In this document: piece by piece, positions 1 through 64,000 of the stretch | How positions within the stretch are numbered: position 1 is the first letter of the stretch | How the letters are laid out: each line of letters begins with the position of its first letter | DNA from: Candidatus Sulfotelmatobacter sp. | Lineage (GTDB): Bacteria; Vulcanimicrobiota; Vulcanimicrobiia; Vulcanimicrobiales; Vulcanimicrobiaceae | DNA length: 64,000 nt | Assembly (NCBI GenBank): GCA_035504415.1 | Contig: DATJRY010000007.1 | Location: forward strand, 62,001 to 126,000 | Reading direction: 5' to 3' | Made by a program: the position numbers and the translations under genes | The notes under the pieces: generated by a model | Told to the model about the DNA's origin: nothing | The model's input: the letters and a program-made list of their open reading frames with translations, nothing else | Database searches by the model: none

Positions 1-554
1 CCGGCCACCAGCGGACCGAGCGAGAGCGCCAGCACGCGCTTCTCGCGCAGCGCGCTCGGTACGTCGTTGCGCGCGATGCGCTGGGCGAGCCCTTCGACGA
101 TCGCCGTCTTACCCACGCCCGGCTCGCCGATCAGCACCGGATTGTTCTTGCTGCGCCGGGCGAGGATCGAGACGACGCGCTCGACCTCGTCGTCGCGTCC
201 GATGACCGGGTCGAGCTCGTTGCGCCGCGCCGCTTCGGTTAGGTCGCGCGAGTACTGGGCCAGCGTCGAGGGACCGGTGAAGACGCGGCCCAGGTCGCGC
301 AGGGTCGGATTGGGCGCGGCCGGCTCGCCCTTCTCGCCCGCGTTGCCGCGGCGGTTGACCGAGTCGATCGCGAAGGCGGCGCCGCCGACCAATGCGGCGG
401 CGGCCGCGGCCGCCCCGAGGATCGCCAGCGGCGTGCGGCGGCGCCGCTTGGCGCAGTCCGCGCAGACCTCGGCCTCGACCCAGCGCCCACCCCGCATGGC
501 GTAGTCGTGGACGCTGGCCGGTTTCTGCCGGCAGACCTCACAAGTGGCGGTCAT
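1..554 (-). CDS. ClpE/ClpB-type AAA+ ATPase with N-terminal zinc finger and membrane segment (3' part outside window)
   Basis: Only the first 184 codons are present; the gene runs off the left edge. Residues 5-34 form a C-x2-C-x22-C-x2-C finger (C5, C8, C31, C34), the spacing found in ClpE and McsA. An Arg-rich stop-transfer stretch (37-40) and an Ala/Leu/Gly-rich hydrophobic segment (about 42-63) follow, so the protein is probably membrane-anchored. After a short linker comes the first Clp AAA module: an [19 protein letters not shown] entry (about 107-121) and Walker A GEPGVGKT at about 143-150. The usual double Clp N domain is absent. By family knowledge it should unfold or disaggregate proteins; the anchor suggests action at the membrane (inference). 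The ATG at 552-554 is chosen because it precedes the finger directly. Without the rest it cannot be told whether a ClpP-binding loop or a second AAA domain exists. Confidence 0.85.
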
Positions 555-597
555 CGCACCGTACCTACCCGGCCGGTCGCGGCCCGGTTTCGAGCGC

Positions 598-1326
598 CTA
601 CGGGGCGATGCGGTAGACGACCGTGACCGTCTGGCGGATCGAGAGGCTGCCGGGCTGGACGTTGGTCGGCACGTTGGCCTGATACGTGTCCGCCATCCGG
701 AACGCGATCGGCTGCGGTTGATAGAAGACCGGCTGGCTGCCGATGGAGGCGATCCCCGTCAGCCGTACGTGGGCAGCCGCCGCGATCGCTTCGGCCTGGG
801 CGGCCGCGTCGGCGACCGCGGCGGCTTGCGCGGTGCGTTCGACCGTCCGTTCGTCGCGGACGGTGAAGGCGACACCGTCGACGTTCGTGACGCCGGCCGC
901 GACGCCGGCGTCGATCAGCGCGCCGACCTGGTTGACGTCGTCGGTCGTGGCCGAGACGTTGCGGGTCACCACGAAGCCGTAACGCTCGCCGGACTGCGGA
1001 TTCGGCACGGGCGGGCGCGGCTGGAAGGTGATCCCGAACGAGAGCGTACGCAGGCTGGGGCCGCGGACGCCGAGCGCGTCGAGCTTCGCCGCGAGCGCCG
1101 CGTAGGCGGCGTTGTTGGCCGAGGTCGCGGCGGCCGCGCGATCGTCGTTGGTGATGATGCCGAAGGTGACGATCGCCCGGTCGGGGGCGCGTTCGACGAC
1201 GCCGACGCCCGTCACCGAGAGCGTCGGCGCCGGCGGCGGCTCGGCCGCCGGGGCGGCGGCCGGCAGCGCGACGGCGAGCGCCAACGCCGGAACGGCCACG
1301 TGTGCGATGCGTGGGAAGCGTTTCAT
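598..1326 (-). CDS. SIMPL-domain (DUF541) secreted protein
   Basis: A 242-residue protein of the SIMPL/DUF541 family (YggE-like, BP26-like). An N-terminal signal peptide of about 27 residues ([10 protein letters not shown], then an Ala/Leu core ending APAAE) predicts export. The mature part opens with [23 protein letters not shown], the usual first strand of the family, followed by the Ala-rich helix and a series of strands. The family forms oligomeric rings in the periplasm or outer envelope and is linked to oxidative-stress tolerance in E. coli; its biochemical activity is unknown. The start is the ATG at 1324-1326 with GAGGTG about 4 nt upstream; an upstream in-frame start would put a charged stretch before the signal peptide. 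The next gene upstream on the other strand is divergent. Confidence 0.88.
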
Positions 1327-1451
1327 GTTCACCTCAACGGAGCGGGCAGGCGCCTCGTGCCCGTTTCGGGGCCGGGGTGCGGGGAATCCTAAGGAGCACC
1401 GGCGCCGATCCAAGCGCCACGAAACTCGAGGAGAAAGGCTACCGCGTCATC

Positions 1452-1715
1452 ATGAGTATCTTGAGCTGGTTGGTCGTCGGCCTGATCGCGGGGTTGCTCG
1501 CGAAATGGGTGGTGCCCGGCGAAGGGCCGGGGGGCATCCTGGGCGACATCGTCGTGGGCATCATCGGTGGGTTCATCGGCGGTTGGCTCTTCAACATGTT
1601 CGGCCATACCGGGCTGACCGGGATCAACATCTGGAGCATCGTCGTGGCCTTCGTCGGGGCCGTCATCCTGCTGTTCATCCTGCGCGCGATCAGCGGCCGC
1701 CGGGCGACCTACTGA
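1452..1715 (+). CDS. GlsB/YeaQ/YmgE family small membrane protein
   Basis: An 87-residue, very hydrophobic protein with three predicted membrane segments (about 2-18, 28-50, 58-78) and Gly-rich packing (GGILGDIVVGIIGGFIGGWL). This pattern and length match the GlsB/YeaQ/YmgE family, often called transglycosylase-associated or stress-response membrane proteins; no enzymatic role is proven. The ATG at 1452 begins the MSILSWLVVG sequence typical of the family; AGGAGAAAG lies about 17 nt upstream, so spacing is loose. It stands alone between the divergent SIMPL gene and the ferredoxin gene. Confidence 0.88.
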   Translation: MSILSWLVVGLIAGLLAKWVVPGEGPGGILGDIVVGIIGGFIGGWLFNMFGHTGLTGINIWSIVVAFVGAVILLFILRAISGRRATY

Positions 1716-1820
1716 CCGCGACACCCCTTCCCGCGGCAGGCGCCGCCCGGGCTTCCGGCGCGGCGCCTGCTGCTTTTGTCGGTAGGAGCCGTCCCCCCGG
1801 CCGCGCAACCCCTTCGCCCC

Positions 1821-2063
1821 ATGGCGTACGTCATCACCGAACCCTGCATCGGCACCAAGGACAAGTCGTGTGTGGACGTCTGTCCGGTCGATTGCATTCA
1901 CGGCGATGACGAGGACACGCAGCTGTTCATCGACCCGGAAGTCTGCATCGATTGCGGCGCCTGCGTCTCCGCCTGCCCGGTCGAGGCGATCTATGCCGAT
2001 TCCGACGTCCCCGAGAAGTGGAAGAACTTCATCGAAGTCAACGCGGAGTGGTACAAGAAGTAG
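1821..2063 (+). CDS. Ferredoxin, 3Fe-4S/4Fe-4S type
   Basis: An 80-residue bacterial dicluster ferredoxin. Cluster ligands seen: C9, C17, C21 and C25 (C-x7-C-x3-C-x3-CP) and C42, C45, C48 and C52 (C-x2-C-x2-C-x3-CP). The long C-x7-C spacing in the first motif is that of FdxA-type seven- or eight-iron ferredoxins; the C-terminal tail is acidic and aromatic-rich as in that group. It carries electrons in the cytoplasm. The start is the ATG at 1821 (MAYVITEPC), the conserved family start. It lies 15 bp before the methyltransferase operon and could supply electrons to the FAD reductase there, though it may equally be a separate housekeeping gene. Confidence 0.93.
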   Translation: MAYVITEPCIGTKDKSCVDVCPVDCIHGDDEDTQLFIDPEVCIDCGACVSACPVEAIYADSDVPEKWKNFIEVNAEWYKK

Positions 2064-2078
2064 CCCTTTGAGGCGCGC

Positions 2079-2750
2079 GTGCGCCGCACGGTCGCCCGCG
2101 AGCTGATGGACGAGCCCGTCGACGACGTCGACGAGCTCGCCGGGAACCTGCGCGACATCGCGTTCGCGAACCGCCGCTTGGGCGGAGTTGCGCCGGTGCT
2201 GCGCGCGTTGCGTGCGCTCGGCGCGCGCAGCGTGCTCGACGTCGGCTCGGGCCTGGCCGACATCCCGCTCGCGGTCGCGCGGGACGCGCGCGAGCGCGGC
2301 ACTCAGATTCACCTCACGTGTCTGGACCACAGTGAGCAGATGCTCGCGCTGGCCCGAGAGCGCTGCGATCACCACCCGGATCTGACCTTCGTGCGCGCCG
2401 AGGGCACGCAACTGCCGTTCGGCGCAGGCTCGTTCGACGTCGTGCTGTGCACGCTGGCGCTGCATCATTTCGACGGCACGGCCGCGCACGCGCTGCTGCG
2501 CGAGCTGCGCCGCGTCGCGCGGGTGACGCCGCTGGTCTGCGATCTGCGCCGCTCGCCGGTGGCGCTGGCAGCGACGTGGCTGTGGTCGCGCACGTCGCGC
2601 AACCGCCTGACCCGGCACGATGCGCCGCTCTCGGTGCGCCGCGCCTACACGCCCGGCGAAGCGCTGGCGCTGGCGCGCGCGGCGGGCTGGACGACGCCGG
2701 TGGTGCGGCGCGAGCCGTTCTTTCGCATGACGCTGGCGGACGCGCGATGA
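2079..2750 (+). CDS. Class I SAM-dependent methyltransferase
   Basis: A 223-residue protein with a class I Rossmann methyltransferase core. Motif I is VLDVGSGLAD (about residues 52-61), the acidic end of strand 2 is in LTCLDHSEQM, and motif IV/post-I is FDVVLCTLALHHFD. The substrate cannot be read from the sequence. It is the first gene of a run of seven that overlap by a few bases each, so its product very likely acts on the same compound as the FAD reductase and ketosynthase that follow. GTG 2079 is chosen, with TTTGAGG just upstream; the ATG at residue 10 is an alternative. Its stop overlaps the next start (ATGA). Confidence 0.85.
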   Translation: MRRTVARELMDEPVDDVDELAGNLRDIAFANRRLGGVAPVLRALRALGARSVLDVGSGLADIPLAVARDARERGTQIHLTCLDHSEQMLALARERCDHHPDLTFVRAEGTQLPFGAGSFDVVLCTLALHHFDGTAAHALLRELRRVARVTPLVCDLRRSPVALAATWLWSRTSRNRLTRHDAPLSVRRAYTPGEALALARAAGWTTPVVRREPFFRMTLADAR

Positions 2751-3925
2751 GCGACGAGGTGGTCGTGGTCGGGGCCGGCCCGGCCGGCAGCGCGACGGCG
2801 TTGCTGCTGGCGCGGGCGGGCGCGCGCGTGCGCGTCCTGGAGCGCGCGCAGTTTCCGCGCCGCAAGGTGTGCGGCGAGTACCTCAACGCCGGCGCGCTGG
2901 CGGCGCTCGACCGGCTGGGCGTCGGCGAGGCGGCCCGCGCCGCCGGCGCGCCGCTGCACGGCGTGCGGCTCGTCGCGCCCGGCGCCGCGCCGGTCGCGCT
3001 GCGGTTCGCGCAGCCGGCACTGGCGTGCGCGCGCGATCGCTTGGACGCGCTGCTGCTCGACGCCGCACGCGCGGCCGGCGCGCAGGTCGAACGCGCGCGC
3101 GTCGACGAGCTGCTGCACGCGGACGGCCGCTGTGCGGGCGTGCGCGCGCGCGACGAACGCGGCGAGGTCGTCGAGCGCCGGGCGCGGATCGTCGTCGGCG
3201 CCGACGGGACCGGCTCGCTGGTCGCGCGCCGGTTGGGCCTCGCGCGGCCGTCGCGCCGCGGCGCACGCTGGGCGGTCGGCGGTCACTACGCCGGCTTCGG
3301 CGCGCTGGACGGGTGCGTCGAGATGTACGTCGGCGGCGGCGCGTACTTCGCGCTCAACCCGCTCGACGCCGATGCGGCCAACGTGATGGTGGTCGTACCG
3401 CGGAACCGGCTGGCCCGGTGGGCCGACGACCTCGACGCCGGCGTCGGCGCCGCCGCCGCGGCGCTGGCGCACGGCGCGCGCTCCTTCGCCGGCACCACGC
3501 GGCTCGGCGCCCGGGTGAGCGTCGGCCCGCTGGCGCACGACGTGCGCGCGGTCGCCGCGCCGGGCGCGCTTCTGGCGGGCGACGCGGCCGGATTCCTGGA
3601 CCCGTTCACCGGACAAGGCGTCGCGCTGGCGCTGCTCGACGCGGAGCGCGCGGCCGAGACGGCGCTGCGCGCGTTGCGCGCGCCGGCGGACGAGCCGCGT
3701 GCGTTCGCCGCCTACGATCGCGACCGGCGCGCGGACCGGCGCCGGCGACGCGGCCTGTGCCGCGCGGTCGCGCTGCTGGTCGACGTGCCGCCGCTCGCGC
3801 GGCGCGCCTCGGCGCGGCTGGCGCGTTCGCCCGAGTTGGGCGCGGCGCTGCTCGACGCGCTGGCGGGGACCCTCGCTCCGCGGCGCGCGTTCGGGCCGGG
3901 CGTGCTCGTGCGACTGCTGGCATGA
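2747..3925 (+). CDS. FAD-dependent oxidoreductase, geranylgeranyl-reductase-like
   Basis: A 392-residue flavoprotein of the p-hydroxybenzoate hydroxylase fold. The N-terminal dinucleotide motif is VVVGAGPAGSATALLLARAG (about 5-24). The sequence RRKVCGEYLNAGAL with its CGE follows, as in geranylgeranyl reductases and related lipid-modifying enzymes. The second FAD motif is LLAGDAAGFLDPFTGQGVALAL near residue 285. Such enzymes reduce isoprenoid double bonds or oxidise aromatic or polyketide substrates. Position between the methyltransferase and an SRPBCC/ketosynthase pair suggests a tailoring step on the operon's product (inference). The ATG overlaps the preceding stop and its own stop overlaps the next ATG. 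The C-terminal part is unusually Arg/Ala-rich. Confidence 0.85.
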   Translation: MSDEVVVVGAGPAGSATALLLARAGARVRVLERAQFPRRKVCGEYLNAGALAALDRLGVGEAARAAGAPLHGVRLVAPGAAPVALRFAQPALACARDRLDALLLDAARAAGAQVERARVDELLHADGRCAGVRARDERGEVVERRARIVVGADGTGSLVARRLGLARPSRRGARWAVGGHYAGFGALDGCVEMYVGGGAYFALNPLDADAANVMVVVPRNRLARWADDLDAGVGAAAAALAHGARSFAGTTRLGARVSVGPLAHDVRAVAAPGALLAGDAAGFLDPFTGQGVALALLDAERAAETALRALRAPADEPRAFAAYDRDRRADRRRRRGLCRAVALLVDVPPLARRASARLARSPELGAALLDALAGTLAPRRAFGPGVLVRLLA

Positions 3926-4368
3926 TCGTCACCCGTACCGCGATCGAGATCGCGGCCTCGCCCGCGGCGATCTTCGCGCTGGCTTCGGCGACCGAACGGT
4001 GGCCCGCGATCCTGCCGCACTACCGCTACGTGCGGGTGATCGAGCAGCTCGGCTCGAGCCGGCTGGTCGCGATGGGCGCGCGCCACGACGGCATCCCGAT
4101 CGGCTGGGTGGCGCGCCAGACGAACGACGCGAGCACGCCGCACATCGCCTTCCATCACCTGCGCGGGTGGACGCGCGGGATGGACGTCGAGTGGATCTTC
4201 GAGCCGCACGGCGACCGCACGCGGGTGACGATCGAGCATCGCCTGGCCTTCCGCTTTCCGTTCGCGGCCGACTGGCTCGGCAAGCACGTCGTCTGCGACT
4301 ACTTCGTCGACGGCGTCGCGAACAAGACGCTGGCGACGATCAAACGTCTGGCCGAGCAGGGCGCGTGA
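3922..4368 (+). CDS. SRPBCC-fold protein (polyketide cyclase/START-like)
   Basis: A 148-residue protein with the SRPBCC pattern: an initial strand TRTAIEIAASPAAIFALASATERWPAILPHY, alternating strands, then a long C-terminal helix (about 118-146). START-like folds bind hydrophobic ligands in a deep cavity; bacterial relatives include aromatase/cyclases. Lying directly before a ketosynthase with 4-bp overlaps on both sides, a cyclase or ligand-holding role in the same pathway is plausible, but no catalytic residue can be assigned. It starts at ATG 3922 inside the stop of the FAD reductase gene. Confidence 0.82.
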   Translation: MIVTRTAIEIAASPAAIFALASATERWPAILPHYRYVRVIEQLGSSRLVAMGARHDGIPIGWVARQTNDASTPHIAFHHLRGWTRGMDVEWIFEPHGDRTRVTIEHRLAFRFPFAADWLGKHVVCDYFVDGVANKTLATIKRLAEQGA

Positions 4369-5600
4369 CCGCCGCGCATCGGGTCGCGGTGACGGGCCTG
4401 GGCGTGGTGACGCCGCTCGGCATCGGGATCGACGCGTTCTGGTCGAGCGTACTGGCCGAACGGGTCGCGGTCGCGCCGTTGACGCGCTTTCCGACCGACG
4501 GCTACCGGTCGGCGATCGCGGCGCAGATCGACGACTTCGCGCCCGACGATTTCCTGAGCACCAAGCGCATCCGTTGGACCGACCGCTTCGCGCAGCTGGC
4601 GATCGCGGCCGCGCGGCTGGCCCTCTCCGACGCCGCGTTCGATCCGGCGCGCGCGCCCGGCGAGGTCGCGGTTTCGCTGGGCTCGGCGCTCGGCGGCCTA
4701 GCCTACGCCGACGAGCAGCACGACATCTTTCGCGCGCAGGGCTTGGACGCCGTCAAGCCGCTGCTGGCGCTCTCGGTGTTCGGCGGTTCGGCGCCGTGCA
4801 ACGTCGCGCTCGAGTTCGACCTGCGCGGGCCGGTGCTGGCCAACGGCAACTCGTGCGCGGCCGGCGCCGTCGCGATCGGCGAAGCGTTCCGCGCGATCGC
4901 GCGCGGCGACGTGCGCGCCGCGCTCGCCGGCGGGGTCGAGGCGCCGCTCTCGCCGCTCGTGTTCGGCGCCTTCACCGTCATCCGCGCGATGTCGACCAAC
5001 AACGCTGATCCGGCCGGTGCGAGCCGGCCGTTCGATCGCGCGCGCGACGGCTTCGTCATGGCCGAAGGCGCCGGCGTGCTCGTGCTCGAGCGGCTCGACG
5101 ACGCGCTCGCGCGCGGGGCGCGCGTCTACGCCGAGATCGCCGGCTACGGGTTGACCAACGACGCCTACCACATGTCGGCGCCGCGGCCCGACGGCTCGGC
5201 CAACCTGCGCGCGATGCGCGGTGCGCTCGACGAAGCGGGGCTGACGCCGAACGAGCTCGACGTCGTCAACGCGCACGGCAGCGCGACCGTGCTCGGCGAC
5301 GCGTGCGAGGCGCTGGCGGTGCGCGCGCTGCTCGGCGAGCGCGCGGCGAGCGTGCCGGTGACGGCGACGAAGGGACAGCACGCGCACGCGCTCGGCGCGA
5401 CCGGTGCCTGGGAAGCGGCGCTGGCCTGCCGCACGATCGAGCGGGGCGTGATCCCGCGCAGCGTCAACGCCGACGATCTCGACCCGGACTGCGGCCTGGC
5501 CGTCACGCGCACGCGCCTCGAGCGCCCGGTACGCAGCGTGCTCTCGAGCTCGGCCGGATTCGGCGGCATCAACGCGGCGTTGGTCCTGCGTGCGCTCTGA
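4365..5600 (+). CDS. Beta-ketoacyl synthase (FabF/KAS II-like)
   Basis: A 411-residue ketosynthase. The catalytic triad is complete: Cys164 in GNSCAAGA, His304 in VNAHGSAT and His341 in GQHAHALGATGA, with the Lys of the TKGQ motif also kept. Length and layout match FabF-type condensing enzymes, not chain-length factors, which lack the Cys. The pocket motif NSCAAG departs from the usual T-A-C-A-T of fatty acid FabF, which points to a specialised pathway. No acyl carrier protein, ketoreductase or acyltransferase is encoded nearby, so it must use carriers from elsewhere or act directly on CoA or ACP lipids. The GTG start overlaps the SRPBCC stop (GTGA). Downstream lie exporter genes, implying that the product leaves the cytoplasm (inference). 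Confidence 0.9.
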   Translation: MTAAHRVAVTGLGVVTPLGIGIDAFWSSVLAERVAVAPLTRFPTDGYRSAIAAQIDDFAPDDFLSTKRIRWTDRFAQLAIAAARLALSDAAFDPARAPGEVAVSLGSALGGLAYADEQHDIFRAQGLDAVKPLLALSVFGGSAPCNVALEFDLRGPVLANGNSCAAGAVAIGEAFRAIARGDVRAALAGGVEAPLSPLVFGAFTVIRAMSTNNADPAGASRPFDRARDGFVMAEGAGVLVLERLDDALARGARVYAEIAGYGLTNDAYHMSAPRPDGSANLRAMRGALDEAGLTPNELDVVNAHGSATVLGDACEALAVRALLGERAASVPVTATKGQHAHALGATGAWEAALACRTIERGVIPRSVNADDLDPDCGLAVTRTRLERPVRSVLSSSAGFGGINAALVLRAL

Positions 5601-6279
5601 CCGGCGCGGCGCCGAGCCGCCGGTGCTCGCGCGCGCGGTGGTCAAGGAGTACGGCAGCGGGACGGAGATCGTGCGCGCGCTCGACGGCGTCTCGCTGGCG
5701 GTCGAGCGCGGCGAGATGGTCGCGCTCGTCGGTCCCAGCGGGTGCGGAAAGACCACGTTGCTCAACCTGATCGGCTGCATCGACGTGCCGAGCAGCGGCG
5801 AGGTGCTGGTCGAAGGCGCCTCGACGCTGGCGCTCGGCGACGACGCGCTGACGGCGCTGCGCCGCGAGCGGATCGGCACCGTCTTCCAATTCTTCAACCT
5901 GCTACCGGCGATGCGGATCGCCGACAACGTCGGGCTGCCGCTGGCGCTGCAGCGCGTCGAGCGCGCCGAGATCGCCACCCGCGTGCGTGCCGCGTTGGCG
6001 CAGGTCGGCTTGAGCGAGAAGGCGCACGCGTTCCCGGCCGATCTCTCCGGCGGTCAGCTGCAGCGCGCCGCGATCGCGCGCGCGATCGTGCACCGCCCGG
6101 CGATCGTGCTGGCGGACGAGCCGACCGGAAACCTCGACTCGCAGACCGGCGCCGGCGTGCTGGCGCTGCTGCGCGCGCTGGCCGACGGCGGCGAGACGAT
6201 CGTGCTGGCCACGCACAGCGCCGAGGCGGCGGCGATCTGCGACCGCACGATCGCGATGCGCGACGGCCGCTTGGCGTGA
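5590..6279 (+). CDS. ABC transporter ATP-binding protein, LolD/MacB/AttE-like
   Basis: A 229-residue ABC ATPase. Walker A is GPSGCGKT (about 48-55), the signature LSGGQLQR (about 143-150), Walker B IVLADEPTGNLD, and the H-loop LATHS. The EPTGNLD sequence and the length identify the LolD/MacB/FtsE class that pairs with FtsX-fold permeases. It overlaps the ketosynthase gene by 11 bp (GTG 5590) and its stop overlaps the permease start, so it belongs to the same transcript. With the next two genes it reproduces the AttEFGH arrangement (ATPase, FtsX permease, AttH), a putative lipid or lipoprotein exporter. Confidence 0.92.
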   Translation: MRSDRRGAEPPVLARAVVKEYGSGTEIVRALDGVSLAVERGEMVALVGPSGCGKTTLLNLIGCIDVPSSGEVLVEGASTLALGDDALTALRRERIGTVFQFFNLLPAMRIADNVGLPLALQRVERAEIATRVRAALAQVGLSEKAHAFPADLSGGQLQRAAIARAIVHRPAIVLADEPTGNLDSQTGAGVLALLRALADGGETIVLATHSAEAAAICDRTIAMRDGRLA

Positions 6280-8855
6280 GCGCGTTGCCGCTGCTGCGCG
6301 CGCTGGTGCTCGGGCCGTGGCGCGCGGACCGGCTGCGCTCGCTGGTCACGCTGGTCGCGGTGGCGCTGGCGGTCGCGATCGGGCTGGCGATCGATCTGGC
6401 CGACGCGACGGCGATCGCCTCGTTCGCCTCGAGCGTCGACGTCGTCTCGAACCACGTCACGCTGCAGGTGCTCGGCATCGGCAGCGGCTTCGACGAGCGC
6501 GCGCTGCTGCGCGTGCAGGCCGTCCCCGGCGTCGAGCTCGCCGCGCCCGCGATCGAGGACACGCTGACGGTCGGCGTGCGGCGCGGCGATCCGTTCGGGG
6601 GCGAGGTGCTGCGCGTGCTGGGCGTCGATCTGCTGCGCCCGTTGCCGGGCGTCGCGCCCCCGCCGCAGGCGACGCCGGGATCGCCGGGCGCGACGGCCGT
6701 CGATCCGTGGGTGCTGGTGAACGGCCATGGCGCCCTGGTGTCGGCGGCGTTGGCGGCACGCCATCGCTGGCGCGTCGGCCAGACGATCCACGCGCTCGCC
6801 GCCGATCGCGCCGTCGTGCTGCGGCTGGCGGGGATCGTGCCCAGCGGCAGCGTGCGGATCGACTCGAGCGTCGTGTTCGTCGACGTCGCGACCGCGCAAG
6901 AGGTGTTCGGCAAGATCGGCCTGCTCGACCGGATCGACTGCGTGGTCGCGCCGGCGCGCCTGGCCGCCGTGCAGCGCGCGCTCGAGGCCGTCGTTCCGGC
7001 GGGCGCGCGCGTCGTGCGGCCGGCGACGCGCACGCGCGAGATCGAGCGCATGCTGCAGAGCTTCCGCCTCAATCTCGAAGCGCTGGCGTGGATCGCGCTC
7101 TTGGTCGGGATGTACCTGGTCTACAACGCGGTCGCGATCTCGGTCGTGCAGCGGCGCGCCGAGATCGGCACGGTGCGCGCGCTCGGCGCGAGCCGCGCGG
7201 CCGTGTTCCGCACCTTCGTGGCCGAAGGTGCGCTGCTGGGCGGCGCCGGCTCGCTGGCCGGGCTCGCGCTGGGCGCCGCGCTCGCGACGCTGGCCGTCGG
7301 CGCCGTCTCGCGCACCGTCGACTCGCTCTACGTCGCCTCGCACGCCGACCGTGTGCTGTTCACGCCGGGGCCGTTCGTCCTCGCGTTCGCGCTGGGCGTG
7401 CTGGCGTCGGTCGTCGCGGCCGCAGTGCCGGCGCTGGACGGCGCCGCGACGCCGCCCGCGATCGCGATGCGCGCGCGGGGCTTTGAGCGCCCGCGGCGGG
7501 GGATCGCGCGCCGGGCGACGCTCGTCGCGTTGGGCTGCTTCGGGCTGGCGGCAGCGTGCGCGCGCGTCCCGGCGCTCGACGGCGTGCCGGTGTTCGGCTA
7601 CGCGGCGGGGCTGCTGCTGATCGCGGGCGGCTCGCTGCTGGCGCCGGCCGGCGTCCTGCTGCTCGCGCGCGCCGGACGCGCGCTCAGCGCGCGCCGTCCG
7701 ATCGTCGCGCTGGCCGCCGCCAACGTCGGCGGCGCGCCGTTGCGGGTCGCCGTCGCGGTCGCCTCGTTGGCGATCGCGATCGCGATGATGGTCGCGGTCG
7801 GCGTCCTGGTCGCCTCGTTCCGCACCACCGTCGTCGCCTGGGCGAACGAGACGCTGCGCGCCGACTTGTTCGTGCGCCCGCTGGCGCTCGGCGACGCTTC
7901 GACCGACGCGCGCTTCTCGGCGGGCGTCGTGCGCGCGATCGCGCGCGTTCCGGGCGTCGCATCCGTCTCGACCTTCCGCGCGGTCACGATTCCCTACGGC
8001 GGACGGTTGACGACGCTGGGCGCGACGGATCTGGCCCAGCTCGGCCGCAGCGGGCCCCAGCTGCGGCTGCTGGGCGGTGCCCGAGCCGCGCAGCTGGCAC
8101 GCGCCGTTCCCGGCACGCGCGACGTGCTGATCTCCGAGCCGTTCGCGTCGAAGTTCGGCGTGGGGACCGGGGACCGCATCGCGCTGCCGACGCCGTCGGG
8201 CGTCACGTCGTTCACGGTGGCGGCCGTCTACAACGACTACTCGTCGGACGGCGGGGTGGTGCTGCTCGACCGGCGCACCTTCGTGCGGCTCTTTCACGAC
8301 GACGCCGTCAACTCGATCGCGATCGACGCGTCGCCGGGCGTCGACCTGGACCACTTGCGCACCGCCGTCTACCGGGCGGTCGCGCCGCATCGCGTGCTGG
8401 TCGAAACGAACCGCGAGCTGCGCGCGCTGGTCGTGCAGGTCTTCGACCGCACCTTCGCCATCACGTACGCGCTGGACGTCATCGCGATCGCGATCGCCGT
8501 GCTGGGCGTCGTCTCGACGCTGTTCGCGCTGGTGCTCGAGCGCCGCCGTGAGTTCGGCATCCTGCGCTATCTGGGGCTCTCGACCGGCGGCGTGCGCGCG
8601 ACGGTCCTGACCGAAGCGGCCGGCGTCGGTCTACTCGGCGCGGGGCTGGGCGTCGGGCTCGGTTTCGTCCTGTCGCTGCTGCTGATCTTCGTCATCAACC
8701 GTCAGGCCTTCGGCTGGCTGATCGAGCTGCACGTGCCGTGGGCGTTCTTGGGCGAGACGGTGCTGCTGGTGCTGGCCGCGGCGGTGCTGGCCGGCCTCGC
8801 GCCGGCGCGGATCGCCGCGCGCATCCGCACCGCCGACGCGGTGCGCGGCGAATGA
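6276..8855 (+). CDS. ABC transporter permease with two FtsX domains
   Basis: An 859-residue inner-membrane protein. One membrane segment lies near the N terminus (about 20-40), then a large extracytoplasmic domain of the MacB-PCD type, then a three-helix FtsX domain (about 265-395). Two further membrane helices and a second extracytoplasmic domain follow, then a C-terminal FtsX domain (about 725-855). The RAEIGTVRALGASRA and RREFGILRYLGLSTG coupling motifs mark both FtsX halves. One fused polypeptide therefore replaces the AttF/AttG or LolC/LolE pair. These pumps move substrates out of the outer leaflet or periplasm instead of across the membrane. GTG 6276 overlaps the ATPase stop, and its stop overlaps the AttH-like gene. 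Confidence 0.9.
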   Translation: MSALPLLRALVLGPWRADRLRSLVTLVAVALAVAIGLAIDLADATAIASFASSVDVVSNHVTLQVLGIGSGFDERALLRVQAVPGVELAAPAIEDTLTVGVRRGDPFGGEVLRVLGVDLLRPLPGVAPPPQATPGSPGATAVDPWVLVNGHGALVSAALAARHRWRVGQTIHALAADRAVVLRLAGIVPSGSVRIDSSVVFVDVATAQEVFGKIGLLDRIDCVVAPARLAAVQRALEAVVPAGARVVRPATRTREIERMLQSFRLNLEALAWIALLVGMYLVYNAVAISVVQRRAEIGTVRALGASRAAVFRTFVAEGALLGGAGSLAGLALGAALATLAVGAVSRTVDSLYVASHADRVLFTPGPFVLAFALGVLASVVAAAVPALDGAATPPAIAMRARGFERPRRGIARRATLVALGCFGLAAACARVPALDGVPVFGYAAGLLLIAGGSLLAPAGVLLLARAGRALSARRPIVALAAANVGGAPLRVAVAVASLAIAIAMMVAVGVLVASFRTTVVAWANETLRADLFVRPLALGDASTDARFSAGVVRAIARVPGVASVSTFRAVTIPYGGRLTTLGATDLAQLGRSGPQLRLLGGARAAQLARAVPGTRDVLISEPFASKFGVGTGDRIALPTPSGVTSFTVAAVYNDYSSDGGVVLLDRRTFVRLFHDDAVNSIAIDASPGVDLDHLRTAVYRAVAPHRVLVETNRELRALVVQVFDRTFAITYALDVIAIAIAVLGVVSTLFALVLERRREFGILRYLGLSTGGVRATVLTEAAGVGLLGAGLGVGLGFVLSLLLIFVINRQAFGWLIELHVPWAFLGETVLLVLAAAVLAGLAPARIAARIRTADAVRGE

Positions 8856-9910
8856 TCCGGCTGACGGCGCTGTTCTTGGCCGCGCTCGGTTTCGCGAACG
8901 CGCGGCTGCCGTGGCACTTCGTCTTTCCGCGCGATCACGCGGCGCACGTCGCGTACCAGAGCGAGTGGTGGTATTTCACCGGCCACCTGGCGACGCGTGA
9001 GGGCCGGCGTTTCGGCTACGAGCTGACGTTCTTCCGCTACGGCCTGCGTCCCGGCGATCCGACGCCGGCGCCGGGTCAATCGCGTTGGCGCGGCAACCAG
9101 CTCTATCCGGCGCATCTGGCGCTGACCGACGAGCGCGGACGGCGCTTCGTCTACGACGAGGTGCTCGCGCGCGAAGCGCTGGGGATGGGCCGTGCTTCGA
9201 CGCGCGCGCTCGACGTCGCCGTCGACGACTGGACGCTGCGCGGCGACGGCCCGTTCCGGTTGCACGCGCGCGGCGCGGGGTTGACGCTCGACCTCGTCCA
9301 GAGCGCCGAGAAGCCGCCCGCGATCCACGGCCGGAACGGCGTCTCGCTCAAGGGGGCGTGCGCGACCTGTGCCTCGCACTACTACTCGCTCACGCGGCTG
9401 CGCACGCGCGGCACGCTCGTCTACGACGGCGTGCGCAGCGCCGTCGGCGGCCTCTCGTGGATGGATCACGAGTTCGGCTCCGACGAGCTGCAGCCCGACG
9501 AAGCCGGTTGGGATTGGTTCGCGATCCAGCTCGACGACCGCCGCGAGATCATGGACTACCGGCTGCGCCGCCGCGACGGGACCGCCGTGCCCGAGTCGAG
9601 CGGCTCGCTGGTCGACGCGCGCGGGCGCGTGCATCCGCTCGCACTGGCCGACGTCGCGGTCGGCGCGACCGGGCGCTGGACCAGCCCGCATACGCACGGC
9701 GTCTATCCCAGCGGGTGGCGCGTGCGCGTTCCACGCGCGCGGCTCGACCTCGTGCTGACGCCGGTGCTGGCGGATCAGGAGCTGGCCGACGGCGCGGGCG
9801 GTGTCGCGTATTGGGAAGGCGACGTCGACGTGTACGATGCGGCGAGCGGACGGCATCTCGGCGTCGGGTACGTCGAGCTGACGGGCTACGCCGGCGCGCT
9901 CGCTCTGTAG
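8852..9910 (+). CDS. AttH/CrtC-like lipocalin-fold protein (carotenoid 1,2-hydratase family)
   Basis: A 352-residue protein with a short hydrophobic N terminus (MIRLTALFLAALGFANA) that may be a signal peptide. The hallmark YQSEWWYFTGHL at about 35-46 and the later GLSWMDHEFGSDEL and WDWFAIQLDD motifs mark the double-lipocalin AttH/CrtC family. CrtC hydrates carotenoids; AttH homologues sit in operons with LolD-like ABC exporters and probably hand hydrophobic cargo to or from the pump. The genomic setting here is the AttH one: it is the last gene of the exporter operon, starting inside the permease stop (ATGA). A hydratase activity on the operon's product remains possible. Confidence 0.88.
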   Translation: MIRLTALFLAALGFANARLPWHFVFPRDHAAHVAYQSEWWYFTGHLATREGRRFGYELTFFRYGLRPGDPTPAPGQSRWRGNQLYPAHLALTDERGRRFVYDEVLAREALGMGRASTRALDVAVDDWTLRGDGPFRLHARGAGLTLDLVQSAEKPPAIHGRNGVSLKGACATCASHYYSLTRLRTRGTLVYDGVRSAVGGLSWMDHEFGSDELQPDEAGWDWFAIQLDDRREIMDYRLRRRDGTAVPESSGSLVDARGRVHPLALADVAVGATGRWTSPHTHGVYPSGWRVRVPRARLDLVLTPVLADQELADGAGGVAYWEGDVDVYDAASGRHLGVGYVELTGYAGALAL

Positions 9911-9992
9911 CAGGCCGTACCCTCGCCCATCTACGCCTACGAGTCGACGTTCTGGGAACCGCTCTTCGCGTCGACCGGCTGTTGCAGTAAGG

Positions 9993-10030
9993 GTCATCGC
10001 GAGAGGGCACCGAAGCCGTCTCGCGATGAC
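9993..10030. repeat. Perfect 12-bp inverted repeat after the exporter operon
   Basis: GTCATCGCGAGA (9993-10004) and its exact reverse complement TCTCGCGATGAC (10019-10030) flank a 14-nt loop. No T-tract follows, so a factor-independent terminator is not clear. It ends the exporter operon and covers the first ATG (10026) of the next reading frame, which argues that this ATG is not the start of that gene. It could be a dispersed intergenic palindrome or a transcript-end stabiliser. Confidence 0.6.
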
Positions 10031-10058
10031 GCTTCGCGAAGCGAACGCGCAAGGGTTC

Positions 10059-10757
10059 ATGCACCGCGAGCGCACGCGCTACCGGGCCGGAACCAGCCCG
10101 CTGCTCGGCCTCGTGCTCGAGCCGGCGGCGGGCGAGGGCGCGATCGTCGACGTCGCCGACATCGCCGAGCTGCACGCCGTCACGTTCGCGCCCAGCCGGG
10201 CGGCGACGATCGGCGCGTTCGCGGCGCCCGCAGCGTTGGCCGACGCGCCGCACCTGTGCCCAGCGGACTTGTCCGCCGCCGGCATTCGCATGCGGCTGGC
10301 GCTGCACGACGCGCGCGTCACCGTCTACGGACTCGGTCGCACGCGCACGGTCCCGGTCGACGGACTGACGCTGGCGCCGTACGAGCTGCCGGCGGTGATC
10401 GAGGTTCCGGCGCCCAAGCCCGGCCTGGGCGTCGCGGAACGCCGGATCGTGCAGCGCGAAGGCGGCCACGCGATCGCGCTCGGCGTCACCGTCGCGCTGC
10501 GCGTCTCGCTGCTGGGCCGGTTCGAGAACGTGCGCATCCTGGTCGACGTCGGCGGCGAGGTGCGACGCGCCGCCGACGCCGAGAAGGCGCTCGAGAAGCA
10601 GCGCGTCGAGCGCGATCGCTTCCCCGAGGTCGCGCGGATGGGTGCGAACGCCGTGCCGGGCGCCGACGCGCGCGCCAGCGCGATCCAGCGCGCGGTCGTG
10701 CCGCTGACGATGGCCGCGCTGCGCGACGCCTTCGCCGAAGCGCGCGCCGGCGCCTAA
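10059..10757 (+). CDS. Possible shortened CoxM-like FAD-binding protein
   Basis: A 232-residue protein that I recognise only partly. Blocks such as IVDVADIAELHAVTF followed by ATIGAFA resemble the FAD-binding subunit of molybdenum hydroxylases (CoxM/CutM). So do VTVYGLGRTRTVPVDGL and, near the C terminus, a Gly-Gly-Glu/basic stretch with AEKALEK and a DARASA tail. It is about 50 residues shorter than that family. The first part of the FAD domain and the conserved IRN-GGN segment are missing, so FAD binding is doubtful. No large (CoxL) or iron-sulfur (CoxS) subunit is adjacent. ATG 10059 is preferred over 10026 because the latter sits inside a perfect inverted repeat. It ends convergently with a 4-bp overlap with the NifU-like gene. 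Confidence 0.45.
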   Translation: MHRERTRYRAGTSPLLGLVLEPAAGEGAIVDVADIAELHAVTFAPSRAATIGAFAAPAALADAPHLCPADLSAAGIRMRLALHDARVTVYGLGRTRTVPVDGLTLAPYELPAVIEVPAPKPGLGVAERRIVQREGGHAIALGVTVALRVSLLGRFENVRILVDVGGEVRRAADAEKALEKQRVERDRFPEVARMGANAVPGADARASAIQRAVVPLTMAALRDAFAEARAGA

Positions 10758-10987
10758 ATGTGTTCGACGGTGCGGATCTCGGGGACGTCCTCGCGGACGA
10801 CCGCTTCGATCCCGCCTTTGAGCGTCGCGTTCGAGGCGGGACAGCCGCCGCAAGCTCCGATCATCTGCACGTATGCGACGTCTTCCTTGATGTCGATGAG
10901 CCAGACGTCGCCGCCGTCGCGGCGGATCGCCGGCCGAATCCGGTCCAGGGCCGCTTCGACGCGGTCCTGGACCGAGAGGGTCGTCAT
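10754..10987 (-). CDS. NifU-like C-terminal domain protein (Fe-S scaffold/carrier)
   Basis: A 77-residue stand-alone NifU C-terminal domain. The pattern begins VEAALDRIRPAIRRDGGDVWLIDI and holds the CxxC in GACGGCPAS, the two Cys that bridge a transferred Fe-S cluster between monomers. Such proteins (Nfu type) carry clusters to apo-enzymes. The ATG at 10985-10987 directly abuts the stop of the aldolase gene, so the two are co-transcribed. The nearby BioB and ferredoxin are potential clients (inference only). Confidence 0.92.
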   Translation of the reverse strand: MTTLSVQDRVEAALDRIRPAIRRDGGDVWLIDIKEDVAYVQMIGACGGCPASNATLKGGIEAVVREDVPEIRTVEHI

Positions 10988-11893
10988 TCAGTCACCGTAG
11001 TTCTTGAGCAGCTCGTGCATGCGGCCGGACATCGCGACCGCGTCGTCCCAGTGGCGCTGCCACATGTTCCGACCGAAGATCAAGCCGACGCAGCCGGCCT
11101 CCATCGCCAGGTGCGCCTTCTCGATGGTCGCGTCGTCGCCGAGCTTCGAGCCGCCCGACACGAGCACCAGCGTGCGGCCCGCCGACTTCACGACCTTGCG
11201 CAAGCCGTCGAGCTCGCTCATCGTCAGCGTGTTGTACGGCTTGGGCGCCGCGGGCGCGGCCTCTTCGGCGTTCGGCACGTTGAGCTTGACGATGTCGGCG
11301 CCGATCTCGCAGGCGACGCGCGCCGCGTAGTCGACCGCGTAGAGCGAGTCCTGACCGCCTTTGGCCTTGATCGCCGAGCCGCGCGGATACGACCACACGA
11401 TCAGCGGCATGCCGTACTTCTCGCACTCGCGGCGCACCTCGTTGGCCTGCGCGATGTCGATGTCTTGCGACGGCGAGCCGACGTAGAGCGTGTAGCCGAC
11501 GGCGCTCGCGCCCAGCCGCACCGCGTCCTCGACGCTCGAGGTCATCGACGAGAACGACTCGTCGTCGGGCGGCACGTTGGTCTTCCCGTTGACCTTGAGC
11601 ACCAGCGGCACTTTGCCGGCGTAGGCTTTGTGATACTTCTCCGCCAGGCCGATGTGGTAGGCGATGCCGGAGAAGTTGCCCGCGACGGCCAGCCGCAGCA
11701 CCCAGTCGGTGTCGATCGCGTCGGGGTTGTCGAAGAAGTCGACCGGACCGTGCTCGAGCCCTTGGTCGATCGGCAACAGCATCAGCGTCCCGTTGGCCGG
11801 GCCGTGCTGGTACATCATCGAGTACAGCCGCGCGCGCTTCCCGGTCGAGAGGTTGAGGTCGTCGAACGTCGGGCGGCGGATCGAAGCGAGCAT
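10988..11893 (-). CDS. Class I fructose-bisphosphate aldolase (archaeal/DhnA type)
   Basis: A 301-residue TIM-barrel aldolase of the DhnA/FbaB type. It has LLPIDQGLEHGP near residue 40, the Schiff-base strand ADIVKLNVP with its Lys, and the phosphate-binding VSGGSKL and CVGLIFGRNMWQR at the C-terminal end. It interconverts fructose 1,6-bisphosphate with dihydroxyacetone phosphate and glyceraldehyde 3-phosphate by a lysine imine, without metal. The ATG at 11891-11893 has AAGGGG about 11 nt upstream. The gene leads a two-gene unit with the NifU-like protein. The 122 bp between it and the UbiA stop hold no gene I can support. Confidence 0.9.
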   Translation of the reverse strand: MLASIRRPTFDDLNLSTGKRARLYSMMYQHGPANGTLMLLPIDQGLEHGPVDFFDNPDAIDTDWVLRLAVAGNFSGIAYHIGLAEKYHKAYAGKVPLVLKVNGKTNVPPDDESFSSMTSSVEDAVRLGASAVGYTLYVGSPSQDIDIAQANEVRRECEKYGMPLIVWSYPRGSAIKAKGGQDSLYAVDYAARVACEIGADIVKLNVPNAEEAAPAAPKPYNTLTMSELDGLRKVVKSAGRTLVLVSGGSKLGDDATIEKAHLAMEAGCVGLIFGRNMWQRHWDDAVAMSGRMHELLKNYGD

Positions 11894-12015
11894 GTCGTGC
11901 GGTTCCCCTTGGTAATCGAGTGCGTCGGCCGCACCGCTTCGCGCGGCCGGACTCCCGTCCATTGTGCCCCGCCGGCCCGGCGCGCGCAACGACGCCGGTC
12001 GCCGCCGCCGGGCGC

Positions 12016-12963
12016 TCAGCGGGCCCCGGCGGTCAGCCCGAAGGCCAGCGCCAGCCCGCTCGCCGTGGTCGCGTAGAAGGCCACCCCGCCCAGCGCGACG
12101 CGCGCCGGCCGCCAGTCGCCGCGCGCGCACAGGACCAGGCCGACCGCGCAGGCCAGCGCCGGCAAGCCGAGGGCCGCGACGGCCGGCGAGCCGCCGGCGC
12201 GCACCAGCGCCCACGCGGTCGCCAGGACGGCGCCCGCCAGGACCAGCGGCAGTCGAACGAAGGTCGTCGCCGGCCCCCAGCGGACGACCCAGGTCCGCTT
12301 CCCGCCACCGGCGTCCTCGCCGCAGTCGGGCAGCTCGACGCACAGCATCATCGCCACCATCGCCAGCAGGGGGCCGGTCAGCACCGGCAGCAGCACCGGG
12401 TCGAGCCGGCCGGCGAAGGCGGCATCGGCCGCCGCCGGCACCAGGCCGGCCACGACCAGCGCGGCGTCCACCTCGCCCAGGCCACGCGCGGCCAACCGCA
12501 GCGGCGGCGCTGAGTAGAGCCACCCCCCGGCCAGGATCGCCGCGCCGAGCACCGCGACCAGCGGGTCGCCCACCAGCGCGAAGCGGGCCGCCGCCAGCGC
12601 GCCCAGGGCCGCGCACGCGAGGGCCGCGCGCAGGGCGACCACCGGCGCGAGCGCGCCGCCGGCCGCGACGACGCCGCTGCCGCCCGACCAGGCGGTTCGG
12701 CGCGCGCCCGCGTCGGTCTCGCGGTCGAAGTAGTCGTTCGCGTAGTGGACCATCAGGTGGAACGCGCTGACCATCGCCTGGACCCACAGATAGGTCGCGA
12801 GCGTGACGGCATGGCCGCTCCACGCCGCCACGGCCGCGCCCAGACCGACGCCGGCGATGCCACCGAAGAGAAAGAGCGGGCGCGAGAGGCGGACGAACGC
12901 GATCAACGCGCGGGCGGATCGGGCGAAGCCCGAACGCGACGGCTTCGGCGCAGCCGAAGCCAC
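12016..12963 (-). CDS. UbiA-family prenyltransferase
   Basis: A protein of up to 315 residues with about eight to nine membrane helices. The first Asp-rich motif is in HYANDYFDRETDAG (N-D-x-x-D) and the second corresponds to the ELPDCGEDAGGGKRT stretch, as in MenA/UbiA enzymes that join a polyprenyl diphosphate to an aromatic acceptor. A quinone or related lipid is the likely product; the acceptor is not readable. GTG 12963 would overlap the BioB stop (TAGTG). However, codons 2-8 from that start are the repeated hairpin element described separately, so the TTG at 12906, just before IAFVRLSRPLFLFGG, may be the true start (296 residues). Confidence 0.85.
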   Translation of the reverse strand: MASAAPKPSRSGFARSARALIAFVRLSRPLFLFGGIAGVGLGAAVAAWSGHAVTLATYLWVQAMVSAFHLMVHYANDYFDRETDAGARRTAWSGGSGVVAAGGALAPVVALRAALACAALGALAAARFALVGDPLVAVLGAAILAGGWLYSAPPLRLAARGLGEVDAALVVAGLVPAAADAAFAGRLDPVLLPVLTGPLLAMVAMMLCVELPDCGEDAGGGKRTWVVRWGPATTFVRLPLVLAGAVLATAWALVRAGGSPAVAALGLPALACAVGLVLCARGDWRPARVALGGVAFYATTASGLALAFGLTAGAR

Positions 12964-12966
12964 TAG
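12941..12966 (-). repeat. 26-bp repeat with hairpin at the bioB stop (copy 1)
   Basis: Read on the minus strand, the stop codon of bioB is followed by the hairpin GGCTTCGGC-TGC-GCCGAAGCC (9-bp perfect arms, 3-nt loop). The same 26 bases, including the CTAG of the stop, recur at 39561-39586 after the acetyl-CoA synthetase gene. There is no T-run after it. It may be a transcript-end structure or a dispersed repeat; here it also falls at the start of the UbiA reading frame. Confidence 0.75.
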
Positions 12967-13928
12967 AAGAGTGCGGCGAAGAGGGCTTCGTCGTCGTCGG
13001 GTGCGGCGTTCGGCGTCGTCAGCAGCTTCTCGCCGGTGAAGACCGAGTTCGCGCCGGCCATGAACGCCAGCGCCTGTATCCCCGCGCCCAGCTCCTTGCG
13101 GCCGGCCGACAAACGCACGCGCGCGCGCGGCATCGCGATGCGCGCGACCGCGACCGCGCGGACGACTTCGAACCCGTCGACCGCCGGCCGGCCGCCCAGC
13201 GGCGTGCCCGCGACGCTGACCAGCGCGTTGATGGGCACGCTCTCGGGGTGCGGGTCGCGGCGCGCCAAGACGCCGAGCATCGCGACCCGGTCGGCGCGCG
13301 TCTCGCCCATTCCGACGATGCCGCCGCAGCACACGCCGATCCCGGCCGCCTCGACCGCGTCGAGCGTGCGCAGCCGGTCCTCGTAGGTCCGCGTGTGGAT
13401 GATCCGCGGATAGAAGTCGGGGCCGCTGTCGAGGTTGTGGTTGTACGCGGTCAAGCCGGCCTCGGCCAGCGCGCGCGCCTGGTGCGGCTCGAGCATCCCC
13501 AGCGTGACGCAGGCTTCCATCCCCAACGCGCGCACCCCGCGAACCATCGCCAGGACCGCGTCGAACTGCGGGCCGTCCTTGACGCTGCGCCAGGCCGCGC
13601 CCATGCAGAAACGCGACGCGCCGTCGTCTTTCGCCGCGCGGGCCGCGGCCAGCACGACCTCGACGTCGAGCAGCGCTTCGGCCTGCACGCCGGTCGCGTA
13701 GCGTGCCGACTGCGGGCAGTACGCGCAGTCCTCGGGGCAGCCGCCGGTCTTGACGCTCAGCAGCGTCGCGCGCTGCACGTCGGCCGGATCGTGGCACGCG
13801 CGGTGCACGCCAGCAGCGCGGTAGACCAAGTCGAGCAACGGCAGGTCGGCGAGTGCTTGCAGCTCCGCGTCGGTCCAATCGTGACGGATCGGCGCGGGGT
13901 GCGGACGGAGCTCGGTGCTGGCGGGCAT
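12963..13928 (-). CDS. bioB: Biotin synthase BioB
   Basis: A 321-residue radical SAM enzyme. The [14 protein letters not shown] motif gives C64, C68 and C71, the ligands of the SAM-bound 4Fe-4S cluster. The later [39 protein letters not shown] and the Arg/Asn residues of the 2Fe-2S site region are typical BioB. It inserts sulfur into dethiobiotin. Biotin would serve the acetyl-CoA carboxylase whose AccA and AccD lie at 54452-56295. No other bio gene is adjacent. The ATG at 13926-13928 is the first in-frame start near the divergent gene, 52 bp away. Confidence 0.95.
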
Positions 13929-13980
13929 CGTGCCCGAGCTTCGCGGGGGAGCGCGGACGACCTTGACGGAAGGGCGGCGC

Positions 13981-14892
13981 GTGAGCAAGCACGTCGGCGT
14001 GGTCGGTATCGGTGCGATGGGCGAGCCGATGGCGGCATCGCTCCTGCGCGCGGGGTTCGCGGTCAGCGTGTGCGCGCATCGCAATCGCGAGCCGCTCGCG
14101 CGGCTGGTCGCGCTCGGCGCGAGCGACGGCGGCGATCCGGCCGGCGTCGCCGCCGCGAGCGAGGTCGTCGTCACGTGCGTACCGGACGCGCCGCAGGTCG
14201 ACGAGACGCTGTTCGGCGAGCGCGGGGTCCTCGCCGGTGCCAAGCGCGGGACGCTGGTCATCGACATGTCGACCATCTCGCCGGTCGCGACGCGCGCCTT
14301 CGACGAGCGCCTGCGCGCGGCCGGACTGCGCTTCGTCGACGCGCCGGTTTCCGGCGGTCCGGCGCGCGCGACCACCGGCACGCTGACCATCATGGTCGGC
14401 GCGTCCGACGCCGATTTCGCCGACGCCGAACCGGTGCTGCGCGGGATGGGAACACCCAACCACCTGGGCCCCGTCGGCATGGGCGAGGTCGTCAAGCTCG
14501 TCAACCAGATCATCATCTCGAACGTGATGATCGCCAACGTCGAAGCGTTCGTGTTCGCGGCCAAGGCCGGCGCCGACGTGCAGAAGGTGCGCGAGGTGAT
14601 CCTGACCGCGACGGGCCAGAACTACCTGCTGCAGAACTGGTTGCCGCAGAGCTGGCTGGCCGGTTCGCTCAAGCCGGGCTTCATGCTCGACCTGCTGCGC
14701 AAGGACCTCGCCGCCGCGCTCGACTCGGCCCGCGCGCTGGGTACGACCATGCCGGCCTCCGCGCTCGCCTATCAGCTCTACACCGCGAGCTCGGGTGAAG
14801 GGCACGGGCGCGACGACTACTCGAGCGTCGCCACCATCTACGAGCGCGCGGCCGGCGTACGGGTCGCGCAGCCGGCCGAAGCTCCCGTCTAG
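13981..14892 (+). CDS. NAD-dependent beta-hydroxyacid dehydrogenase (3-hydroxyisobutyrate/tartronate semialdehyde type)
   Basis: A 303-residue protein of the 3-hydroxyisobutyrate dehydrogenase/GarR family. It has the Rossmann motif [21 protein letters not shown] at the N terminus, the substrate-binding [16 protein letters not shown], and the catalytic-lysine segment GEVVKLVNQ. The C-terminal helical domain is complete. It reduces or oxidises a small beta-hydroxyacid with NAD(P); whether the substrate is 3-hydroxyisobutyrate or tartronate semialdehyde cannot be decided here. GTG 13981 is chosen: GGAAGGGCGG lies 5-10 nt upstream. Confidence 0.88.
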
Positions 14893-14914
14893 TCGCGTCG
14901 TTTCGAGCGCTCCG

Positions 14915-16465
14915 ATGCTCTTCGGTGCCATCGACGTCGGCACGAACTCGATCCACCTGATCGTCGTCGAGCTCGACGCCGCGTTCGACACCTCGCGCGT
15001 GGTCTACAAAGCGCGCGAGATGGTGCGGCTGGGCAGCGACGACGCGCTGGTCAGCGGCCGGCTCTCGCGCAAGGCGATGGAGCGCGGGGTCGAAGCGATC
15101 GCGCGCTTCGTCGAAGCGGCGCACGTCCGCGGTGCCGAGCGCATTCGCGCGGTCGCGACGTCGGCCGTGCGCGAGACCGAGAACGGCGAGGAGTTCCGGG
15201 CGCTGGTCGAGGCGCGCACCGGCGTTCCGCTGGAGATCCTCGACGGCGACGAGGAGGCGCGGCTCATTCACTTGGGCGTCGCCAGCGGCTTCCCGATCTA
15301 CGACCGCGTCGCGTGCATCGTCGACATCGGCGGCGGTTCGACCGAGCTGGTCGTCGCCGACGGCGAGCGTCCGTATCTGGTCGACTCGGTCAAGCTCGGC
15401 AGCCTGCGTCTGTACGACGCGTTCTTGCGCGGGCGCAGCGATCCGCTGCGCGCGGCGCAGCGATTGGACGCGTACGTCGCGGACGTCGTCGGCCCGGTCG
15501 CCGAGCGCGTGCGGCACTACCAGCTCGATCTCGCGCTGGGGACGTCCGGCACCATCATGGGGCTGGCCTCGCTCGACGCGGCGGCGCGGGGCCTAGCGAT
15601 CAAACGCGTTCACGGCTACACGCTGCGGCGCTCGCGTCTGGAGGCGCTGCAGCGGCTGATGCTGCCGATGAGCGAAGCCGAGCGGCGGCGCATGCCGGGG
15701 ATGAACCCGCGCCGCGCCGACATCATCGTCGCCGGCAACGCGGTGCTGATCGGCGTTCTGCAGCTGCTGGGCCGCGAGGAGCTCATCGTCTGCGAGCGCG
15801 CGCTGCGCGACGGCGTCGTGGTCGACTTGGCGCGCCGCGACCGCGAGCTGGCGGACCGGCTCGGCGACGCGCGCGCGCGCCGGCTGGCCGCGGTCGAACG
15901 GATGGCCTCGCGCTACGAGCATTTGGGCGGCCATCAACGGCTGGTGGCGCGCCTGGCGCTCGAGCTGTTCGAACGGCTGGCGCCGCTGCACGGGTTGGCA
16001 CCACCGGACCGCGACCTGTTGTGGGCCGCGGCGATGCTGCACGGGATCGGACGCTTCATCGCCGAGAGCGGGCATCACAAGCACGCCGCCTACCTGATCC
16101 GCAACACGCCGCTCGAGGGCTGGCGTGACGAAGAGCTGCAGCTGGTGGCGTTGATCGCGCGCTATTACCGCAAGTCGATGCCCAAGCCGACGCACCCGGA
16201 GTTCATGGCCCTCGCGCCGACGGACCGCCGCCGGGTCGAGATGCTGGCCTCCCTGCTGCGGATCGCCGACGCCCTGGACGTCCGGCATCTGGGCGTGGTG
16301 ACGGAAGTCGCAGCCGTCCAGCAGATCGGCCGGGTCGTCATCGCGGCGCAGGCCGACGGCGACGTGGCGGGCGAAGTGAGCAAAGCGATGGAGAGAGCCG
16401 ACTTGTTCGAGCGGACCTTTGGCGTCCGCATCGCCGTCGAGGCGCTCGAAGGGGCTCGCGCATGA
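14915..16465 (+). CDS. Exopolyphosphatase/ppGpp phosphohydrolase (Ppx/GppA) with C-terminal HD domain
   Basis: A 516-residue protein. The N-terminal half is an ASKHA ATPase fold: AIDVGTNSIHLIVVEL (about 5-20), the central VDIGGGSTELVV and LGTSGTIMGL. The C-terminal half (about 320-510) is an HD-type helical domain (HGIGRFIAESGHHKHAAYLI), as in long E. coli Ppx/GppA. It hydrolyses polyphosphate or pppGpp. The stop overlaps the response regulator ATG, so it leads the ppx-phoB-phoR unit and ties polyphosphate turnover to phosphate sensing. The start is ATG 14915, 22 bp after the preceding gene. A shorter paralogue lies at 59243-60184. Confidence 0.92.
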   Translation: MLFGAIDVGTNSIHLIVVELDAAFDTSRVVYKAREMVRLGSDDALVSGRLSRKAMERGVEAIARFVEAAHVRGAERIRAVATSAVRETENGEEFRALVEARTGVPLEILDGDEEARLIHLGVASGFPIYDRVACIVDIGGGSTELVVADGERPYLVDSVKLGSLRLYDAFLRGRSDPLRAAQRLDAYVADVVGPVAERVRHYQLDLALGTSGTIMGLASLDAAARGLAIKRVHGYTLRRSRLEALQRLMLPMSEAERRRMPGMNPRRADIIVAGNAVLIGVLQLLGREELIVCERALRDGVVVDLARRDRELADRLGDARARRLAAVERMASRYEHLGGHQRLVARLALELFERLAPLHGLAPPDRDLLWAAAMLHGIGRFIAESGHHKHAAYLIRNTPLEGWRDEELQLVALIARYYRKSMPKPTHPEFMALAPTDRRRVEMLASLLRIADALDVRHLGVVTEVAAVQQIGRVVIAAQADGDVAGEVSKAMERADLFERTFGVRIAVEALEGARA

Positions 16466-17163
16466 CCGCCTTGCTGGCACCGCGGAAGAAGATTCTCCTG
16501 GTCGACGACGAGGCCGCGATCGTCCATTCCCTGCGCTACAACCTCGAGAAGAACGGCTACGCGGTGACGACTGCCGGCGACGGCCGGACCGCGATCGCGT
16601 TGGCGCAGTCCGAGCACCCCGACCTGGTCGTGCTCGACATCATGCTCCCGCTGCTCGACGGAATCGAGGCTTGCAAGGAGATCCGCAAGACGTCGACCGT
16701 GCCGATCATCATGCTCACCGCGAAGGACCAAGAGTTCGACAAGGTCCTCGCGCTCGAGCTCGGCGCCGACGACTACGTCACCAAGCCATTCTCGCTGGGC
16801 GAGATCATGGCGCGCATCAAGGCGCGGCTGCGCCGCGTCGAGGTCGACGCCGACGAGCGCGACGAGTCGATCACCGCCGGCACGATCACCATTGACCCGG
16901 CACGGCAACGGCTGGTCGTGCGCGAGCACGAGGTCGCGCTGGCGCCGAAAGAGTTCCGGCTGCTGCACGTGCTGATGGAGAACCGCGGCCGGATCGTCAC
17001 CCGCCAGATGCTGCTCGAGAAGGTCTGGGGCTACGACTTCGAGGGCGAGCACCAGACGATCAGCGTCCACATCCGCTGGCTGCGCGAGAAGATCGAGATC
17101 GACCCCAACAATCCGCGGCACATCATCACCGTGCGCAGCCGCGGCTACATGTTCAAGGAGTGA
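16462..17163 (+). CDS. phoB: Phosphate regulon response regulator PhoB/PhoP-like
   Basis: A 233-residue OmpR-family regulator. The receiver domain has the acidic pair D15-D16, phospho-acceptor D59 in LVVLDIMLP, the Thr in IMLTAKD and Lys in YVTKPF. The C-terminal winged helix (about 135-230) holds EFRLLHVLMENRGRIVTR and TISVHIRWLREKIE. Its place between ppx and a PAS-type sensor kinase, directly before pstSCAB, identifies it as the phosphate regulator. Its likely target is the 11-bp-periodic box at 18319-18357. The ATG lies in the stop of ppx and its stop overlaps the kinase GTG. Confidence 0.93.
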   Translation: MTALLAPRKKILLVDDEAAIVHSLRYNLEKNGYAVTTAGDGRTAIALAQSEHPDLVVLDIMLPLLDGIEACKEIRKTSTVPIIMLTAKDQEFDKVLALELGADDYVTKPFSLGEIMARIKARLRRVEVDADERDESITAGTITIDPARQRLVVREHEVALAPKEFRLLHVLMENRGRIVTRQMLLEKVWGYDFEGEHQTISVHIRWLREKIEIDPNNPRHIITVRSRGYMFKE

Positions 17164-18323
17164 TCGGCGTCGACGTCGTCGCCGGCCTGATCGGAGCGCT
17201 CGCCGGCGCCGCCGTCACCATCCTCGCGGGGCGCGCGCTGGGCCGCCGCAGCGAGCCGCAGCGCGCGCCGCAAGCGCACGACGTACAGGACGGTGAGCCC
17301 GCGGTGCGCCTGGTGCGGGTGCTGCCGTTTCCCGCCTTCCTGGCCGATCCGCGCGGGCGGGTGCGCGTTTTCAACGCCGCCGCCGGCGAGCTGTTCGGCG
17401 TCGATCCCGAGCGCGCGGTCGGCCGCGCGCTGATCGAGGTCATCCCCTCGGTGCTGCTCGAGCGCATGCTGCACGCCGCGCTGCTCGGCGAGACGCGCAC
17501 GCGCGACGTCGCCTTCGGCAGCGGCGCGCGCGAGCGGTTCGTCGCCGTCACCGTGCAGCCGTACGAGGGCGGCGCGATGGCGATCGCGACCGACCGGACC
17601 GCGCTGATCGCCGCCGAACGCGTGCGGCACGAGTTCATCAGCGACGTCTCGCACGAGCTGCGCACGCCGCTCTCGGCGATGAAGCTGATGCTCGAGACGG
17701 TCCTGTTGGCCGACGACGACGCCGAAGCGCGGGCGCTGTTCTTGCCGCAGATCGCCGACGAGGTCGAGCGGATGGTGCGGCTGGTCGAAGATCTGCTCGA
17801 GCTGGCGCGTTCGGAGTCGGGAACGGTCCCGCTGCGGCGCGAGCGCTTCGACTTGGGCGAGATCGCGACCAGCGCGCTCAACACCTTCACCCAGCGTGCC
17901 GACGCGCTCGAAGTCGAGCTGGACCTGGACGCCCCCGAACGCGTCGAGGTCGAGGCCGATCGCGGGCGCCTGATCCAAGTCGCGATGAACCTGGTCGACA
18001 ACGCACTGCGCCATACGCCCGCGCTGGGCAAGGTCACGGTCGAAGTCACGCGCGCGGGCGAGCACGCGCTGCTGATCGTGCGCGATACCGGCGCGGGGAT
18101 CCCGTACGCGGACCTGCCGCGCATCTTCGAGCGCTTCTACGTCGTCGACCGCTCGCGTTCGCGCGAACGGGGCGGGACGGGCCTGGGACTGTCGATCGCC
18201 CGCAACCTGGTCGAGGCCCACGGAGGAACCCTGACGGCCGAGTCGATCTATGGTCACGGAGCGACCTTCACCATGCGTTTACCGTCCGGCGGAGCAGCCG
18301 AGCCGAGCATTAAGGCGCCTTAA
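17160..18323 (+). CDS. phoR: Phosphate sensor histidine kinase PhoR-like
   Basis: A 387-residue kinase. One N-terminal membrane segment (about 5-25) is followed by a PAS domain (about 50-150). The dimerisation helix carries H165 in SDVSHELRTPLSAMK, and the ATPase domain has NLVDNALRHT (N box), DTGAGIP (G1) and GGTGLGLSIA (G2). This is the compact PhoR layout that senses phosphate indirectly through the Pst transporter. It starts at GTG 17160, overlapping phoB. Its TAA stop lies inside a TTAAGGCGCCTTAA palindrome and overlaps the first Pho-box repeat. Confidence 0.93.
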   Translation: MIGVDVVAGLIGALAGAAVTILAGRALGRRSEPQRAPQAHDVQDGEPAVRLVRVLPFPAFLADPRGRVRVFNAAAGELFGVDPERAVGRALIEVIPSVLLERMLHAALLGETRTRDVAFGSGARERFVAVTVQPYEGGAMAIATDRTALIAAERVRHEFISDVSHELRTPLSAMKLMLETVLLADDDAEARALFLPQIADEVERMVRLVEDLLELARSESGTVPLRRERFDLGEIATSALNTFTQRADALEVELDLDAPERVEVEADRGRLIQVAMNLVDNALRHTPALGKVTVEVTRAGEHALLIVRDTGAGIPYADLPRIFERFYVVDRSRSRERGGTGLGLSIARNLVEAHGGTLTAESIYGHGATFTMRLPSGGAAEPSIKAP

Positions 18324-18357
18324 TATTACCTTAAGGTCGGCTTACGATGGGCTTGGG
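18310..18357 (+). promoter_or_regulatory. Pho box (four 11-bp-spaced repeats) and adjoining palindrome before pstS
   Basis: CTTAAT (18319), CTTAAG (18330), CTTACG (18341) and CTTGGG (18352) are spaced by exactly 11 bp, one helical turn, decaying downstream. Such direct repeats are the known signature of PhoB/PhoP binding sites. The first repeat overlaps the phoR stop codon and the perfect 14-bp palindrome TTAAGGCGCCTTAA (18310-18323). The start of pstS is 72 bp beyond the last repeat. No clear -10 could be chosen downstream. Confidence 0.75.
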
Positions 18358-18428
18358 ACGATGCGTCTGGGCCACTCGTAAGCCAGTCGGCCCTCGTCCT
18401 CATGCCTAGCCATCGGAGGTTCATTCAC

Positions 18429-19247
18429 GTGAAGCGGAACGCTGCGCTCGCAGCACTGCTCGTTGGTTGCTCGGCCGCCGCGCTCGCCGCGCCGGCGTTC
18501 GCCGCGACCAACATCACCATCGCCGGTTCGACGGCGCTCTTGCCGCTCGTCAAAGACGCCTCGGAGGCGTACCAGAAGGCGCATCCCGACGTGCAGATCA
18601 GCGTTTCGGGCGGCGGTTCCGGCACGGGGATCAATCAGGTCGCGGCCAAGGCGATCGACATCGGCGACTCGGACATCCAGGCTCCCGGCCATCCCGAGCT
18701 GCACGACAACCGCGTCGCGGTCATCGGCTTCGCCGTCGTGACGAACCCCGACGTCAAGATCAAGAACCTGAGCAAGGCGCAGCTGCAGGCCATCTTCTCG
18801 GGCAAAGCCACCACCTGGAAGCAGTTCGGCGGTCCGGACGAAAAGATCGTCGTCATCAACCGTCCGCGCAACTCGGGGACGCGCGCGGTCTTCACCAAGA
18901 CCATCATGGGCTCGACGCCGGTCAACGAGAGCGGTTTGGTCGAGGACGCGACGGGAACGGTCGTCAGCGTCGTCAAGACGACGCCGGGCGCCATCTCGTA
19001 CGCCGCGTTCAGCGGCACGCGCAACTCGGGGCTGAACGAGCTGTCGATCGACGGCGTGGCGCCGACCGACGACAACATTCGCTCCGGCAAGTACCCGGAC
19101 TGGTCGTACGAGCACATGTTCACCCAGGGTGAGCCGACCGGCGAGATCGCCAAGTTCATCGATTTCGTGGCGAGCTCGAAGGATCTCGTCGAGAAGGACG
19201 GATTCATCCTCATCGGCTCGATGAAGGTCAAAGAAACCGACCGCTGA
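18429..19247 (+). CDS. pstS: Phosphate ABC transporter substrate-binding protein PstS
   Basis: A 272-residue exported phosphate-binding protein. The first 28 residues form a signal sequence; LLVGC could be a lipobox, and APAFA-ATN is an alternative signal peptidase I site. The mature part starts NITIAGSTALLPLVKDASEAYQ, then VSGGGSGTGINQV and RPRNSGTRAVF, which are the phosphate-contacting loops of PstS. The GTG at 18429 is preferred: GGAGG lies at 18415-18419, nine bases upstream, while ATG 18402 lacks a site and would extend the signal peptide. It heads pstSCAB after the Pho box; a terminator follows. Confidence 0.93.
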   Translation: MKRNAALAALLVGCSAAALAAPAFAATNITIAGSTALLPLVKDASEAYQKAHPDVQISVSGGGSGTGINQVAAKAIDIGDSDIQAPGHPELHDNRVAVIGFAVVTNPDVKIKNLSKAQLQAIFSGKATTWKQFGGPDEKIVVINRPRNSGTRAVFTKTIMGSTPVNESGLVEDATGTVVSVVKTTPGAISYAAFSGTRNSGLNELSIDGVAPTDDNIRSGKYPDWSYEHMFTQGEPTGEIAKFIDFVASSKDLVEKDGFILIGSMKVKETDR

Positions 19248-19271
19248 TCGGTTTCGCAACCTGAAGGCTTC

Positions 19272-19310
19272 GGAAGGGCGGCCGGCGCAGTCGCCCTTCC
19301 GGTCTTTCTT
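19272..19310 (+). terminator. Intrinsic terminator/attenuator between pstS and pstC
   Basis: Perfect 9-bp arms GGAAGGGCG (19272-19280) and CGCCCTTCC (19292-19300) flank an 11-nt loop and are followed by a T-rich tail GGTCTTTCTT. Its place inside the operon would let PstS be made in excess over the membrane components, as is common for binding-protein operons. Confidence 0.75.
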
Positions 19311-19328
19311 CCGGAGCAACGTCGCCGC

Positions 19329-20213
19329 GTGATCGCCGTCCAAGCCCGCCGCTCGCATCGCACCGAGCGCATCGCCGTCATCGGCCTGCGTCTCGCTGCC
19401 GGCTTCGTCATCATCGCGATGGCGGCACTCCTGCTGTACCTCGCGTGGGAGGGGACGAAGACGTTCTACGTCGACAAGTTCCCGCTCTGGAAGTTCCTGT
19501 TCACGACCTCGTTCGACCCGGACAACAAGCAGGTCGGTGCCGGCGTCTTCATCGTCGGCACGATCACGGTCACGCTGTTCGCGATCTTGGTCGGCGGCCC
19601 GTTCGGCATCGCGGTCGGCGTGTTTCTCTCCGAGATCGCGCCGCGGCGGATGACCCAAGTTCTCAAGCCCGCCATCGAAGTGATGGTCGGGATTCCGTCG
19701 GTCGTCTACGGCTGGCTGGGCCTCACGCTGCTGGTGCCGCTGATCCGCACCCGCACCAGCTCGCCGAGCGGCTTCGGGCTGGCGGCGGCGGGCATCGTGC
19801 TCGCGATCATGATCTTGCCGACCGTCATCACGCTGAGCGAGGACGCGTTTCGCTCGCTGCCGGGTTCGTTGAAGGAAGGCTCGCTCGCACTGGGGGCGAC
19901 CCGCTTCCAGACGATCGTGCGCGTGCTGCTGCCCAGCGCGTCGAGCGGTCTGGCGGTCGCGCTGATCCTGGGCATCGCACGCGCGATCGGTGAGACGCTG
20001 GCGATCCAGATGGTGATCGGGAACGCGACGCAGCTGCCGCTGGGGATCTTCTCGCCGACGGCCGCGCTGACGACCGAGATCGTCACCGACATGCCCGGCG
20101 CCACCGAGGGCACGCTGCTCGAGCACGCGCTGTTCTCGATGGCGTTCCTGCTGCTGCTGATCGCGATGCTGTTGATCGTGTTCGTACGGCTGGCCCTGCG
20201 GAAGCGCACCTGA
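19329..20213 (+). CDS. pstC: Phosphate ABC transporter permease PstC
   Basis: A 294-residue inner-membrane permease with six predicted helices. It has a large loop after helix 1 and the EAA coupling motif in [26 protein letters not shown] (about 175-200). [18 protein letters not shown] near residue 220 is the conserved PstC helix. It forms the phosphate channel with PstA. It starts at GTG 19329 after the terminator and its stop shares a base with the pstA ATG (TGATG). Confidence 0.95.
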
Positions 20214-21130
20214 TGGCCGCCGTCACGACGATCGCGCCGCGCAGCGTCTCCGCGACCGGCAGCGTCCGCAACCGGCGCATCGCCGACATGACCGCGACGG
20301 TCGTGCTGTGGGTGATGGCATCGAGCATCATCGTGATGCTGGCCGCTTTCATCATCTACATGGTCTATCTGGGGTGGAGCGCGCTGACGCCCTCGTTCAT
20401 CTTCGGCGTGCCGCAAGAGACCACGGCCGGCGGCGGCATCGGGCCCGAGATCTACAACTCGTTCTACATCCTGATCCTCACGCTGGTCTTCACCGTGCCG
20501 ATCGCCGTCGCTGCCGGCATCTACTTGCAGGAGTACTCGCAGCCCGGACGCTTCCGCGGCGTCGTGCAGTTCAGTGCCGAGTCGCTGGCGACGATCCCAT
20601 CGGTCGTGATGGGGCTCTTCGGCCTGTTGGTGTTCGTCTATCTCTTCAAGTGGCACTTCACGGCGCTCGGCGGCGCGCTGACGCTGACGCTCTTGAACCT
20701 GCCGGCGCTCATGCGCGTCACGCAGGAAGCGCTCTCGAGCGTCCCCGACACGCTGCGCGAGGCGTCGATGGGGATGGGCGGGACGAAGTGGCAGACGATC
20801 ACGCGAGTCGTCTTGCCGAGCGCGATCGGTCGCATGACGACCGGCGTCGTCTTGATCGCCGGCCGCATCTTCGGCGAGACCGCGGCCTTGATCTTCACCG
20901 CCGGGCTGAGCGTGCCGTACAACAACCCGTACAGCCTGAGCCCGTGGCGCCCCGCCGAAACCCTCGCCGTTCACTTGTGGTACTCACACTCCGAGTCGAT
21001 CGTCCCCGATGTCGCGCGCATCGGCAACGGCTCCGCGCTCGTGCTGCTGATCATGGTGCTCTTGTTCAACCTCTCGGCGCGCATCGTCGGGCGCCAGCTG
21101 ACCAAACGATTCACCGGGAGAGCGGAATGA
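20213..21130 (+). CDS. pstA: Phosphate ABC transporter permease PstA
   Basis: A 305-residue permease with six membrane helices. It carries the EAA motif in [26 protein letters not shown] (about 172-197) and the conserved [15 protein letters not shown] segment. The periplasmic stretch after this, with [20 protein letters not shown], is typical of PstA. It pairs with PstC. It starts at ATG 20213 within the pstC stop and ends in an ATGA overlap with pstB. Confidence 0.95.
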
Positions 21131-21912
21131 TCGAGATGACCGAATCGGCTGCCGCGACCACCAACAAGCTCGTCGCCTCGGACGTGGACGTCTACTACGG
21201 CAACTTCCGGGCCATCAAGAGCGCGTCGCTGGCGATGAAGGCGCAGAAGGTCACCGCCCTGATCGGACCGTCCGGCTGCGGCAAATCGACCTTCCTGCGC
21301 GCGCTCGACCGCATGCACGATCTCACGCCCGGCGCCCGCGTCGAAGGCCAGATCCTGCTCGACGGCGAGGACATCTACGGCCCCGACGCCGATCCGGTCG
21401 TCATCCGCCATCGCATCGGAATGGTCTTCCAGCGCCCCAACCCGTTCCCCAAGACGATTTTCGAGAACGTCATCTACGGCCCGCGCATCCACGGCGAGCG
21501 CAATCGCACCAAGCTGCAGGAGATCGCCGAGCACGCGCTGCGCGGCGCGGCGTTGTGGGACGAGGTGAAGGATCGCATGCAGCGTTCGGCGCTCGACCTT
21601 TCCGGCGGTCAACAGCAGCGTCTGTGCATCGCCCGCGCGATCGCGCTCAACCCCGAAGTGCTGCTGATGGACGAGCCGGCCTCGGCGCTCGACCCGATCG
21701 CGACCTCCAAGATCGAAGACCTGATCGGCGAGCTCAAGGAGCACTATACCGTCGTCATCGTCACGCACTCGATGCAGCAAGCGGCACGCATCTCCGACGA
21801 CACCGCGTTCTTCCACCTGGGTGAGATCGTCGAGGTCGGGCCGACCAGCCGGATCTTCACCCACCCCAAGGAAAAGCGCACCGAGGACTACATCACCGGC
21901 CGCTTCGGGTGA
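21127..21912 (+). CDS. pstB: Phosphate ABC transporter ATP-binding protein PstB
   Basis: A 261-residue ATPase: Walker A GPSGCGKS, PstB-specific [20 protein letters not shown], signature [16 protein letters not shown], Walker [13 protein letters not shown], and H-loop [14 protein letters not shown]. The C-terminal segment ending [10 protein letters not shown] is diagnostic of PstB. It powers PstCA. No phoU follows; the next gene is an unrelated dehydrogenase 42 bp downstream, so phosphate signalling to PhoR must use a PhoU encoded elsewhere or none. Confidence 0.96.
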
Positions 21913-21953
21913 TCCGCAGGCGCCGCTGAGCGGGCGGCGCGAAGATCGGCGGG

Positions 21954-23039
21954 ATGACCGTTCCGACCACTGCCGAGCGCCCGGGCGCGACGTCGGCGAT
22001 CCCCGCGACCATGCGCGCGCTGCGCAAGACGACCGCCGCCGCCGGCTTCAGCCTCGAGCACGTCCCCGTCCCCGCGATCGGGCCGACCGACGTCCTGATC
22101 CGCGTCGGCACGGTCGGCTTGTGCGGCACCGACCTGCACATCTACGGCTGGGACCATTGGGCCAAGCGGCGGGTCAAGCTGGGAACGACGATCGGTCACG
22201 AGTTCATGGGCACGGTCGCGGCGGTCGGCAGCGCGGTGACCGCCTTCGCGGTCGGCGACCGCGTCTCGGCCGAAGGCCACCTCGCCTGCGGGATCTGCTC
22301 GCTCTGCCGCACCGGTCAGGCCCACATCTGCGAACACGTGCAGATCATCGGCGTCGACACCGACGGCGCGTTCGCGGACTACATCCGCATGCCGGAGTCG
22401 AACGTGTGGAAGCTCGACCCGTCGATCCCCGACAGTTGGGCGGCCGTCTTCGATCCGCTCGGCAACGCCGTCCACACGGTCATGGCGGCCGACGTCTCGG
22501 TGAAGTCGGTCGTCATCACCGGCGTCGGCTCGATCGGGTTGATGGCGATTCCGGTCGCGCGGGCCGCCGGCGCGGCGAAGGTCTTCGCGATCGACGTCAA
22601 CCCGCAGAAGCTCGAGCTGGCCAAGCGCGTCGGCGCCGACGCGACGTTCTCGGCGACGATGCCGGGCCTGGTCGAGGAGATCGTCGCGCGTACCGGCGGC
22701 GACGGCGTCGACGTGCTGCTCGAGATGTCGGGCTCGGGTTCGGCGATCGACAACGGTTTGGCGATGGTCCGCAACGGCGGCGTGGCCGCGTTGCTGGGCA
22801 TCCCGTCCGACGACGTCGAGATCAACCTGGCCGAGCGCATCATCTTCAAAGGGCTGACGGTGCTCGGCATCAACGGCCGCAAGATGTTCGAGACCTGGTA
22901 TCAGACGCAGGCGCTGGTGACCAGCGGCCGGGTCGATCTGGGGCCGATCATCACCCACGAGCTGGACTTCGAGGACTACGACCGTGCCTTCGGCCTGATG
23001 CGCAGCGGTGAGGCGGCCAAGATCGTTCTCAGGCTGTAG
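21954..23039 (+). CDS. tdh: L-threonine 3-dehydrogenase (zinc MDR family)
   Basis: A 361-residue medium-chain dehydrogenase. The catalytic zinc site has CGTDLHIYGWD and GHEFMG, and the structural zinc loop has four Cys in CGICSLCRTGQAHIC. The WDHWAKRRVKLGTTIGHEFMG stretch and DPLGNAVHTVMAADV are Tdh-specific. The NAD-binding motif is GVGSIGLMAIPVARAAGA. It oxidises threonine to 2-amino-3-ketobutyrate. The partner lyase (Kbl) is encoded at 25594-26796, two genes away. The first 18 residues are extra; ATG 22011 (MRALRKT) is the other plausible start. Confidence 0.92.
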   Translation: MTVPTTAERPGATSAIPATMRALRKTTAAAGFSLEHVPVPAIGPTDVLIRVGTVGLCGTDLHIYGWDHWAKRRVKLGTTIGHEFMGTVAAVGSAVTAFAVGDRVSAEGHLACGICSLCRTGQAHICEHVQIIGVDTDGAFADYIRMPESNVWKLDPSIPDSWAAVFDPLGNAVHTVMAADVSVKSVVITGVGSIGLMAIPVARAAGAAKVFAIDVNPQKLELAKRVGADATFSATMPGLVEEIVARTGGDGVDVLLEMSGSGSAIDNGLAMVRNGGVAALLGIPSDDVEINLAERIIFKGLTVLGINGRKMFETWYQTQALVTSGRVDLGPIITHELDFEDYDRAFGLMRSGEAAKIVLRL

Positions 23040-23055
23040 CGGTATTGGTGTCTGC

Positions 23056-24981
23056 GTGACCTTGCCCGAGGCCTTGGCCGATTTTCACGCGCGAGCGGCC
23101 GCGCGTGATCGCGAGGCCGCGGTTCGCGCAGCCGAGACGATCCGGGCAGACTGGCCCGAGGAGGCCCGCGCCCTCGACCTCGTCGGCGCCGCGCTGTTCG
23201 CGTTGGGTGCGACGGACGCGGCGCTGGCCTGCGTCGATCAAGCCTGCCGCTCGCCCCAGGCACATGCCGGCCATCACACGCGCCGCGCCATCCTCTACCG
23301 CCAGGTCGGCAACCTCGACGAGGCGCTGGGCTCGGCCCGCACCGCGGCCGCGATCGCGCCGGGCGAGGCGCCGTTGCAGGCCCAATTGGCGCAGCTCTTG
23401 ACCGCGACCGGCGCGTTCGAAGAGGCGGCGGCGGCGTACGAGGCGGCGATCGAGGCCGACCCCGCGCTGCCGGCAGCGCGCGTCGGCGCGGCACTGCTGC
23501 TGATGACGCTCGGCCGCCACGAGCGGGCGTTGGCGCACGCGCGGCGCGCGCTCGAGCTCGACGACAACCTCCCCGCCGCGGCCTCGCTGGTCGCGATGAT
23601 CGAAGGCGTCTTGCACGGCCCCGATCGTGCGGTGGCGCTGTTGGCCGACGTCGCCGCGCGTCACCCGGGCGACGTGACCGCGAACGTCGCGTACGCGCGC
23701 AGCTTGCTCAAGGTCGAGCGCTTCGCCGACGCGCTCGCGGTGGCCGAGCGGGCTGTCGCGATCGCGCCACGCGAACACGTGCCGCTCGAGCTGCTGGCGG
23801 TCTGCCAGCAGTCCCTCGGCCGGCATGAAGACGCGTTGGCGACCTTGGCGCACGCGCAAGCGCTCGCGCCGCGAGCCGCCAGCCTGGCCGCCAAGCGGGG
23901 CGCCGTTCTCGTCGAGCTGGGCCGCATCGCGGAGGCGGCCGTCGCATACGACCAAGCACTCGCGCTCGAGCCGGACAACGCCGCGGCCTGGTACGGCCGG
24001 GCCGATCTCTCCGTCGTCCTCGGTGACGAGGAGATCGCCGCGATGGAGCGGGCGCTGGCGACCTCGCCGCGCCTGCGCGCGTACGACGACCGGCTCGCCA
24101 TGCACTTCGCGATCGCGCGCTCCGCGTTGCGGCTCGGCGACGAAGAGCGCGCGTTCGGCCACTTCGCGGAAGGCAACCGCATGAAGCGCTCGACGTTGCG
24201 CTACGACGTGGCCAACGACGAGCGCGTCATGCGCGAGATCGCGGCGACCGTCACGCCGGCATTTCTCGCCAGCCAGCACTCGCGCGAGCGCTCCGAGGTG
24301 CCGATGTTCGTGGTCGGTATGCCACGCTCGGGGACGACGCTGGTCGAGCAGATCTTGGGCGCGCACCCGGCGGTGCATCCTGCCGGCGAGCTGACGGCGC
24401 TGCCGAACGCCATCGCCGGACTGTTGGCGATGCCCGAGCCGCGCGAGCTCGCCACGGCCGCCCGCGCCTATCTGGACACGATCCGGCCGTTGGCGCCGCA
24501 CGCGCAGCGCATCGTCGACAAGCTGCCGGCGAACTTCTTGCGGGCCGGCGTCATCCACGCGATGCTGCCGGGCGCGCGCATCGTGCACGTGCGGCGCGCG
24601 CCGCTCGACACCTGTCTGTCGTGCTACACGACGTTGTTCGAAGGGCGCCAAGATTTCAGCTACGATCTGGTCGAGCTGGGACGGTTCTACCGCGGTTACG
24701 ATCAGCTGATGGAACATTGGCGCGCCGTGCTGCCGCCCGAGCGCTTCTTCGAGATCGACTACGAGACGATCGTCGAGGATCTCGAGGGTTCGGCCCGCGC
24801 GCTGGTCGCGTTCGCCGGCTTGCCGTGGGACGCGGCCTCGCTGCGTTTCAACGAGGTCGTGCGACCGATCCGCACCGCGAGCAAAACGCAGGTGCGCCGG
24901 CCGATCTATCGCAGCAGCATCGGCCGCGGCGAGCGGCTGCGCTCCTATCTGGAGCCGCTGATCGCCGTGCTCGAGGGCTGA
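23056..24981 (+). CDS. TPR-repeat protein with C-terminal sulfotransferase domain
   Basis: A 641-residue cytoplasmic protein. Residues about 1-340 are tandem tetratricopeptide repeats (repeated A-x-x-x-Y/A pairs such as EEAAAAYEAAIEADPALPA and AEAAVAYDQALALEPDNAA). Residues about 415-620 form a sulfotransferase domain: P-loop FVVGMPRSGTTLVEQIL for PAPS, the DKLPANFLRAGVIHAMLPGARIVHVRR segment, and a C-terminal RTASKTQVRRPIY. The family transfers sulfate from PAPS to alcohols or protein tyrosines; the TPR part likely holds a protein or peptide acceptor. GTG 23056 lies 16 bp after tdh. A second, different sulfotransferase-fold gene is at 28011. Confidence 0.88.
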   Translation: MTLPEALADFHARAAARDREAAVRAAETIRADWPEEARALDLVGAALFALGATDAALACVDQACRSPQAHAGHHTRRAILYRQVGNLDEALGSARTAAAIAPGEAPLQAQLAQLLTATGAFEEAAAAYEAAIEADPALPAARVGAALLLMTLGRHERALAHARRALELDDNLPAAASLVAMIEGVLHGPDRAVALLADVAARHPGDVTANVAYARSLLKVERFADALAVAERAVAIAPREHVPLELLAVCQQSLGRHEDALATLAHAQALAPRAASLAAKRGAVLVELGRIAEAAVAYDQALALEPDNAAAWYGRADLSVVLGDEEIAAMERALATSPRLRAYDDRLAMHFAIARSALRLGDEERAFGHFAEGNRMKRSTLRYDVANDERVMREIAATVTPAFLASQHSRERSEVPMFVVGMPRSGTTLVEQILGAHPAVHPAGELTALPNAIAGLLAMPEPRELATAARAYLDTIRPLAPHAQRIVDKLPANFLRAGVIHAMLPGARIVHVRRAPLDTCLSCYTTLFEGRQDFSYDLVELGRFYRGYDQLMEHWRAVLPPERFFEIDYETIVEDLEGSARALVAFAGLPWDAASLRFNEVVRPIRTASKTQVRRPIYRSSIGRGERLRSYLEPLIAVLEG

Positions 24982-24985
24982 CCGT

Positions 24986-25540
24986 TCAGGTCTGCAGGAC
25001 GCGCAGGTCGACGCGCACGAGCTCTTTCACGTGCGCGATCGGGACGTGTTCGAGCGCCAGCGTTCGCTCGCCGGCGCGCGCCACCAGGTCGTACATCCCC
25101 GGTCGCACGCCGTTGAGCACGAAGGCACCGATCTTGTCGGTGCGGGTCGTGTAGGCGGTGCGGCCGTCGCTCGAGTTGACGTGGATCGAAACGTTGCCGA
25201 GCGTCTGCCCGACCCGGTCGCGGACGTAGCCGGCGATGGCCGTCGAGGGCTCGCCTTCGAGCGTCTGTCCCTCGCCGGGGATCAGGCCGCGCAGGATGTC
25301 TTGCCGGTACCCGCCCAGGATGCCGATGCCGCGCACCGAGAGCGAGAGGTAGTGCCGCGCCGAGATCACCAGGTCGTAGACACCCTCCGGCAGCTGCGCG
25401 GTGAAGACGCCCTCCTCGTCGGTCGTGTGGACGGAGACCCGCTCGGCGCGCGAGATGCAGGTCACCCGGGCGCCGGCGAGCGGGATGCTCGAACGGCGGT
25501 CCAGGAGCGTGCAGTGCAGCAGTCCGAAGGTGGTGTCCAC
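24986..25540 (-). CDS. Carboxypeptidase-regulatory-like domain protein
   Basis: A 184-residue protein made of two beta-sandwich units of the carboxypeptidase-regulatory (CarboxypepD_reg) type. Each has the pattern of a variable-residue strand, then DEEGVFTAQLPEGVYDLVIS in the first (about 41-60) and DKIGAFVLNGVRPGMYDLVA in the second (about 138-157). There is no signal peptide, so location is uncertain. These domains are structural or binding modules without catalysis. It starts at GTG 25540, with GAGGTTGAG just upstream. It ends 4 bp from the stop of the TPR-sulfotransferase gene (convergent) and diverges from kbl. Confidence 0.72.
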   Translation of the reverse strand: MDTTFGLLHCTLLDRRSSIPLAGARVTCISRAERVSVHTTDEEGVFTAQLPEGVYDLVISARHYLSLSVRGIGILGGYRQDILRGLIPGEGQTLEGEPSTAIAGYVRDRVGQTLGNVSIHVNSSDGRTAYTTRTDKIGAFVLNGVRPGMYDLVARAGERTLALEHVPIAHVKELVRVDLRVLQT

Positions 25541-25593
25541 CTCAACCTCATCGGCCCGGACGCGCCCTGAGTTGACATTTCCATGGAGTCTTG

Positions 25594-26792
<1,199 letters not shown>

Positions 26793-26796
<4 letters not shown>

Positions 26797-27377
26797 CGCT
26801 GCCCGATCGGCTGCGGCTGCCGCTGCGTTTCGCGCCCGAGGCGCTGGCGGCCGATGCGCGCGCGTTCGGCGCGGAGCGCTGGGAGCGCCACTTCAACACC
26901 GGCGTCTACGAGGGTGATTGGAGCGGCATCGCGCTGCGCTCGACCGGCGGCGCGGTCTCGCTCTACTCCGATCCGGCCGCCGGCGCCGGCGGCTTCCGCG
27001 ACACGCCCGCGCTCGACGAGGCGCCCGCGCTGCGGGCGGCGCTGGCCGCGTTCGCCGCGCCGCTGACCTCGGCGCGGCTGCTGCGGCTGGGCGCGGGGGC
27101 GCGCATTCGCGAGCACCGCGACTACAACATCGGCCCCGACTTCGGCGAGGTCAGGGTGCACGTTCCGATCGTCACCGGTCCCGGCGTCGAGTTTCTGCTG
27201 GGCGGTCGTCCGCTGCACATGCGGCCGGGCGAAGCCTGGTACGTCGACGTCACGCAGCCGCACCAGGTCTGGAATCCCGGACCGGATGCGCGCATCCACC
27301 TGGTCGTCGATTGCGTCCTCGACGACGGCCTGCGCGCGCTGTTGGCGCGGGCCGCCGCGCAACCCGCCTCCGCCTAG
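26793..27377 (+). CDS. Aspartyl/asparaginyl beta-hydroxylase domain protein
   Basis: A 194-residue protein with the cupin-like Asp/Asn hydroxylase fold. The iron ligands are read as the His and Asp of IREHRDYNIG and the His of VTQPHQVWNPG; the Arg of ARIHLVVD would bind 2-oxoglutarate. It should hydroxylate a side chain, or a small substrate, with Fe(II), O2 and 2-oxoglutarate. It is translationally coupled to kbl (4-bp overlap). A Nif11-sulfotransferase fusion gene follows 0.6 kb downstream, and such hydroxylases occur beside sulfotransferases and peptide precursors in other bacteria, so a peptide-modifying role is possible (inference). Confidence 0.83.
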
Positions 27378-27401
27378 CCCCGAGGCGAACGGCAGCGGGT
27401 T

Positions 27402-27415
27402 GCGAACGCGTTCGC
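27402..27415. promoter_or_regulatory. 14-bp palindrome in the gap before the 153-residue secreted protein
   Basis: GCGAACGCGTTCGC is a perfect palindrome. GGCGAACG at 27384-27391 can also pair with CGTTCGCC at 27409-27416. The gap 27378-27492 holds no gene; this structure may end the kbl unit or serve as an operator. No T-tract follows. Confidence 0.35.
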
Positions 27416-27492
27416 CCGTTGTCGTATCGGGACGGCGCGGCATGTTGCGTTCGCCCGGTGCGCCCGCGCCGGCGCCACGATAGGCTGCTCCC

Positions 27493-27954
27493 ATGAAACG
27501 CGCACCGCTTCGCGCGGCGTCGCTGGCAGCGATCGCCGCGCTCGTTCCGCTCGGCGCCTTCGCCGTTACCAAGCCGTTCGCCGGCCCGACGGGGTGGGAT
27601 CACGTCGTCGCCGCGACGGCCACGCCCCAAACGCCACGCGCGCAGGAGATCTGGAAGAAGAGCGACGGCGAGACGCTGGTCTATCTCGAGGATCAGGGCT
27701 TGACCTACGACGACGTCATCGGGCTGATCCACAAGAACATCACCGACAACGCGATCCACGCCAGCGTCGATCGGGACCGGACGTGCGACGCGCGCCGCGC
27801 GCACGAGGTCGAGATGACGCTCGGGACGACGGTCGTGCACCAGATCGTCGTCGACGACGCGCCCGGCGTCACCAAGCTGACCTACATGCACGCGCAAGGC
27901 GCGGCGACCTCGCCCGAAGTTCTCGCGACGCTGACGGCCTACTGCGGCGGCTAA
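27493..27954 (+). CDS. Secreted protein of unknown function
   Basis: A 153-residue protein not recognised as a known family. A clear signal peptide (MKRAPLRAASLAAIAALVPLGAFA) predicts export. The mature part has a mixed polar composition with two cysteines (in RTCDARRAH and TAYCGG) that could form a disulfide, and a VVHQIVVDDAPGVTKLTYMHAQG strand pair. ATG 27493 follows directly after the signal-like gap; no strong ribosome site is visible. It precedes the Nif11-sulfotransferase gene by 56 bp in the same direction. Confidence 0.65.
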   Translation: MKRAPLRAASLAAIAALVPLGAFAVTKPFAGPTGWDHVVAATATPQTPRAQEIWKKSDGETLVYLEDQGLTYDDVIGLIHKNITDNAIHASVDRDRTCDARRAHEVEMTLGTTVVHQIVVDDAPGVTKLTYMHAQGAATSPEVLATLTAYCGG

Positions 27955-28010
27955 CCGACCCGTCGGCGTCCAAGGGGGATCGGTACGGCGCGTCCAACAG
28001 CCTGCCGCCG

Positions 28011-29195
28011 ATGTCCAGCGCGGAGTTCGCCCGTTTTCGCACCCGCGTCCTCACCGATGTCGCGTTGCGCGAGGCGTTCTGGGCGGAGCCGAACCTCGAC
28101 GCGTTCGTCGCTCTGGCCCTGCGGCTCGGCGGCGCCCAGGGATTCACGTTCTCGGCGAACGACGTGCACGCGGCGCTGGCCGGCGAGCGCGGGTCGGAGG
28201 ACCTGCTGCCGCCCGAACGCGCGGAGTTGCTCGACGGGTTCGTTCCCACCGCCGTGCAGTGGCGCCGCGGGGCGGGCGTGGTCGAGTGGTGCCGCTTCGA
28301 CACGCGACGCTTCGTCGAGCCGTTCTTCGACCAGACGATCCGCGCGGCGCAGCGGCACCCGTTCAATCGTGCCTTCACGCCGCGCACGTCGCTCGACGAC
28401 CTGGTCGCGCGCAGCGCGCGGCGGCCCGGCGTGCCACCCGCAGGTTTCGTGTTCCACGTCTCGCGCTGCGGCTCGACGCTGGTCGCGCAAACGTTCGCGG
28501 CGCTCGCGCGGCTGCTCGTCCTCTCCGAACCGACGCCGCTCGACACGATCGTGCGCGCGCACGAGCAGCTCCCGGAGCTGGACCGGCCTCTCCAAGTGGC
28601 GTGGCTGCGCGCGATGCTCGCCGCGCTCACGCAGCGGCGCGGCGCCGAGCAGCAGGCGATCGTCAAGCTCGACGCGTGGCACGCCTCGTATCTCCCGCTG
28701 ATCGAAGCGGCGTTTCCGGGCGTCCCGTGGGTGTTTCTGGTGCGTGAGCCGCTCGAGGTGCTGGTCTCGCACCGCCGGCAAGTCAGCTGGATGATGGCGG
28801 CCCTCAACGCGCCCTCACTGCTGGGCTGCACGCCGCAGGAGGCCGTCCTCATGCAGCCCGACGAGTACCGCGCGCAAGTGTTGGGGCGCATTCTGTCCGC
28901 GATGGTCGAGCACGGCGCGGCGGACCGAACGATCGACTACCGCGCGCTGCCGGACGCGATCTGGGACGAGCTGGCGCCGCGCTTCGGGCTCGCGCTCTCC
29001 GCCGCCGAACGCGCGCTGCTGTACGAGACCGCGAAACGCGACGCCAAGACGCCCGTGCGTTCGTTCGTCGCGGACGCCGAGGAGAAGCGCGGCGCGACCG
29101 ACGCGGTGCTCGAGGACTGCGTCGAGCGATGGATGGCTCGGCCTTACGCCTCGCTCATGCCAGTGCGGCCAGCGCCTGGGCCATGCTCGTCGTGA
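28011..29195 (+). CDS. Nif11-like domain fused to a sulfotransferase-family P-loop domain
   Basis: A 394-residue protein. Residues 1-60 look like a Nif11 domain: MSSAEFARFRTRVLTDVALR, then FVALALRLGGAQGFTFSANDVHAAL, matching the helix-helix pattern of that family. Residues about 135-345 form a sulfotransferase-like domain with the nucleotide loop FVFHVSRCGSTLVAQTF and the later WVFLVREPLEVLVSHRRQ. Nif11 domains serve as leader peptides of ribosomal natural products or as small folded domains in nitrogen-fixation loci; here it would act in cis or in substrate recognition (inference). The start is ATG 28011. The 3' end overlaps the opposing STAS gene by 41 bp. Confidence 0.75.
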   Translation: MSSAEFARFRTRVLTDVALREAFWAEPNLDAFVALALRLGGAQGFTFSANDVHAALAGERGSEDLLPPERAELLDGFVPTAVQWRRGAGVVEWCRFDTRRFVEPFFDQTIRAAQRHPFNRAFTPRTSLDDLVARSARRPGVPPAGFVFHVSRCGSTLVAQTFAALARLLVLSEPTPLDTIVRAHEQLPELDRPLQVAWLRAMLAALTQRRGAEQQAIVKLDAWHASYLPLIEAAFPGVPWVFLVREPLEVLVSHRRQVSWMMAALNAPSLLGCTPQEAVLMQPDEYRAQVLGRILSAMVEHGAADRTIDYRALPDAIWDELAPRFGLALSAAERALLYETAKRDAKTPVRSFVADAEEKRGATDAVLEDCVERWMARPYASLMPVRPAPGPCSS

Positions 29196-29460
29196 CGGTG
29201 AGCTTCTCGGCGATGTCGAGGGCGGCGAAGACGCGCGTGAGCGGCCCCTCCTCTTCGATCAGCACGGCGAGGGGCGCGCGCTGGCGCCGACGGAGGAGCA
29301 GGAGCTCGGTCAGGAAGATCGCGTCGACGCCCGACGCGGCGCGCAGGTCGAGCAACGTGGGCCGCCCGGGCGGCGTGGCCTCGAACGCGGCCCGGAACTC
29401 CGGGTACCGCGCGATGTCCAGGTAACCGGCCAGCTCGATGACGTGAACCGCGCGCTCCAT
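29155..29460 (-). CDS. STAS-domain protein (anti-sigma factor antagonist-like)
   Basis: A 101-residue single STAS domain: VHVIELAGYLDIARYPEFRAAFE, then PTLLDLRAASGVDAIFLTELLLLRRR. In classical anti-anti-sigma factors the second motif carries a phosphorylatable Ser after Asp (D-S); here the equivalent is D-A (VDAIF). Control by serine phosphorylation is therefore unlikely. The ATG at 29458-29460 has GGAGG 4 nt upstream. It diverges from a Crp-type regulator with a 16-bp inverted repeat in the shared promoter region, and it overlaps the end of the opposing sulfotransferase gene. Confidence 0.8.
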   Translation of the reverse strand: MERAVHVIELAGYLDIARYPEFRAAFEATPPGRPTLLDLRAASGVDAIFLTELLLLRRRQRAPLAVLIEEEGPLTRVFAALDIAEKLTVTTSMAQALAALA

Positions 29461-29481
29461 CTGCCTCCGCGTGTAAAGTTC

Positions 29482-29497
29482 GGTACGTGGTCGTACC
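29482..29497. promoter_or_regulatory. Inverted repeat in the STAS/Crp-like divergent region
   Basis: GGTACG-TGGT-CGTACC is a perfect 6-bp-arm inverted repeat 21 bp upstream of the STAS start and 91 bp upstream of the Crp-like start. A Crp-family dimer site for the neighbouring regulator is possible, but the sequence is not a classical Crp or Fnr site. Confidence 0.4.
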
Positions 29498-29588
29498 AAC
29501 AGACGGTTCGTTGCTCCTCGTACCGCGCGGATGAGATTTTGTGAAGGACGGGAGGGGCGGGTCGCTCGCTTGACGAGAGTTTCTGCGC

Positions 29589-30365
29589 GTGAGCCGCGTG
29601 CTGCGTATGCCGCCCGAAGGTAGGAGGCTGACCGGAAACCGCTTCGTCGACGCGTTGCCGCGCGAGGCGGCCGACCAGATCGGCCGTATGGCGAATTTGC
29701 GCGTCTACGGTGAGGGAGCCGAGCTCGGCACCGCCGGTGCGCGGATCGCCGAAGTCTGCTTTCCCATCGCGGGGGCCATTGCACACATCGAAGAGATGTA
29801 CGACGGCGAGACGCTCGAGGTCCTGACGGTCGGGAGCCAGGGCGTTAGCCAGTTCGAGCTCATTCTGGGCGAGCCGCGCGCGCAGTACCGCCGCATCGCG
29901 CCGGTCCCGGTCTCCGCCTTCGTGCTCAGCGCGCACACCATGCTCGACTTGGCCGAGCGCTGGCCCGAGGTCCGCGCGCTCGCCGCTCGCTACGCGGTCG
30001 CGGTCATCCGTGCCGCGGGTCTGGCCGGCGCGTGCGCTCGGCACGACCGCATCGAAGCGCGACTAGCCGGTTGGCTGCTCGGCGTGCACGACTATGCGCA
30101 GACGCCGGCGCTCTCGATCACGCACGACCGCATCGCGGCACTGCTCGGCGTGCGACGGGCCGGGATCACCGACGCCTTCTCGGCGCTCACGCGTGCGGGC
30201 GCGGTGCGGGTCGCGCGGCAGCACATCACGATCGCCGATCTCGCGGTGCTGGAGCGCTTCGCCTGTGGCTGCCGCCGCGAGGCCAAGGCCGCGCTCGACG
30301 CGGTGTACGAGGACGTCGCGGTTCAGAACGAACGCGGCATCCCCAACACGTGCTGGCCGATGTAG
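29589..30365 (+). CDS. Crp/Fnr-family transcriptional regulator
   Basis: A 258-residue regulator. Residues about 20-140 form a cyclic-nucleotide-binding-like barrel (FPIAGAIAHIEEMYDGETLEVLTVGSQG), and residues about 165-235 a winged helix with the recognition-helix region ITHDRIAALLGVRRAGITDAFSALTRAG. The cAMP-contacting Arg-Ser pattern of Crp and the N-terminal cysteines of Fnr are absent, so the signal is unknown. GTG 29589 is used; ATG 29607 is possible. It is divergent from the STAS gene, and its 3' end overlaps the opposing acyl-CoA dehydrogenase gene by 43 bp. Confidence 0.85.
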   Translation: MSRVLRMPPEGRRLTGNRFVDALPREAADQIGRMANLRVYGEGAELGTAGARIAEVCFPIAGAIAHIEEMYDGETLEVLTVGSQGVSQFELILGEPRAQYRRIAPVPVSAFVLSAHTMLDLAERWPEVRALAARYAVAVIRAAGLAGACARHDRIEARLAGWLLGVHDYAQTPALSITHDRIAALLGVRRAGITDAFSALTRAGAVRVARQHITIADLAVLERFACGCRREAKAALDAVYEDVAVQNERGIPNTCWPM

Positions 30366-31504
30366 GAGAGGATCAGGTTGTTCGCAACCGGCGCGGTGAT
30401 GTAGAGCCGCGTCTCGCGGAATTTGCGCTCGACGTCGTATTCCTCGGCGAAGCCATAGCCGCCGTGGGCGTCGAGGGCCGCGTTGGCGGCCTGCCATGAG
30501 GCCTCCGAGGCCAGCAGCTTCGCGGTGTTGGCCTCGCCGCCGCACGGACGACCGGCGTCGAACAGCGCGGCCGCCTGGCGGCGCACCAGATCCGCGGCCA
30601 GCAGGGCCGCGTGCGCGCGCGCGAGCGGGAACTGCACGCCCTGGTTCTGACCGATCGGGCGGCCGAAGACGACGCGTTCGCCGACGTACTTCACCGCACG
30701 CTCGATGAAGAACGTCCCGTCGCCGACGCACTCGGCGGCGATCAGGATACGTTCGGCGTTCATGCCGTCGAGGATGTAGCGAAAGCCGCGTCCTTCCTCG
30801 CCGATCAGGTTCTCGGCCGGCACTTCGAGGTCGCGAAAGAAGACCTCGTTCGTCTCGTGGTTCATCATGGTGCGGATCGGGCGCACGTCGATCGTTCCCG
30901 GCGGCGCGCTGCGCAGATCGACCAGCAGCGTCGAGAGCCCGAACGTCTTGCCCCCGGGACCCGGCGGCGAGGTGCGCGCGAGCAGCAGCATGAGGTCGCT
31001 GTGCTGCACGCGCGAGGTCCAGACTTTCTGCCCGTTGACGACGTAGACGTCGCCGCGCCGCACCGCGCTGGTCGTGATCTGCGTCGTGTCGCTGCCGGCG
31101 GTCGGCTCGGTGACGCCGAACGCTTGCAGCCGCAGCTCGCCGCGCGCGATCGCCGGCAGGTAGCGCTGCTTCTGCTCGGGGCTGCCGTGGCGCAGGACGG
31201 TGCCCATGATGTACATCTGCGCGTGGCACGCCGCGGCGTTGCCGCCCGACCGGTTCACCTCTTCGAGGATGATGCAGGCCTCCGCGATGCCCAGGCCCGC
31301 GCCGCCGTACGCTTCGGGGATCAGTGCCGCCAAATAGCCGGCCTGCGTCAGCGCGCCGATGAACGCGTCGGGGTAGCCGCGCTCGGCGTCGAGCGCGCGC
31401 CAGTAGGCGTCCGGAAAGGTCGCGCACAGCTCGCGCACGCCGGCGCGCAGCGCGCGCTGCTCGGCGGTCGGTTCGAGTCCGACCGCCGGCTGGTCAGCGC
31501 TCAC
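30323..31504 (-). CDS. Acyl-CoA dehydrogenase
   Basis: A 393-residue flavoprotein with the three-domain acyl-CoA dehydrogenase fold. It has YGGAGLGIAEACIILEEVNRSGGN in the N-terminal helical part, LQAFGVTEPTAGSDTTQI (FAD/substrate contacts) and WTSRVQHSD in the middle barrel, and the C-terminal DAHGGYGFAEEYDVERKFRETRLYITAPVANN. The base in the usual position is within this last segment. It oxidises an acyl-CoA to the enoyl-CoA; chain specificity cannot be read. GTG 31504 is the start. It lies 9 bp downstream of the tail-collar gene on the same strand. Confidence 0.9.
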   Translation of the reverse strand: MSADQPAVGLEPTAEQRALRAGVRELCATFPDAYWRALDAERGYPDAFIGALTQAGYLAALIPEAYGGAGLGIAEACIILEEVNRSGGNAAACHAQMYIMGTVLRHGSPEQKQRYLPAIARGELRLQAFGVTEPTAGSDTTQITTSAVRRGDVYVVNGQKVWTSRVQHSDLMLLLARTSPPGPGGKTFGLSTLLVDLRSAPPGTIDVRPIRTMMNHETNEVFFRDLEVPAENLIGEEGRGFRYILDGMNAERILIAAECVGDGTFFIERAVKYVGERVVFGRPIGQNQGVQFPLARAHAALLAADLVRRQAAALFDAGRPCGGEANTAKLLASEASWQAANAALDAHGGYGFAEEYDVERKFRETRLYITAPVANNLILSYIGQHVLGMPRSF

Positions 31505-31513
31505 GCGTCGCCC

Positions 31514-31849
31514 CTAGGCGCCGTAGATGATGTACGTGACGCACAGCGCGCCGCCGACGGCGTACGGACCTTTGCCGGACTTGTCGATCGCGCTTTGATT
31601 CAGATGGATCGGGTCGATCCATCCCTGCGGCGTGCCGGTTGGATCGTATCCGCTCCCCAGCGGTACGCGATTGCGGAAGTCGGGCAGCGCAAACGTGAGA
31701 CGGCCGTCGCCGCCGTAGGTCGTGCCGAGCACCGTGAAGAGTCTCATGTGCGGCTCGATCGGAAGTGTGCGCCCGTCGCACGGCAGCCAGCCCGGCGGCG
31801 CGACGGTGCCCGCGAACAGACGGATCTCCCCAACCAGCGGATCGGCCAC
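31514..31849 (-). CDS. Phage tail-collar-domain protein
   Basis: A 111-residue protein consisting of one tail-collar domain: VGEIRLFAGTVAPPGWLPCDGRTLPI, then LFTVLGTTYGGDGRLTFALPDFRNRVPLGSG. Such single-domain proteins (microcystin-dependent protein/MdpB group) occur widely outside phages as secreted or tail-derived proteins of unclear function. GTG 31849 has GAGGG about 5 nt upstream. A tail-fibre-like gene lies at 33133, on the other side of the tsdA-like gene. The 215 bp upstream (31850-32064) hold no gene I can support. Confidence 0.78.
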   Translation of the reverse strand: MADPLVGEIRLFAGTVAPPGWLPCDGRTLPIEPHMRLFTVLGTTYGGDGRLTFALPDFRNRVPLGSGYDPTGTPQGWIDPIHLNQSAIDKSGKGPYAVGGALCVTYIIYGA

Positions 31850-32064
31850 GACACCCTCCCTTGCGACGGCAACGAGCAGCTCGTCGCGTCTTCCGGCGCG
31901 ATGAGCGCCGTTTCCCGCCGCGCCGCCGCTCACGTCCAGGCTCGCGCGCATCGAGGGTACGTTCGGCACGATGCGAGGCGCATATGCAGTGATACCTGCC
32001 ACGCTCACGCCAATCCACGCTTTCCATTCGTCGCCGCGCAGCGGGCGAATCGCGTACCCGTCGC

Positions 32065-32874
32065 TCAGAAGAAGCTCGCCGGCTCCGTCGGGAACGTGAT
32101 CGGCCGCGTCCCCTCGAAGTGCGGGCGCGCGTGCGAGAGCACGTAGGCCGACACGTCCACCGCTTCTTGATCGCTCAGCGTGCCGCCGCGCCCGAGCGGC
32201 ATGTTCGCCTTCACGAAGGCCGGCATCTTCGTGTTCATACCGGCACCGTCGTTGAACGAGGTCGGTCCCCACAGCGGCGGAAACTTCGCCGCCGCGTTGC
32301 CGGCCCCGTCGGCGCCGTGACATGCGCTGCACTGCGCCGCGTAGATCTTCGCGCCGTTCGCCGCGTCGGGCGGCTTGGGTGCGTCGACGGTGACGAAGCC
32401 TTGATCGGGGAAGCCTCTCCCAATCACCGCGCCTTGCGAGAGCCAGGTGACGTACGCGCTCAGCGCGATGATCTCGCGGCTGTTGGGCGGCGGCGGCGTG
32501 CCGTTCATGCTGTAGAGGAAGCATTCGTCGAGCCGGTCTTGCAGCGTGATGAAGCGTTTCGCGCGCTTGTTCCATTGCGGAAAGTTCGCCGCGATGCCGA
32601 GCAGCGAGCCGCCGTGCGGCTTGGTCCCCGCGTCGAGGTGGCACGCGTCGCACGACATCCCGGCGCGGACGTACGGCCCTGCGTTGGCCTGCGTGTCGGT
32701 CAGCAGCGCGCGCCCGTAGCGGATGAGCTCGCCCTGCGGTCCGGGCGGAATCGTCGCACGGGCCGCGGCGGCGGCCGGGTCCTCGACGGCGCTCGCCGCG
32801 TGAGCGTGGACGAACGCGCCGATCACCAGTGCGGCGAGCGCGCCGAGTGCGAGTGTGCGCGGAAAACCTTGCAT
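32065..32874 (-). CDS. tsdA: Dihaem c-type cytochrome, thiosulfate dehydrogenase (TsdA)-like
   Basis: A 269-residue exported cytochrome with a signal peptide (about 1-28). Two haem sites are visible: C75-D-A-C78-H79 and C182-S-A-C185-H186. Between them, C118 in RLDECFLYSMNG matches the cysteine that is the axial ligand of the active-site haem in TsdA. PPLWGPTSFNDGAGM and NMPLG (M225) follow, also as in TsdA. The enzyme oxidises thiosulfate to tetrathionate (or the reverse) in the periplasm. No TsdB partner is adjacent. The ATG at 32872-32874 starts the signal peptide. The 258 bp to the divergent gene at 33133 hold no gene; a promoter must lie there but none is clear. Confidence 0.88.
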   Translation of the reverse strand: MQGFPRTLALGALAALVIGAFVHAHAASAVEDPAAAAARATIPPGPQGELIRYGRALLTDTQANAGPYVRAGMSCDACHLDAGTKPHGGSLLGIAANFPQWNKRAKRFITLQDRLDECFLYSMNGTPPPPNSREIIALSAYVTWLSQGAVIGRGFPDQGFVTVDAPKPPDAANGAKIYAAQCSACHGADGAGNAAAKFPPLWGPTSFNDGAGMNTKMPAFVKANMPLGRGGTLSDQEAVDVSAYVLSHARPHFEGTRPITFPTEPASFF

Positions 32875-33132
32875 GGGCAACCTCGTCGAAGCGCCGTCGG
32901 GTTCGGTCAACCGGCCGACGAGTCCTCGCCTGCTCCGACGCGACCCGGACGATCGGCCCGTTCGATTTGTCGGTGCTGATGTCCGTGGTAGCGCGTGCTC
33001 CGGACCGCTACCATCGCGTTGGGTGTGGGCACGTCTTTCGGTTCGCGGTTCCGACGATCGCGCCGCCGTCCTCTCCGTGCCTCCGTGCAGTCCGCCTTTG
33101 ACGACACTATCGTCTCCGAAGGAGTGTGCATC

Positions 33133-33708
33133 ATGGCACAGACCGACTCCACCACGACGATCGCCGGCGAAACGCTCGTCGGCAGCGTCGACCTCACGGT
33201 GCCGAATCCGATCGGCACGCAAGCGCAGTACGTCCAAGATCAGCTCGGCAATCAGAGCGCGCTGGCCGTCGGCGCGAAGGCCGTCGGCATCGGAACGAGC
33301 TCGCCGACGACCGCGTTGACCGTGCAGGGTGGCGGTTCGCCGCCGTTGACGGTGCGCGGCAGCTCGCTGAACTACGCGATGCTGGGGTTGTGGGGCGACG
33401 GCGCGCCCGACCAGTGGCAGCTGCAAGCCACCAACCAGAACCCGCCGGTGTTCCGCATCGCGTATCCGCAGAACAACCCGTGGTTCGTCATCCAGGCCGG
33501 CGGCTACGTCGGCATCGGGACGCAGACGCCGCAGGCGAAGCTCGACGTCAACGGCACCGTGCGCGCTACCGGCCTGCAGATCAACGGTCCGCTGGCGCTG
33601 CAGGCGAACCAGGTGACGCTGACCGGTCTCACGACGCCGCCGCCCGGCGTGACGACGGTCGACGTCGTGGTCGATCCCGCCACCGGCAAGCTCTACCGGC
33701 AGAACTGA
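33133..33708 (+). CDS. Tail-fibre-like repeat protein
   Basis: A 191-residue protein with two copies of the motif G-I-G-T-x-(S/T)-P-x-x-(A/K)-L-x-V (AVGIGTSSPTTALTVQG and YVGIGTQTPQAKLDVNG). This repeat is common in phage tail fibres and large bacterial surface proteins just before an intramolecular chaperone. No chaperone (peptidase S74) domain follows; the protein ends in PATGKLYRQN. It has no signal peptide. ATG 33133 has AAGGAG nine bases upstream. A perfect 15-bp terminator follows. Function is unknown; together with the tail-collar gene nearby it may be a remnant or a tail-derived structure. Confidence 0.7.
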   Translation: MAQTDSTTTIAGETLVGSVDLTVPNPIGTQAQYVQDQLGNQSALAVGAKAVGIGTSSPTTALTVQGGGSPPLTVRGSSLNYAMLGLWGDGAPDQWQLQATNQNPPVFRIAYPQNNPWFVIQAGGYVGIGTQTPQAKLDVNGTVRATGLQINGPLALQANQVTLTGLTTPPPGVTTVDVVVDPATGKLYRQN

Positions 33709-33726
33709 CCGTTCCCGACGTAGCAG

Positions 33727-33760
33727 AACGGCCCGGCAGGAGTGTTCCTGCCGGGCCGTT
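33727..33760. terminator. Bidirectional hairpin terminator
   Basis: Perfect 15-bp arms (33727-33741 and 33746-33760, starting AACGGCCCGGCAGGA) with a GTGT loop. It lies between the tail-fibre-like gene on the plus strand and tRNA-fMet on the minus strand and can end both transcripts. Only a short T-containing tail follows on either side. Confidence 0.8.
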
Positions 33761-33765
33761 CGTGT

Positions 33766-33842
<77 letters not shown>

Positions 33843-33884
33843 ACGGCGACGGTCATCATACCCTAGGCGTCGAAGGGCGTCAAG

Positions 33885-34907
33885 GTGCCCGCTCTCGATC
33901 TCCTCGCGCTCCCGAAGGTCCAGCTTCACTGCCACCTCGAGGGGACCGTCCGCGCGGAGACCTTTCGCGCACTGGCGGCCAAGTACGGCGTCGACCTGGG
34001 CGAGCGGGCCGACCCGGCCCGGACGTATGCCTTCACGACGTTTCGCGAGTTCCTGCTGCTGTTCGCGAGGGTCGCACAGGTGCTGCGCGCGCCCGACGAC
34101 TTCGCGCGCATCGCGCGCGACTACGTCGTCGACGCCGCGGCCCAGGGCGTCCGGTACGCCGAAGTGTTCATCTCGCCGTCGGTGTGGACGTACTTCCACC
34201 ACGAGCTCGACGTGCGCGCCACGGTCGAAGCGATGCGCGCGGCGCTGGACGAGCACGGCGCACCGTTGGGCATCGAGGTCGCCCTGATCGCCGACCTGAC
34301 GCGCAACTTCGGCGTCGAGCGGGCGGAGGAATGGGCGGCGCGGGCGATCGGTTTGCGCGACCTCGGCGTGATTGGTGTCGGCCTGGGCGGTGACGAGGCG
34401 AATTGGCCGCCGGAGCTCTACGAGCGGGCCTACGCGATCGCGCGCGAGGGTGGTCTGCACGGGGTCGTGCACGCCGGCGAAGCGGCCGGCCCCGAGAGCG
34501 TGCGCAACGCGGTCGAGGTGCTGCGGGCCGAGCGGATCGGCCATGGCGTGCGGGCGATCGAGGATCCGGCGGTGGTCGCGCTGCTGGCCGAGCGTCGCGT
34601 CCCGCTCGAGGTCTGCCCGACCTCGAACCGGCTGACCGGCGCGGCGCCGGCCGACACCGCCCACCCGCTGGGCGCGCTCGACGCCGCCGGCTGCGTCATC
34701 ACCATCGACGCCGACGATCCGGCGCTGTTCGGCACCACGCTGCTCGACGAGTATGGCTTCGTCGCCGACCGCTTCGGCGAGGAAGCGCTCCTTCGGTTTG
34801 TTCGCAACGCGATCGACGCATCGTTCGCGCCGGCGCCGACGAAGGCGCGACTGCACCGGGAGTACGACCTTTCGCGGAACCCGGCGGCCGCGGGGCGAAG
34901 TATCTAG
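33885..34907 (+). CDS. Adenosine deaminase family protein
   Basis: A 340-residue amidohydrolase. Metal ligands: H15 and H17 in LHCHLEG, a His in VVHAGEAAGPESV (the Glu is the proton shuttle), and the Asp pair in TIDADDPALFGTTL. ERIGHGVRAI contributes the conserved His. It deaminates adenosine, adenine or a related purine such as aminodeoxyfutalosine; I cannot choose between these. GTG 33885 is the start, with weak upstream signals. It leads a run adenosine deaminase, DtxR, rhomboid, DinG with very short spacing. Confidence 0.88.
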   Translation: MPALDLLALPKVQLHCHLEGTVRAETFRALAAKYGVDLGERADPARTYAFTTFREFLLLFARVAQVLRAPDDFARIARDYVVDAAAQGVRYAEVFISPSVWTYFHHELDVRATVEAMRAALDEHGAPLGIEVALIADLTRNFGVERAEEWAARAIGLRDLGVIGVGLGGDEANWPPELYERAYAIAREGGLHGVVHAGEAAGPESVRNAVEVLRAERIGHGVRAIEDPAVVALLAERRVPLEVCPTSNRLTGAAPADTAHPLGALDAAGCVITIDADDPALFGTTLLDEYGFVADRFGEEALLRFVRNAIDASFAPAPTKARLHREYDLSRNPAAAGRSI

Positions 34908-34912
34908 CGACG

Positions 34913-35602
34913 ATGCCCGGCCACACCCACTTCGACGAATCCACCGAAGAGTATCTCGAGGCCGTCTATCGACTCGAGCGCGAAGGCCCCGGCGTCACGA
35001 CCTCCGGCCTGGCCGCCGATCTCGGCGTCGCGCCGGCCTCGGTCTCGGGGATGCTCAAGAAGCTGGCGTCGGAGGGGTACCTCACCTACGAGGCGCGCGG
35101 CCACGCCAGCCTGACCGAGAAGGGCCTGGGCGTTGCCGTCCGCGTCATCCGTCGCAATCGGTTGGCCGAAGTGTTCTTGCACGACGTGCTCGGGATGCCG
35201 TGGGACGAGGTGCACGCCGAAGCGTGCCGGCTCGAGCACGCCATTTCGGATCGCGTCGAGGGGCGGCTGGTCGCCGTGCTCGGCGATCCGAAGGTCTGCC
35301 CGCACGGGTTGCCGATCCCGCCGGCGGACCTGAGCGCGCCGCCGCGCGTCGGCGAGCGGCTGGCGGACGCGCAGCCGAACACGACCGTGCGGATCGTCGA
35401 AGTCGTCGAGGACGTCCCCGAGACGCTGCGCTATCTCGACCAGGTCGGGCTGCGCCCGGGGCAGGTGATCGACGTCGTCGAGCGCGGCCCAATGGGCGGC
35501 CCGATCACGGTGCAGAGCGCCGCCGGTCGCACCGCGATCTCGATGGAGCTGGCGCGATCGATCGCGGTCGCGGCGGAGGCCGGCTCGGCGCTGCGGGCGT
35601 GA
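34913..35602 (+). CDS. DtxR/MntR-family metal-dependent transcriptional regulator
   Basis: A 229-residue regulator in three parts. A winged helix (about 5-65) holds STEEYLEAVYRLEREG and LAADLGVAPASVSGMLKKLASEGYL. A metal-binding and dimerisation domain (about 70-140) holds LAEVFLHDVLGMPWDEVHAEACRLEHAISDRVEGRL and DPKVCPHGLPIP. A C-terminal SH3-like FeoA domain (about 150-225) follows. This is the IdeR/DtxR-type three-domain layout, sensing Fe(II) or Mn(II). Its targets are unknown; no metal transporter is nearby. ATG 34913 lies 5 bp after the adenosine deaminase gene; its stop overlaps the rhomboid GTG. Confidence 0.92.
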   Translation: MPGHTHFDESTEEYLEAVYRLEREGPGVTTSGLAADLGVAPASVSGMLKKLASEGYLTYEARGHASLTEKGLGVAVRVIRRNRLAEVFLHDVLGMPWDEVHAEACRLEHAISDRVEGRLVAVLGDPKVCPHGLPIPPADLSAPPRVGERLADAQPNTTVRIVEVVEDVPETLRYLDQVGLRPGQVIDVVERGPMGGPITVQSAAGRTAISMELARSIAVAAEAGSALRA

Positions 35603-36245
35603 GCCTCACCAACCTCCTCATCCTCATCAACGTCCTGGCGTTCGTCGGCGAGTTCCTGACGGGGTCGTTCACCGGCTCGCCCAACGGGACGCTCGAGCGC
35701 GACGCGCTGCTCGGGAGCGCCGTGCTGCAGGACGGTTCGTGGTGGCGGATCGTGACCGGCGCGTTTCTGCACGTCAACCTGCTGCATATCGGCGTCAACA
35801 TGATCGCGCTCTTCCAGGTCGGCACGATCGTCGAGATGCTGTTCGGGCGCGTGCGCTACGCGCTGCTGTACGTCCTCGCCATGCTCGGCTCGGGGCTGCT
35901 CGTCGTCTTCGCGACGCCGGATCTGCCGACCGTCGGCGCCAGCGGCGCGATCTTCGGCTTGTTCGGTGCGCTGCTCGCCGCGGGCTTGCGCCTAGGACCG
36001 CGCGGGCGGCTCTTGATCCGCAACGTCATCCCGGTCATCGTGCTGAACTTGGTCATCACGTTCACCGTGCCGTCGATCTCGTGGGCCGCGCACGTCGGCG
36101 GTCTGGTGACCGGTTTCGTGGCCGGCTTCCTGCTGTTCATGCTGCCCTCGCGCGCGCGCTCGAACGCGTACGCGTACGCCTTCGAACCGACCGCCGACGC
36201 GGGCCGCGTCCAGACGATCGAGCAAGCACCGCACGAGCCGCCGGC

Positions 36246-36249
<4 letters not shown>
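35599..36249 (+). CDS. Rhomboid-family intramembrane serine protease
   Basis: A 216-residue membrane protein with six predicted helices. The catalytic dyad is visible: S115 in TVGASGAIFG and H165 in SWAAHVGGL. The upstream HVNLLHIGVNMIAL segment carries the conserved His/Asn of the active-site region. It cleaves membrane-spanning substrates within or near the bilayer. The last 35 residues form a soluble tail. The GTG start overlaps the DtxR stop, and its stop overlaps the helicase GTG, so it is in the same operon. Confidence 0.93.
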
Positions 36250-38180
<1,931 letters not shown>

Positions 38181-38225
38181 TCCGGCACGCTGGTCGCAAC
38201 GCGACGCCGTGACGTTACTTAGGAC

Positions 38226-38459
38226 ATGACCAAGAGTCCGCAGCGGGTGTCCCTGTATTCCGAAGATCCACCCAAACACGACGCTCGCTGCTGGCACTGC
38301 GGTCGCGAGGTGCAAGGACGGCGCGTCGTGCGCTACCTCTATCCGTCGGACCGTCCACGCACCGCGATCGTCGAGGACTGGTATCGCTGCGCGTGCGGCG
38401 CGTACCAAAACGTGCGCCGGCCCACACGGATCGAGGTCGAGTCGCTGCAGCGGACCTAG
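38226..38459 (+). CDS. Small zinc-ribbon-like protein of unknown function
   Basis: A 77-residue hypothetical protein. Two metal-binding pairs are visible: C22-x2-C25 (CWHC) and C-x-C in YRCACGAYQNV about 30 residues later, a likely zinc ribbon. The rest is basic. It may bind nucleic acid or protein. ATG 38226 lies 45 bp after dinG and 34 bp before the nuclease gene, all in the same direction. No family assigned. Confidence 0.6.
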   Translation: MTKSPQRVSLYSEDPPKHDARCWHCGREVQGRRVVRYLYPSDRPRTAIVEDWYRCACGAYQNVRRPTRIEVESLQRT

Positions 38460-38493
38460 CGGGGACCGTCCGGCGGCGCCGAAGGGGCCCGGC

Positions 38494-39522
38494 ATGCGCC
38501 TTCGTCCGACGTTCGCTTTCCTCTGCGCCGCCCTCGTCGCGGCGCCGCTGCCCGCCCTGGCCTGGGGCGCGCAGGGCCACCAGATGATCAACGGCGCCGC
38601 GATGGCGACGCTGCCCGACAGCCTCCCGCCGTTCCTGCGCACGCGGGCGGCGCACGACGAGGTCGAGCTGCTCGGGCCCGAGCCCGACCGCCTCAAGGGC
38701 GACCAGCCCTTCGACGCCGACGAGAGCCCGGGCCACTACGTCGACGTCTCCGACGACGACACGATCGACGGGATCCCGCTGGCCGCGCTGCCGCGCGACC
38801 GCCGCGCGTACGACACCGCGCTGCGCGCCGCCACGCCGCCCAGCGACCAGTACGGCATGGGCTTCCTCCCCTACTCGATCGCCGACGGCTACGAGCGCGT
38901 GCTGCGCGACCTCGCGTACTGGCGCGTCGACACGGTCGGGATGACCAAGGCGCCGACGCAGGCCGAGCGCGATTTCTTCGCCTACGATCGCTCGGTGCGC
39001 GAGCAGGTGACCCTGCGCGACATCGGCGTGTGGGGGCACTTCGTCGGCGACGCCTCGCAGCCGCTGCACGTGACCGTGCACTTCAACGGCTGGAACTCGC
39101 CGCGCACCCATTACCCCAATCCGAAGGACTACAGCGACTCGAATACCGTCCACGCGCGCTGGGAGACCGACCTGGTCCGCGCCGTCGCGACCGAACCGCT
39201 GGTGCGCGCGCGCGTCGCGCCCGTGCAGACGCCGGCGACGCCGATCCTCGCGCAGGTCGGCGCGTACCTGACGGCGTCGGCGAGCTTCGTCCCGGCGGTT
39301 TACGAGCTGGAGGCGGCCGGCGGCATCGACGGGCGCAGCCCGGCCGCGACGAGCCTGGTGCTCGACCGGCTCGCGGCCGGCGCCTCCGAGCTGCGCGATC
39401 TGATCGTCGAGGCCTGGGTCAACAGCGCGAACGAGAAGATCGGCTACCCCGGCATCTCCGTGCACGACGTCGAGGCCGGCACCGTGGTTCCGACCCGCGC
39501 GAGCGTCGGACTGGGCGACTAG
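38494..39522 (+). CDS. S1/P1-type zinc nuclease, secreted
   Basis: A 342-residue exported protein. The signal peptide ends ALA-W24, leaving an N-terminal Trp; in P1 nuclease and phospholipase C its amino group and side chain bind zinc. H29 (WGAQGHQ), the central GHFVGDASQPLHVTVHFNGW motif and further His/Asp residues complete the trinuclear zinc site. The enzyme cleaves single-stranded nucleic acids and 3'-phosphates outside the cytoplasm, for nutrient phosphate or nucleoside use. ATG 38494 follows GAAGGGG by about 5 nt. It is convergent with acsA. Confidence 0.88.
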   Translation: MRLRPTFAFLCAALVAAPLPALAWGAQGHQMINGAAMATLPDSLPPFLRTRAAHDEVELLGPEPDRLKGDQPFDADESPGHYVDVSDDDTIDGIPLAALPRDRRAYDTALRAATPPSDQYGMGFLPYSIADGYERVLRDLAYWRVDTVGMTKAPTQAERDFFAYDRSVREQVTLRDIGVWGHFVGDASQPLHVTVHFNGWNSPRTHYPNPKDYSDSNTVHARWETDLVRAVATEPLVRARVAPVQTPATPILAQVGAYLTASASFVPAVYELEAAGGIDGRSPAATSLVLDRLAAGASELRDLIVEAWVNSANEKIGYPGISVHDVEAGTVVPTRASVGLGD

Positions 39523-39560
39523 GCTTCGCTTTCGGAGCGCGGCCCAGCGAGGACCGGGAA

Positions 39561-39586
39561 GGCTTCGGCGCAGCCGAAGCCACTAG
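39561..39586 (-). repeat. 26-bp repeat with hairpin at the acsA stop (copy 2)
   Basis: Identical in all 26 bases to the element at 12941-12966: stop TAG followed by GGCTTCGGC-TGC-GCCGAAGCC on the minus strand. The flanks differ, so the shared block is exact and short. Here the element lies between two convergent genes and can act as a transcript-end hairpin. Confidence 0.75.
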
Positions 39587-41544
39587 TCCTCGGTCGGGCT
39601 TTCCTTGGCGCGCTTTTGGAGCTCGGCGACGACGCTCGAATCGGCGAGCGTCGTCGTATCGCCGAGCATGCGGCCTTCCGAGATGTCGCGCAGCAACCGC
39701 CGCATGATCTTCCCCGAGCGCGTCTTGGGCAGCTCTTGCGTGAACGTGAGGTACTTGGGCCGGCAGAACTTGCCGAGCTTCTCGGCGACGTGGTCGCGCA
39801 GCGCGTCGGCCAGCTCGGTCGAGCCGGACGCGTGGCTCTTGAGGGTGACGAACGCGCAGATTGCCTGACCGGTGATCTCGTCGTTCTTGCCGGTGACCGC
39901 GGCTTCCGCGACGGCGGGATGGTCGACCAGCGCCGACTCGACCTCGGTCGTCGAGATGCGGTGACCGCTGACGTTCATGACGTCGTCGATGCGGCCCATG
40001 AACCAGTAGTCGCCGTCCTCGTCGCGCTTGCAGCCGTCGCCGGCCAGGTACATGTGCGGGAACTTCGACCAATACGTCTGCACGTAGCGGTCGTCGTCGC
40101 CGTAGATGCCGCGCAGCATCGAGGGCCACGGCCGGCGCAGCACGATGTAGCCGCCCCCGCCGAGCGGGACCGAGTTGCCCTTCTCGTCGACGATGTCGGC
40201 TTGCACGCCCGGGAACGGTTTGGTCGCCGAACCCGGCTTGAGCGTCGTGATCCCCGGCAGCGGCGTGATCATGATGGCGCCGGTTTCTGTCTGCCACCAG
40301 GTGTCGACCACCGGGCAGCGGCCGCCGCCGATGTGCTCGTAGTACCAGATCCACGCTTCGGGGTTGATCGGTTCGCCGACGCTGCCCAGCACGCGCAGCG
40401 AGCGCATGTCGTGCTTGGCGGGAAACTCGGTGCCCCACTTCATGAAGGTGCGAATCGCCGTCGGCGCCGTGTAGAGGATCGAGACCTTGTAGCGCTCGAC
40501 GATCTCCCAGAGGCGGTCCCGCTCGGGGTAGTCCGGCGTGCCTTCGTAGATGACGCTGGTCGCGCCGTTGCAGAGCGGACCGTAGACGATGTACGAGTGG
40601 CCGGTCACCCAGCCGATGTCGGCCGCGCACCAGTAGACGTCGGTGTCTTCCTTGAGATCGAAGACCAGCTTGTGCGTGGCGGTCACGCCCGTCAGGTAGC
40701 CCGCCGTCGTGTGCTTGATGCCCTTCGGCTTCGCCGTCGTGCCGGACGTGTACAGCAGGTAGAGCAAGTCCTCGGCGTTCATCGGCTCGGGTTCGCACGT
40801 CGCGGGCTGGTCGCGCACCGCGTCATCCCACCACACGTCGCGACCGGCGATCATCTCGACCGGATCGCCGACGCGCTTGGCGACGACGACGTGCTTGAGC
40901 GAGGGCATGCCCTTGACGATCGCCTCGTCGACGTTCTGCTTGAGCGGCACCTTGTTGCCGCGGCGCCAGCCCTGGTCGGCGGTGATCAGCGCGACGCACT
41001 GCGAGTCGTTCACGCGATCGACGATCGCGTCCGGCGAGAAGCCGCCGAAGATGACCGAGTGCGCGGCGCCGATGCGCGCGCAGGCCAGCATCGCGACCGG
41101 CAGCTCGACGATCATCGGCATGTAGATCGCGACCCGGTCGCCCTTCTTGACGCCGAGCGCGCGCAGGGCGTTCGCGAACTGACAGACCTTGTCGAGCAGC
41201 TCGCCGTAGGTCACCGTCCAGCGGTCGCCGGGCTCGCCTTCGTAGTAGTAGGCGATCTTGGCGGCTTTGCCGGCGCGCACGTGGCGGTCGAGCGCGTTGA
41301 CCGACGCGTTGAGCGTCCCGTCGGCGAACCAGCGCGCGAACGGCTCGTTCCATTCGAGCGTCTTGGTCGGCGGGGTCATCCACTCGAGCCGGTCGGCCCA
41401 CGATTTCCACCAGGCCAGATAGTCGCGCTCGGCGTCCTCGTAGACGCCGGGCTTGGCGTTGGCCTGGGCGGCGAAAGCGGGGGGCGGCGGGAAGCGGCGC
41501 GCCTCCGTGAAGAGCGACTCGATTTGATCGCTGGTCTGCTGCAC
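39583..41544 (-). CDS. acsA: Acetyl-CoA synthetase
   Basis: A 653-residue AMP-forming ligase of the normal Acs length. Key motifs: P-loop-like YTSGTTAKPKGIKHT (about 268-282), WWQTETGAIM, YLAGDGCKRDEDGDYWFMGRIDDVMNVSGHRI, and the C-terminal catalytic lysine in PKTRSGKIMRR (target of acetylation in Acs). It activates acetate to acetyl-CoA. The start is GTG 41544; no ATG in frame lies closer. It is a single transcription unit ending in the repeated hairpin. It divides acetyl-CoA supply with the Kbl step upstream. Confidence 0.96.
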   Translation of the reverse strand: MQQTSDQIESLFTEARRFPPPPAFAAQANAKPGVYEDAERDYLAWWKSWADRLEWMTPPTKTLEWNEPFARWFADGTLNASVNALDRHVRAGKAAKIAYYYEGEPGDRWTVTYGELLDKVCQFANALRALGVKKGDRVAIYMPMIVELPVAMLACARIGAAHSVIFGGFSPDAIVDRVNDSQCVALITADQGWRRGNKVPLKQNVDEAIVKGMPSLKHVVVAKRVGDPVEMIAGRDVWWDDAVRDQPATCEPEPMNAEDLLYLLYTSGTTAKPKGIKHTTAGYLTGVTATHKLVFDLKEDTDVYWCAADIGWVTGHSYIVYGPLCNGATSVIYEGTPDYPERDRLWEIVERYKVSILYTAPTAIRTFMKWGTEFPAKHDMRSLRVLGSVGEPINPEAWIWYYEHIGGGRCPVVDTWWQTETGAIMITPLPGITTLKPGSATKPFPGVQADIVDEKGNSVPLGGGGYIVLRRPWPSMLRGIYGDDDRYVQTYWSKFPHMYLAGDGCKRDEDGDYWFMGRIDDVMNVSGHRISTTEVESALVDHPAVAEAAVTGKNDEITGQAICAFVTLKSHASGSTELADALRDHVAEKLGKFCRPKYLTFTQELPKTRSGKIMRRLLRDISEGRMLGDTTTLADSSVVAELQKRAKESPTED

Positions 41545-41615
41545 GGGGCATTTGTTGGACGCCGTGGGCCAGGGACCTAGGGAACCGTCCTCGTGCTGCC
41601 GATTCTTCGAGGGAG

Positions 41616-42119
41616 ATGGTGCGCTGGATCGACGGGCTGGTCGGCGGGCTCGTGGCGGGTCTGACGAGCATGGTGTTCTTCGTGCTCGTCGGCGTGGTGT
41701 GGCTGCACGAGACGACCTGCGGCGACTTCTTCCTGCAAGCGACGCGGCTCTTTCCGTCGCTGCGCGGCGCGCCGGCCTCGCCGCAGATGACCGTGCTGGG
41801 CTCGATTTTGTACCTGGCGCTCGCGGCGCTGCTCGGACTGGTCTACGGGCTGCTGGCCCACTCGCGGCCCTCGATGCGCCGGCTGCCGACCTCGCTCTAT
41901 TGGGGGACGTTCTACGGGATAGCGGTCTGGCTGCTGCTGCACGACGTGCTGGTGATCTGGACCGGGGTCGTCGACATCCAGCCCCTTTGGGAGGGGCTGG
42001 TCGGCTGCGTCCTGTTCGGGCTGGTTCTCTCGGAGGTCAGCGCCGTGGCCGCCCGCCGTGTGGCGCTCAACAGCCAGAACCTCGAATCGCTCGCTCTGCC
42101 CAGCATGCCGCCGGGCTGA
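41616..42119 (+). CDS. Four-helix membrane protein of unknown function
   Basis: A 167-residue integral membrane protein with four predicted helices (about 8-30, 60-82, 98-116, 122-146) and a short polar tail. No family is recognised. GAGGG lies only 2 nt before ATG 41616, an unusually short spacing, so the true start may be slightly downstream. It precedes the hrcA promoter region and is divergent from acsA. Confidence 0.7.
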   Translation: MVRWIDGLVGGLVAGLTSMVFFVLVGVVWLHETTCGDFFLQATRLFPSLRGAPASPQMTVLGSILYLALAALLGLVYGLLAHSRPSMRRLPTSLYWGTFYGIAVWLLLHDVLVIWTGVVDIQPLWEGLVGCVLFGLVLSEVSAVAARRVALNSQNLESLALPSMPPG

Positions 42120-42134
42120 AGCGGCCGCCGCGCC

Positions 42135-42163
42135 TTGACCCCCGCGAGCCAGGGTGATACGCT
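42135..42163 (+). promoter_or_regulatory. Candidate sigma70-type promoter of hrcA-dnaJ
   Basis: TTGACC (42135-42140) and TACGCT (42158-42163) are separated by 17 bp. The -35 matches five of six consensus bases, the -10 only three. The predicted transcript start near 42170 falls just before the CIRCE-like element, the arrangement expected for HrcA repression. Confidence 0.5.
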
Positions 42164-42174
42164 GCGAGGAAGGC

Positions 42175-42201
42175 CTGGCACTCGTCTGCGCCGACTGCTA
42201 G
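42175..42201. promoter_or_regulatory. CIRCE-like HrcA operator
   Basis: CTGGCACTC, nine spacer bases, GACTGCTAG. The CIRCE consensus is TTAGCACTC-N9-GAGTGCTAA; each half here differs at two positions while the 9-9-9 geometry is exact. It lies 12 bp before the hrcA start, so HrcA should repress its own operon. Confidence 0.7.
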
Positions 42202-42213
42202 TACTGACCCCCT

Positions 42214-43272
42214 GTGAACGATAAGCACGATCTGGACAAGCGAAAGTCTTTCATCCTGGCGACCGTGGTGTACGAGTACATCAACACGGCGGAGCCGGTC
42301 GGGTCCGTCACGCTTACACAGAAGTACAACCTGGGCGTCTCGTCGGCGACCATTCGCAACGAGATGGCGGAGTTGGAAGCGGGCGGCTACCTGGTGCAGC
42401 CCCATACCTCGGCCGGTCGGGTTCCCTCGGATGCCGGGTACCGGACCTACGTGGACCGGCTCATGCAGCCCGAGGCCCTGACCAAGGACGACACCCGGCG
42501 CATCCGTGACGAGTTCCGCGAAGCCTCGCGTGAGCTCTCGGACGTCATCGAGCAGACCACGCGTCTGCTTTCCGGCCTGTCGGGAAACCTGGCGATCGCC
42601 ATCGCGCCCTCCCGCGACTCGCACGCGTTCAAGCACGTGCAGCTGCTGTGGCTCTCCGCGCGCACGAGCATGGTCGTCGTGGTCACCTCGGCCGGCGTCG
42701 CGGCGCAGCGCGCCTTCGAGTGGGGCACCGACGTCAACGCCGACGAGCTGACGCGGCTCTCGAACGCGCTCAACTCGCGGCTGGGCGGCAAGGTGATGGA
42801 AGACATCACCACGGCCGACCTCACGCGCGTGTGCGAGGAGCTGGGCGTGGCGAGCGAGATCGCCGACGCGGTGCGGGCGTCGTTCAGCGAAGCGCGCCGC
42901 ACCGGTGAGCCCGAGCTGGCAGCGGCCGGCGCGCAGAACCTGCTCGATCAGCCGGAGTTCCACGACTTGCGCAAGCTGCGCGCGATCCTGCGCATCGTCG
43001 AGGAGCAGCGTACGCTCTACGATCTGATCGCCGACGAGCTGGCCGCCGAACCGCGCGACCAGCAGCCGCACGCGCGCATCGGTGCCGAGATCGGCGCCGA
43101 CGAGCTGGCGGAGTGCAGCGTGGTGACCGTCCCCTATCGCTTCGGCGACCGCGGCGTCGGTCTGCTCGCCATCCTGGGACCCCGCCGCATGCCGTACGGA
43201 CGACTCTTCGCTCTCGCGTCCGGAACGGCGCGCTCGCTGGGCGACCACTTGAACGCGCTCGAGATTCGCTGA
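42214..43272 (+). CDS. hrcA: Heat-inducible transcription repressor HrcA
   Basis: A 352-residue repressor. The winged-helix N-terminal part reads RKSFILATVVYEYINTAEPVGSVTL, then LGVSSATIRNEMAELEAGGYLVQPHTSAGRVPSDAGYRTYVD, which is diagnostic of HrcA. A GAF-like and dimerisation region follows to the C terminus (GPRRMPYGRLFALASGTARSLGDHL). It binds CIRCE and depends on GroEL in other species. It starts at GTG 42214, 12 bp after the CIRCE-like element. dnaJ begins one base after its stop region, with no grpE or dnaK between. Confidence 0.96.
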   Translation: MNDKHDLDKRKSFILATVVYEYINTAEPVGSVTLTQKYNLGVSSATIRNEMAELEAGGYLVQPHTSAGRVPSDAGYRTYVDRLMQPEALTKDDTRRIRDEFREASRELSDVIEQTTRLLSGLSGNLAIAIAPSRDSHAFKHVQLLWLSARTSMVVVVTSAGVAAQRAFEWGTDVNADELTRLSNALNSRLGGKVMEDITTADLTRVCEELGVASEIADAVRASFSEARRTGEPELAAAGAQNLLDQPEFHDLRKLRAILRIVEEQRTLYDLIADELAAEPRDQQPHARIGAEIGADELAECSVVTVPYRFGDRGVGLLAILGPRRMPYGRLFALASGTARSLGDHLNALEIR

Positions 43273-43273
43273 C

Positions 43274-44395
43274 GTGCCGGCCGATTATTACGACGTGCTC
43301 GGCGTCGCCCGCGACGCCGACGAGACCGCGATCAAGCGCGCATACCGCCAGCTGGCGCGCAAGTACCATCCCGACGTGGCCGAGGACAAGGCCGCCGCGG
43401 AGAACCACTTCAAGGAGATCAACGAAGCCTACGAAGTGCTCTCCGACGCGCGCAAGCGGTCGAACTACGACCGTTTCGGCCACGCCGGCGTCAACGGCGA
43501 AGGCGGCGGCGGCTTCGGTGGCTTCGGGACCGAAGGCTTCGGCGACATCTTCGACATGTTCTTCGGTGCCGCGCGCGGCGGCGCGCAGCAAGCGCGGCGC
43601 AACGGTCCGGCGCGCGGCAGCGACCTGCGCTACGACGTCGAGATCACGCTCGAGGAAGCCTACGCGGGGACGACGCGCGAGATCACCTTCCGGCACTTGG
43701 CGACCTGCGGCACGTGCCGCGGCACCGGCGCCGAGCCGAACACGCTGGTCGTGCCCTGCGACCGTTGCAGCGGCAGCGGGATCCAGCGTCAGGTGCGACA
43801 GACGCCGCTGGGCCAGTTCGTCACCCAGACGACCTGCACCAAGTGCGGCGGCGACGGCCAGATCGTCCAGACGCCGTGCACCACGTGCCGCGGTCGCGGT
43901 CGCGTCGAGCAGGAGAAGACGCTGCAGGTCCGCATCCCGGCCGGCGTCGACGACGGCTCGCGCATCCGCATCAGCGGCAGCGGCGAGGCCGGCATGCGCG
44001 GCGGTCCGGACGGCGACCTATACGTCTACCTGAGCGTCGCGCGCCACGCGCTGTTCCGCCGCGACGGGCTCGACGTGCTGCTCGACGTGCCGATCGCGTT
44101 TCCGCAAGCCGCGCTCGGCGGCGAGCTGACGGTGCCCTCACTCGAAGGCGAGCAGGTGCTGAATCTCAACCCCGGCACGCAGACCGGCTCGACGTACCGC
44201 TTGCGCGGGCGCGGGATGCCCAGCGTGCGCGGCGGCGCGAAGGGCGACCAGCTCGTCACCGTACACGTCGTCGTGCCGACGAAGCTCGGTAAGCGCGAGC
44301 GCGAGCTGCTCGAAGAGTACGCGCGCGCGGGCGGCGATCAGATCGAGGAGAAGTCGTTCTTCGACCGCGTCAAAGACGCGTTCCGCGCCGAGTAG
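43274..44395 (+). CDS. dnaJ: Chaperone DnaJ
   Basis: A 373-residue full-length type I DnaJ. The J domain (1-70) has the HPD in RKYHPDVAED; a Gly/Phe-rich linker (about 77-115) follows. The zinc-binding domain has four C-x2-C-x-G-x-G repeats (CGTCRGTG, CDRCSGSG, CTKCGGDG, CTTCRGRG), and the C-terminal substrate-binding domains hold the SGSGEAGMRGGPDGDLYV segment. It stimulates DnaK ATPase and holds unfolded proteins. It is co-transcribed with hrcA under the CIRCE-like site; its DnaK and GrpE partners must be encoded elsewhere. It starts at GTG 43274. Confidence 0.97.
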   Translation: MPADYYDVLGVARDADETAIKRAYRQLARKYHPDVAEDKAAAENHFKEINEAYEVLSDARKRSNYDRFGHAGVNGEGGGGFGGFGTEGFGDIFDMFFGAARGGAQQARRNGPARGSDLRYDVEITLEEAYAGTTREITFRHLATCGTCRGTGAEPNTLVVPCDRCSGSGIQRQVRQTPLGQFVTQTTCTKCGGDGQIVQTPCTTCRGRGRVEQEKTLQVRIPAGVDDGSRIRISGSGEAGMRGGPDGDLYVYLSVARHALFRRDGLDVLLDVPIAFPQAALGGELTVPSLEGEQVLNLNPGTQTGSTYRLRGRGMPSVRGGAKGDQLVTVHVVVPTKLGKRERELLEEYARAGGDQIEEKSFFDRVKDAFRAE

Positions 44396-44430
44396 GCAAC
44401 TTCTCTCCGCTCGCCGCGGTCGCAGCGAGC

Positions 44431-45552
44431 ATGACGGGACTCGAACTCCGCTCCAAGATCACCTCCGCCGGCGAGCTGCAGCTGTGGCTCGAAGAGGTCG
44501 CGGTGCCGGAGCCGGGGCCCGACCAGGTCGTGCTGCGCGTCGAAGCCGCACCGATCAACCCGTCCGACCTCGGCTTGCTGCTCGGGCCCGCCGATCTCGC
44601 GACGCTGCGCGCCGGCGGCACGCCGGAGCGGCCGACGATCACCGCGTCGGTACCGCACGCGCGGCTGGCGTTGGTCGAAGGGCGGCTCGATCAAGCGATG
44701 CCGGTCGGCAACGAAGGCGCGGGCGTCGTCGTCACGGCCGGCGGCAACGCGCAGACGCTGCTCGGCCGCACGCTGGCGGCGCGCGCCGGCGGGATGTACG
44801 CGCAGTACCGTCTGGTCAACACCGCCGACACGATCCCGCTGCCGGAGGGAACGCGCGCGCGCGACGGCGCCTCGGCGTTCGTCAACCCGCTGACCGCGCT
44901 CGGCATGCTCGAGACGATGCGCCGCGAAGGACATCGCGCGCTCGTTCACACCGCGGCGGCATCGAACCTGGGCCAGATGTTGGTGCGCCTGTGCCGCGCC
45001 GACGACGTGCCGCTCGTCAACATCGTGCGCAGCAAGCACCAAGAGACGCTGCTGCGCGAGCTGGGTGCCACGCACGTCGTCGACAGCAGCAGCCCGACCT
45101 TCGTCGACGATCTGACCGACGCGGTGGCGGAGACGGGCGCGACGCTCGCGTTCGACGCCATCGGCGGGGGCACGCTGGCCTCGACGATCCTGACCTGCAT
45201 GGAGCGCGTCGCCGGCCGCCGCGAAACCGTCTACAGCCGGTACGGCTCGACTGTGCACAAGCAGGTCTATCTCTACGGCTCGCTCGACGTCGGCCCGACG
45301 GTGCTCAACCGGAACTACGGCATGGCTTGGGGCGTCGGCGGCTGGCTGGTGTTCTCGTATCTCGGCAAGCTCGGCGCGGAAACGTTCCAGCGCTTGCGCG
45401 ACCGCGTCGCCGCCGAGCTGACGACGACCTTCGCCAGCCGCTACACCGACGAGATCTCGCTCACGCAAGCGCTCGATCCCGCCGTCATCGCCGCCTACTC
45501 CAAACGCGCCACCGGCGAGAAGTACTTGGTCACGCCCACCAAGGGCGCGTAG
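44431..45552 (+). CDS. Zinc-independent MDR oxidoreductase (quinone reductase/enoyl reductase-like)
   Basis: A 373-residue medium-chain dehydrogenase/reductase. The N-terminal GroES-like part reads VVLRVEAAPINPSDLGLLLG; the nucleotide-binding part has ALVHTAAASNLGQMLVRLCR in place of a classical GxGxxG. The zinc ligands of alcohol dehydrogenases are missing. It is a bit longer than typical quinone reductases and belongs to the group annotated as zinc-binding dehydrogenase. Substrate unknown. ATG 44431 lies 35 bp after dnaJ. Ends 1 bp from the opposing DUF962 gene. Confidence 0.85.
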   Translation: MTGLELRSKITSAGELQLWLEEVAVPEPGPDQVVLRVEAAPINPSDLGLLLGPADLATLRAGGTPERPTITASVPHARLALVEGRLDQAMPVGNEGAGVVVTAGGNAQTLLGRTLAARAGGMYAQYRLVNTADTIPLPEGTRARDGASAFVNPLTALGMLETMRREGHRALVHTAAASNLGQMLVRLCRADDVPLVNIVRSKHQETLLRELGATHVVDSSSPTFVDDLTDAVAETGATLAFDAIGGGTLASTILTCMERVAGRRETVYSRYGSTVHKQVYLYGSLDVGPTVLNRNYGMAWGVGGWLVFSYLGKLGAETFQRLRDRVAAELTTTFASRYTDEISLTQALDPAVIAAYSKRATGEKYLVTPTKGA

Positions 45553-45553
45553 T

Positions 45554-45886
45554 TCAGCCCGCTTGCGGCGCCGCCGTGGTCACGCCGGCGCGGCGGAGCT
45601 CGGGTTCGAGCGTGCCGGTCAGCATCCCGAAGCACATCCGGTAGTCGCCGGCCAGCGAGCGGAGCGGAGCGCTGAACGTCTCGGGCTTGTTGCGCTCGAT
45701 GAACGCGTGCGAGTACCAGGCCGGACCGTATCCGCAAAGCAGCGCGGCGCCGAAGAGCCACGGGTTGCGGCGCGCGAGCGCGGTGGCGGCGACGCCGGTC
45801 GCCAGCAGCGTCCCGGTGCAGTGCAGAGAACGGGTGCGTGGGTCGGCGTGCGCCCGCAGGTAGCGGAGCCAGAAGGCGTCGTCCAT
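45554..45886 (-). CDS. DUF962 (Mpo1-like) membrane protein
   Basis: A 110-residue protein matching the DUF962/Mpo1 family: FWLRYLRAHADPRTRSLHCTGTLLA, YGPAWYSHAFIERNKPETF and a C-terminal hydrophobic DYRMCFGMLTG. The yeast member Mpo1 is an Fe-dependent dioxygenase of fatty-acid alpha-oxidation; the conserved His residues here (HCTGT, SHAFIE) suit metal binding. Two membrane segments are likely. It starts at ATG 45886, divergent from rsmE with 40 bp between. Confidence 0.85.
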   Translation of the reverse strand: MDDAFWLRYLRAHADPRTRSLHCTGTLLATGVAATALARRNPWLFGAALLCGYGPAWYSHAFIERNKPETFSAPLRSLAGDYRMCFGMLTGTLEPELRRAGVTTAAPQAG

Positions 45887-45926
45887 GTGCGGGCCTTCCG
45901 GCGCTTCCGGCGAAGCGCCTGCCGCG

Positions 45927-46661
45927 ATGCGTGACCGGTTCTTCGTCGAAGGCGTCCACGCGGTCGGCGACCGGGTGCGGTTCGCCGCCGACGACGAGCG
46001 CAAGCTGACGGCGGTGCTGCGCAAGCGCACCGGCGACCGCGTGCAGGTCGTCGATTCAGGCGGTGCCGCGTACGCGGCCACGCTGGCCGTCGACGGCCGG
46101 GTCGTGCACGGGACGCTCGACGCCGCGCTCGAGCGCGCCGGGGTCGAGACCGCGCTGCAGGTCACCATCGCGCAGGCGGTCCCCAAGGGCCAGAAGATGG
46201 ACCTGGTCGTCGAGAAGGCGACCGAGCTGGGCGCCTACGCGATCGTGCCGGTGCGCAGCGCGCGCGTGATCGGCCACGCGACGAGTCCTGCCAAGGTCGA
46301 GCGCTGGCGGCGCATCGCACGCAGTGCGGCGCAGCAGTCGGGCCGCGTGCGCGTTCCCGACCTCGGCGACGTACTCGACTGGGACGCGCTGCTGGCGAGC
46401 TTCGAGCGCTACGATCGCGTCTATCTGCCGTGGGAGCTGACCGATCCGGCCCCGCTGCGCGAGGTGTTCGAGCGCGAGCTGCCCGGCGCGCGCAGCGTGC
46501 TGATCGTCATCGGTCCCGAAGGCGGCTTTGCCGCCGACGAGGTCGTGCGCGCGCAGGCCGCCGGCGCCCGCGCGATCTCGCTGGGCGCGCGGATTCTGCG
46601 CACCGAAACGGCGGCATTGGCCGTCCTGGCGGCCGCGCTCTACGCGACCGGCGAGCTGTGA
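45927..46661 (+). CDS. rsmE: 16S rRNA m3U1498 methyltransferase RsmE
   Basis: A 244-residue SPOUT-class methyltransferase. An N-terminal PUA-like part (RDRFFVEGV, HLxxVLRKRTGDRVQVVDSGG-like) precedes the knotted domain with ALQVTIAQAVPKGQKMDLVVEKATELGAYAIVPV, IGPEGGFAADEV and the knot ISLGARILRTETAALAVLAA. It methylates U1498 of 16S rRNA. The ATG at 45927 starts MRDRFFVEG, the family start; an upstream ATG in frame would add a non-conserved leader. Ends 4 bp from the opposing operon. Confidence 0.95.
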   Translation: MRDRFFVEGVHAVGDRVRFAADDERKLTAVLRKRTGDRVQVVDSGGAAYAATLAVDGRVVHGTLDAALERAGVETALQVTIAQAVPKGQKMDLVVEKATELGAYAIVPVRSARVIGHATSPAKVERWRRIARSAAQQSGRVRVPDLGDVLDWDALLASFERYDRVYLPWELTDPAPLREVFERELPGARSVLIVIGPEGGFAADEVVRAQAAGARAISLGARILRTETAALAVLAAALYATGEL

Positions 46662-46665
46662 TCCG

Positions 46666-47283
46666 TCAGGGGCTCGGGACGACCTGGAACAACCGCGGCG
46701 TCTGCGTCCAGGTGCCGGGACCGCTCGTGAAGCGGAAGATCGCTGTCTTCGACGACGGACCGGTGACCGCCAGCGCGTCGCCGTGCGCTTCGTGGACGAC
46801 GCGAGCCGAGAGGCTGCACGGAGTGCGCACCGAGAGCGTCGAGAGCGGCATCTCCATCGCCGCATCGAAGAACAGGACGTCGATCCGGCCGGTGCCGCAG
46901 CGGCCGCCGGCGGTGTCGTGGCTGGCGATCGCGACCTGTTGGACGCCGGCGCCCATGAACTCGCCGATGGCGGCGATCGAGGCGCTCGTCACCGTCGGGC
47001 CGCCGGGCGGAAACGGAACGTCGCCGCTGGGCGAGCGATACTTCAAGCGATACGTCGTGTCGTCGATCGCGTAGATCGAGAGGTACCACTGGGCGTGCAG
47101 CCGGCTGAGAACGGCGCGCCACTGCGAGTGCATCGCCTCGCCCGCCAAGTACACGACCTGGCTCGCGATCAGCGTACCGGGTGGCGCCGGCGCGTAGGTG
47201 AAGTGCGGCGGCTCCTCCGCGAGCGCGCGCAGCGGGAGCGCGAGCAGCACACAAGCCAACCCGGCCGAACGAAGTCCTCGCAT
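46666..47283 (-). CDS. Secreted protein of unknown function (last gene of the PLD operon)
   Basis: A 205-residue protein with a signal peptide (MRGLRSAGLACVLLALPLRALA-EE). No family recognised. The mature part looks all-beta, with two cysteines (GGRCGTGR and TPCSLSA) that may pair, and the SSKTAIFRFTSGPGTWTQTPRL C terminus. It lies 36 bp after the other secreted protein gene in the minus-strand run that begins at 50625, so it likely serves the same unknown process. Confidence 0.68.
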   Translation of the reverse strand: MRGLRSAGLACVLLALPLRALAEEPPHFTYAPAPPGTLIASQVVYLAGEAMHSQWRAVLSRLHAQWYLSIYAIDDTTYRLKYRSPSGDVPFPPGGPTVTSASIAAIGEFMGAGVQQVAIASHDTAGGRCGTGRIDVLFFDAAMEMPLSTLSVRTPCSLSARVVHEAHGDALAVTGPSSKTAIFRFTSGPGTWTQTPRLFQVVPSP

Positions 47284-47319
47284 GGCGTCTACGCTACGCG
47301 AACGCGGCGTGGCTGTCCA

Positions 47320-48213
47320 TTAAAAGCAGGTTCCGATCTTCCCCGACGACGTCACCGTGCTCGAGCCGATGCCCGTTCCACCGTGGCTGCCGCAGACGCC
47401 CGTCGCGTCGCCGACCACGCCGAGCACCGTGCCGAAAGCCCAGATCTGAAGCGTCAGCGAGGTGACGTTGCGCGCTTGGGCGCTCGACGGCCCCTCCGGG
47501 ATCGGGGTTGCGAAGTTGAAGTACTCGTTGCTGACGCTCAAGCTGTTCGAGCCGGACGAGGTCGTGCAGACCCACGGAATCCAGCCATCCTTCCAGCAGA
47601 ACGACGAGCTTTGCTCGAAACCGCCCTTCGTCTGCTGCGTCGTGCTTCCGACCGCGTAGTACAGGAAGAGGTTGGTCACGAACGAGGTGTTCTTCGCGCA
47701 CGCACCTTGACTGCAGGTGTCGACTTCGCTCGGCGGGTTCGCGGCCAGCAGGATCGGATCGGCGCGGCGGCGCGCCTTGGTGCGCAGCGCCGGCGGCTGC
47801 GGTCGGCTCAGATCGTACACCTTGGTCCCGATCCGGACTTGCCCGGTCGTGCCCGCGATCTGGGCCAGGATTGGGTCGTCCTGCTCGACCAGGGCGTGCG
47901 TCTTCGGGTCGACGCTGTAGGCGTGGTCGCGGATGATGCTGACGCCGGCGACGCCGATCAGGTTGCCCTTGGCGTCGTTGATCGCTTTGCCGTGGAACGC
48001 GGTCACGCAGTATTGGACGAAGGCCGCAAGGGTCGGGAAGGTGCGGGTCGCGCTCGGGATCGTGATGACGTGGTGGCCGGCCGACGCGTCGATCAGCAGC
48101 GTGTTCGGCGCCACCGTCGTGATCTTCACGGTTTGTTCGATCGTCGCGGCGCGCGCGGCGAGCGGGACGGCAGCGAGGACGACGAGGGCAGCGAGCCTGC
48201 GTAGGTGGTGCAT
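47320..48213 (-). CDS. Secreted Ser/Thr-rich protein of unknown function
   Basis: A 297-residue exported protein with a signal peptide (MHHLRRLAALVVLAAVPLAARA). The first half is a mixed beta region (TVAPNTLLIDASAGHHVITIPSA). The second half is rich in Ser, Thr, Gly and Asn with six cysteines, including CSQGAC and CWKDGWIPWVC, which suggests disulfide stabilisation outside the cell. No family recognised. It has the strongest ribosome site of its operon, GGAGGAACC, about 5 nt before the ATG. It follows the PLD-like gene by 25 bp. Confidence 0.7.
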   Translation of the reverse strand: MHHLRRLAALVVLAAVPLAARAATIEQTVKITTVAPNTLLIDASAGHHVITIPSATRTFPTLAAFVQYCVTAFHGKAINDAKGNLIGVAGVSIIRDHAYSVDPKTHALVEQDDPILAQIAGTTGQVRIGTKVYDLSRPQPPALRTKARRRADPILLAANPPSEVDTCSQGACAKNTSFVTNLFLYYAVGSTTQQTKGGFEQSSSFCWKDGWIPWVCTTSSGSNSLSVSNEYFNFATPIPEGPSSAQARNVTSLTLQIWAFGTVLGVVGDATGVCGSHGGTGIGSSTVTSSGKIGTCF

Positions 48214-48238
48214 AGTCGGTTCCTCCGTTCGGTACGGG

Positions 48239-50167
48239 CTACGTCGGCACGGCCGGCGCGACGACGAAGAGGTTGGCGTCGATGCCGATCGCCGAGAGCT
48301 GGCTCGACGCTTCGAGCGCGCCGGCGTACGGCAGGATCATCGAGGGGCCCGCGCCCATCGTTTGCGTCGCGTTCAACGAAGCGACGTTGGCGTTGGCGAC
48401 GCTGTTCCACAGGCCCAGCCAACCGCCGGCGGGCGCGGTCGTGAGGTCGAGGCCCGAACCGAGATGCTCTTGCCAGAGGCTTTGCCGCAGGGCCGCGACG
48501 TTGCCGGTGGCCGGCGCGCCGGCGATGCCGTCGTACAGCACCGCGTTGAGCTCGACGTTGCGCCAGCTCTTCGCGGCGCTGAAGCAGAACGCGGGCGCCG
48601 GTAGGAACTCGAACATGTGGCCGGTCGAGGCGCCGTCGAGATTCGCCGAGCCGACGGTGCCCCAGAGGTCGTCGACGACCGAGACCTTCGCCTCCAGATA
48701 GCACTGCATGATCTCGGTCATCCCGTTGGAAGCCGCGCCGGTGCGCCAGAGGCTGAACGTGCCGATCTGCGCGCCCGGGACCGCCTGCAGCGTGCTCAGC
48801 AACGCGTTCTGCCAGAACTTGTAGGTGGGCATATCGGGGTTCTCGTTGAGCAGCACGATCAGCTGGAGCGCCGGCCGCGCGCGCAATGCGGCGACGAGCG
48901 CGTTGCCGACGACCGGCGAGTTGAAGTACTGCTCCTCGATGTAGATGAAGCGCTGTGCGTTGTTGATCGCCCGCAGGTAGGCTTCGAGGACGCCCGTCTC
49001 TCCGCTGGGGAGACCGGCCGCCGGCAGCGGAGGCGCCGTGCGGACGATCTGAATCGTTTGTCGTCCGCTGCCGGCGACCGGCGTCGGCGCGGCGACCTGG
49101 TCGGAACTCACGGAGTTCCACAGCGCGATGAAGGTCGCGTCGACGTCGGCCGCGCCGGCTCCGACGAGCTGCAGCGAGACCGTGTGGACCGGCTTGTTGC
49201 CGACGCCGTTCCCGACGTTGCCCAGGACCGGGACGTCCCCGCCGGCTCCCGAGCCGCGCCGACTCGGCTTGCACGGGTCGAAGACGGGATGGAGCTGCGT
49301 GTCCCAGTAGCCCTGGTCCAGCGGCAGTCCCAGCGTGAACGCCGTCGCCGTGTCGACGATCAGGGCCTTCGCGTGCATCATCTCGGGAAAGACGTGCAGG
49401 CCCGCGACTTCGATCGTGTTCGGCTGGTGACGCTGCAGGAAGCTCGTCACGCTCGAGGTCGTGTCGCTGAACGCGTTCTTGTTGAGCAGGATGCGAACGG
49501 CGACGCCGCGCGCGTTTGCCGCCAGCAACGCGGCCATCAGCGTCGTGCCCGGCATGCAGGCGTTGACCGCGTCGTCCTGGCCGGTGAACGTCGCGATGAA
49601 CGCCGGATCGAAGTCCAGCTCCAACAGGTGGATGCGCGTGGTGGCCGCGGCGATTGCGGCGACCATGCTTTCGCAGGCGAGCTGACCGTCGGGCAGCACC
49701 GTGACCTCGTTGCCCTGCGAGACGTGCGGCGGGGTGCTGCCGCCGAGCGTGACCATCCAACCGCCGTCGGGCGGCGTCGCGCTCTCCATCTGCGATGGGC
49801 ACGGCACGAAGATGCAGACCAGCCACGCCAGCACGATGACGATCAGCACGAGCACGGCGATCAGCACCGCGGCGAGGACGCTGAGGATGACGCACACCAG
49901 CGTCACGACCAGCACGAGGATCTGGACGATCACCGAGACCAGCGTGCAGACCACGCTCGTCACCCAGTTGCAGATGAAGCTGAACCAGCCCCAGGAACTG
50001 CACGACTGCTGGCTCGAGGTGATGCACTGGTTCTGCCACTGCTGAACCGACTGCAAGACCTGCGTCGAGACGTTCGCGCACTGTTGCACCAGCCACGTGA
50101 TGAACCCGACCGTCCACAGCACGAGCTGCTCGGTGATGCGCCAGGTGGTTTGAAAGCACGTCGTCAT
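48239..50167 (-). CDS. Membrane-anchored phospholipase D-like protein with a degenerate second HKD motif
   Basis: A 642-residue protein. The N-terminal 125 residues hold several very hydrophobic segments (about 13-28, 62-120) with many Cys. Two PLD domains follow. HKD1 is intact: H265-x-K267-x4-D272 in MMHAKALIVDTAT. The second site reads LEAKVSVVDD: K494 and D499 are kept, but the His is Glu492, while GTVGSANLDGAS after it is conserved. PLD enzymes need two His, so catalysis would be altered or need dimers. It may cleave phosphodiesters or act as a phosphatidyl transferase-like protein at the membrane. Its ATG overlaps the upstream gene stop; two secreted proteins follow. Confidence 0.82.
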   Translation of the reverse strand: MTTCFQTTWRITEQLVLWTVGFITWLVQQCANVSTQVLQSVQQWQNQCITSSQQSCSSWGWFSFICNWVTSVVCTLVSVIVQILVLVVTLVCVILSVLAAVLIAVLVLIVIVLAWLVCIFVPCPSQMESATPPDGGWMVTLGGSTPPHVSQGNEVTVLPDGQLACESMVAAIAAATTRIHLLELDFDPAFIATFTGQDDAVNACMPGTTLMAALLAANARGVAVRILLNKNAFSDTTSSVTSFLQRHQPNTIEVAGLHVFPEMMHAKALIVDTATAFTLGLPLDQGYWDTQLHPVFDPCKPSRRGSGAGGDVPVLGNVGNGVGNKPVHTVSLQLVGAGAADVDATFIALWNSVSSDQVAAPTPVAGSGRQTIQIVRTAPPLPAAGLPSGETGVLEAYLRAINNAQRFIYIEEQYFNSPVVGNALVAALRARPALQLIVLLNENPDMPTYKFWQNALLSTLQAVPGAQIGTFSLWRTGAASNGMTEIMQCYLEAKVSVVDDLWGTVGSANLDGASTGHMFEFLPAPAFCFSAAKSWRNVELNAVLYDGIAGAPATGNVAALRQSLWQEHLGSGLDLTTAPAGGWLGLWNSVANANVASLNATQTMGAGPSMILPYAGALEASSQLSAIGIDANLFVVAPAVPT

Positions 50168-50625
50168 AGCGCGCCCGCGCGGGCCGCGCGACCGCCGCGG
50201 CGCCGCTCGTGACGGCGGATCGCGGCTACGATGCACACCAGGCGCAGCCGCGCCCAGCTCAGGCCCGCGATCTTCCCGGCGGCGGCGCCGGCCACCAGGA
50301 CCAGGAGCGCGCGCCACCAGAAGGCGTGCCCGTCGAGCGTGCGGGCATGGCCGATGCCCCAGCAGAGCAGGGCCGCCAGGGCGAGTAGCGCGCCCAGGGA
50401 ACCCTCGGCGCAGCCACAGGCCCGCAACGACGCGTTGAGGCCGCGCTCCCAGCGCGCGGCCCGGGCCGGCGCGAGGGACGGAATGCGCAGGGCCGCCCGC
50501 AGCATGAAGCGCGGATGTGCCGGGCGCAGCAAGCGCGCGGCGTCGGCAGCCGATTCGATGCGAACGAGCACGCGGTGGCCCTCGCCGGTCTCGGACGTGA
50601 CGCGAGCGGGGGTTCCAGGCGCCAA
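50164..50625 (-). CDS. Small membrane protein, first gene of the PLD operon
   Basis: A 153-residue protein with a basic N-terminal half and two predicted membrane helices (about 78-95 and 103-120), then an Arg-rich tail. No family recognised. The only start that uses the whole frame is TTG 50625; it lies about 20 nt downstream of the predicted transcript start, close to a TAGGG. Its stop overlaps the PLD-like ATG (ATGA), so the two are translationally coupled. Confidence 0.6.
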   Translation of the reverse strand: MAPGTPARVTSETGEGHRVLVRIESAADAARLLRPAHPRFMLRAALRIPSLAPARAARWERGLNASLRACGCAEGSLGALLALAALLCWGIGHARTLDGHAFWWRALLVLVAGAAAGKIAGLSWARLRLVCIVAAIRRHERRRGGRAARAGAL

Positions 50626-50645
50626 ACCCTAGGTTATGTTTGGCT

Positions 50646-50673
50646 AGTATAGCAAGACGAGCGGCAACGTCAA
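50646..50673 (-). promoter_or_regulatory. Sigma70-type promoter of the PLD operon
   Basis: On the minus strand TTGACG (50673-50668) and TATACT (50651-50646) are separated by 16 bp; each hexamer matches five of six consensus bases. This AT-rich patch stands out in the GC-rich surroundings. It drives the four-gene unit 50625-46666. Confidence 0.7.
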
Positions 50674-50722
50674 GCACGGTCGCCCAGCATCCCCCGGCGA
50701 CCGCGGGGTGGTTGGTAGCGGC

Positions 50723-51652
50723 GTGAATGCCGTCGTCGTCGATCGCTCCGCGCCGGGTGGACTCATCGTCGCCGGCCTCCCCGAGCCGCAACCGCGCGCC
50801 GACGAGGCGCTGGTGCGCGTGCATGCGCTCAGCCTGAACCTCGGCGAGATCCGGCGCGCGCGCGCCGCCGACGACGGCTGGCGGCCTGGGTGGGACTTCG
50901 CCGGCGTCGTCGAGCGCGCCGCGGCCGGCGGCGGCCCGCCGGCCGGCGCGCGCGTCGTGGGGATGATGCCGGGCAGCGGCGCCTGGGCCGAGCGCATCGC
51001 GGCGCCGGTGCGGCACCTCGCGGTGCTCCCGGCGACGGTCTCGTTCGAACGAGCCGCGACGCTGCCGGTCGCGGGCCTGACCGCGCTCTACGCGCTCGAC
51101 AAGCGCGGCTCGCTGCTCGGCAAGCGCGTGCTGGTGACCGGTGCGTCGGGCGGCGTGGGCGTCTTCGCGGTGCAGCTGGCACGCATCGCCGGCGCGCATG
51201 CGACCGGGCTCGTCCATCGCCCCGAAAAGCGCGGCACGGTGGAAGGCTTCGCCGATTGCGTCGTCGTCGGCGAGACGGCCGACTGCGCGCACGACACCGG
51301 CCCGTTCGACCTGATCCTCGAGTCCGTCGGCGGCGACGTTTTCGCCAGCGCCTTGCGAGAGCTGGCGGTCGGCGGATTGTTGGTCACCTACGGCACCTCG
51401 GCCAACCGCACCGCGACCGTCGAGGTGGCCTCGTTCTACGCGGCGGGCGGTCAGTCGATCTACGGCTTCATCTTGTTCCACGAGCTGGAGAGCCAACCGG
51501 CGGGCGACGGCTTGGCGCGCTTGGCATCGTTGCTCGACGCCGGATCGCTGAACGTCCACATCGACGACGTGCTGCCGTTCGCCCAGATCGGCACGGCGGC
51601 CGACCGCTTGTGGTCGCGCGGGGTCACCGGGAAGCTCGTCGTTACGCTTTGA
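50723..51652 (+). CDS. MDR oxidoreductase (quinone reductase-like)
   Basis: A 309-residue zinc-independent medium-chain reductase. The N-terminal region MNAVVVDRSAPGGLIVAGLPEP-like start fits the family; LVTGASGGVGVFAVQLARIAG is the nucleotide-binding motif and FDLILESVGGDVFASAL the following helix-strand. It reduces quinones or enones with NADPH. GTG 50723 is preferred over GTG 50708 because it begins the conserved N-A-V-V-V strand. It is divergent from the PLD operon. Confidence 0.85.
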   Translation: MNAVVVDRSAPGGLIVAGLPEPQPRADEALVRVHALSLNLGEIRRARAADDGWRPGWDFAGVVERAAAGGGPPAGARVVGMMPGSGAWAERIAAPVRHLAVLPATVSFERAATLPVAGLTALYALDKRGSLLGKRVLVTGASGGVGVFAVQLARIAGAHATGLVHRPEKRGTVEGFADCVVVGETADCAHDTGPFDLILESVGGDVFASALRELAVGGLLVTYGTSANRTATVEVASFYAAGGQSIYGFILFHELESQPAGDGLARLASLLDAGSLNVHIDDVLPFAQIGTAADRLWSRGVTGKLVVTL

Positions 51653-51787
51653 TGAGGGCCGGCTTTGAGGCCGGTGAGAATTCGCCCCGCGCGCTTGCGC
51701 TCAAGCATGTTGTGAGCTTCGCGCGCTATCGTGTGAACAGAAAGCCGGCGACGCAGTCACCGGACGAAACGAGGAGACCACACGATC

Positions 51788-52147
51788 ATGTTGACTGGAA
51801 TCATTCGCTCCGCTCGGAGCAACATCGGGAAGATCGTCGTCACCGCCGGCGCGGTGGCAACCGTCGGTGTCGGCGCGATGCTGCCGCGACCGGCCTCCGC
51901 GAATACGACCGACACCGCGATCACCGCGGCGGCCATCCTCGGCGGGATCGCACTCATCGCCGGCGCCACCAGCCAGCCGTCGTATCCGGTCTGCGGTTAC
52001 TACGACGAGCCGTGCCCGGCGTACGGCGGCCCCGTCTACGGCCCCGGCTGGCGCGCTCCGCGCACGATCTACGTTCCGCAGCGCGGCGGCTACCGCGGCA
52101 GCTACGACGGCGGTCGGCGCGACGAGAACGGTCGCGGTCGCCGCTGA
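51788..52147 (+). CDS. Small exported Gly/Tyr/Arg-rich protein
   Basis: A 119-residue protein of unknown function. A long N-terminal signal region (about 1-38, ending RPASANT) is followed by a hydrophobic stretch ITAAAILGGIALIAGA, then a tail rich in Pro, Gly, Tyr and Arg (YPVCGYYDEPCPAYGG, then RGGYRGSYDGGRR). Similar small proteins occur in many soil bacteria without known role. ATG 51788 is preceded by GAGGAG. The 135-bp gap upstream shows no gene. A strong hairpin follows. Confidence 0.65.
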   Translation: MLTGIIRSARSNIGKIVVTAGAVATVGVGAMLPRPASANTTDTAITAAAILGGIALIAGATSQPSYPVCGYYDEPCPAYGGPVYGPGWRAPRTIYVPQRGGYRGSYDGGRRDENGRGRR

Positions 52148-52172
52148 CTCTCGGCGGTCGGTGAGGTGAACC

Positions 52173-52198
52173 CAGACGGCGCGCTCCGGCGCGCCGTC
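52173..52198. terminator. Bidirectional hairpin terminator
   Basis: Perfect 11-bp arms AGACGGCGCGC (52173-52183) and GCGCGCCGTCT (52188-52198) with a TCCG loop, followed by CCGTTTGGG. It lies between convergent genes (51788 plus, 52209 minus) and can end both. Confidence 0.75.
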
Positions 52199-52208
52199 TC
52201 CGTTTGGG

Positions 52209-52994
52209 TCAGCCCGCGGCGGCGCGCACCGCGTCGGCGAAATGCGCGAAGTCGCTGCGGTGCAGCGTGTGGCCGTGGCCTTCGACGACCTCGACCGTGA
52301 CGGTCTGCGAGGCGTCGGCGAGATCCGCCGGCGCGATGACCGAACCTTCGCCGGCCACCAAGATGCGGGTGGGAATCTTGAGCGCGGCGAGCTTTTGGCG
52401 CAGATCCCAACCGCCCGCGTCGACGTCGTTGTCGCGACCGAGGCGCCGCAGCGTGTCGGCCGAGAGCGCGTGCATCGCGTGCACCTTACCGTCGCGATCG
52501 ACCGCGTCGGCGTCGGCGAAGAGCGCGCGGATCTCGGCGTCGCGTTCCTCGCCGACCGGTTGATCGAGCAGCTCCGCCAGATCGTCGACGTAGTCGCCGT
52601 AGAACGTGTTCGGTGCGACGCGGATCATCGGATCGACCAGGACCAGGGCGCGCGCGACCTTGGGTCCGCCGACCAGCGCGACCGCGCCGCCCCACGAGTG
52701 GCCGACCACGACCGCGACCGTGCCGATGCTGTCGGCGACCGCGCGCAGGTCGGCGGCCAGCACGGCCAGCGACATCGCGCCGGTGCTCGTCGAGCTCTCG
52801 CCGTGGCCGCGCTGATCGTAGGCGAAGACCCGGTGCGTATCCGCGAGTGCCGCGCCCAGCCGCGCGAAGTCGCGCCGCGACGAGGTGATTCCGTGGACGC
52901 ACAGGATGGCGGGTCCGGCTTCGCCCCACCGCTCGACGGTCGTCGTCTCGCCCGTCTCCAGGGCCACCCGCCGGATCTCGGTCGTGCTCGTCAT
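52209..52994 (-). CDS. Alpha/beta hydrolase
   Basis: A 261-residue alpha/beta hydrolase. The oxyanion region is CVHGITSSRRDF, the nucleophile elbow GHSWGG (Ser near residue 98), the acid Asp lies in the segment after VLVAGEG, and the His in EGHGHTLHRSD. It hydrolyses an ester or similar bond; substrate unknown. ATG 52994 is chosen because MTSTTEIRRVAL begins the fold; upstream in-frame sequence is Arg/Pro-rich and not conserved in style. It diverges from the ribbon-helix-helix gene. Confidence 0.85.
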   Translation of the reverse strand: MTSTTEIRRVALETGETTTVERWGEAGPAILCVHGITSSRRDFARLGAALADTHRVFAYDQRGHGESSTSTGAMSLAVLAADLRAVADSIGTVAVVVGHSWGGAVALVGGPKVARALVLVDPMIRVAPNTFYGDYVDDLAELLDQPVGEERDAEIRALFADADAVDRDGKVHAMHALSADTLRRLGRDNDVDAGGWDLRQKLAALKIPTRILVAGEGSVIAPADLADASQTVTVEVVEGHGHTLHRSDFAHFADAVRAAAG

Positions 52995-53125
52995 ATGCCG
53001 CGCTCGTTTCTCAGCACGCCCGCCGGTCCTTCGCGGCTCGGGCCGTTCGGGCGACGTCGGTGACCGTCGGCCCGGCCGGGACGACCTACGACCACGCAGG
53101 CGGCTCGGCGGCTGCGCTCGCCGGG

Positions 53126-53154
53126 TTGCCATGATGATATCACTGTGATATCAT
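53126..53154 (+). promoter_or_regulatory. Promoter of the ribbon-helix-helix gene
   Basis: TTGCCA (53126-53131), 17-bp spacer, TATCAT (53149-53154). The predicted transcript start near 53161 is about 4 nt before ATG 53165, so the mRNA would be nearly leaderless. The operator palindrome covers the spacer and -10. Confidence 0.65.
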
Positions 53155-53155
53155 C
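53133..53155. promoter_or_regulatory. Autoregulatory operator: 23-bp perfect palindrome
   Basis: GATGATATCAC-T-GTGATATCATC has 11-bp arms around a single T. It contains two TGATATCA octamers, each itself palindromic, 11 bp apart. Two same-face sites one turn apart are what dimers of ribbon-helix-helix proteins bind cooperatively. It overlaps the promoter of the RHH gene that starts 10 bp downstream. Confidence 0.8.
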
Positions 53156-53164
53156 CATCGAACC

Positions 53165-53356
53165 ATGCGTCAATTCCCGGCGCGGTTGGACAACGGAGTG
53201 TACGACGAGCTGAAGCGGCGGTCGGAGAACGAACGCAAAAGCATGAACGCGGTCCTGAACGAATCGCTCGACCGTCACTTTCGTGGCCAGTCGGACGCCA
53301 AGGCGGCGCTCCTTCGCGCGCTGGCGGCACTCGAAGAGGCCGAGCGGCCCGAATGA
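53165..53356 (+). CDS. Ribbon-helix-helix (Arc/CopG-type) DNA-binding protein
   Basis: A 63-residue protein: strand RQFPARLDNGVYDELKRRSENERKSMNAVLNESLDRHF matches the Arc/MetJ ribbon-helix-helix fold, followed by a short Ala-rich helix. Proteins of this size are often antitoxins, but the next gene (53416) does not look like a toxin, so it may be a solitary regulator. The perfect palindrome overlapping its promoter points to tight self-repression. ATG 53165 is nearly at the predicted transcript start, with no ribosome site, consistent with leaderless translation. Confidence 0.85.
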   Translation: MRQFPARLDNGVYDELKRRSENERKSMNAVLNESLDRHFRGQSDAKAALLRALAALEEAERPE

Positions 53357-53415
53357 CCGCGCACGCGCCGGTACGGGAACGGCTTGGCTGTGGGGCGTAC
53401 TTCTCAGGTTCGATC

Positions 53416-53697
53416 ATGGCACGCACGCTCGAATCCCTCACCGAAGGTACACCCGTGTTCGCCGGCGAGACACGCGTCGGCGACGTGCGCGGCGTGTATG
53501 CCGAAGGCGACGCGCGTTCCGCCGAGCTGATCGTCGTCCACTGGGACGCGCTCGGCAGCGACGTCGGCGTGCCGGCCACCGAGATCGAGAGCATCGACGA
53601 GGACGGCGTTTCGTTGATCCGCACCGAGCCCGACGCGTACGAGGATTTCGCGCCGTTCGACGCGTCGCGCTTTCCGACGTTGCGGAAGATCGCGTGA
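53416..53697 (+). CDS. Small PRC-barrel/DUF2171-like protein
   Basis: A 93-residue acidic protein: TLESLTEGTPVFAGETRVGDVRGVYAEGDARSAELIVVHWDALGSDVGVPATEIESIDEDGVSLIRT. The strand pattern and the G-D-V-R-G-V and VPATEIESI elements resemble PRC-barrel-like DUF2171 proteins, which are often stress-related. The match is by pattern only. ATG 53416 is chosen over an upstream in-frame start since the extension is not barrel-like. Its stop overlaps the glycosyltransferase GTG. Confidence 0.65.
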   Translation: MARTLESLTEGTPVFAGETRVGDVRGVYAEGDARSAELIVVHWDALGSDVGVPATEIESIDEDGVSLIRTEPDAYEDFAPFDASRFPTLRKIA

Positions 53698-54449
53698 CGA
53701 CCGAGATGGAGACCGCGGTGAACGCGCCGGCGATGAAGTTCTCGATCGTCGTTCCGACGTACAACGAAGCCGGCGGCATCGAGCGGCTGGTCACGACCGT
53801 CACCCAGATCTTCCGCGACAACGGGCTCGACGGTGAGATCGTCGTCGTCGACGACAACTCGCCCGACGGCACCGGGGCGATCGTCGACCGCCTCGAACGC
53901 GAGGGCTATCCGGTGCGCTGCCTGCACCGGCCCGGCAAGCTCGGCCTCTCGTCCGGCGTGATCGACGGCTGGCGCTTCGCGCGGCCCGACTCGGTCGCGC
54001 TCGGCGCGATGGACGCCGACTTCTCGCACGACGCGAACATCATCCCGCGCATGGTGCACGCGCTCGCCGACGAGGGCTACGGCCTGGCGATCGGCTCCCG
54101 CTACGTCCCCGGCGGCGGGATCAGCAACTGGCCCAAGCGCCGCATCGTCACCTCGAAGGTGGCCATCGCGCTGGCGCAGCCGCTCACGCCGATCAAAGAC
54201 ATCACCTCGGGGTACTTTCTGGTCAAGCGCGAGGCGCTCGACGGCGTCGACCTCGATCCGATCGGCTTCAAGATCGGGCTCGAGGTCATCGCGAAGGCGC
54301 ACTACGGCCGCGCGCTCGAGGTGCCGTACGTGTTCACCGATCGCATCGCCGGCGAGTCGAAGCTCAACCAGAACGAGATCCTCAACTATCTGCGCCAGCT
54401 CGGCCGCATCTATCGTGCGCGCTTGTTCGGCCGCGGGGGCGCGCGCTAG
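53694..54449 (+). CDS. Polyprenol-phosphate glycosyltransferase (DPM1-like, GT2)
   Basis: A 251-residue GT-A enzyme. FSIVVPTYNEAGGIERL opens the fold, VVDDNSPDGTG binds nucleotide, DADFSHD is the DxD region, and GSRYVPGGGISNWPKRRIVTSK with DITSGYFLVKREAL is specific to dolichol/polyprenol-phosphate mannosyltransferases. It moves a sugar from a nucleotide donor to a polyprenyl phosphate at the membrane. There is no membrane helix, as in bacterial Ppm1-like catalytic parts. GTG 53694 overlaps the preceding gene; ATG 53733 (MKFSIV) is an alternative. Confidence 0.88.
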   Translation: MTTEMETAVNAPAMKFSIVVPTYNEAGGIERLVTTVTQIFRDNGLDGEIVVVDDNSPDGTGAIVDRLEREGYPVRCLHRPGKLGLSSGVIDGWRFARPDSVALGAMDADFSHDANIIPRMVHALADEGYGLAIGSRYVPGGGISNWPKRRIVTSKVAIALAQPLTPIKDITSGYFLVKREALDGVDLDPIGFKIGLEVIAKAHYGRALEVPYVFTDRIAGESKLNQNEILNYLRQLGRIYRARLFGRGGAR

Positions 54450-54451
54450 CC

Positions 54452-55354
54452 GTGGCGATGCCGGAGTGGCTCCGTCTGCGTCGTGCGCAGCCCGTGCCGC
54501 CCGAAGAGGCGGCGCAGTGGACCAAGTGCCCCGGCTGCGGCGAGATGCTCTACCGCCCCGACCTGGCAGCCAACCTGTGGGTGTGCACGCGCTGCGAGCA
54601 CAACTTCCGCATGCACGCCTTCGATCGCATCGCGCTGCTGGTCGACGCGGACTTCACCGAGATCGGCGGCGACGTGCTGCCGTCCGATCCGCTGGGCTGG
54701 ACCGACAAGTCGTCGTATCCCGCCAAGCTCCAGCGCGATCGTGAGAAGTCCAAGTTGACCGAAGCGATCGTGTGCGGCTTCGCGACCATCGGCAGCGTCC
54801 CGGTCGCGCTCGGCGTGATGGACTTCAACTTTCGCGGCGGCACGATGGGCACGGTCGTCGGCGAGCGCCTGGCGCAGCTCTTCGAGCAGGCTCGCGATCG
54901 CGGCGTTCCGGTCATCGTCGTCACCGCCAGCGGCGGCGCCCGCATGGAAGAAGGCATGCTGGCACTGATGCAGATGGCGAAGACGACGCTCGCCGTGCGC
55001 CGCTTCCAGGACGCCGGCGGCTACTATCTGAGCGTGCTGACCGACCCCACCACCGGCGGCGTGTCCGCCTCGTTCGCGTTCCAGGCCGACGTCATCGTCG
55101 CCGAGTCGCACGCGGCGATCGGCTTCGCCGGACGGCGCGTCATCGAGCAGACGATCCGCCAGAAGCTGCCCGACAACTTCCAGACCGCCGAGTTCCTGCT
55201 CGAAAAGGGCGCGATCGACATGGTCGTGCCGCGTCGCGATCTCAAGGACCAGCTGATCCGGCTGCTCGACTACGGCGTCGGCGCGACGATCGCCTCGAGC
55301 AACGGTCGCGGCCTGACGGCGCCCGCACCGCAACCGGCGGAGACGCGCACGTGA
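54452..55354 (+). CDS. accD: Acetyl-CoA carboxylase carboxyltransferase subunit beta
   Basis: A 300-residue AccD. The zinc ribbon has C26-x2-C29 and C45-x2-C48; the crotonase-like core has VALGVMDFNFRGGTMGTVVGERLAQLFE and the oxyanion GGARMEEGMLALMQM, and FQADVIVAESHAAIGFAGRRVIEQTI is highly conserved. It transfers the carboxyl group from biotin to acetyl-CoA together with AccA. It starts at GTG 54452 (ATG 54458 is close) and overlaps accA by 4 bp. The BioB gene in this window supplies the cofactor. Confidence 0.97.
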   Translation: MAMPEWLRLRRAQPVPPEEAAQWTKCPGCGEMLYRPDLAANLWVCTRCEHNFRMHAFDRIALLVDADFTEIGGDVLPSDPLGWTDKSSYPAKLQRDREKSKLTEAIVCGFATIGSVPVALGVMDFNFRGGTMGTVVGERLAQLFEQARDRGVPVIVVTASGGARMEEGMLALMQMAKTTLAVRRFQDAGGYYLSVLTDPTTGGVSASFAFQADVIVAESHAAIGFAGRRVIEQTIRQKLPDNFQTAEFLLEKGAIDMVVPRRDLKDQLIRLLDYGVGATIASSNGRGLTAPAPQPAETRT

Positions 55355-56295
55355 ACGTCATCGTCGAGCGCGAGAAGGGGCTGCTCGAGCTCGAGCAGCG
55401 CATCGCCGAGCTCAAGGCGCAAGCCGCGCAGCAGCCGGTCGACATGACGGCCGAGATCACCGCCCTGGAAGCCAAGTACGGCGAGATCCAGCGCGAGATC
55501 TTCGGCACGATGACGCCGTGGCAGCGCGTCAACATGGCGCGCCACCCCAAGCGTCCGATCGGGACCGACTACATCAGCGCGTTGGACCGCTTCGACGAGC
55601 TGCACGGCGATCGCCACTTCCGCGACGATCATGCGATCGTCGGCGGTTTCGCGAAGCTGCGCGGCCGGCGCGTCGTCGCGATCGCGCAAGACAAGGGCCG
55701 CGACACCAAGGAGAAGGTATTCCGCAACTTCGGCATGTCTTCGCCCGAAGGGTATCGCAAGGTCATTCGCCTGGTGCGGTTGGCCGCGCACCTGCACTTG
55801 CCGGTCGTCACGTTCATCGACACCAGCGGTGCCGATCCGGGCATCGGTTCGGAGGAGCGCGCGCAGTCCGAGGCGATCGCCGCCTCGCTCTACGAGCTGG
55901 CCCAGGTCGAGGTGCCGATCGTCGCGACCGTCATCGGCGAGGGCGGCTCGGGCGGCGCGCTCGCGCTCGGCCTGGCCGACCGGGTGCTGATGCTCGAACA
56001 CGCGGTCTATTCGGTCGCCTCGCCCGAGGGCGCGGCGGCGATCCTGTGGGGCGACGCGGCGCGTGCCGAAGAAGCGGCCTCGCGACTGCGGCTGACCTCC
56101 GACGACCTGTTGCGTTTCGGCATCGTCGACGAGCTCGTGCCCGAGCCGGTCGGCGGCGCGCACCGTGACGGCGCGGCGACGATCGCGCGCGTCCTCGACG
56201 CGGTCGATCGCGCCCTGACGACGCTGGTCACGGTGCCGATCCCGACGCTGCTCGACCGTCGCTACGCCAAGTTCCGGCGCATCGGAGCCCCGTGA
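55351..56295 (+). CDS. accA: Acetyl-CoA carboxylase carboxyltransferase subunit alpha
   Basis: A 314-residue AccA. An N-terminal helical region (LELEQRIAELKAQ) is followed by TPWQRVNMARHPKRPIGTDYI and FDELHGDRHFRDDHAIVGGFA. The CoA-binding core is FGMSSPEGYRKVIRLVRLA, then FIDTSGADPGIGSEERAQSEAIA and IGEGGSGGALALGLADRVLMLEHAVYSVASPEGAAAILW. Forms the carboxyltransferase with AccD. GTG start inside the accD stop. The biotin carboxylase and carrier (accC, accB) are not in the window. Confidence 0.97.
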   Translation: MNVIVEREKGLLELEQRIAELKAQAAQQPVDMTAEITALEAKYGEIQREIFGTMTPWQRVNMARHPKRPIGTDYISALDRFDELHGDRHFRDDHAIVGGFAKLRGRRVVAIAQDKGRDTKEKVFRNFGMSSPEGYRKVIRLVRLAAHLHLPVVTFIDTSGADPGIGSEERAQSEAIAASLYELAQVEVPIVATVIGEGGSGGALALGLADRVLMLEHAVYSVASPEGAAAILWGDAARAEEAASRLRLTSDDLLRFGIVDELVPEPVGGAHRDGAATIARVLDAVDRALTTLVTVPIPTLLDRRYAKFRRIGAP

Positions 56296-56606
56296 ACAGG
56301 CCGGCGGCGCTGCTCCGTCTCGCGAGTCGGATCGGCGTCGTCTGCGTTGTGCTCGTCGTCTTCTCGCTGATCGCCGTGCAGTACGCGCGGTTGATCGGGC
56401 GCACCGTCGGCATGGCGCACGAGCTGCGCGACGCCCGCCGCGAGGTCGCGCGCCTGGAAGCGAAGCGCCTGCAGCAGAACCGGGAGATTCGGCGGCTGAG
56501 CGATCCCGCCGGCGCGCTGCCGGAGATCCACGACCGCCTGCACCTGGTCGGCGACCACGAAGCGATCATCTATCTCAAGGGCAACAAGGGCGCGCCGAAC
56601 CCGTGA
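56292..56606 (+). CDS. FtsL/FtsB (DivIC)-like septum protein
   Basis: A 104-residue bitopic protein: one membrane helix (about 12-33) followed by a coiled coil (HELRDARREVARLEAKRLQQNREIRRL, about 43-69). This is the layout of FtsL/FtsB/DivIC divisome proteins. The family identity rests on architecture and size, not on strong sequence identity. It overlaps accA (GTGA) and the next gene, in the same operon. Confidence 0.65.
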   Translation: MNRPAALLRLASRIGVVCVVLVVFSLIAVQYARLIGRTVGMAHELRDARREVARLEAKRLQQNREIRRLSDPAGALPEIHDRLHLVGDHEAIIYLKGNKGAPNP

Positions 56607-56995
56607 GCGAGCGCGTGCGCGGCAGCGTCATCAACGTGCACAACCTCGGCGCCACCGTGCGGCTCGAGGACGGCCGGCTGGTGGCCGCGCCGATCGGCGA
56701 CGTCAACAAGAACCGGGCCGCCTACACGCGTGCGCTGGAGCACAAGTCGGCCACGGTGCCGTTCGACTTGGTGGGGCGGATGGTCGTCCTGGCGCAGACC
56801 CGCGTCGACGAGGTCCTGCCGACGAATGACGCACCGGTGCTGACCGACCCCTCGTTCGAGGCGCAAATCGCCGCCTACCTCAAGTCGACCGAGGAGTGGG
56901 CGCCGGCCGACCGGCCCGAGCCGGCGGAGCGACACCTGCAGCGCAAGCGCCAGCGCGCGAAGGTGTTTCGCTCGGACGCCACTCCAGGCAGGTAG
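56603..56995 (+). CDS. Small protein with S1-like N-terminal strand region, unknown function
   Basis: A 130-residue protein. The first 75 residues (VRGSVINVHNLGATVRLEDGRLVAAPIGDV) have the strand and Gly pattern of S1/OB-fold RNA-binding domains, where G-A-T-V-R-L and the following turn are typical. The C-terminal third is basic (HLQRKRQRAKVF). An RNA- or ribosome-related role is possible but unproven. It overlaps the FtsL/B-like gene (GTGA) and ends 25 bp before the RpiR-family gene. Confidence 0.55.
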   Translation: MSERVRGSVINVHNLGATVRLEDGRLVAAPIGDVNKNRAAYTRALEHKSATVPFDLVGRMVVLAQTRVDEVLPTNDAPVLTDPSFEAQIAAYLKSTEEWAPADRPEPAERHLQRKRQRAKVFRSDATPGR

Positions 56996-57020
56996 GCGGC
57001 GCGCGTCGAACTTCGCGTCC

Positions 57021-57899
57021 ATGGCGACGAAAGAAGTGCGAGTCGATCCCGTAAAGGTGCCCGGTTCTTTCGTGCGTTTGCAAGGCGCGTACTCGGGGCT
57101 GCGCGCCGCCGAACAGCGCGTGGCGGATTTCATCCTGCGGCACCCGGACGAGCTGATCTACCTGACCGTGACGGAGCTGGCCGAGCGGACCAACACCAGC
57201 GAGTCGACGGTGGTACGGCTCTGCCAGAAGATCGGCTACAAGGGATATCAAGAGTTCAAGATCGTGCTGGCGCGCGATCTGGTCGAGCCGACGACCGAGA
57301 TCTACGCGGCGATCGAGCCCGACGACGACCTCTCGACGGTGAAGAGCAAGGTCTTCCAGGCCAACACCCAGGCGCTGCGCGACACCATCGAGGTGCTCGA
57401 CGACGAGATGCTCGGCCGGGCCGTCGAGGCGTTGGCGAAGGCGAACCGGGTCGACATCTACGGCGTGGGCGGCAGCGGTCCGCTGGCGGCCGACGCGTAC
57501 CACAAGTTCCTCAAGCTGGGGCTGCGCGCGGTCGCGCTCTCCGACGGCGACCTGATGGCGATGTCCTCGGCGCTGCTGGGCAGCGGCGACGTCGCGCTGG
57601 GGATCTCGCACACCGGAGCCAGCCGCGACGTGACCGACGCGCTCGGCCGCGCCAAGACGAACGGTGCGACGACGATCTGCATCACCCATCGGTCCAGCTC
57701 GCCGATCACCAAGGTGGCGGACATTCAGCTCGTCACCGCGGCCAAAGAGACGGCTTTCCGCAGTGACGCCAGCTCGAGCCGCATCGCGCAGCTCACGATC
57801 ATCGACACGCTCTACGTCGGCATCGCGCACAAGGCGCACGACCGCTCGTTGCAGATGATCGAACGAACGCGCGAAGCGACCGCCGCCAAGCGCTACTGA
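57021..57899 (+). CDS. RpiR-family transcriptional regulator
   Basis: A 292-residue regulator. The N-terminal helix-turn-helix domain (about 25-95) has LRAAEQRVADFILRHPDELIYLTVTELAERTNTSESTVVRLCQKIGYKGYQEFK, standard for RpiR/HexR/MurR. A SIS sugar-phosphate-binding domain (about 140-270) holds YGVGGSGPLAADAYHKFLKLGL and ISHTGASRDVTDAL. Its effector is a phosphosugar that cannot be named; no sugar gene is adjacent. It starts at ATG 57021. Confidence 0.92.
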   Translation: MATKEVRVDPVKVPGSFVRLQGAYSGLRAAEQRVADFILRHPDELIYLTVTELAERTNTSESTVVRLCQKIGYKGYQEFKIVLARDLVEPTTEIYAAIEPDDDLSTVKSKVFQANTQALRDTIEVLDDEMLGRAVEALAKANRVDIYGVGGSGPLAADAYHKFLKLGLRAVALSDGDLMAMSSALLGSGDVALGISHTGASRDVTDALGRAKTNGATTICITHRSSSPITKVADIQLVTAAKETAFRSDASSSRIAQLTIIDTLYVGIAHKAHDRSLQMIERTREATAAKRY

Positions 57900-57919
57900 T
57901 CGCGACGGCACCCTGGCGC

Positions 57920-58516
57920 GTGGCGGGGCGGCGCGCGGGTCAGCGCTTCGACGCCGAGCTGCGGGTCACGACCGAAGCGTTGGTGTTTCTGGGCGAGCTC
58001 GATCCCGAGGCGATCGGCCCGGCGATCGAGTTCGCCACCCACTACGAGCCGACGCCGGTCGCGGAAGCGGAGGCGCTGCTCGCGGCTTCGCCGTTATCAC
58101 CCGAAACGACGACGTTCGTCGACGTCGGCGCGGGGATGGGGCGCGTCGTCATGCTGGCGGCACGGCGGCCGTTCCGCGCCGTCGTCGGCGTCGAGCTGTC
58201 GCCGGCGCTCGCCGAGATCGCGCGCGAGAACCTCGCGGCCGCCAACGATCCCAAGCGCGTCGTGCACGACGTGCGCGTCGTGCGCGCCGACGCCTCCGCG
58301 TGGACGCTGCCGCGCGGCGATCTGCTGCTCTATCTCTACAACCCCTTTCAGGCGCCCGTGCTCGAACGGCTGCTGACCCGCGTGGGAAGCGGGCCCGCGC
58401 GCGAGGTCGTGCTGCTCTACCACACGCCGGTCGAACGTGCGACGATCGACGCCGACCACCGCTTCGCGCTGGTCGCCGATCTGGGCTTCGGCCTCGTCTA
58501 CCGGTTGCGCAGCTAG
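57920..58516 (+). CDS. SAM-dependent methyltransferase-like protein
   Basis: A 198-residue protein with a class I methyltransferase core: YEPTPVAEAEALLA, motif I TFVDVGAGMGRVVMLAARRPF, acidic end VVGVELSPALAEIARENL, then RADASAWTLPRGDLLLYLYNPFQ, where NPF replaces the usual NPPF/Y. The substrate is unknown. GTG 57920 lies 20 bp after the RpiR gene. The stop forms a CTAG shared with the opposing phosphatase stop (4-bp overlap). Confidence 0.8.
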   Translation: MAGRRAGQRFDAELRVTTEALVFLGELDPEAIGPAIEFATHYEPTPVAEAEALLAASPLSPETTTFVDVGAGMGRVVMLAARRPFRAVVGVELSPALAEIARENLAAANDPKRVVHDVRVVRADASAWTLPRGDLLLYLYNPFQAPVLERLLTRVGSGPAREVVLLYHTPVERATIDADHRFALVADLGFGLVYRLRS

Positions 58517-59187
58517 TGCGGCGCGCGCACGCCGACTTCGTCCAGGTGCTGTAAGAGGTCGGCCGGATCGTCGTAGACGCGATACGCGCCCGCGATCTGC
58601 AGCTCGTCCAGGCCGTAGCCGCCGGAGAGCAGCCCCACGCCGAGCGCGCGCGCGCGCCGCGCCGCCAGCAGATCCCAGACCGAGTCGCCGACGACGATGC
58701 TGTTGGTGATCTCGACGCCGAGCTTCTCGGCCGCTTTCAAGAACAGGTCGGGGTCGGGCTTGGCGTGCGCCACCTCGTCACGGGTGACGATCGGGACGCC
58801 GGGCGGGATGTCCAGCAGCGCGAGGGTCCGATACGCGACCTCGCGCCCGCCGCTGGTGGCGATGGCCCACGGCACGCCCAGGTCCGTCAGCGTCGCCAAC
58901 AACTCGCTCGCGCCCGGCAGCGGCACGACTTCGTCGAACCGCTTGGCATAGGCCTCGGCGTGTCGCCGGCCGAGATCGGACACCGTCGCGGCATCGACGG
59001 GACGCCCCAGCTCGCGGGCCAGCGCGCGCACGAACAGCCCGCCGCTCATGCCGACCTTGCGGTGGATCCGCCACATCGAGAGCGCGATGCCGGCCGAGCG
59101 CAGCGCGTCGTGCCACGCACCGACGTGCTGGTACACGGAGTCGACCAGCGTACCGTCGAGGTCGAACAAGAGCGCGGGCGCGGCCAT
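58513..59187 (-). CDS. HAD-superfamily phosphatase (PGP/beta-PGM-like)
   Basis: A 224-residue HAD hydrolase of the cap-1 type. Motif I is FDLDGTLVDS (D9, D11), motif II in WAIATSGG, motif III Lys in HAKPDPDLFLKA and motif IV in VVGDSVWDLLAARRA. It dephosphorylates a small phospho-metabolite such as phosphoglycolate or a sugar phosphate. Start is the ATG at 59185-59187. It is divergent from the second Ppx/GppA gene with 55 bp between. Confidence 0.9.
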   Translation of the reverse strand: MAAPALLFDLDGTLVDSVYQHVGAWHDALRSAGIALSMWRIHRKVGMSGGLFVRALARELGRPVDAATVSDLGRRHAEAYAKRFDEVVPLPGASELLATLTDLGVPWAIATSGGREVAYRTLALLDIPPGVPIVTRDEVAHAKPDPDLFLKAAEKLGVEITNSIVVGDSVWDLLAARRARALGVGLLSGGYGLDELQIAGAYRVYDDPADLLQHLDEVGVRAPH

Positions 59188-59242
59188 AACGTTACATTCG
59201 CGACGGCGGGGAGCGCCGCCCGGTGGCCGAAAGGGCCGCCTC

Positions 59243-60184
59243 GTGACTCGTGCGCTCGTCTCCATCGGCACCAACTCGACGCGGCTCCTGATCCTCGGCG
59301 AGGGCGACGCGCCGGTGGTCGCCGAGTCACGCGGGACCCGCCTGGGCGCCGGGATCGGGACGACCGGGTCGATCGACCTGGTGGCGAAGATCCGCACCCT
59401 GGCTGCCGTCGACGAGTACGTCGGCATCGCGCGCGCCAACGGCGTGACCGCGGTCGACGCGATCGCGACCAGCGTGCTGCGCCGCGCGAGCGACGGTGAG
59501 GCCTTCGGCCGCGAGGTCGAGCACCGAATCGGTGTCGTGCCGCGCGTGCTCACGGGCGAAGAAGAAGCGACCTACTCGTTCCTCGGCGCGACCGCGCAGC
59601 GCCCGGGCGCCGAGTCAGTGGCCGTGCTCGACGTCGGCGGCGGCAGCACCGAGATCGCCGTCGACACCCCGGCGCACGCGCGCAGCACCGGTGCCGTCGG
59701 CTTGAGCATGTCGCTCGAGATCGGCGCCGTGCGACTCTCGGAACGCCATCCCGCGCTGCTCGGCCAAACCGCGCTCGCGCCGGCCGCGCGCCGTTCGCTC
59801 GAGATCGAAGCACGCTCGTACGCGCTCGGCGTCCTCACGCCGCTCTCCGAGGCACGCGGTTTCGGCGAGTTGATCGCCGTCGGCGGCACGGTCTTCACGG
59901 CCGCCGCGATGATCGCCGACGGCGCCCGCGACGGCGCGCCGATGACCCGCGCCGATTGCGCCGGGCTCATCGACGCGCTCCTCTCACGCGACCTCGAGGC
60001 CCGCAAGCAGATGCCGCACATCCGTCCGCAGCGCGCCGACATCTTACCGGCCGGCCTGATCGTCGTCGACGAAGCCTGCCGCATGCTCGACGTCGACCAC
60101 TTCACGGTCAGCGAAGCGGACCTGCTCTACGGTTACCTCACATCGAGGTCGTTCCGTTCCGAGCCATTCGTCGCCAAGGGGTAG
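59243..60184 (+). CDS. Short Ppx/GppA-family phosphatase
   Basis: A 313-residue ASKHA-fold protein: VSIGTNSTRLLILGEG at the N terminus, TGEEEATYSFLGA, VLDVGGGSTEIAVD, IAVGGTVFTAAAMI and MPHIRPQRADILPAGLIVVDE, the core signature of the Ppx/GppA family. It lacks the C-terminal HD domain of the paralogue at 14915, as in the short exopolyphosphatases of actinobacteria. It should cleave polyphosphate or (p)ppGpp. GTG 59243 follows AAGGG by about 8 nt. It precedes the tRNA-Leu gene by 29 bp. Confidence 0.9.
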   Translation: MTRALVSIGTNSTRLLILGEGDAPVVAESRGTRLGAGIGTTGSIDLVAKIRTLAAVDEYVGIARANGVTAVDAIATSVLRRASDGEAFGREVEHRIGVVPRVLTGEEEATYSFLGATAQRPGAESVAVLDVGGGSTEIAVDTPAHARSTGAVGLSMSLEIGAVRLSERHPALLGQTALAPAARRSLEIEARSYALGVLTPLSEARGFGELIAVGGTVFTAAAMIADGARDGAPMTRADCAGLIDALLSRDLEARKQMPHIRPQRADILPAGLIVVDEACRMLDVDHFTVSEADLLYGYLTSRSFRSEPFVAKG

Positions 60185-60213
60185 CGGCCGGTGCCCGCGG
60201 CGAATCGGGCCGC

Positions 60214-60535
60214 GGGATGATGGTGGAATAGGCAGACACAGCAGACTTACCAAATGTGAGCCGACCGCACGGAAACGGCGGCCGGGATGCGCTCAAAGTC
60301 GGTGAACTCGTCGCGCGGGCACGACAACGCCGAGCCAAGCCGCGAAGCCGCATGTCGGCGACGTGGAAGGTGTAGAGACTGGACGGGCGCGACCTACCGG
60401 TTCGTACGCGAACCCACGGCCAAGGCACAGTCCAGACCACGAACGGTTTCGACGAGAAAGCCGGCGGCGAAAGCCGAAGTGGTACGAAAATCTGCAGCCC
60501 GCAAGGGCGTCCGGGTTCGAGCCCCGGTCATCCCA
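60214..60535 (+). tRNA. tRNA-Leu (UAA), interrupted by a group I intron
   Basis: Exon 1 is 60214-60248 and exon 2 is 60487-60535. Joined, they give an 84-nt class II tRNA. The acceptor stem is GGGATGA/TCATCCC with discriminator A, the anticodon stem GCAGA-CTTAAAA-TCTGC carries the anticodon TAA, the variable arm is AGCCCGCAAGGGCGT and the T arm CCGGG-TTCGAGC-CCCGG. The split lies after the first anticodon base (T34), the site used by the group I introns of cyanobacterial tRNA-Leu(UAA). The 3' CCA is not encoded (CGT follows the A). The tRNA is unreadable without removing the insert, so splicing is required if this is the only Leu-UAA tRNA. Confidence 0.95.
60249..60486 (+). ncRNA. Group I self-splicing intron (probably subgroup IC3) in tRNA-Leu
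   Basis: A 238-nt intron. It obeys the group I boundary rule: the 5' exon ends in T (60248) and the intron ends in G (60486). Conserved core pieces match the cyanobacterial tRNA-Leu intron in order: TGTGAGCC near the start, CTCAAAGTC, GAGCCAAGCC (P4 region), GGAAGGTGTAGAGACT with GACGGG (P6-P7 region), and ACAGTCC, which pairs with AGACT for P7/P3. It carries no open reading frame, so splicing should be autocatalytic with guanosine. Its presence outside cyanobacteria is notable if the lineage assignment is right. Confidence 0.93.
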
Positions 60536-60580
60536 CGTTCACGGGCAGCACTCTTGCGGTGTCGGCGCGAACGAGCGTAG

Positions 60581-60790
60581 ATGGCAGAACATCGCGTGTG
60601 TGTTTCGCAGACTCCGTCGTACGAGCTCGTCAATACGGACCTCGTCGTCGAGATCGACGACGAGCATGGGAAGCTCGGTGAATTACGGCTCAGCCGCGGC
60701 GGCGTCGATTGGTGGCCGCGCGATGCGCGCAACGGCGTCACGATGACGTGGGAGCAGTTCCGCGACCGGCTGGAGGGCTATCGGCTCTGA
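60581..60790 (+). CDS. Small acidic protein of unknown function
   Basis: A 69-residue hypothetical protein: a strand-rich beginning (YELVNTDLVVEIDDEHGKLGELRLSRGGVDWWP) followed by a helix (MTWEQFRDRLEGYRL). The pattern resembles small KTSC-like or phage-associated proteins but no family is assigned. ATG 60581 lies 45 bp after the tRNA; no clear ribosome site. The next 93 bp hold no gene. Confidence 0.55.
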   Translation: MAEHRVCVSQTPSYELVNTDLVVEIDDEHGKLGELRLSRGGVDWWPRDARNGVTMTWEQFRDRLEGYRL

Positions 60791-60883
60791 GCAGCAGGTC
60801 AAGCGACCCAGCCTGACCGAAGAGAGCGGGCGACAGCCGTTCGACTGCCGGTCGGCAGCGCGCTGTATCGCGGGGGTGAGACG

Positions 60884-61429
60884 ATGCAGGGACCGGATAA
60901 AATCATGCTGATCCGCCACGCGGAGAAGCCGATTCCGGGTGGCCCGAACGGCGTGAACCTGGACGGGAGCCCGAACGATCATGCTCTGATCGTGCGCGGC
61001 TGGCACCGCGCAGGCGCGCTGGTGTCGTTTTTCGCCAAGCCGACGCACGCGGGAATCGCCACGCCGACGACGATCTTCGCATCGGGCACCAGCGCCGATC
61101 CGTCGCTGCCCCCGGACGAAGCCGAGAGCCTGCGCCCGCAGCAGACGGTCACGCCCGTGCACGACATGCTGGGCGTGCCGTTTCAGACGGCCATCGCCGT
61201 CGGTGACGAAGCCGCAGTGATCGAGGCGATCACGGCCTGCACCGGCGTCGTGCTGGTCGCCTGGGAGCACAAGCACATCCCGATCATCGCGGCGGGCTTC
61301 GTCGACGGCGCGCCGACCAAATGGGGTGACCGCTTCGATGTGGTGTGGGTCCTCGATCACCAGCCCGACGGAACGTACGCGTTCAGCGCGCTCGACCAAT
61401 CCCTGCTCGCCGGAGATGTGACGTCATGA
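60884..61429 (+). CDS. Histidine phosphatase superfamily-like protein
   Basis: A 181-residue protein. KIMLIRHAEKPIPGGP places the R-H-A/G core at R11-H12-A13-E14, as in the phosphoglycerate mutase-like histidine phosphatases where His12 is phosphorylated. A second His lies in VAWEHKHIPIIA, the position of the acid/base His. The strand-helix order in between (ATPTTIFASGT, FQTAIAVGDEAAVIEAI) fits the fold. The substrate is unknown. It is the first gene of a three-gene overlapping unit with a metalloprotease and an MBL protein. The ATG at 60884 has GGGGGTGAG upstream. Confidence 0.8.
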   Translation: MQGPDKIMLIRHAEKPIPGGPNGVNLDGSPNDHALIVRGWHRAGALVSFFAKPTHAGIATPTTIFASGTSADPSLPPDEAESLRPQQTVTPVHDMLGVPFQTAIAVGDEAAVIEAITACTGVVLVAWEHKHIPIIAAGFVDGAPTKWGDRFDVVWVLDHQPDGTYAFSALDQSLLAGDVTS

Positions 61430-63258
61430 GCCACCTCGCGACCCGCGGCGCCAAGAGCCGCACGCTCCGGTTCGGACAGCCCGCGACGCGGCCGCTCAAG
61501 GTCTATGCGTTCGATCCGAGTCTGGGGAAAACGCTGGGCAATTTTCTGGTCATCGACGTGCGCTACGAGAAGCTCGAGCCGGGCCCGCTCGGCGAGCGTT
61601 TCGCGGTCGTCGACTACGACGGCTCGACGAAGGGATACTACACGCCGGTCGACCTCGACGAGCCCGATCTGCTGCTCGGGCAAGGCCTGGACCCGACCGA
61701 GGCCGATCCGCGCTTTCACCAGCAGATGGTCTACGCCGTCGCGTCGGAAACGCTCGACCGATTCGAGGCTGCGCTCGGCCGCCGCGTCCACTGGCGCTTG
61801 CCCAAAGGCAAGCAGGAACGGCGGGGCGTGCTCAACCGGCTGTACCTCTTCCCGCACGCGATGGTCCAGGCCAACGCGTTCTACAGCCCGGACGTGCACG
61901 GCATCCTGTTCGGATACTTCCGGGCCAGCGACTATGCCGACGCGCAGGTCGTCCCCGGCGAGACGATCTTCACCTGTCTCTCGCACGACATCATCGCGCA
62001 CGAAGTGACCCACGCGGTCGTCGACGGCATCCGGCAATACTTCATGGAAGCCACCAACATCGACGTCCCGGCCTTCCACGAAGCATTCGCCGACATGTCG
62101 GCGCTGTTCCGGCACTTCTCACACAGCGAGGTGCTGCTCGATACGCTGCAGCGAACGGGCGGGAAGCTCTATCTCGGCCGTGAGACGGCGGACACGACGG
62201 ACCAGGCGCAGTCCAGCTCGCCGCTAGCGACGCGGACGCCGACCATTCAAGCGCAGGTGCGGCCGGACAATCCACTGATCGAGCTGGCGCGGCAATTCGG
62301 CCAAGTCTCGGGGATGCACAACGGATTGCGCAGCGCGCTCGGCATCCCGCAGACGCCCGACGCGATCCGCACGACGACCGAACCGCATCTGCGCGGCGCG
62401 ATCTTGGTCGCGGCCGTCTTTGACGCGTATTTCGACGTCTACTTGCGGCAAACGGCGGATCTCTTCCGCATCTTCCGGGCCGGCGGCGGCTCCGCGCACC
62501 CGGTCGACCTGCCCGGGCCGTTGGCCGCGTTGCTGGCGAACGCGGCGAGCGACATCGCGGACCTGTTCTTTTCGGTCTGCGCACGCGCCCTGGACTACTG
62601 CCCGCCGGTCGACGTCACGTTCGGCGATTTTCTGCGCGCGCTGATCACCGCGGATACGGTGCTCTTCCCGAGCGACACGTACGGCGTCCGCGAGTCCGTG
62701 ATGCAGGCCTTCCGGGCCCGCGGCATCCTGCCGACCGACGCCGAGTTCTTTTCCGAGGACGCGCTTTGCTGGCCGCGCGTCGCGCCGGGCACCTACGATC
62801 CGGTCGTCGGCCTGGAGTTCGGCGACCCGAACGGCTTGACCACCGAGGAGAAGAACGCCAACGCCGCCGTCCTCCATCGCTTCGCGAAGCGTTACGCGAG
62901 GGATCTGGGCTTCGATCCGAAGCTCGCCATCGAGATCCCCTCGTTCCATCCGATGTTCCGCACCGATGAGGACGGCTCGCTGAAGGTCGACATGGTCGTC
63001 GAGATGGTGCAGGTCCACAACGAGCCGCTCGATCCGAAACAGCCGAACCTGGGCAGCTTCCCGCTCCGCTGCGGCGTGACGATGATCATCGCACGCCCGC
63101 CGGTCGTGGCCGATGAACGCAAGGACCCCCAAGTGTCCTTCGTCATCGAGAAGTCGCTCAGCGACGAGCGGCGCATCCGCCAACGCGCCGCCTACGCCGA
63201 ACAAGGCGTTACCGACGGTCCAGCTCACGTCAACCTCGCTCTCCTCCACGGGATCTGA
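61426..63258 (+). CDS. HEXXH zinc metalloprotease-like protein (gluzincin type)
   Basis: A 610-residue protein not assigned to a named family. Zinc-site residues are H192-E193-x2-H196 in DIIAHEVTHAVVDGIR and E219 in VPAFHEAFADMSALFRHF, with D223 four residues on; this is the HEXXH plus E-x3-D arrangement of gluzincins such as thermolysin. Signal peptide and membrane helices are absent, so it acts in the cytoplasm or after non-classical release. The first 180 residues are a mixed domain (KVYAFDPSLGKTLGNFLVID). The central and C-terminal parts are not recognised. It overlaps the phosphatase gene (ATGA) and the MBL gene (TGATG), a strong sign that the three work together. Confidence 0.75.
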   Translation: MSHLATRGAKSRTLRFGQPATRPLKVYAFDPSLGKTLGNFLVIDVRYEKLEPGPLGERFAVVDYDGSTKGYYTPVDLDEPDLLLGQGLDPTEADPRFHQQMVYAVASETLDRFEAALGRRVHWRLPKGKQERRGVLNRLYLFPHAMVQANAFYSPDVHGILFGYFRASDYADAQVVPGETIFTCLSHDIIAHEVTHAVVDGIRQYFMEATNIDVPAFHEAFADMSALFRHFSHSEVLLDTLQRTGGKLYLGRETADTTDQAQSSSPLATRTPTIQAQVRPDNPLIELARQFGQVSGMHNGLRSALGIPQTPDAIRTTTEPHLRGAILVAAVFDAYFDVYLRQTADLFRIFRAGGGSAHPVDLPGPLAALLANAASDIADLFFSVCARALDYCPPVDVTFGDFLRALITADTVLFPSDTYGVRESVMQAFRARGILPTDAEFFSEDALCWPRVAPGTYDPVVGLEFGDPNGLTTEEKNANAAVLHRFAKRYARDLGFDPKLAIEIPSFHPMFRTDEDGSLKVDMVVEMVQVHNEPLDPKQPNLGSFPLRCGVTMIIARPPVVADERKDPQVSFVIEKSLSDERRIRQRAAYAEQGVTDGPAHVNLALLHGI

Positions 63259-64000
63259 TGATGGCAACGACGCGCAAGAAGAAGACGACCCGCAAGAAAA
63301 CCGCGCGGAAAAAGACCGCCGGACGCAAGAAGGCGACGACTCGCAAGAAGACGCCCGCGCGCAAAAAGAAGACGTCCGGACGCAAAAAGAAGACGAGCGG
63401 GCGTAAGAAGACGACGCGCAAGAAGCGTCCGCGTCGCAAGGCGCCCGCGCGCGGCGGCGGTGCCGCGACGCCTGCGCCTACGCCGGCCGAACCCTCGCAG
63501 AGCTCCGGTGACACGCCGACCCCCACCGCGCCGAGCACACCGAGCGCTCCGGCCCCCGCGAGCCCCGCGCAGCCGGCCGGGTCGATCGGCGGCAAAGCCG
63601 GCATTCGCGTGCGGATGTATCGGGTCGGTTTCGGCGACTTCTTTCTCTTGAGTCTGCAAGGACCGGACCGCGTCCATCACATCCTGATCGATTGCGGCGT
63701 GCACGCGAAGGACATCGGCAGCATCGGGGATGCGGTCGCGCAAATGGCGCAAGAGACGGGGCGTCATTTGGATCTGCTCATCGTGACGCACCGGCACGCC
63801 GACCACATCTCCGGCTTCAGCTCGCAGAAGAGCGTATTCGCGACCTTCACCGTCGACCGCGTCTGGATGTCCTGGTTCGAGGACCCGAACAACGCCGACG
63901 CGGTCAAGTTCCAGACCACGCTGACGGCCGTCGCGACCAACCTGCAGGCCAACTTCGCGTTGAGCCCGCCGCTCGAGAACCAATATCTGTACATGGCCCA
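63258..64000 (+). CDS. Metallo-beta-lactamase-fold protein with histone-H1-like lysine-rich tail (3' end outside window)
   Basis: The first 247 codons are present. Residues 1-62 are almost only Lys, Arg, Thr, Ala and Gly in repeats of R-K-K-(T/K)-(T/A), like bacterial histone-H1-type tails that bind DNA or polyphosphate. A Pro/Ala/Ser/Thr linker (about 63-113) follows. The domain from about 116 is an MBL fold: MYRVGFGDFFLLSL, HHILIDCGVH, and the metal motif H178-R-H180-A-D182-H183 in VTHRHADHISGF, as in ComEC-like and other nucleic-acid or small-molecule hydrolases. The ATG at 63258 overlaps the protease stop; ATG 63261 is equally possible. The catalytic half beyond the first motif is outside the window. 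Confidence 0.8.
   Translation, partial: MMATTRKKKTTRKKTARKKTAGRKKATTRKKTPARKKKTSGRKKKTSGRKKTTRKKRPRRKAPARGGGAATPAPTPAEPSQSSGDTPTPTAPSTPSAPAPASPAQPAGSIGGKAGIRVRMYRVGFGDFFLLSLQGPDRVHHILIDCGVHAKDIGSIGDAVAQMAQETGRHLDLLIVTHRHADHISGFSSQKSVFATFTVDRVWMSWFEDPNNADAVKFQTTLTAVATNLQANFALSPPLENQYLYMA

What the first reader, a model, noticed from the sequence alone, without database searches (positions are those of the whole stretch)
60214..60535. Group I intron in a tRNA-Leu(UAA) of an apparently non-cyanobacterial genome
The tRNA is split after anticodon base 34 by a 238-nt insert with group I boundary rules and core motifs in the order of the cyanobacterial/plastid tRNA-Leu intron. That intron is a classic ancient marker of the cyanobacterial lineage; similar tRNA introns elsewhere are rare. 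If the host is Eremiobacterota or a similar Terrabacteria lineage, this bears on whether the intron was inherited vertically or transferred.
Basis: partly seen in the sequence, partly recalled or inferred. Interest (0 to 1): 0.82.

Follow-up and report, generated by a model that had tools for sequence, protein, structure and literature searches.

The report
Self-splicing intron in Vulcanimicrobiota tRNA-Leu(UAA)
The only gene for one leucine tRNA in this soil bacterium is interrupted by a small RNA that should cut itself out; this intron type was best known from cyanobacteria and chloroplasts, but proves to be widespread in this phylum, in many other bacteria and in phages.

Summary
Window 60214-60535 (+) is a tRNA-Leu(UAA) gene split after U34 by a 238-nt intron (60249-60486). 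Rfam's group I model and ARAGORN both miss it. Even so, comparison with relatives shows a group IC3 intron: 49 genomes of the class share its core; on a 46-sequence alignment the core structure, including the P3/P7 pseudoknot, is 94% paired with two-sided changes in 30 of 47 pairs; and empty alleles with exactly abutting exons occur in relatives. One empty relative matches the chromosome length of Vulcanimicrobium alpinus, the phylum's first cultivated member. The host genome is in that genus (Vulcanimicrobiota, formerly Eremiobacterota). In 117 genomes of its class, 49 carry only the split gene, 41 only an intact one, none both; so the split gene appears to be the sole tRNA-Leu(UAA) and should have to splice. 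The introns form one clade that tracks the host tree, with about 16 losses. Its relation to cyanobacterial introns is unresolved. Splicing was not tested.

The parts
60214..60248 (+). 5' exon of tRNA-Leu(UAA), 35 nt, ending ...GCAGACTT (U34)
   Evidence: 91-100% identical to 5' halves of relatives of the genus, abuts the 3' exon directly in empty alleles
60249..60486 (+). group IC3 intron, 238 nt, last base G (terminal guanosine)
   Evidence: orthologous introns in 49 genomes of the class
60487..60535 (+). 3' exon of tRNA-Leu(UAA), 49 nt, AAAATCTGC...CATCCCA; no CCA encoded
60258..60260 (+). internal guide (GAG) pairing with exon CUU; G.U pair at the 5' splice site (P1)
   Evidence: GAGCC within the first 22 nt of all 49 introns, exon U-1 in all
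60261..60285 (+). P2 hairpin with GAAA loop
   Evidence: 10 of 10 pairs with two-sided changes, 79.6% of cells paired
60289..60294 (+). P3 5' strand (partner 60385-60390)
   Evidence: 100% paired in 46 sequences, 4 of 6 pairs with two-sided changes
60299..60304 (+). P4 5' strand (partner 60328-60333)
   Evidence: 100% paired, two of six pairs vary, one with two-sided changes
60377..60381 (+). P7 5' strand, guanosine-binding helix (partner 60428-60432); crosses P3
   Evidence: 100% paired; last pair G-C, A-U or U-A
60392..60420 (+). P8 hairpin
   Evidence: 98.6% of proximal cells paired
60436..60483 (+). P9 (60436-60440 with 60479-60483) enclosing P9b hairpin 60465-60476 with GAAA loop
   Evidence: P9 97.4% and P9b 100% paired, 4 of 5 and 4 of 4 pairs with two-sided changes
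59252..60184 (+). Ppx/GppA-like phosphatase gene just upstream; neighbour of the tRNA in most intron-bearing and most empty genomes of the family (name from sequence reading, not from a profile search)

Best explanation
The insert is a group IC3 self-splicing intron in the only tRNA-Leu(UAA) gene of a Vulcanimicrobium-genus bacterium. In the pre-tRNA the 5' exon end CUU pairs with GAG of the intron (P1, with a G.U pair at the cleavage site). The P3-P9 core, including the P3/P7 pseudoknot, should bind a guanosine in P7, which attacks after U34. The freed exon end then attacks after the terminal G, joining the exons into CUUAAAA and releasing the intron. The intron encodes no endonuclease, so it has no visible means of homing. 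It entered the tRNA-Leu(UAA) gene at or before the common ancestor of the studied families of class Vulcanimicrobiia, has been inherited mostly with its host, and has been lost many times. In the window's family the losses are exact; in family f3 the whole tRNA gene differs. Shown here: anatomy, homology, covariation, exact empty alleles, mutual exclusion of split and intact genes, congruence with the host tree. Inferred: splicing itself, the direction of change (gain or loss), and loss by recombination with a spliced copy or an intronless allele.
For: Boundaries and empty alleles. Covariation 94.2% paired against 26-40% for slid controls; 349 two-sided cells against 121.5 shuffled and 49-88 slid. 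RF00028 matches homologues above its cut-off and a sister intron weakly. Split and intact genes exclude each other: 49 split, 41 intact, 0 both of 117 genomes in the class, 17.2 expected, Fisher p 1e-13. Same locus beside the Ppx/GppA-like gene in most split and empty genomes of the window's family. The introns are one clade, 100/98 support; intron and RpoB distances correlate, Mantel rho 0.30 overall (1 of 2000 permutations as high) and 0.50 within the family (0 of 2000). RpoB tree with at least 16 changes of state; 16 losses if gained once. UUA codons occur in window genes (2 of 1596 sampled codons).
Against: No RNA-level evidence of splicing. Rfam's group I model misses the window copy. P2 and P6a are poorly aligned in some rows, and P5 and P10 were not modelled. 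In family f3, intron-bearing genes have a different tRNA body from empty ones (GATGATGGTGRAA against GCRCGTGGCGRAA), so there the change is gene replacement or lateral transfer of the whole gene rather than exact loss. 27 of 117 genomes in the class showed neither form, so the patterns or assemblies miss some genes. Presence is no more clustered on the host tree than in shuffles, which frequent exchange would also explain.
Confidence: 0.93

Rival explanations
1. It is a group I intron, but the patchy pattern comes mainly from repeated lateral gain (by phage, plasmid or recombination between relatives) rather than from old presence and loss.
For: Presence is unclustered on the RpoB tree, 18 changes against a shuffled mean of 18.2. 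Viral contigs and over 1200 plasmids carry tRNA-Leu(UAA) introns of this type. In family f3 the intron-bearing tRNA bodies resemble those of family f1 rather than those of intronless f3 genomes.
Against: All Vulcanimicrobiota introns are one clade apart from phage and proteobacterial ones. Intron distances follow host distances. The host-like topology with f3 outside is not rejected (p-AU 0.48). No intron in the set is long enough to encode an endonuclease (188-358 nt).
Confidence: 0.25
2. It is the cyanobacterial tRNA-Leu(UAA) intron lineage, inherited from a common ancestor with Cyanobacteriota or transferred directly from them.
For: A tree holding the two together is not rejected (p-AU 0.485).
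Against: Intron-free tRNA-Leu(UAA) in 28 of 32 genomes of other classes of the phylum and an intron in none. J6/7 reads GTGTAGAG as in proteobacterial and phage introns, not GTGCAGAG as in the remembered cyanobacterial one. The stem branch of the clade is long (1.09 changes per site).
Confidence: 0.08
3. It is a decayed, non-splicing insertion that has inactivated the gene.
For: UUA codons are rare in this 70% GC genome (2 of 1596 codons sampled), so loss of the tRNA might be tolerated; the tRNA and intron scanners miss it.
Against: P1 with its wobble and the terminal G are kept in all 49 introns, the catalytic core is kept and helices covary. The exons are strongly conserved in relatives, and no genome carries a spare intact copy.
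Confidence: 0.03

Closest known systems
[quoted passage not shown] Xu 1990; Paquin 1997)
   Same: Same tRNA and insertion point (after U34), same order of core helices, similar size, no open reading frame
   Different: Different phylum; J6/7 GTGTAGAG instead of GTGCAGAG (cyanobacterial sequence from memory); deep separate clade; frequent absence in close relatives; authentic cyanobacterial sequences could not be fetched here
tRNA-Leu(UAA) introns of Alphaproteobacteria, Acidobacteriota, Bacteroidota and Chloroflexota found here, and reported in Beggiatoa BOGUAY and Thiomargarita (PMC4853749)
   Same: Same tRNA and site, same core, same P9b GAAA hairpin
   Different: J2/3 GTAGAA and GAGTG in most, against GGGATG and GAGCC in Vulcanimicrobiota; other P3 and P7 pairs; separate clades
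Azoarcus tRNA-Ile(CAU) and Agrobacterium/Bartonella tRNA-Arg(CCU) introns, subgroup IC3
   Same: Same subgroup; [quoted passage not shown]
   Different: Other tRNA and other guide sequence
Group I introns on IMG/VR viral contigs in tRNA-Leu(UAA) and other genes
   Same: Same site in many, same core, over the Rfam cut-off
   Different: AT-rich, own clades, in viral tRNA arrays or coding genes

Membership tests
Group I introns | P3/P7 pseudoknot and P4, P6, P8, P9 helices supported by covariation | tested here: met
   P3 and P7 100% paired in 46 sequences with two-sided changes; 0 of 500 shuffles as good; slides 26-40% paired
Group I introns | U at the end of the 5' exon paired with G of the guide sequence; G as last intron base | tested here: met
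   CUU/GAG and terminal G in 49 of 49
Group I introns | Match to Rfam RF00028 | tested here: not met
   none for the window copy; sister intron L022 27 bits (E 0.006), homologues 47-63 bits. This is a tool threshold rather than a biological feature; Nawrocki 2018 (PMC6125680) judged this one model unlikely to capture the subtypes
Group I introns | Guanosine-dependent self-splicing | not testable with these tools
   needs RNA
Subgroup IC3 tRNA introns | Anticodon-loop site, no P5abc domain, P9 hairpins, IC3 core strings | tested here: met
   188-358 nt; IC3 consensus compared with an Azoarcus sequence from memory
tRNA-Leu(UAA) introns | Inserted after U34 of tRNA-Leu(UAA) | tested here: met
   empty alleles give the joined tRNA exactly
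Cyanobacterial tRNA-Leu(UAA) intron lineage | Shares a clade with cyanobacterial introns to the exclusion of others | tested here: inconclusive
   p-AU 0.485, only one cyanobacterial sequence and that from memory
Mobile group I introns | Encodes a homing endonuclease | tested here: not met
   188-358 nt; longest stop-free run in the window intron 79 codons

The most novel reading that the evidence does not exclude
Bacterial tRNA-Leu(UAA) group I introns, the cyanobacterial one included, are drawn from a large reservoir of tRNA introns carried by phages and plasmids, so that the same site after U34 has been colonised repeatedly across phyla and the cyanobacterial intron is one case of many.
Probability: 0.25. 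Interest if true: 0.72.

Novelty: new member of a known kind. Interest (0 to 1): 0.5.

Why it matters
The tRNA-Leu(UAA) intron is a textbook marker of the cyanobacterial and plastid line; [quoted passage not shown] Here it occurs as an apparently old clade in another phylum, where split and intact genes exclude each other, and a cultivated relative appears to carry the exact empty allele. That makes gain, loss and fitness cost testable. It also shows that ARAGORN and the Rfam group I model miss an essential-looking tRNA gene here, and probably in the 48 other genomes of the phylum that carry it.

Tried and rejected
Single-sequence folding of the intron gave no signal over shuffles (z -0.01), as expected for a GC-rich RNA with a pseudoknot; covariation was used instead. 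A first RpoB tree used wrong-strand frames in GC-rich genomes and was replaced. Core-motif hits in G068 and G095 were not tRNA introns, and the one in G047 was a tRNA-fMet intron; all three were removed from the counts. f2 genomes yielded neither form of the tRNA with the patterns used. An ybhL match (14 bits, cut-off 50) is noise.

Full report
OBSERVATION. The sequence at 60214-60535 reads as a tRNA-Leu(UAA) interrupted after U34 by 238 nt. Joined, the halves give a GGGATGA/TCATCCC acceptor stem, a GCAGA/TCTGC anticodon stem and the loop CTTAAAA. ARAGORN finds only a tRNA-Met in the window. Rfam finds no group I intron there at any threshold tried. The same Rfam search on homologues gave RF00028 at 62.6 and 57.8 bits on two viral contigs, 57.2 in a betaproteobacterium, 48.1 in a Bacteroidota species, 47.2 in an acidobacterium, 34.3 in Rhodovulum and 27 bits (E 0.006) in a sister intron of the window's family. 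Nawrocki et al. 2018 (PMC6125680) likewise judged RF00028 unlikely to capture the group I subtypes. The negative is a limit of the model. tRNAscan-SE is also stated not to detect group I introns (PMC8450103).

HOST. The window lies in a 4.17-Mb, 95.7% complete genome. Three named records, L245 (Vulcanimicrobiota bacterium), L224 and L251 (Ca. Eremiobacterota), are identical over 1.0-3.3 kb to G014, G074 and G125, all of the window's family. G005, of the window's genus, is one contig of 3,508,363 bp, the exact length published for the Vulcanimicrobium alpinus WC8-2 chromosome (PMC9758169).

BOUNDARIES AND EMPTY SITES. A blastn search of 60 relatives found the split gene in 24 genomes including the window's own. 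In 15 loci of 14 relatives the two exons abut exactly. The V. alpinus-like genome has the 5' exon identical and the 3' exon at 98% with nothing between them. Most genomes of the window's family with either form have the tRNA beside a homologue of the Ppx/GppA-like gene that precedes it in the window, so the two forms are alleles of one locus.

STRUCTURE. On an alignment of 46 tRNA-Leu(UAA) introns (24 Vulcanimicrobiota, 16 other bacterial, 6 viral) a structure written by hand from the window sequence (P2, P3, P4, P6, P6a, P7, P8, P9, P9b) was counted. 94.2% of cells form standard pairs, against 78.4% after shuffling and 26-40% when one strand is slid; 30 of 47 pairs have two-sided changes; the covariation score is 0.451 against 0.162 and 0.05-0.09. 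P3 and P7, which cross, are both 100% paired with two-sided changes. P1 (CUU with GAG) and the terminal G are present in all 49 Vulcanimicrobiota introns. Those introns are 188-358 nt (median 226) and too short for an endonuclease gene.

IS IT THE ONLY COPY? In 149 genomes of the phylum, a pattern for the intact tRNA-Leu(UAA) and one for the intron core gave complementary sets. After removing three hits shown not to be tRNA-Leu introns (G068, G095, and a tRNA-fMet intron in G047), 49 genomes have the split gene, 69 an intact one and none both. In the window's class the numbers are 49, 41 and 0 of 117 (17.2 expected together, Fisher p 1e-13). The window's genome has no intact copy. The split gene therefore seems to be the working one, which implies that it splices. 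27 genomes of the class showed neither form. The Fisher test treats genomes as independent, which related genomes are not; the point that matters is the absence of any genome with both.

HISTORY. In a tree of 143 introns the Vulcanimicrobiota introns are one clade (100/98) on a long stem. Within the phylum, intron distances follow RpoB distances (Mantel rho 0.30, 1 of 2000 permutations as high; within the family 0.50, 0 of 2000), and a host-like topology is not rejected (p-AU 0.48). Presence itself is scattered on the RpoB tree, with at least 16 changes, or 16 losses if gained once. In other classes of the phylum only intact genes were found (28 of 32 genomes). The simplest reading is a gain at or before the common ancestor of families f1 and f3, then inheritance with many losses. 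In f3 there is a twist: intron-bearing and empty genes have different tRNA bodies, so gene replacement or transfer of the whole gene took part there.

WIDER DISTRIBUTION. A script confirmed matching 5' and 3' tRNA-Leu(UAA) exons in most of these, though not in all: its strict search found no 5' exon for 32 of 176 loci over all collections. A blastn search found similar DNA on over 1200 plasmids; the one read in full carries an alphaproteobacterial-type tRNA-Leu(UAA) with intron. Hence the claim that such introns are rare outside cyanobacteria does not hold. Interrupted tRNA-Leu(UAA) in Beggiatoa and Thiomargarita was already in print (PMC4853749); a gammaproteobacterial case by Vepritskiy et al. 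2002 is recalled from memory, not checked.

CYANOBACTERIAL LINK. Not resolved. No authentic cyanobacterial intron could be fetched; an Anabaena sequence from memory joins or leaves the clade without penalty (p-AU 0.485). Shared GAGCC and GGATG strings point one way and the GTGTAG core the other.

MECHANISM AND VERDICT. By homology to IC3 introns that self-splice in vitro and in vivo (for example the Bartonella tRNA-Arg intron, PMC7717549), this is most likely a functional self-splicing intron. It is a new member of a known kind, in a phylum where none of the papers found here reports it.

Noticed in passing
L281 about 1400-1760 (Gordonia phage Daredevil NC_048021.1, near 41.8-42.1 kb); same in L118: Unannotated tRNA gene, read as tRNA-Lys(UUU), split by an IC3-type group I intron in an isolated phage. 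A 2014 review states that all phage introns then known lay in protein-coding genes (PMC3984707).
   Followed up: partly
   Followed up: partly
L280 about 2990-3320 (plasmid pCTX-M3, NC_004464.2 near 61.8-62.1 kb): An alphaproteobacterial-type tRNA-Leu(UAA) with its group I intron lies unannotated near aac(3)-IId; matches of similar identity occur on over 1200, mostly enterobacterial, plasmids.
   Followed up: partly
L393 and L391 (genomes G047 and G054, family f3): A second group I intron in Vulcanimicrobiota, in the anticodon loop of what reads as initiator tRNA-Met(CAU).
   Followed up: partly
L396 (G113) and L327 (G108): Introns enlarged to 358 and 346 nt; in G113 the insert lies in the P6 region and no endonuclease gene is likely at that size.
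   Followed up: no
f2 genomes G037-G040: Neither a split nor an intact tRNA-Leu(UAA) was found with the patterns used.
   Followed up: partly
L273 (Chloroflexota, titled Litorilinea aerophila): A 327-nt tRNA-Leu(UAA) intron that falls outside the proteobacterial and Vulcanimicrobiota clades in the tree.
   Followed up: no
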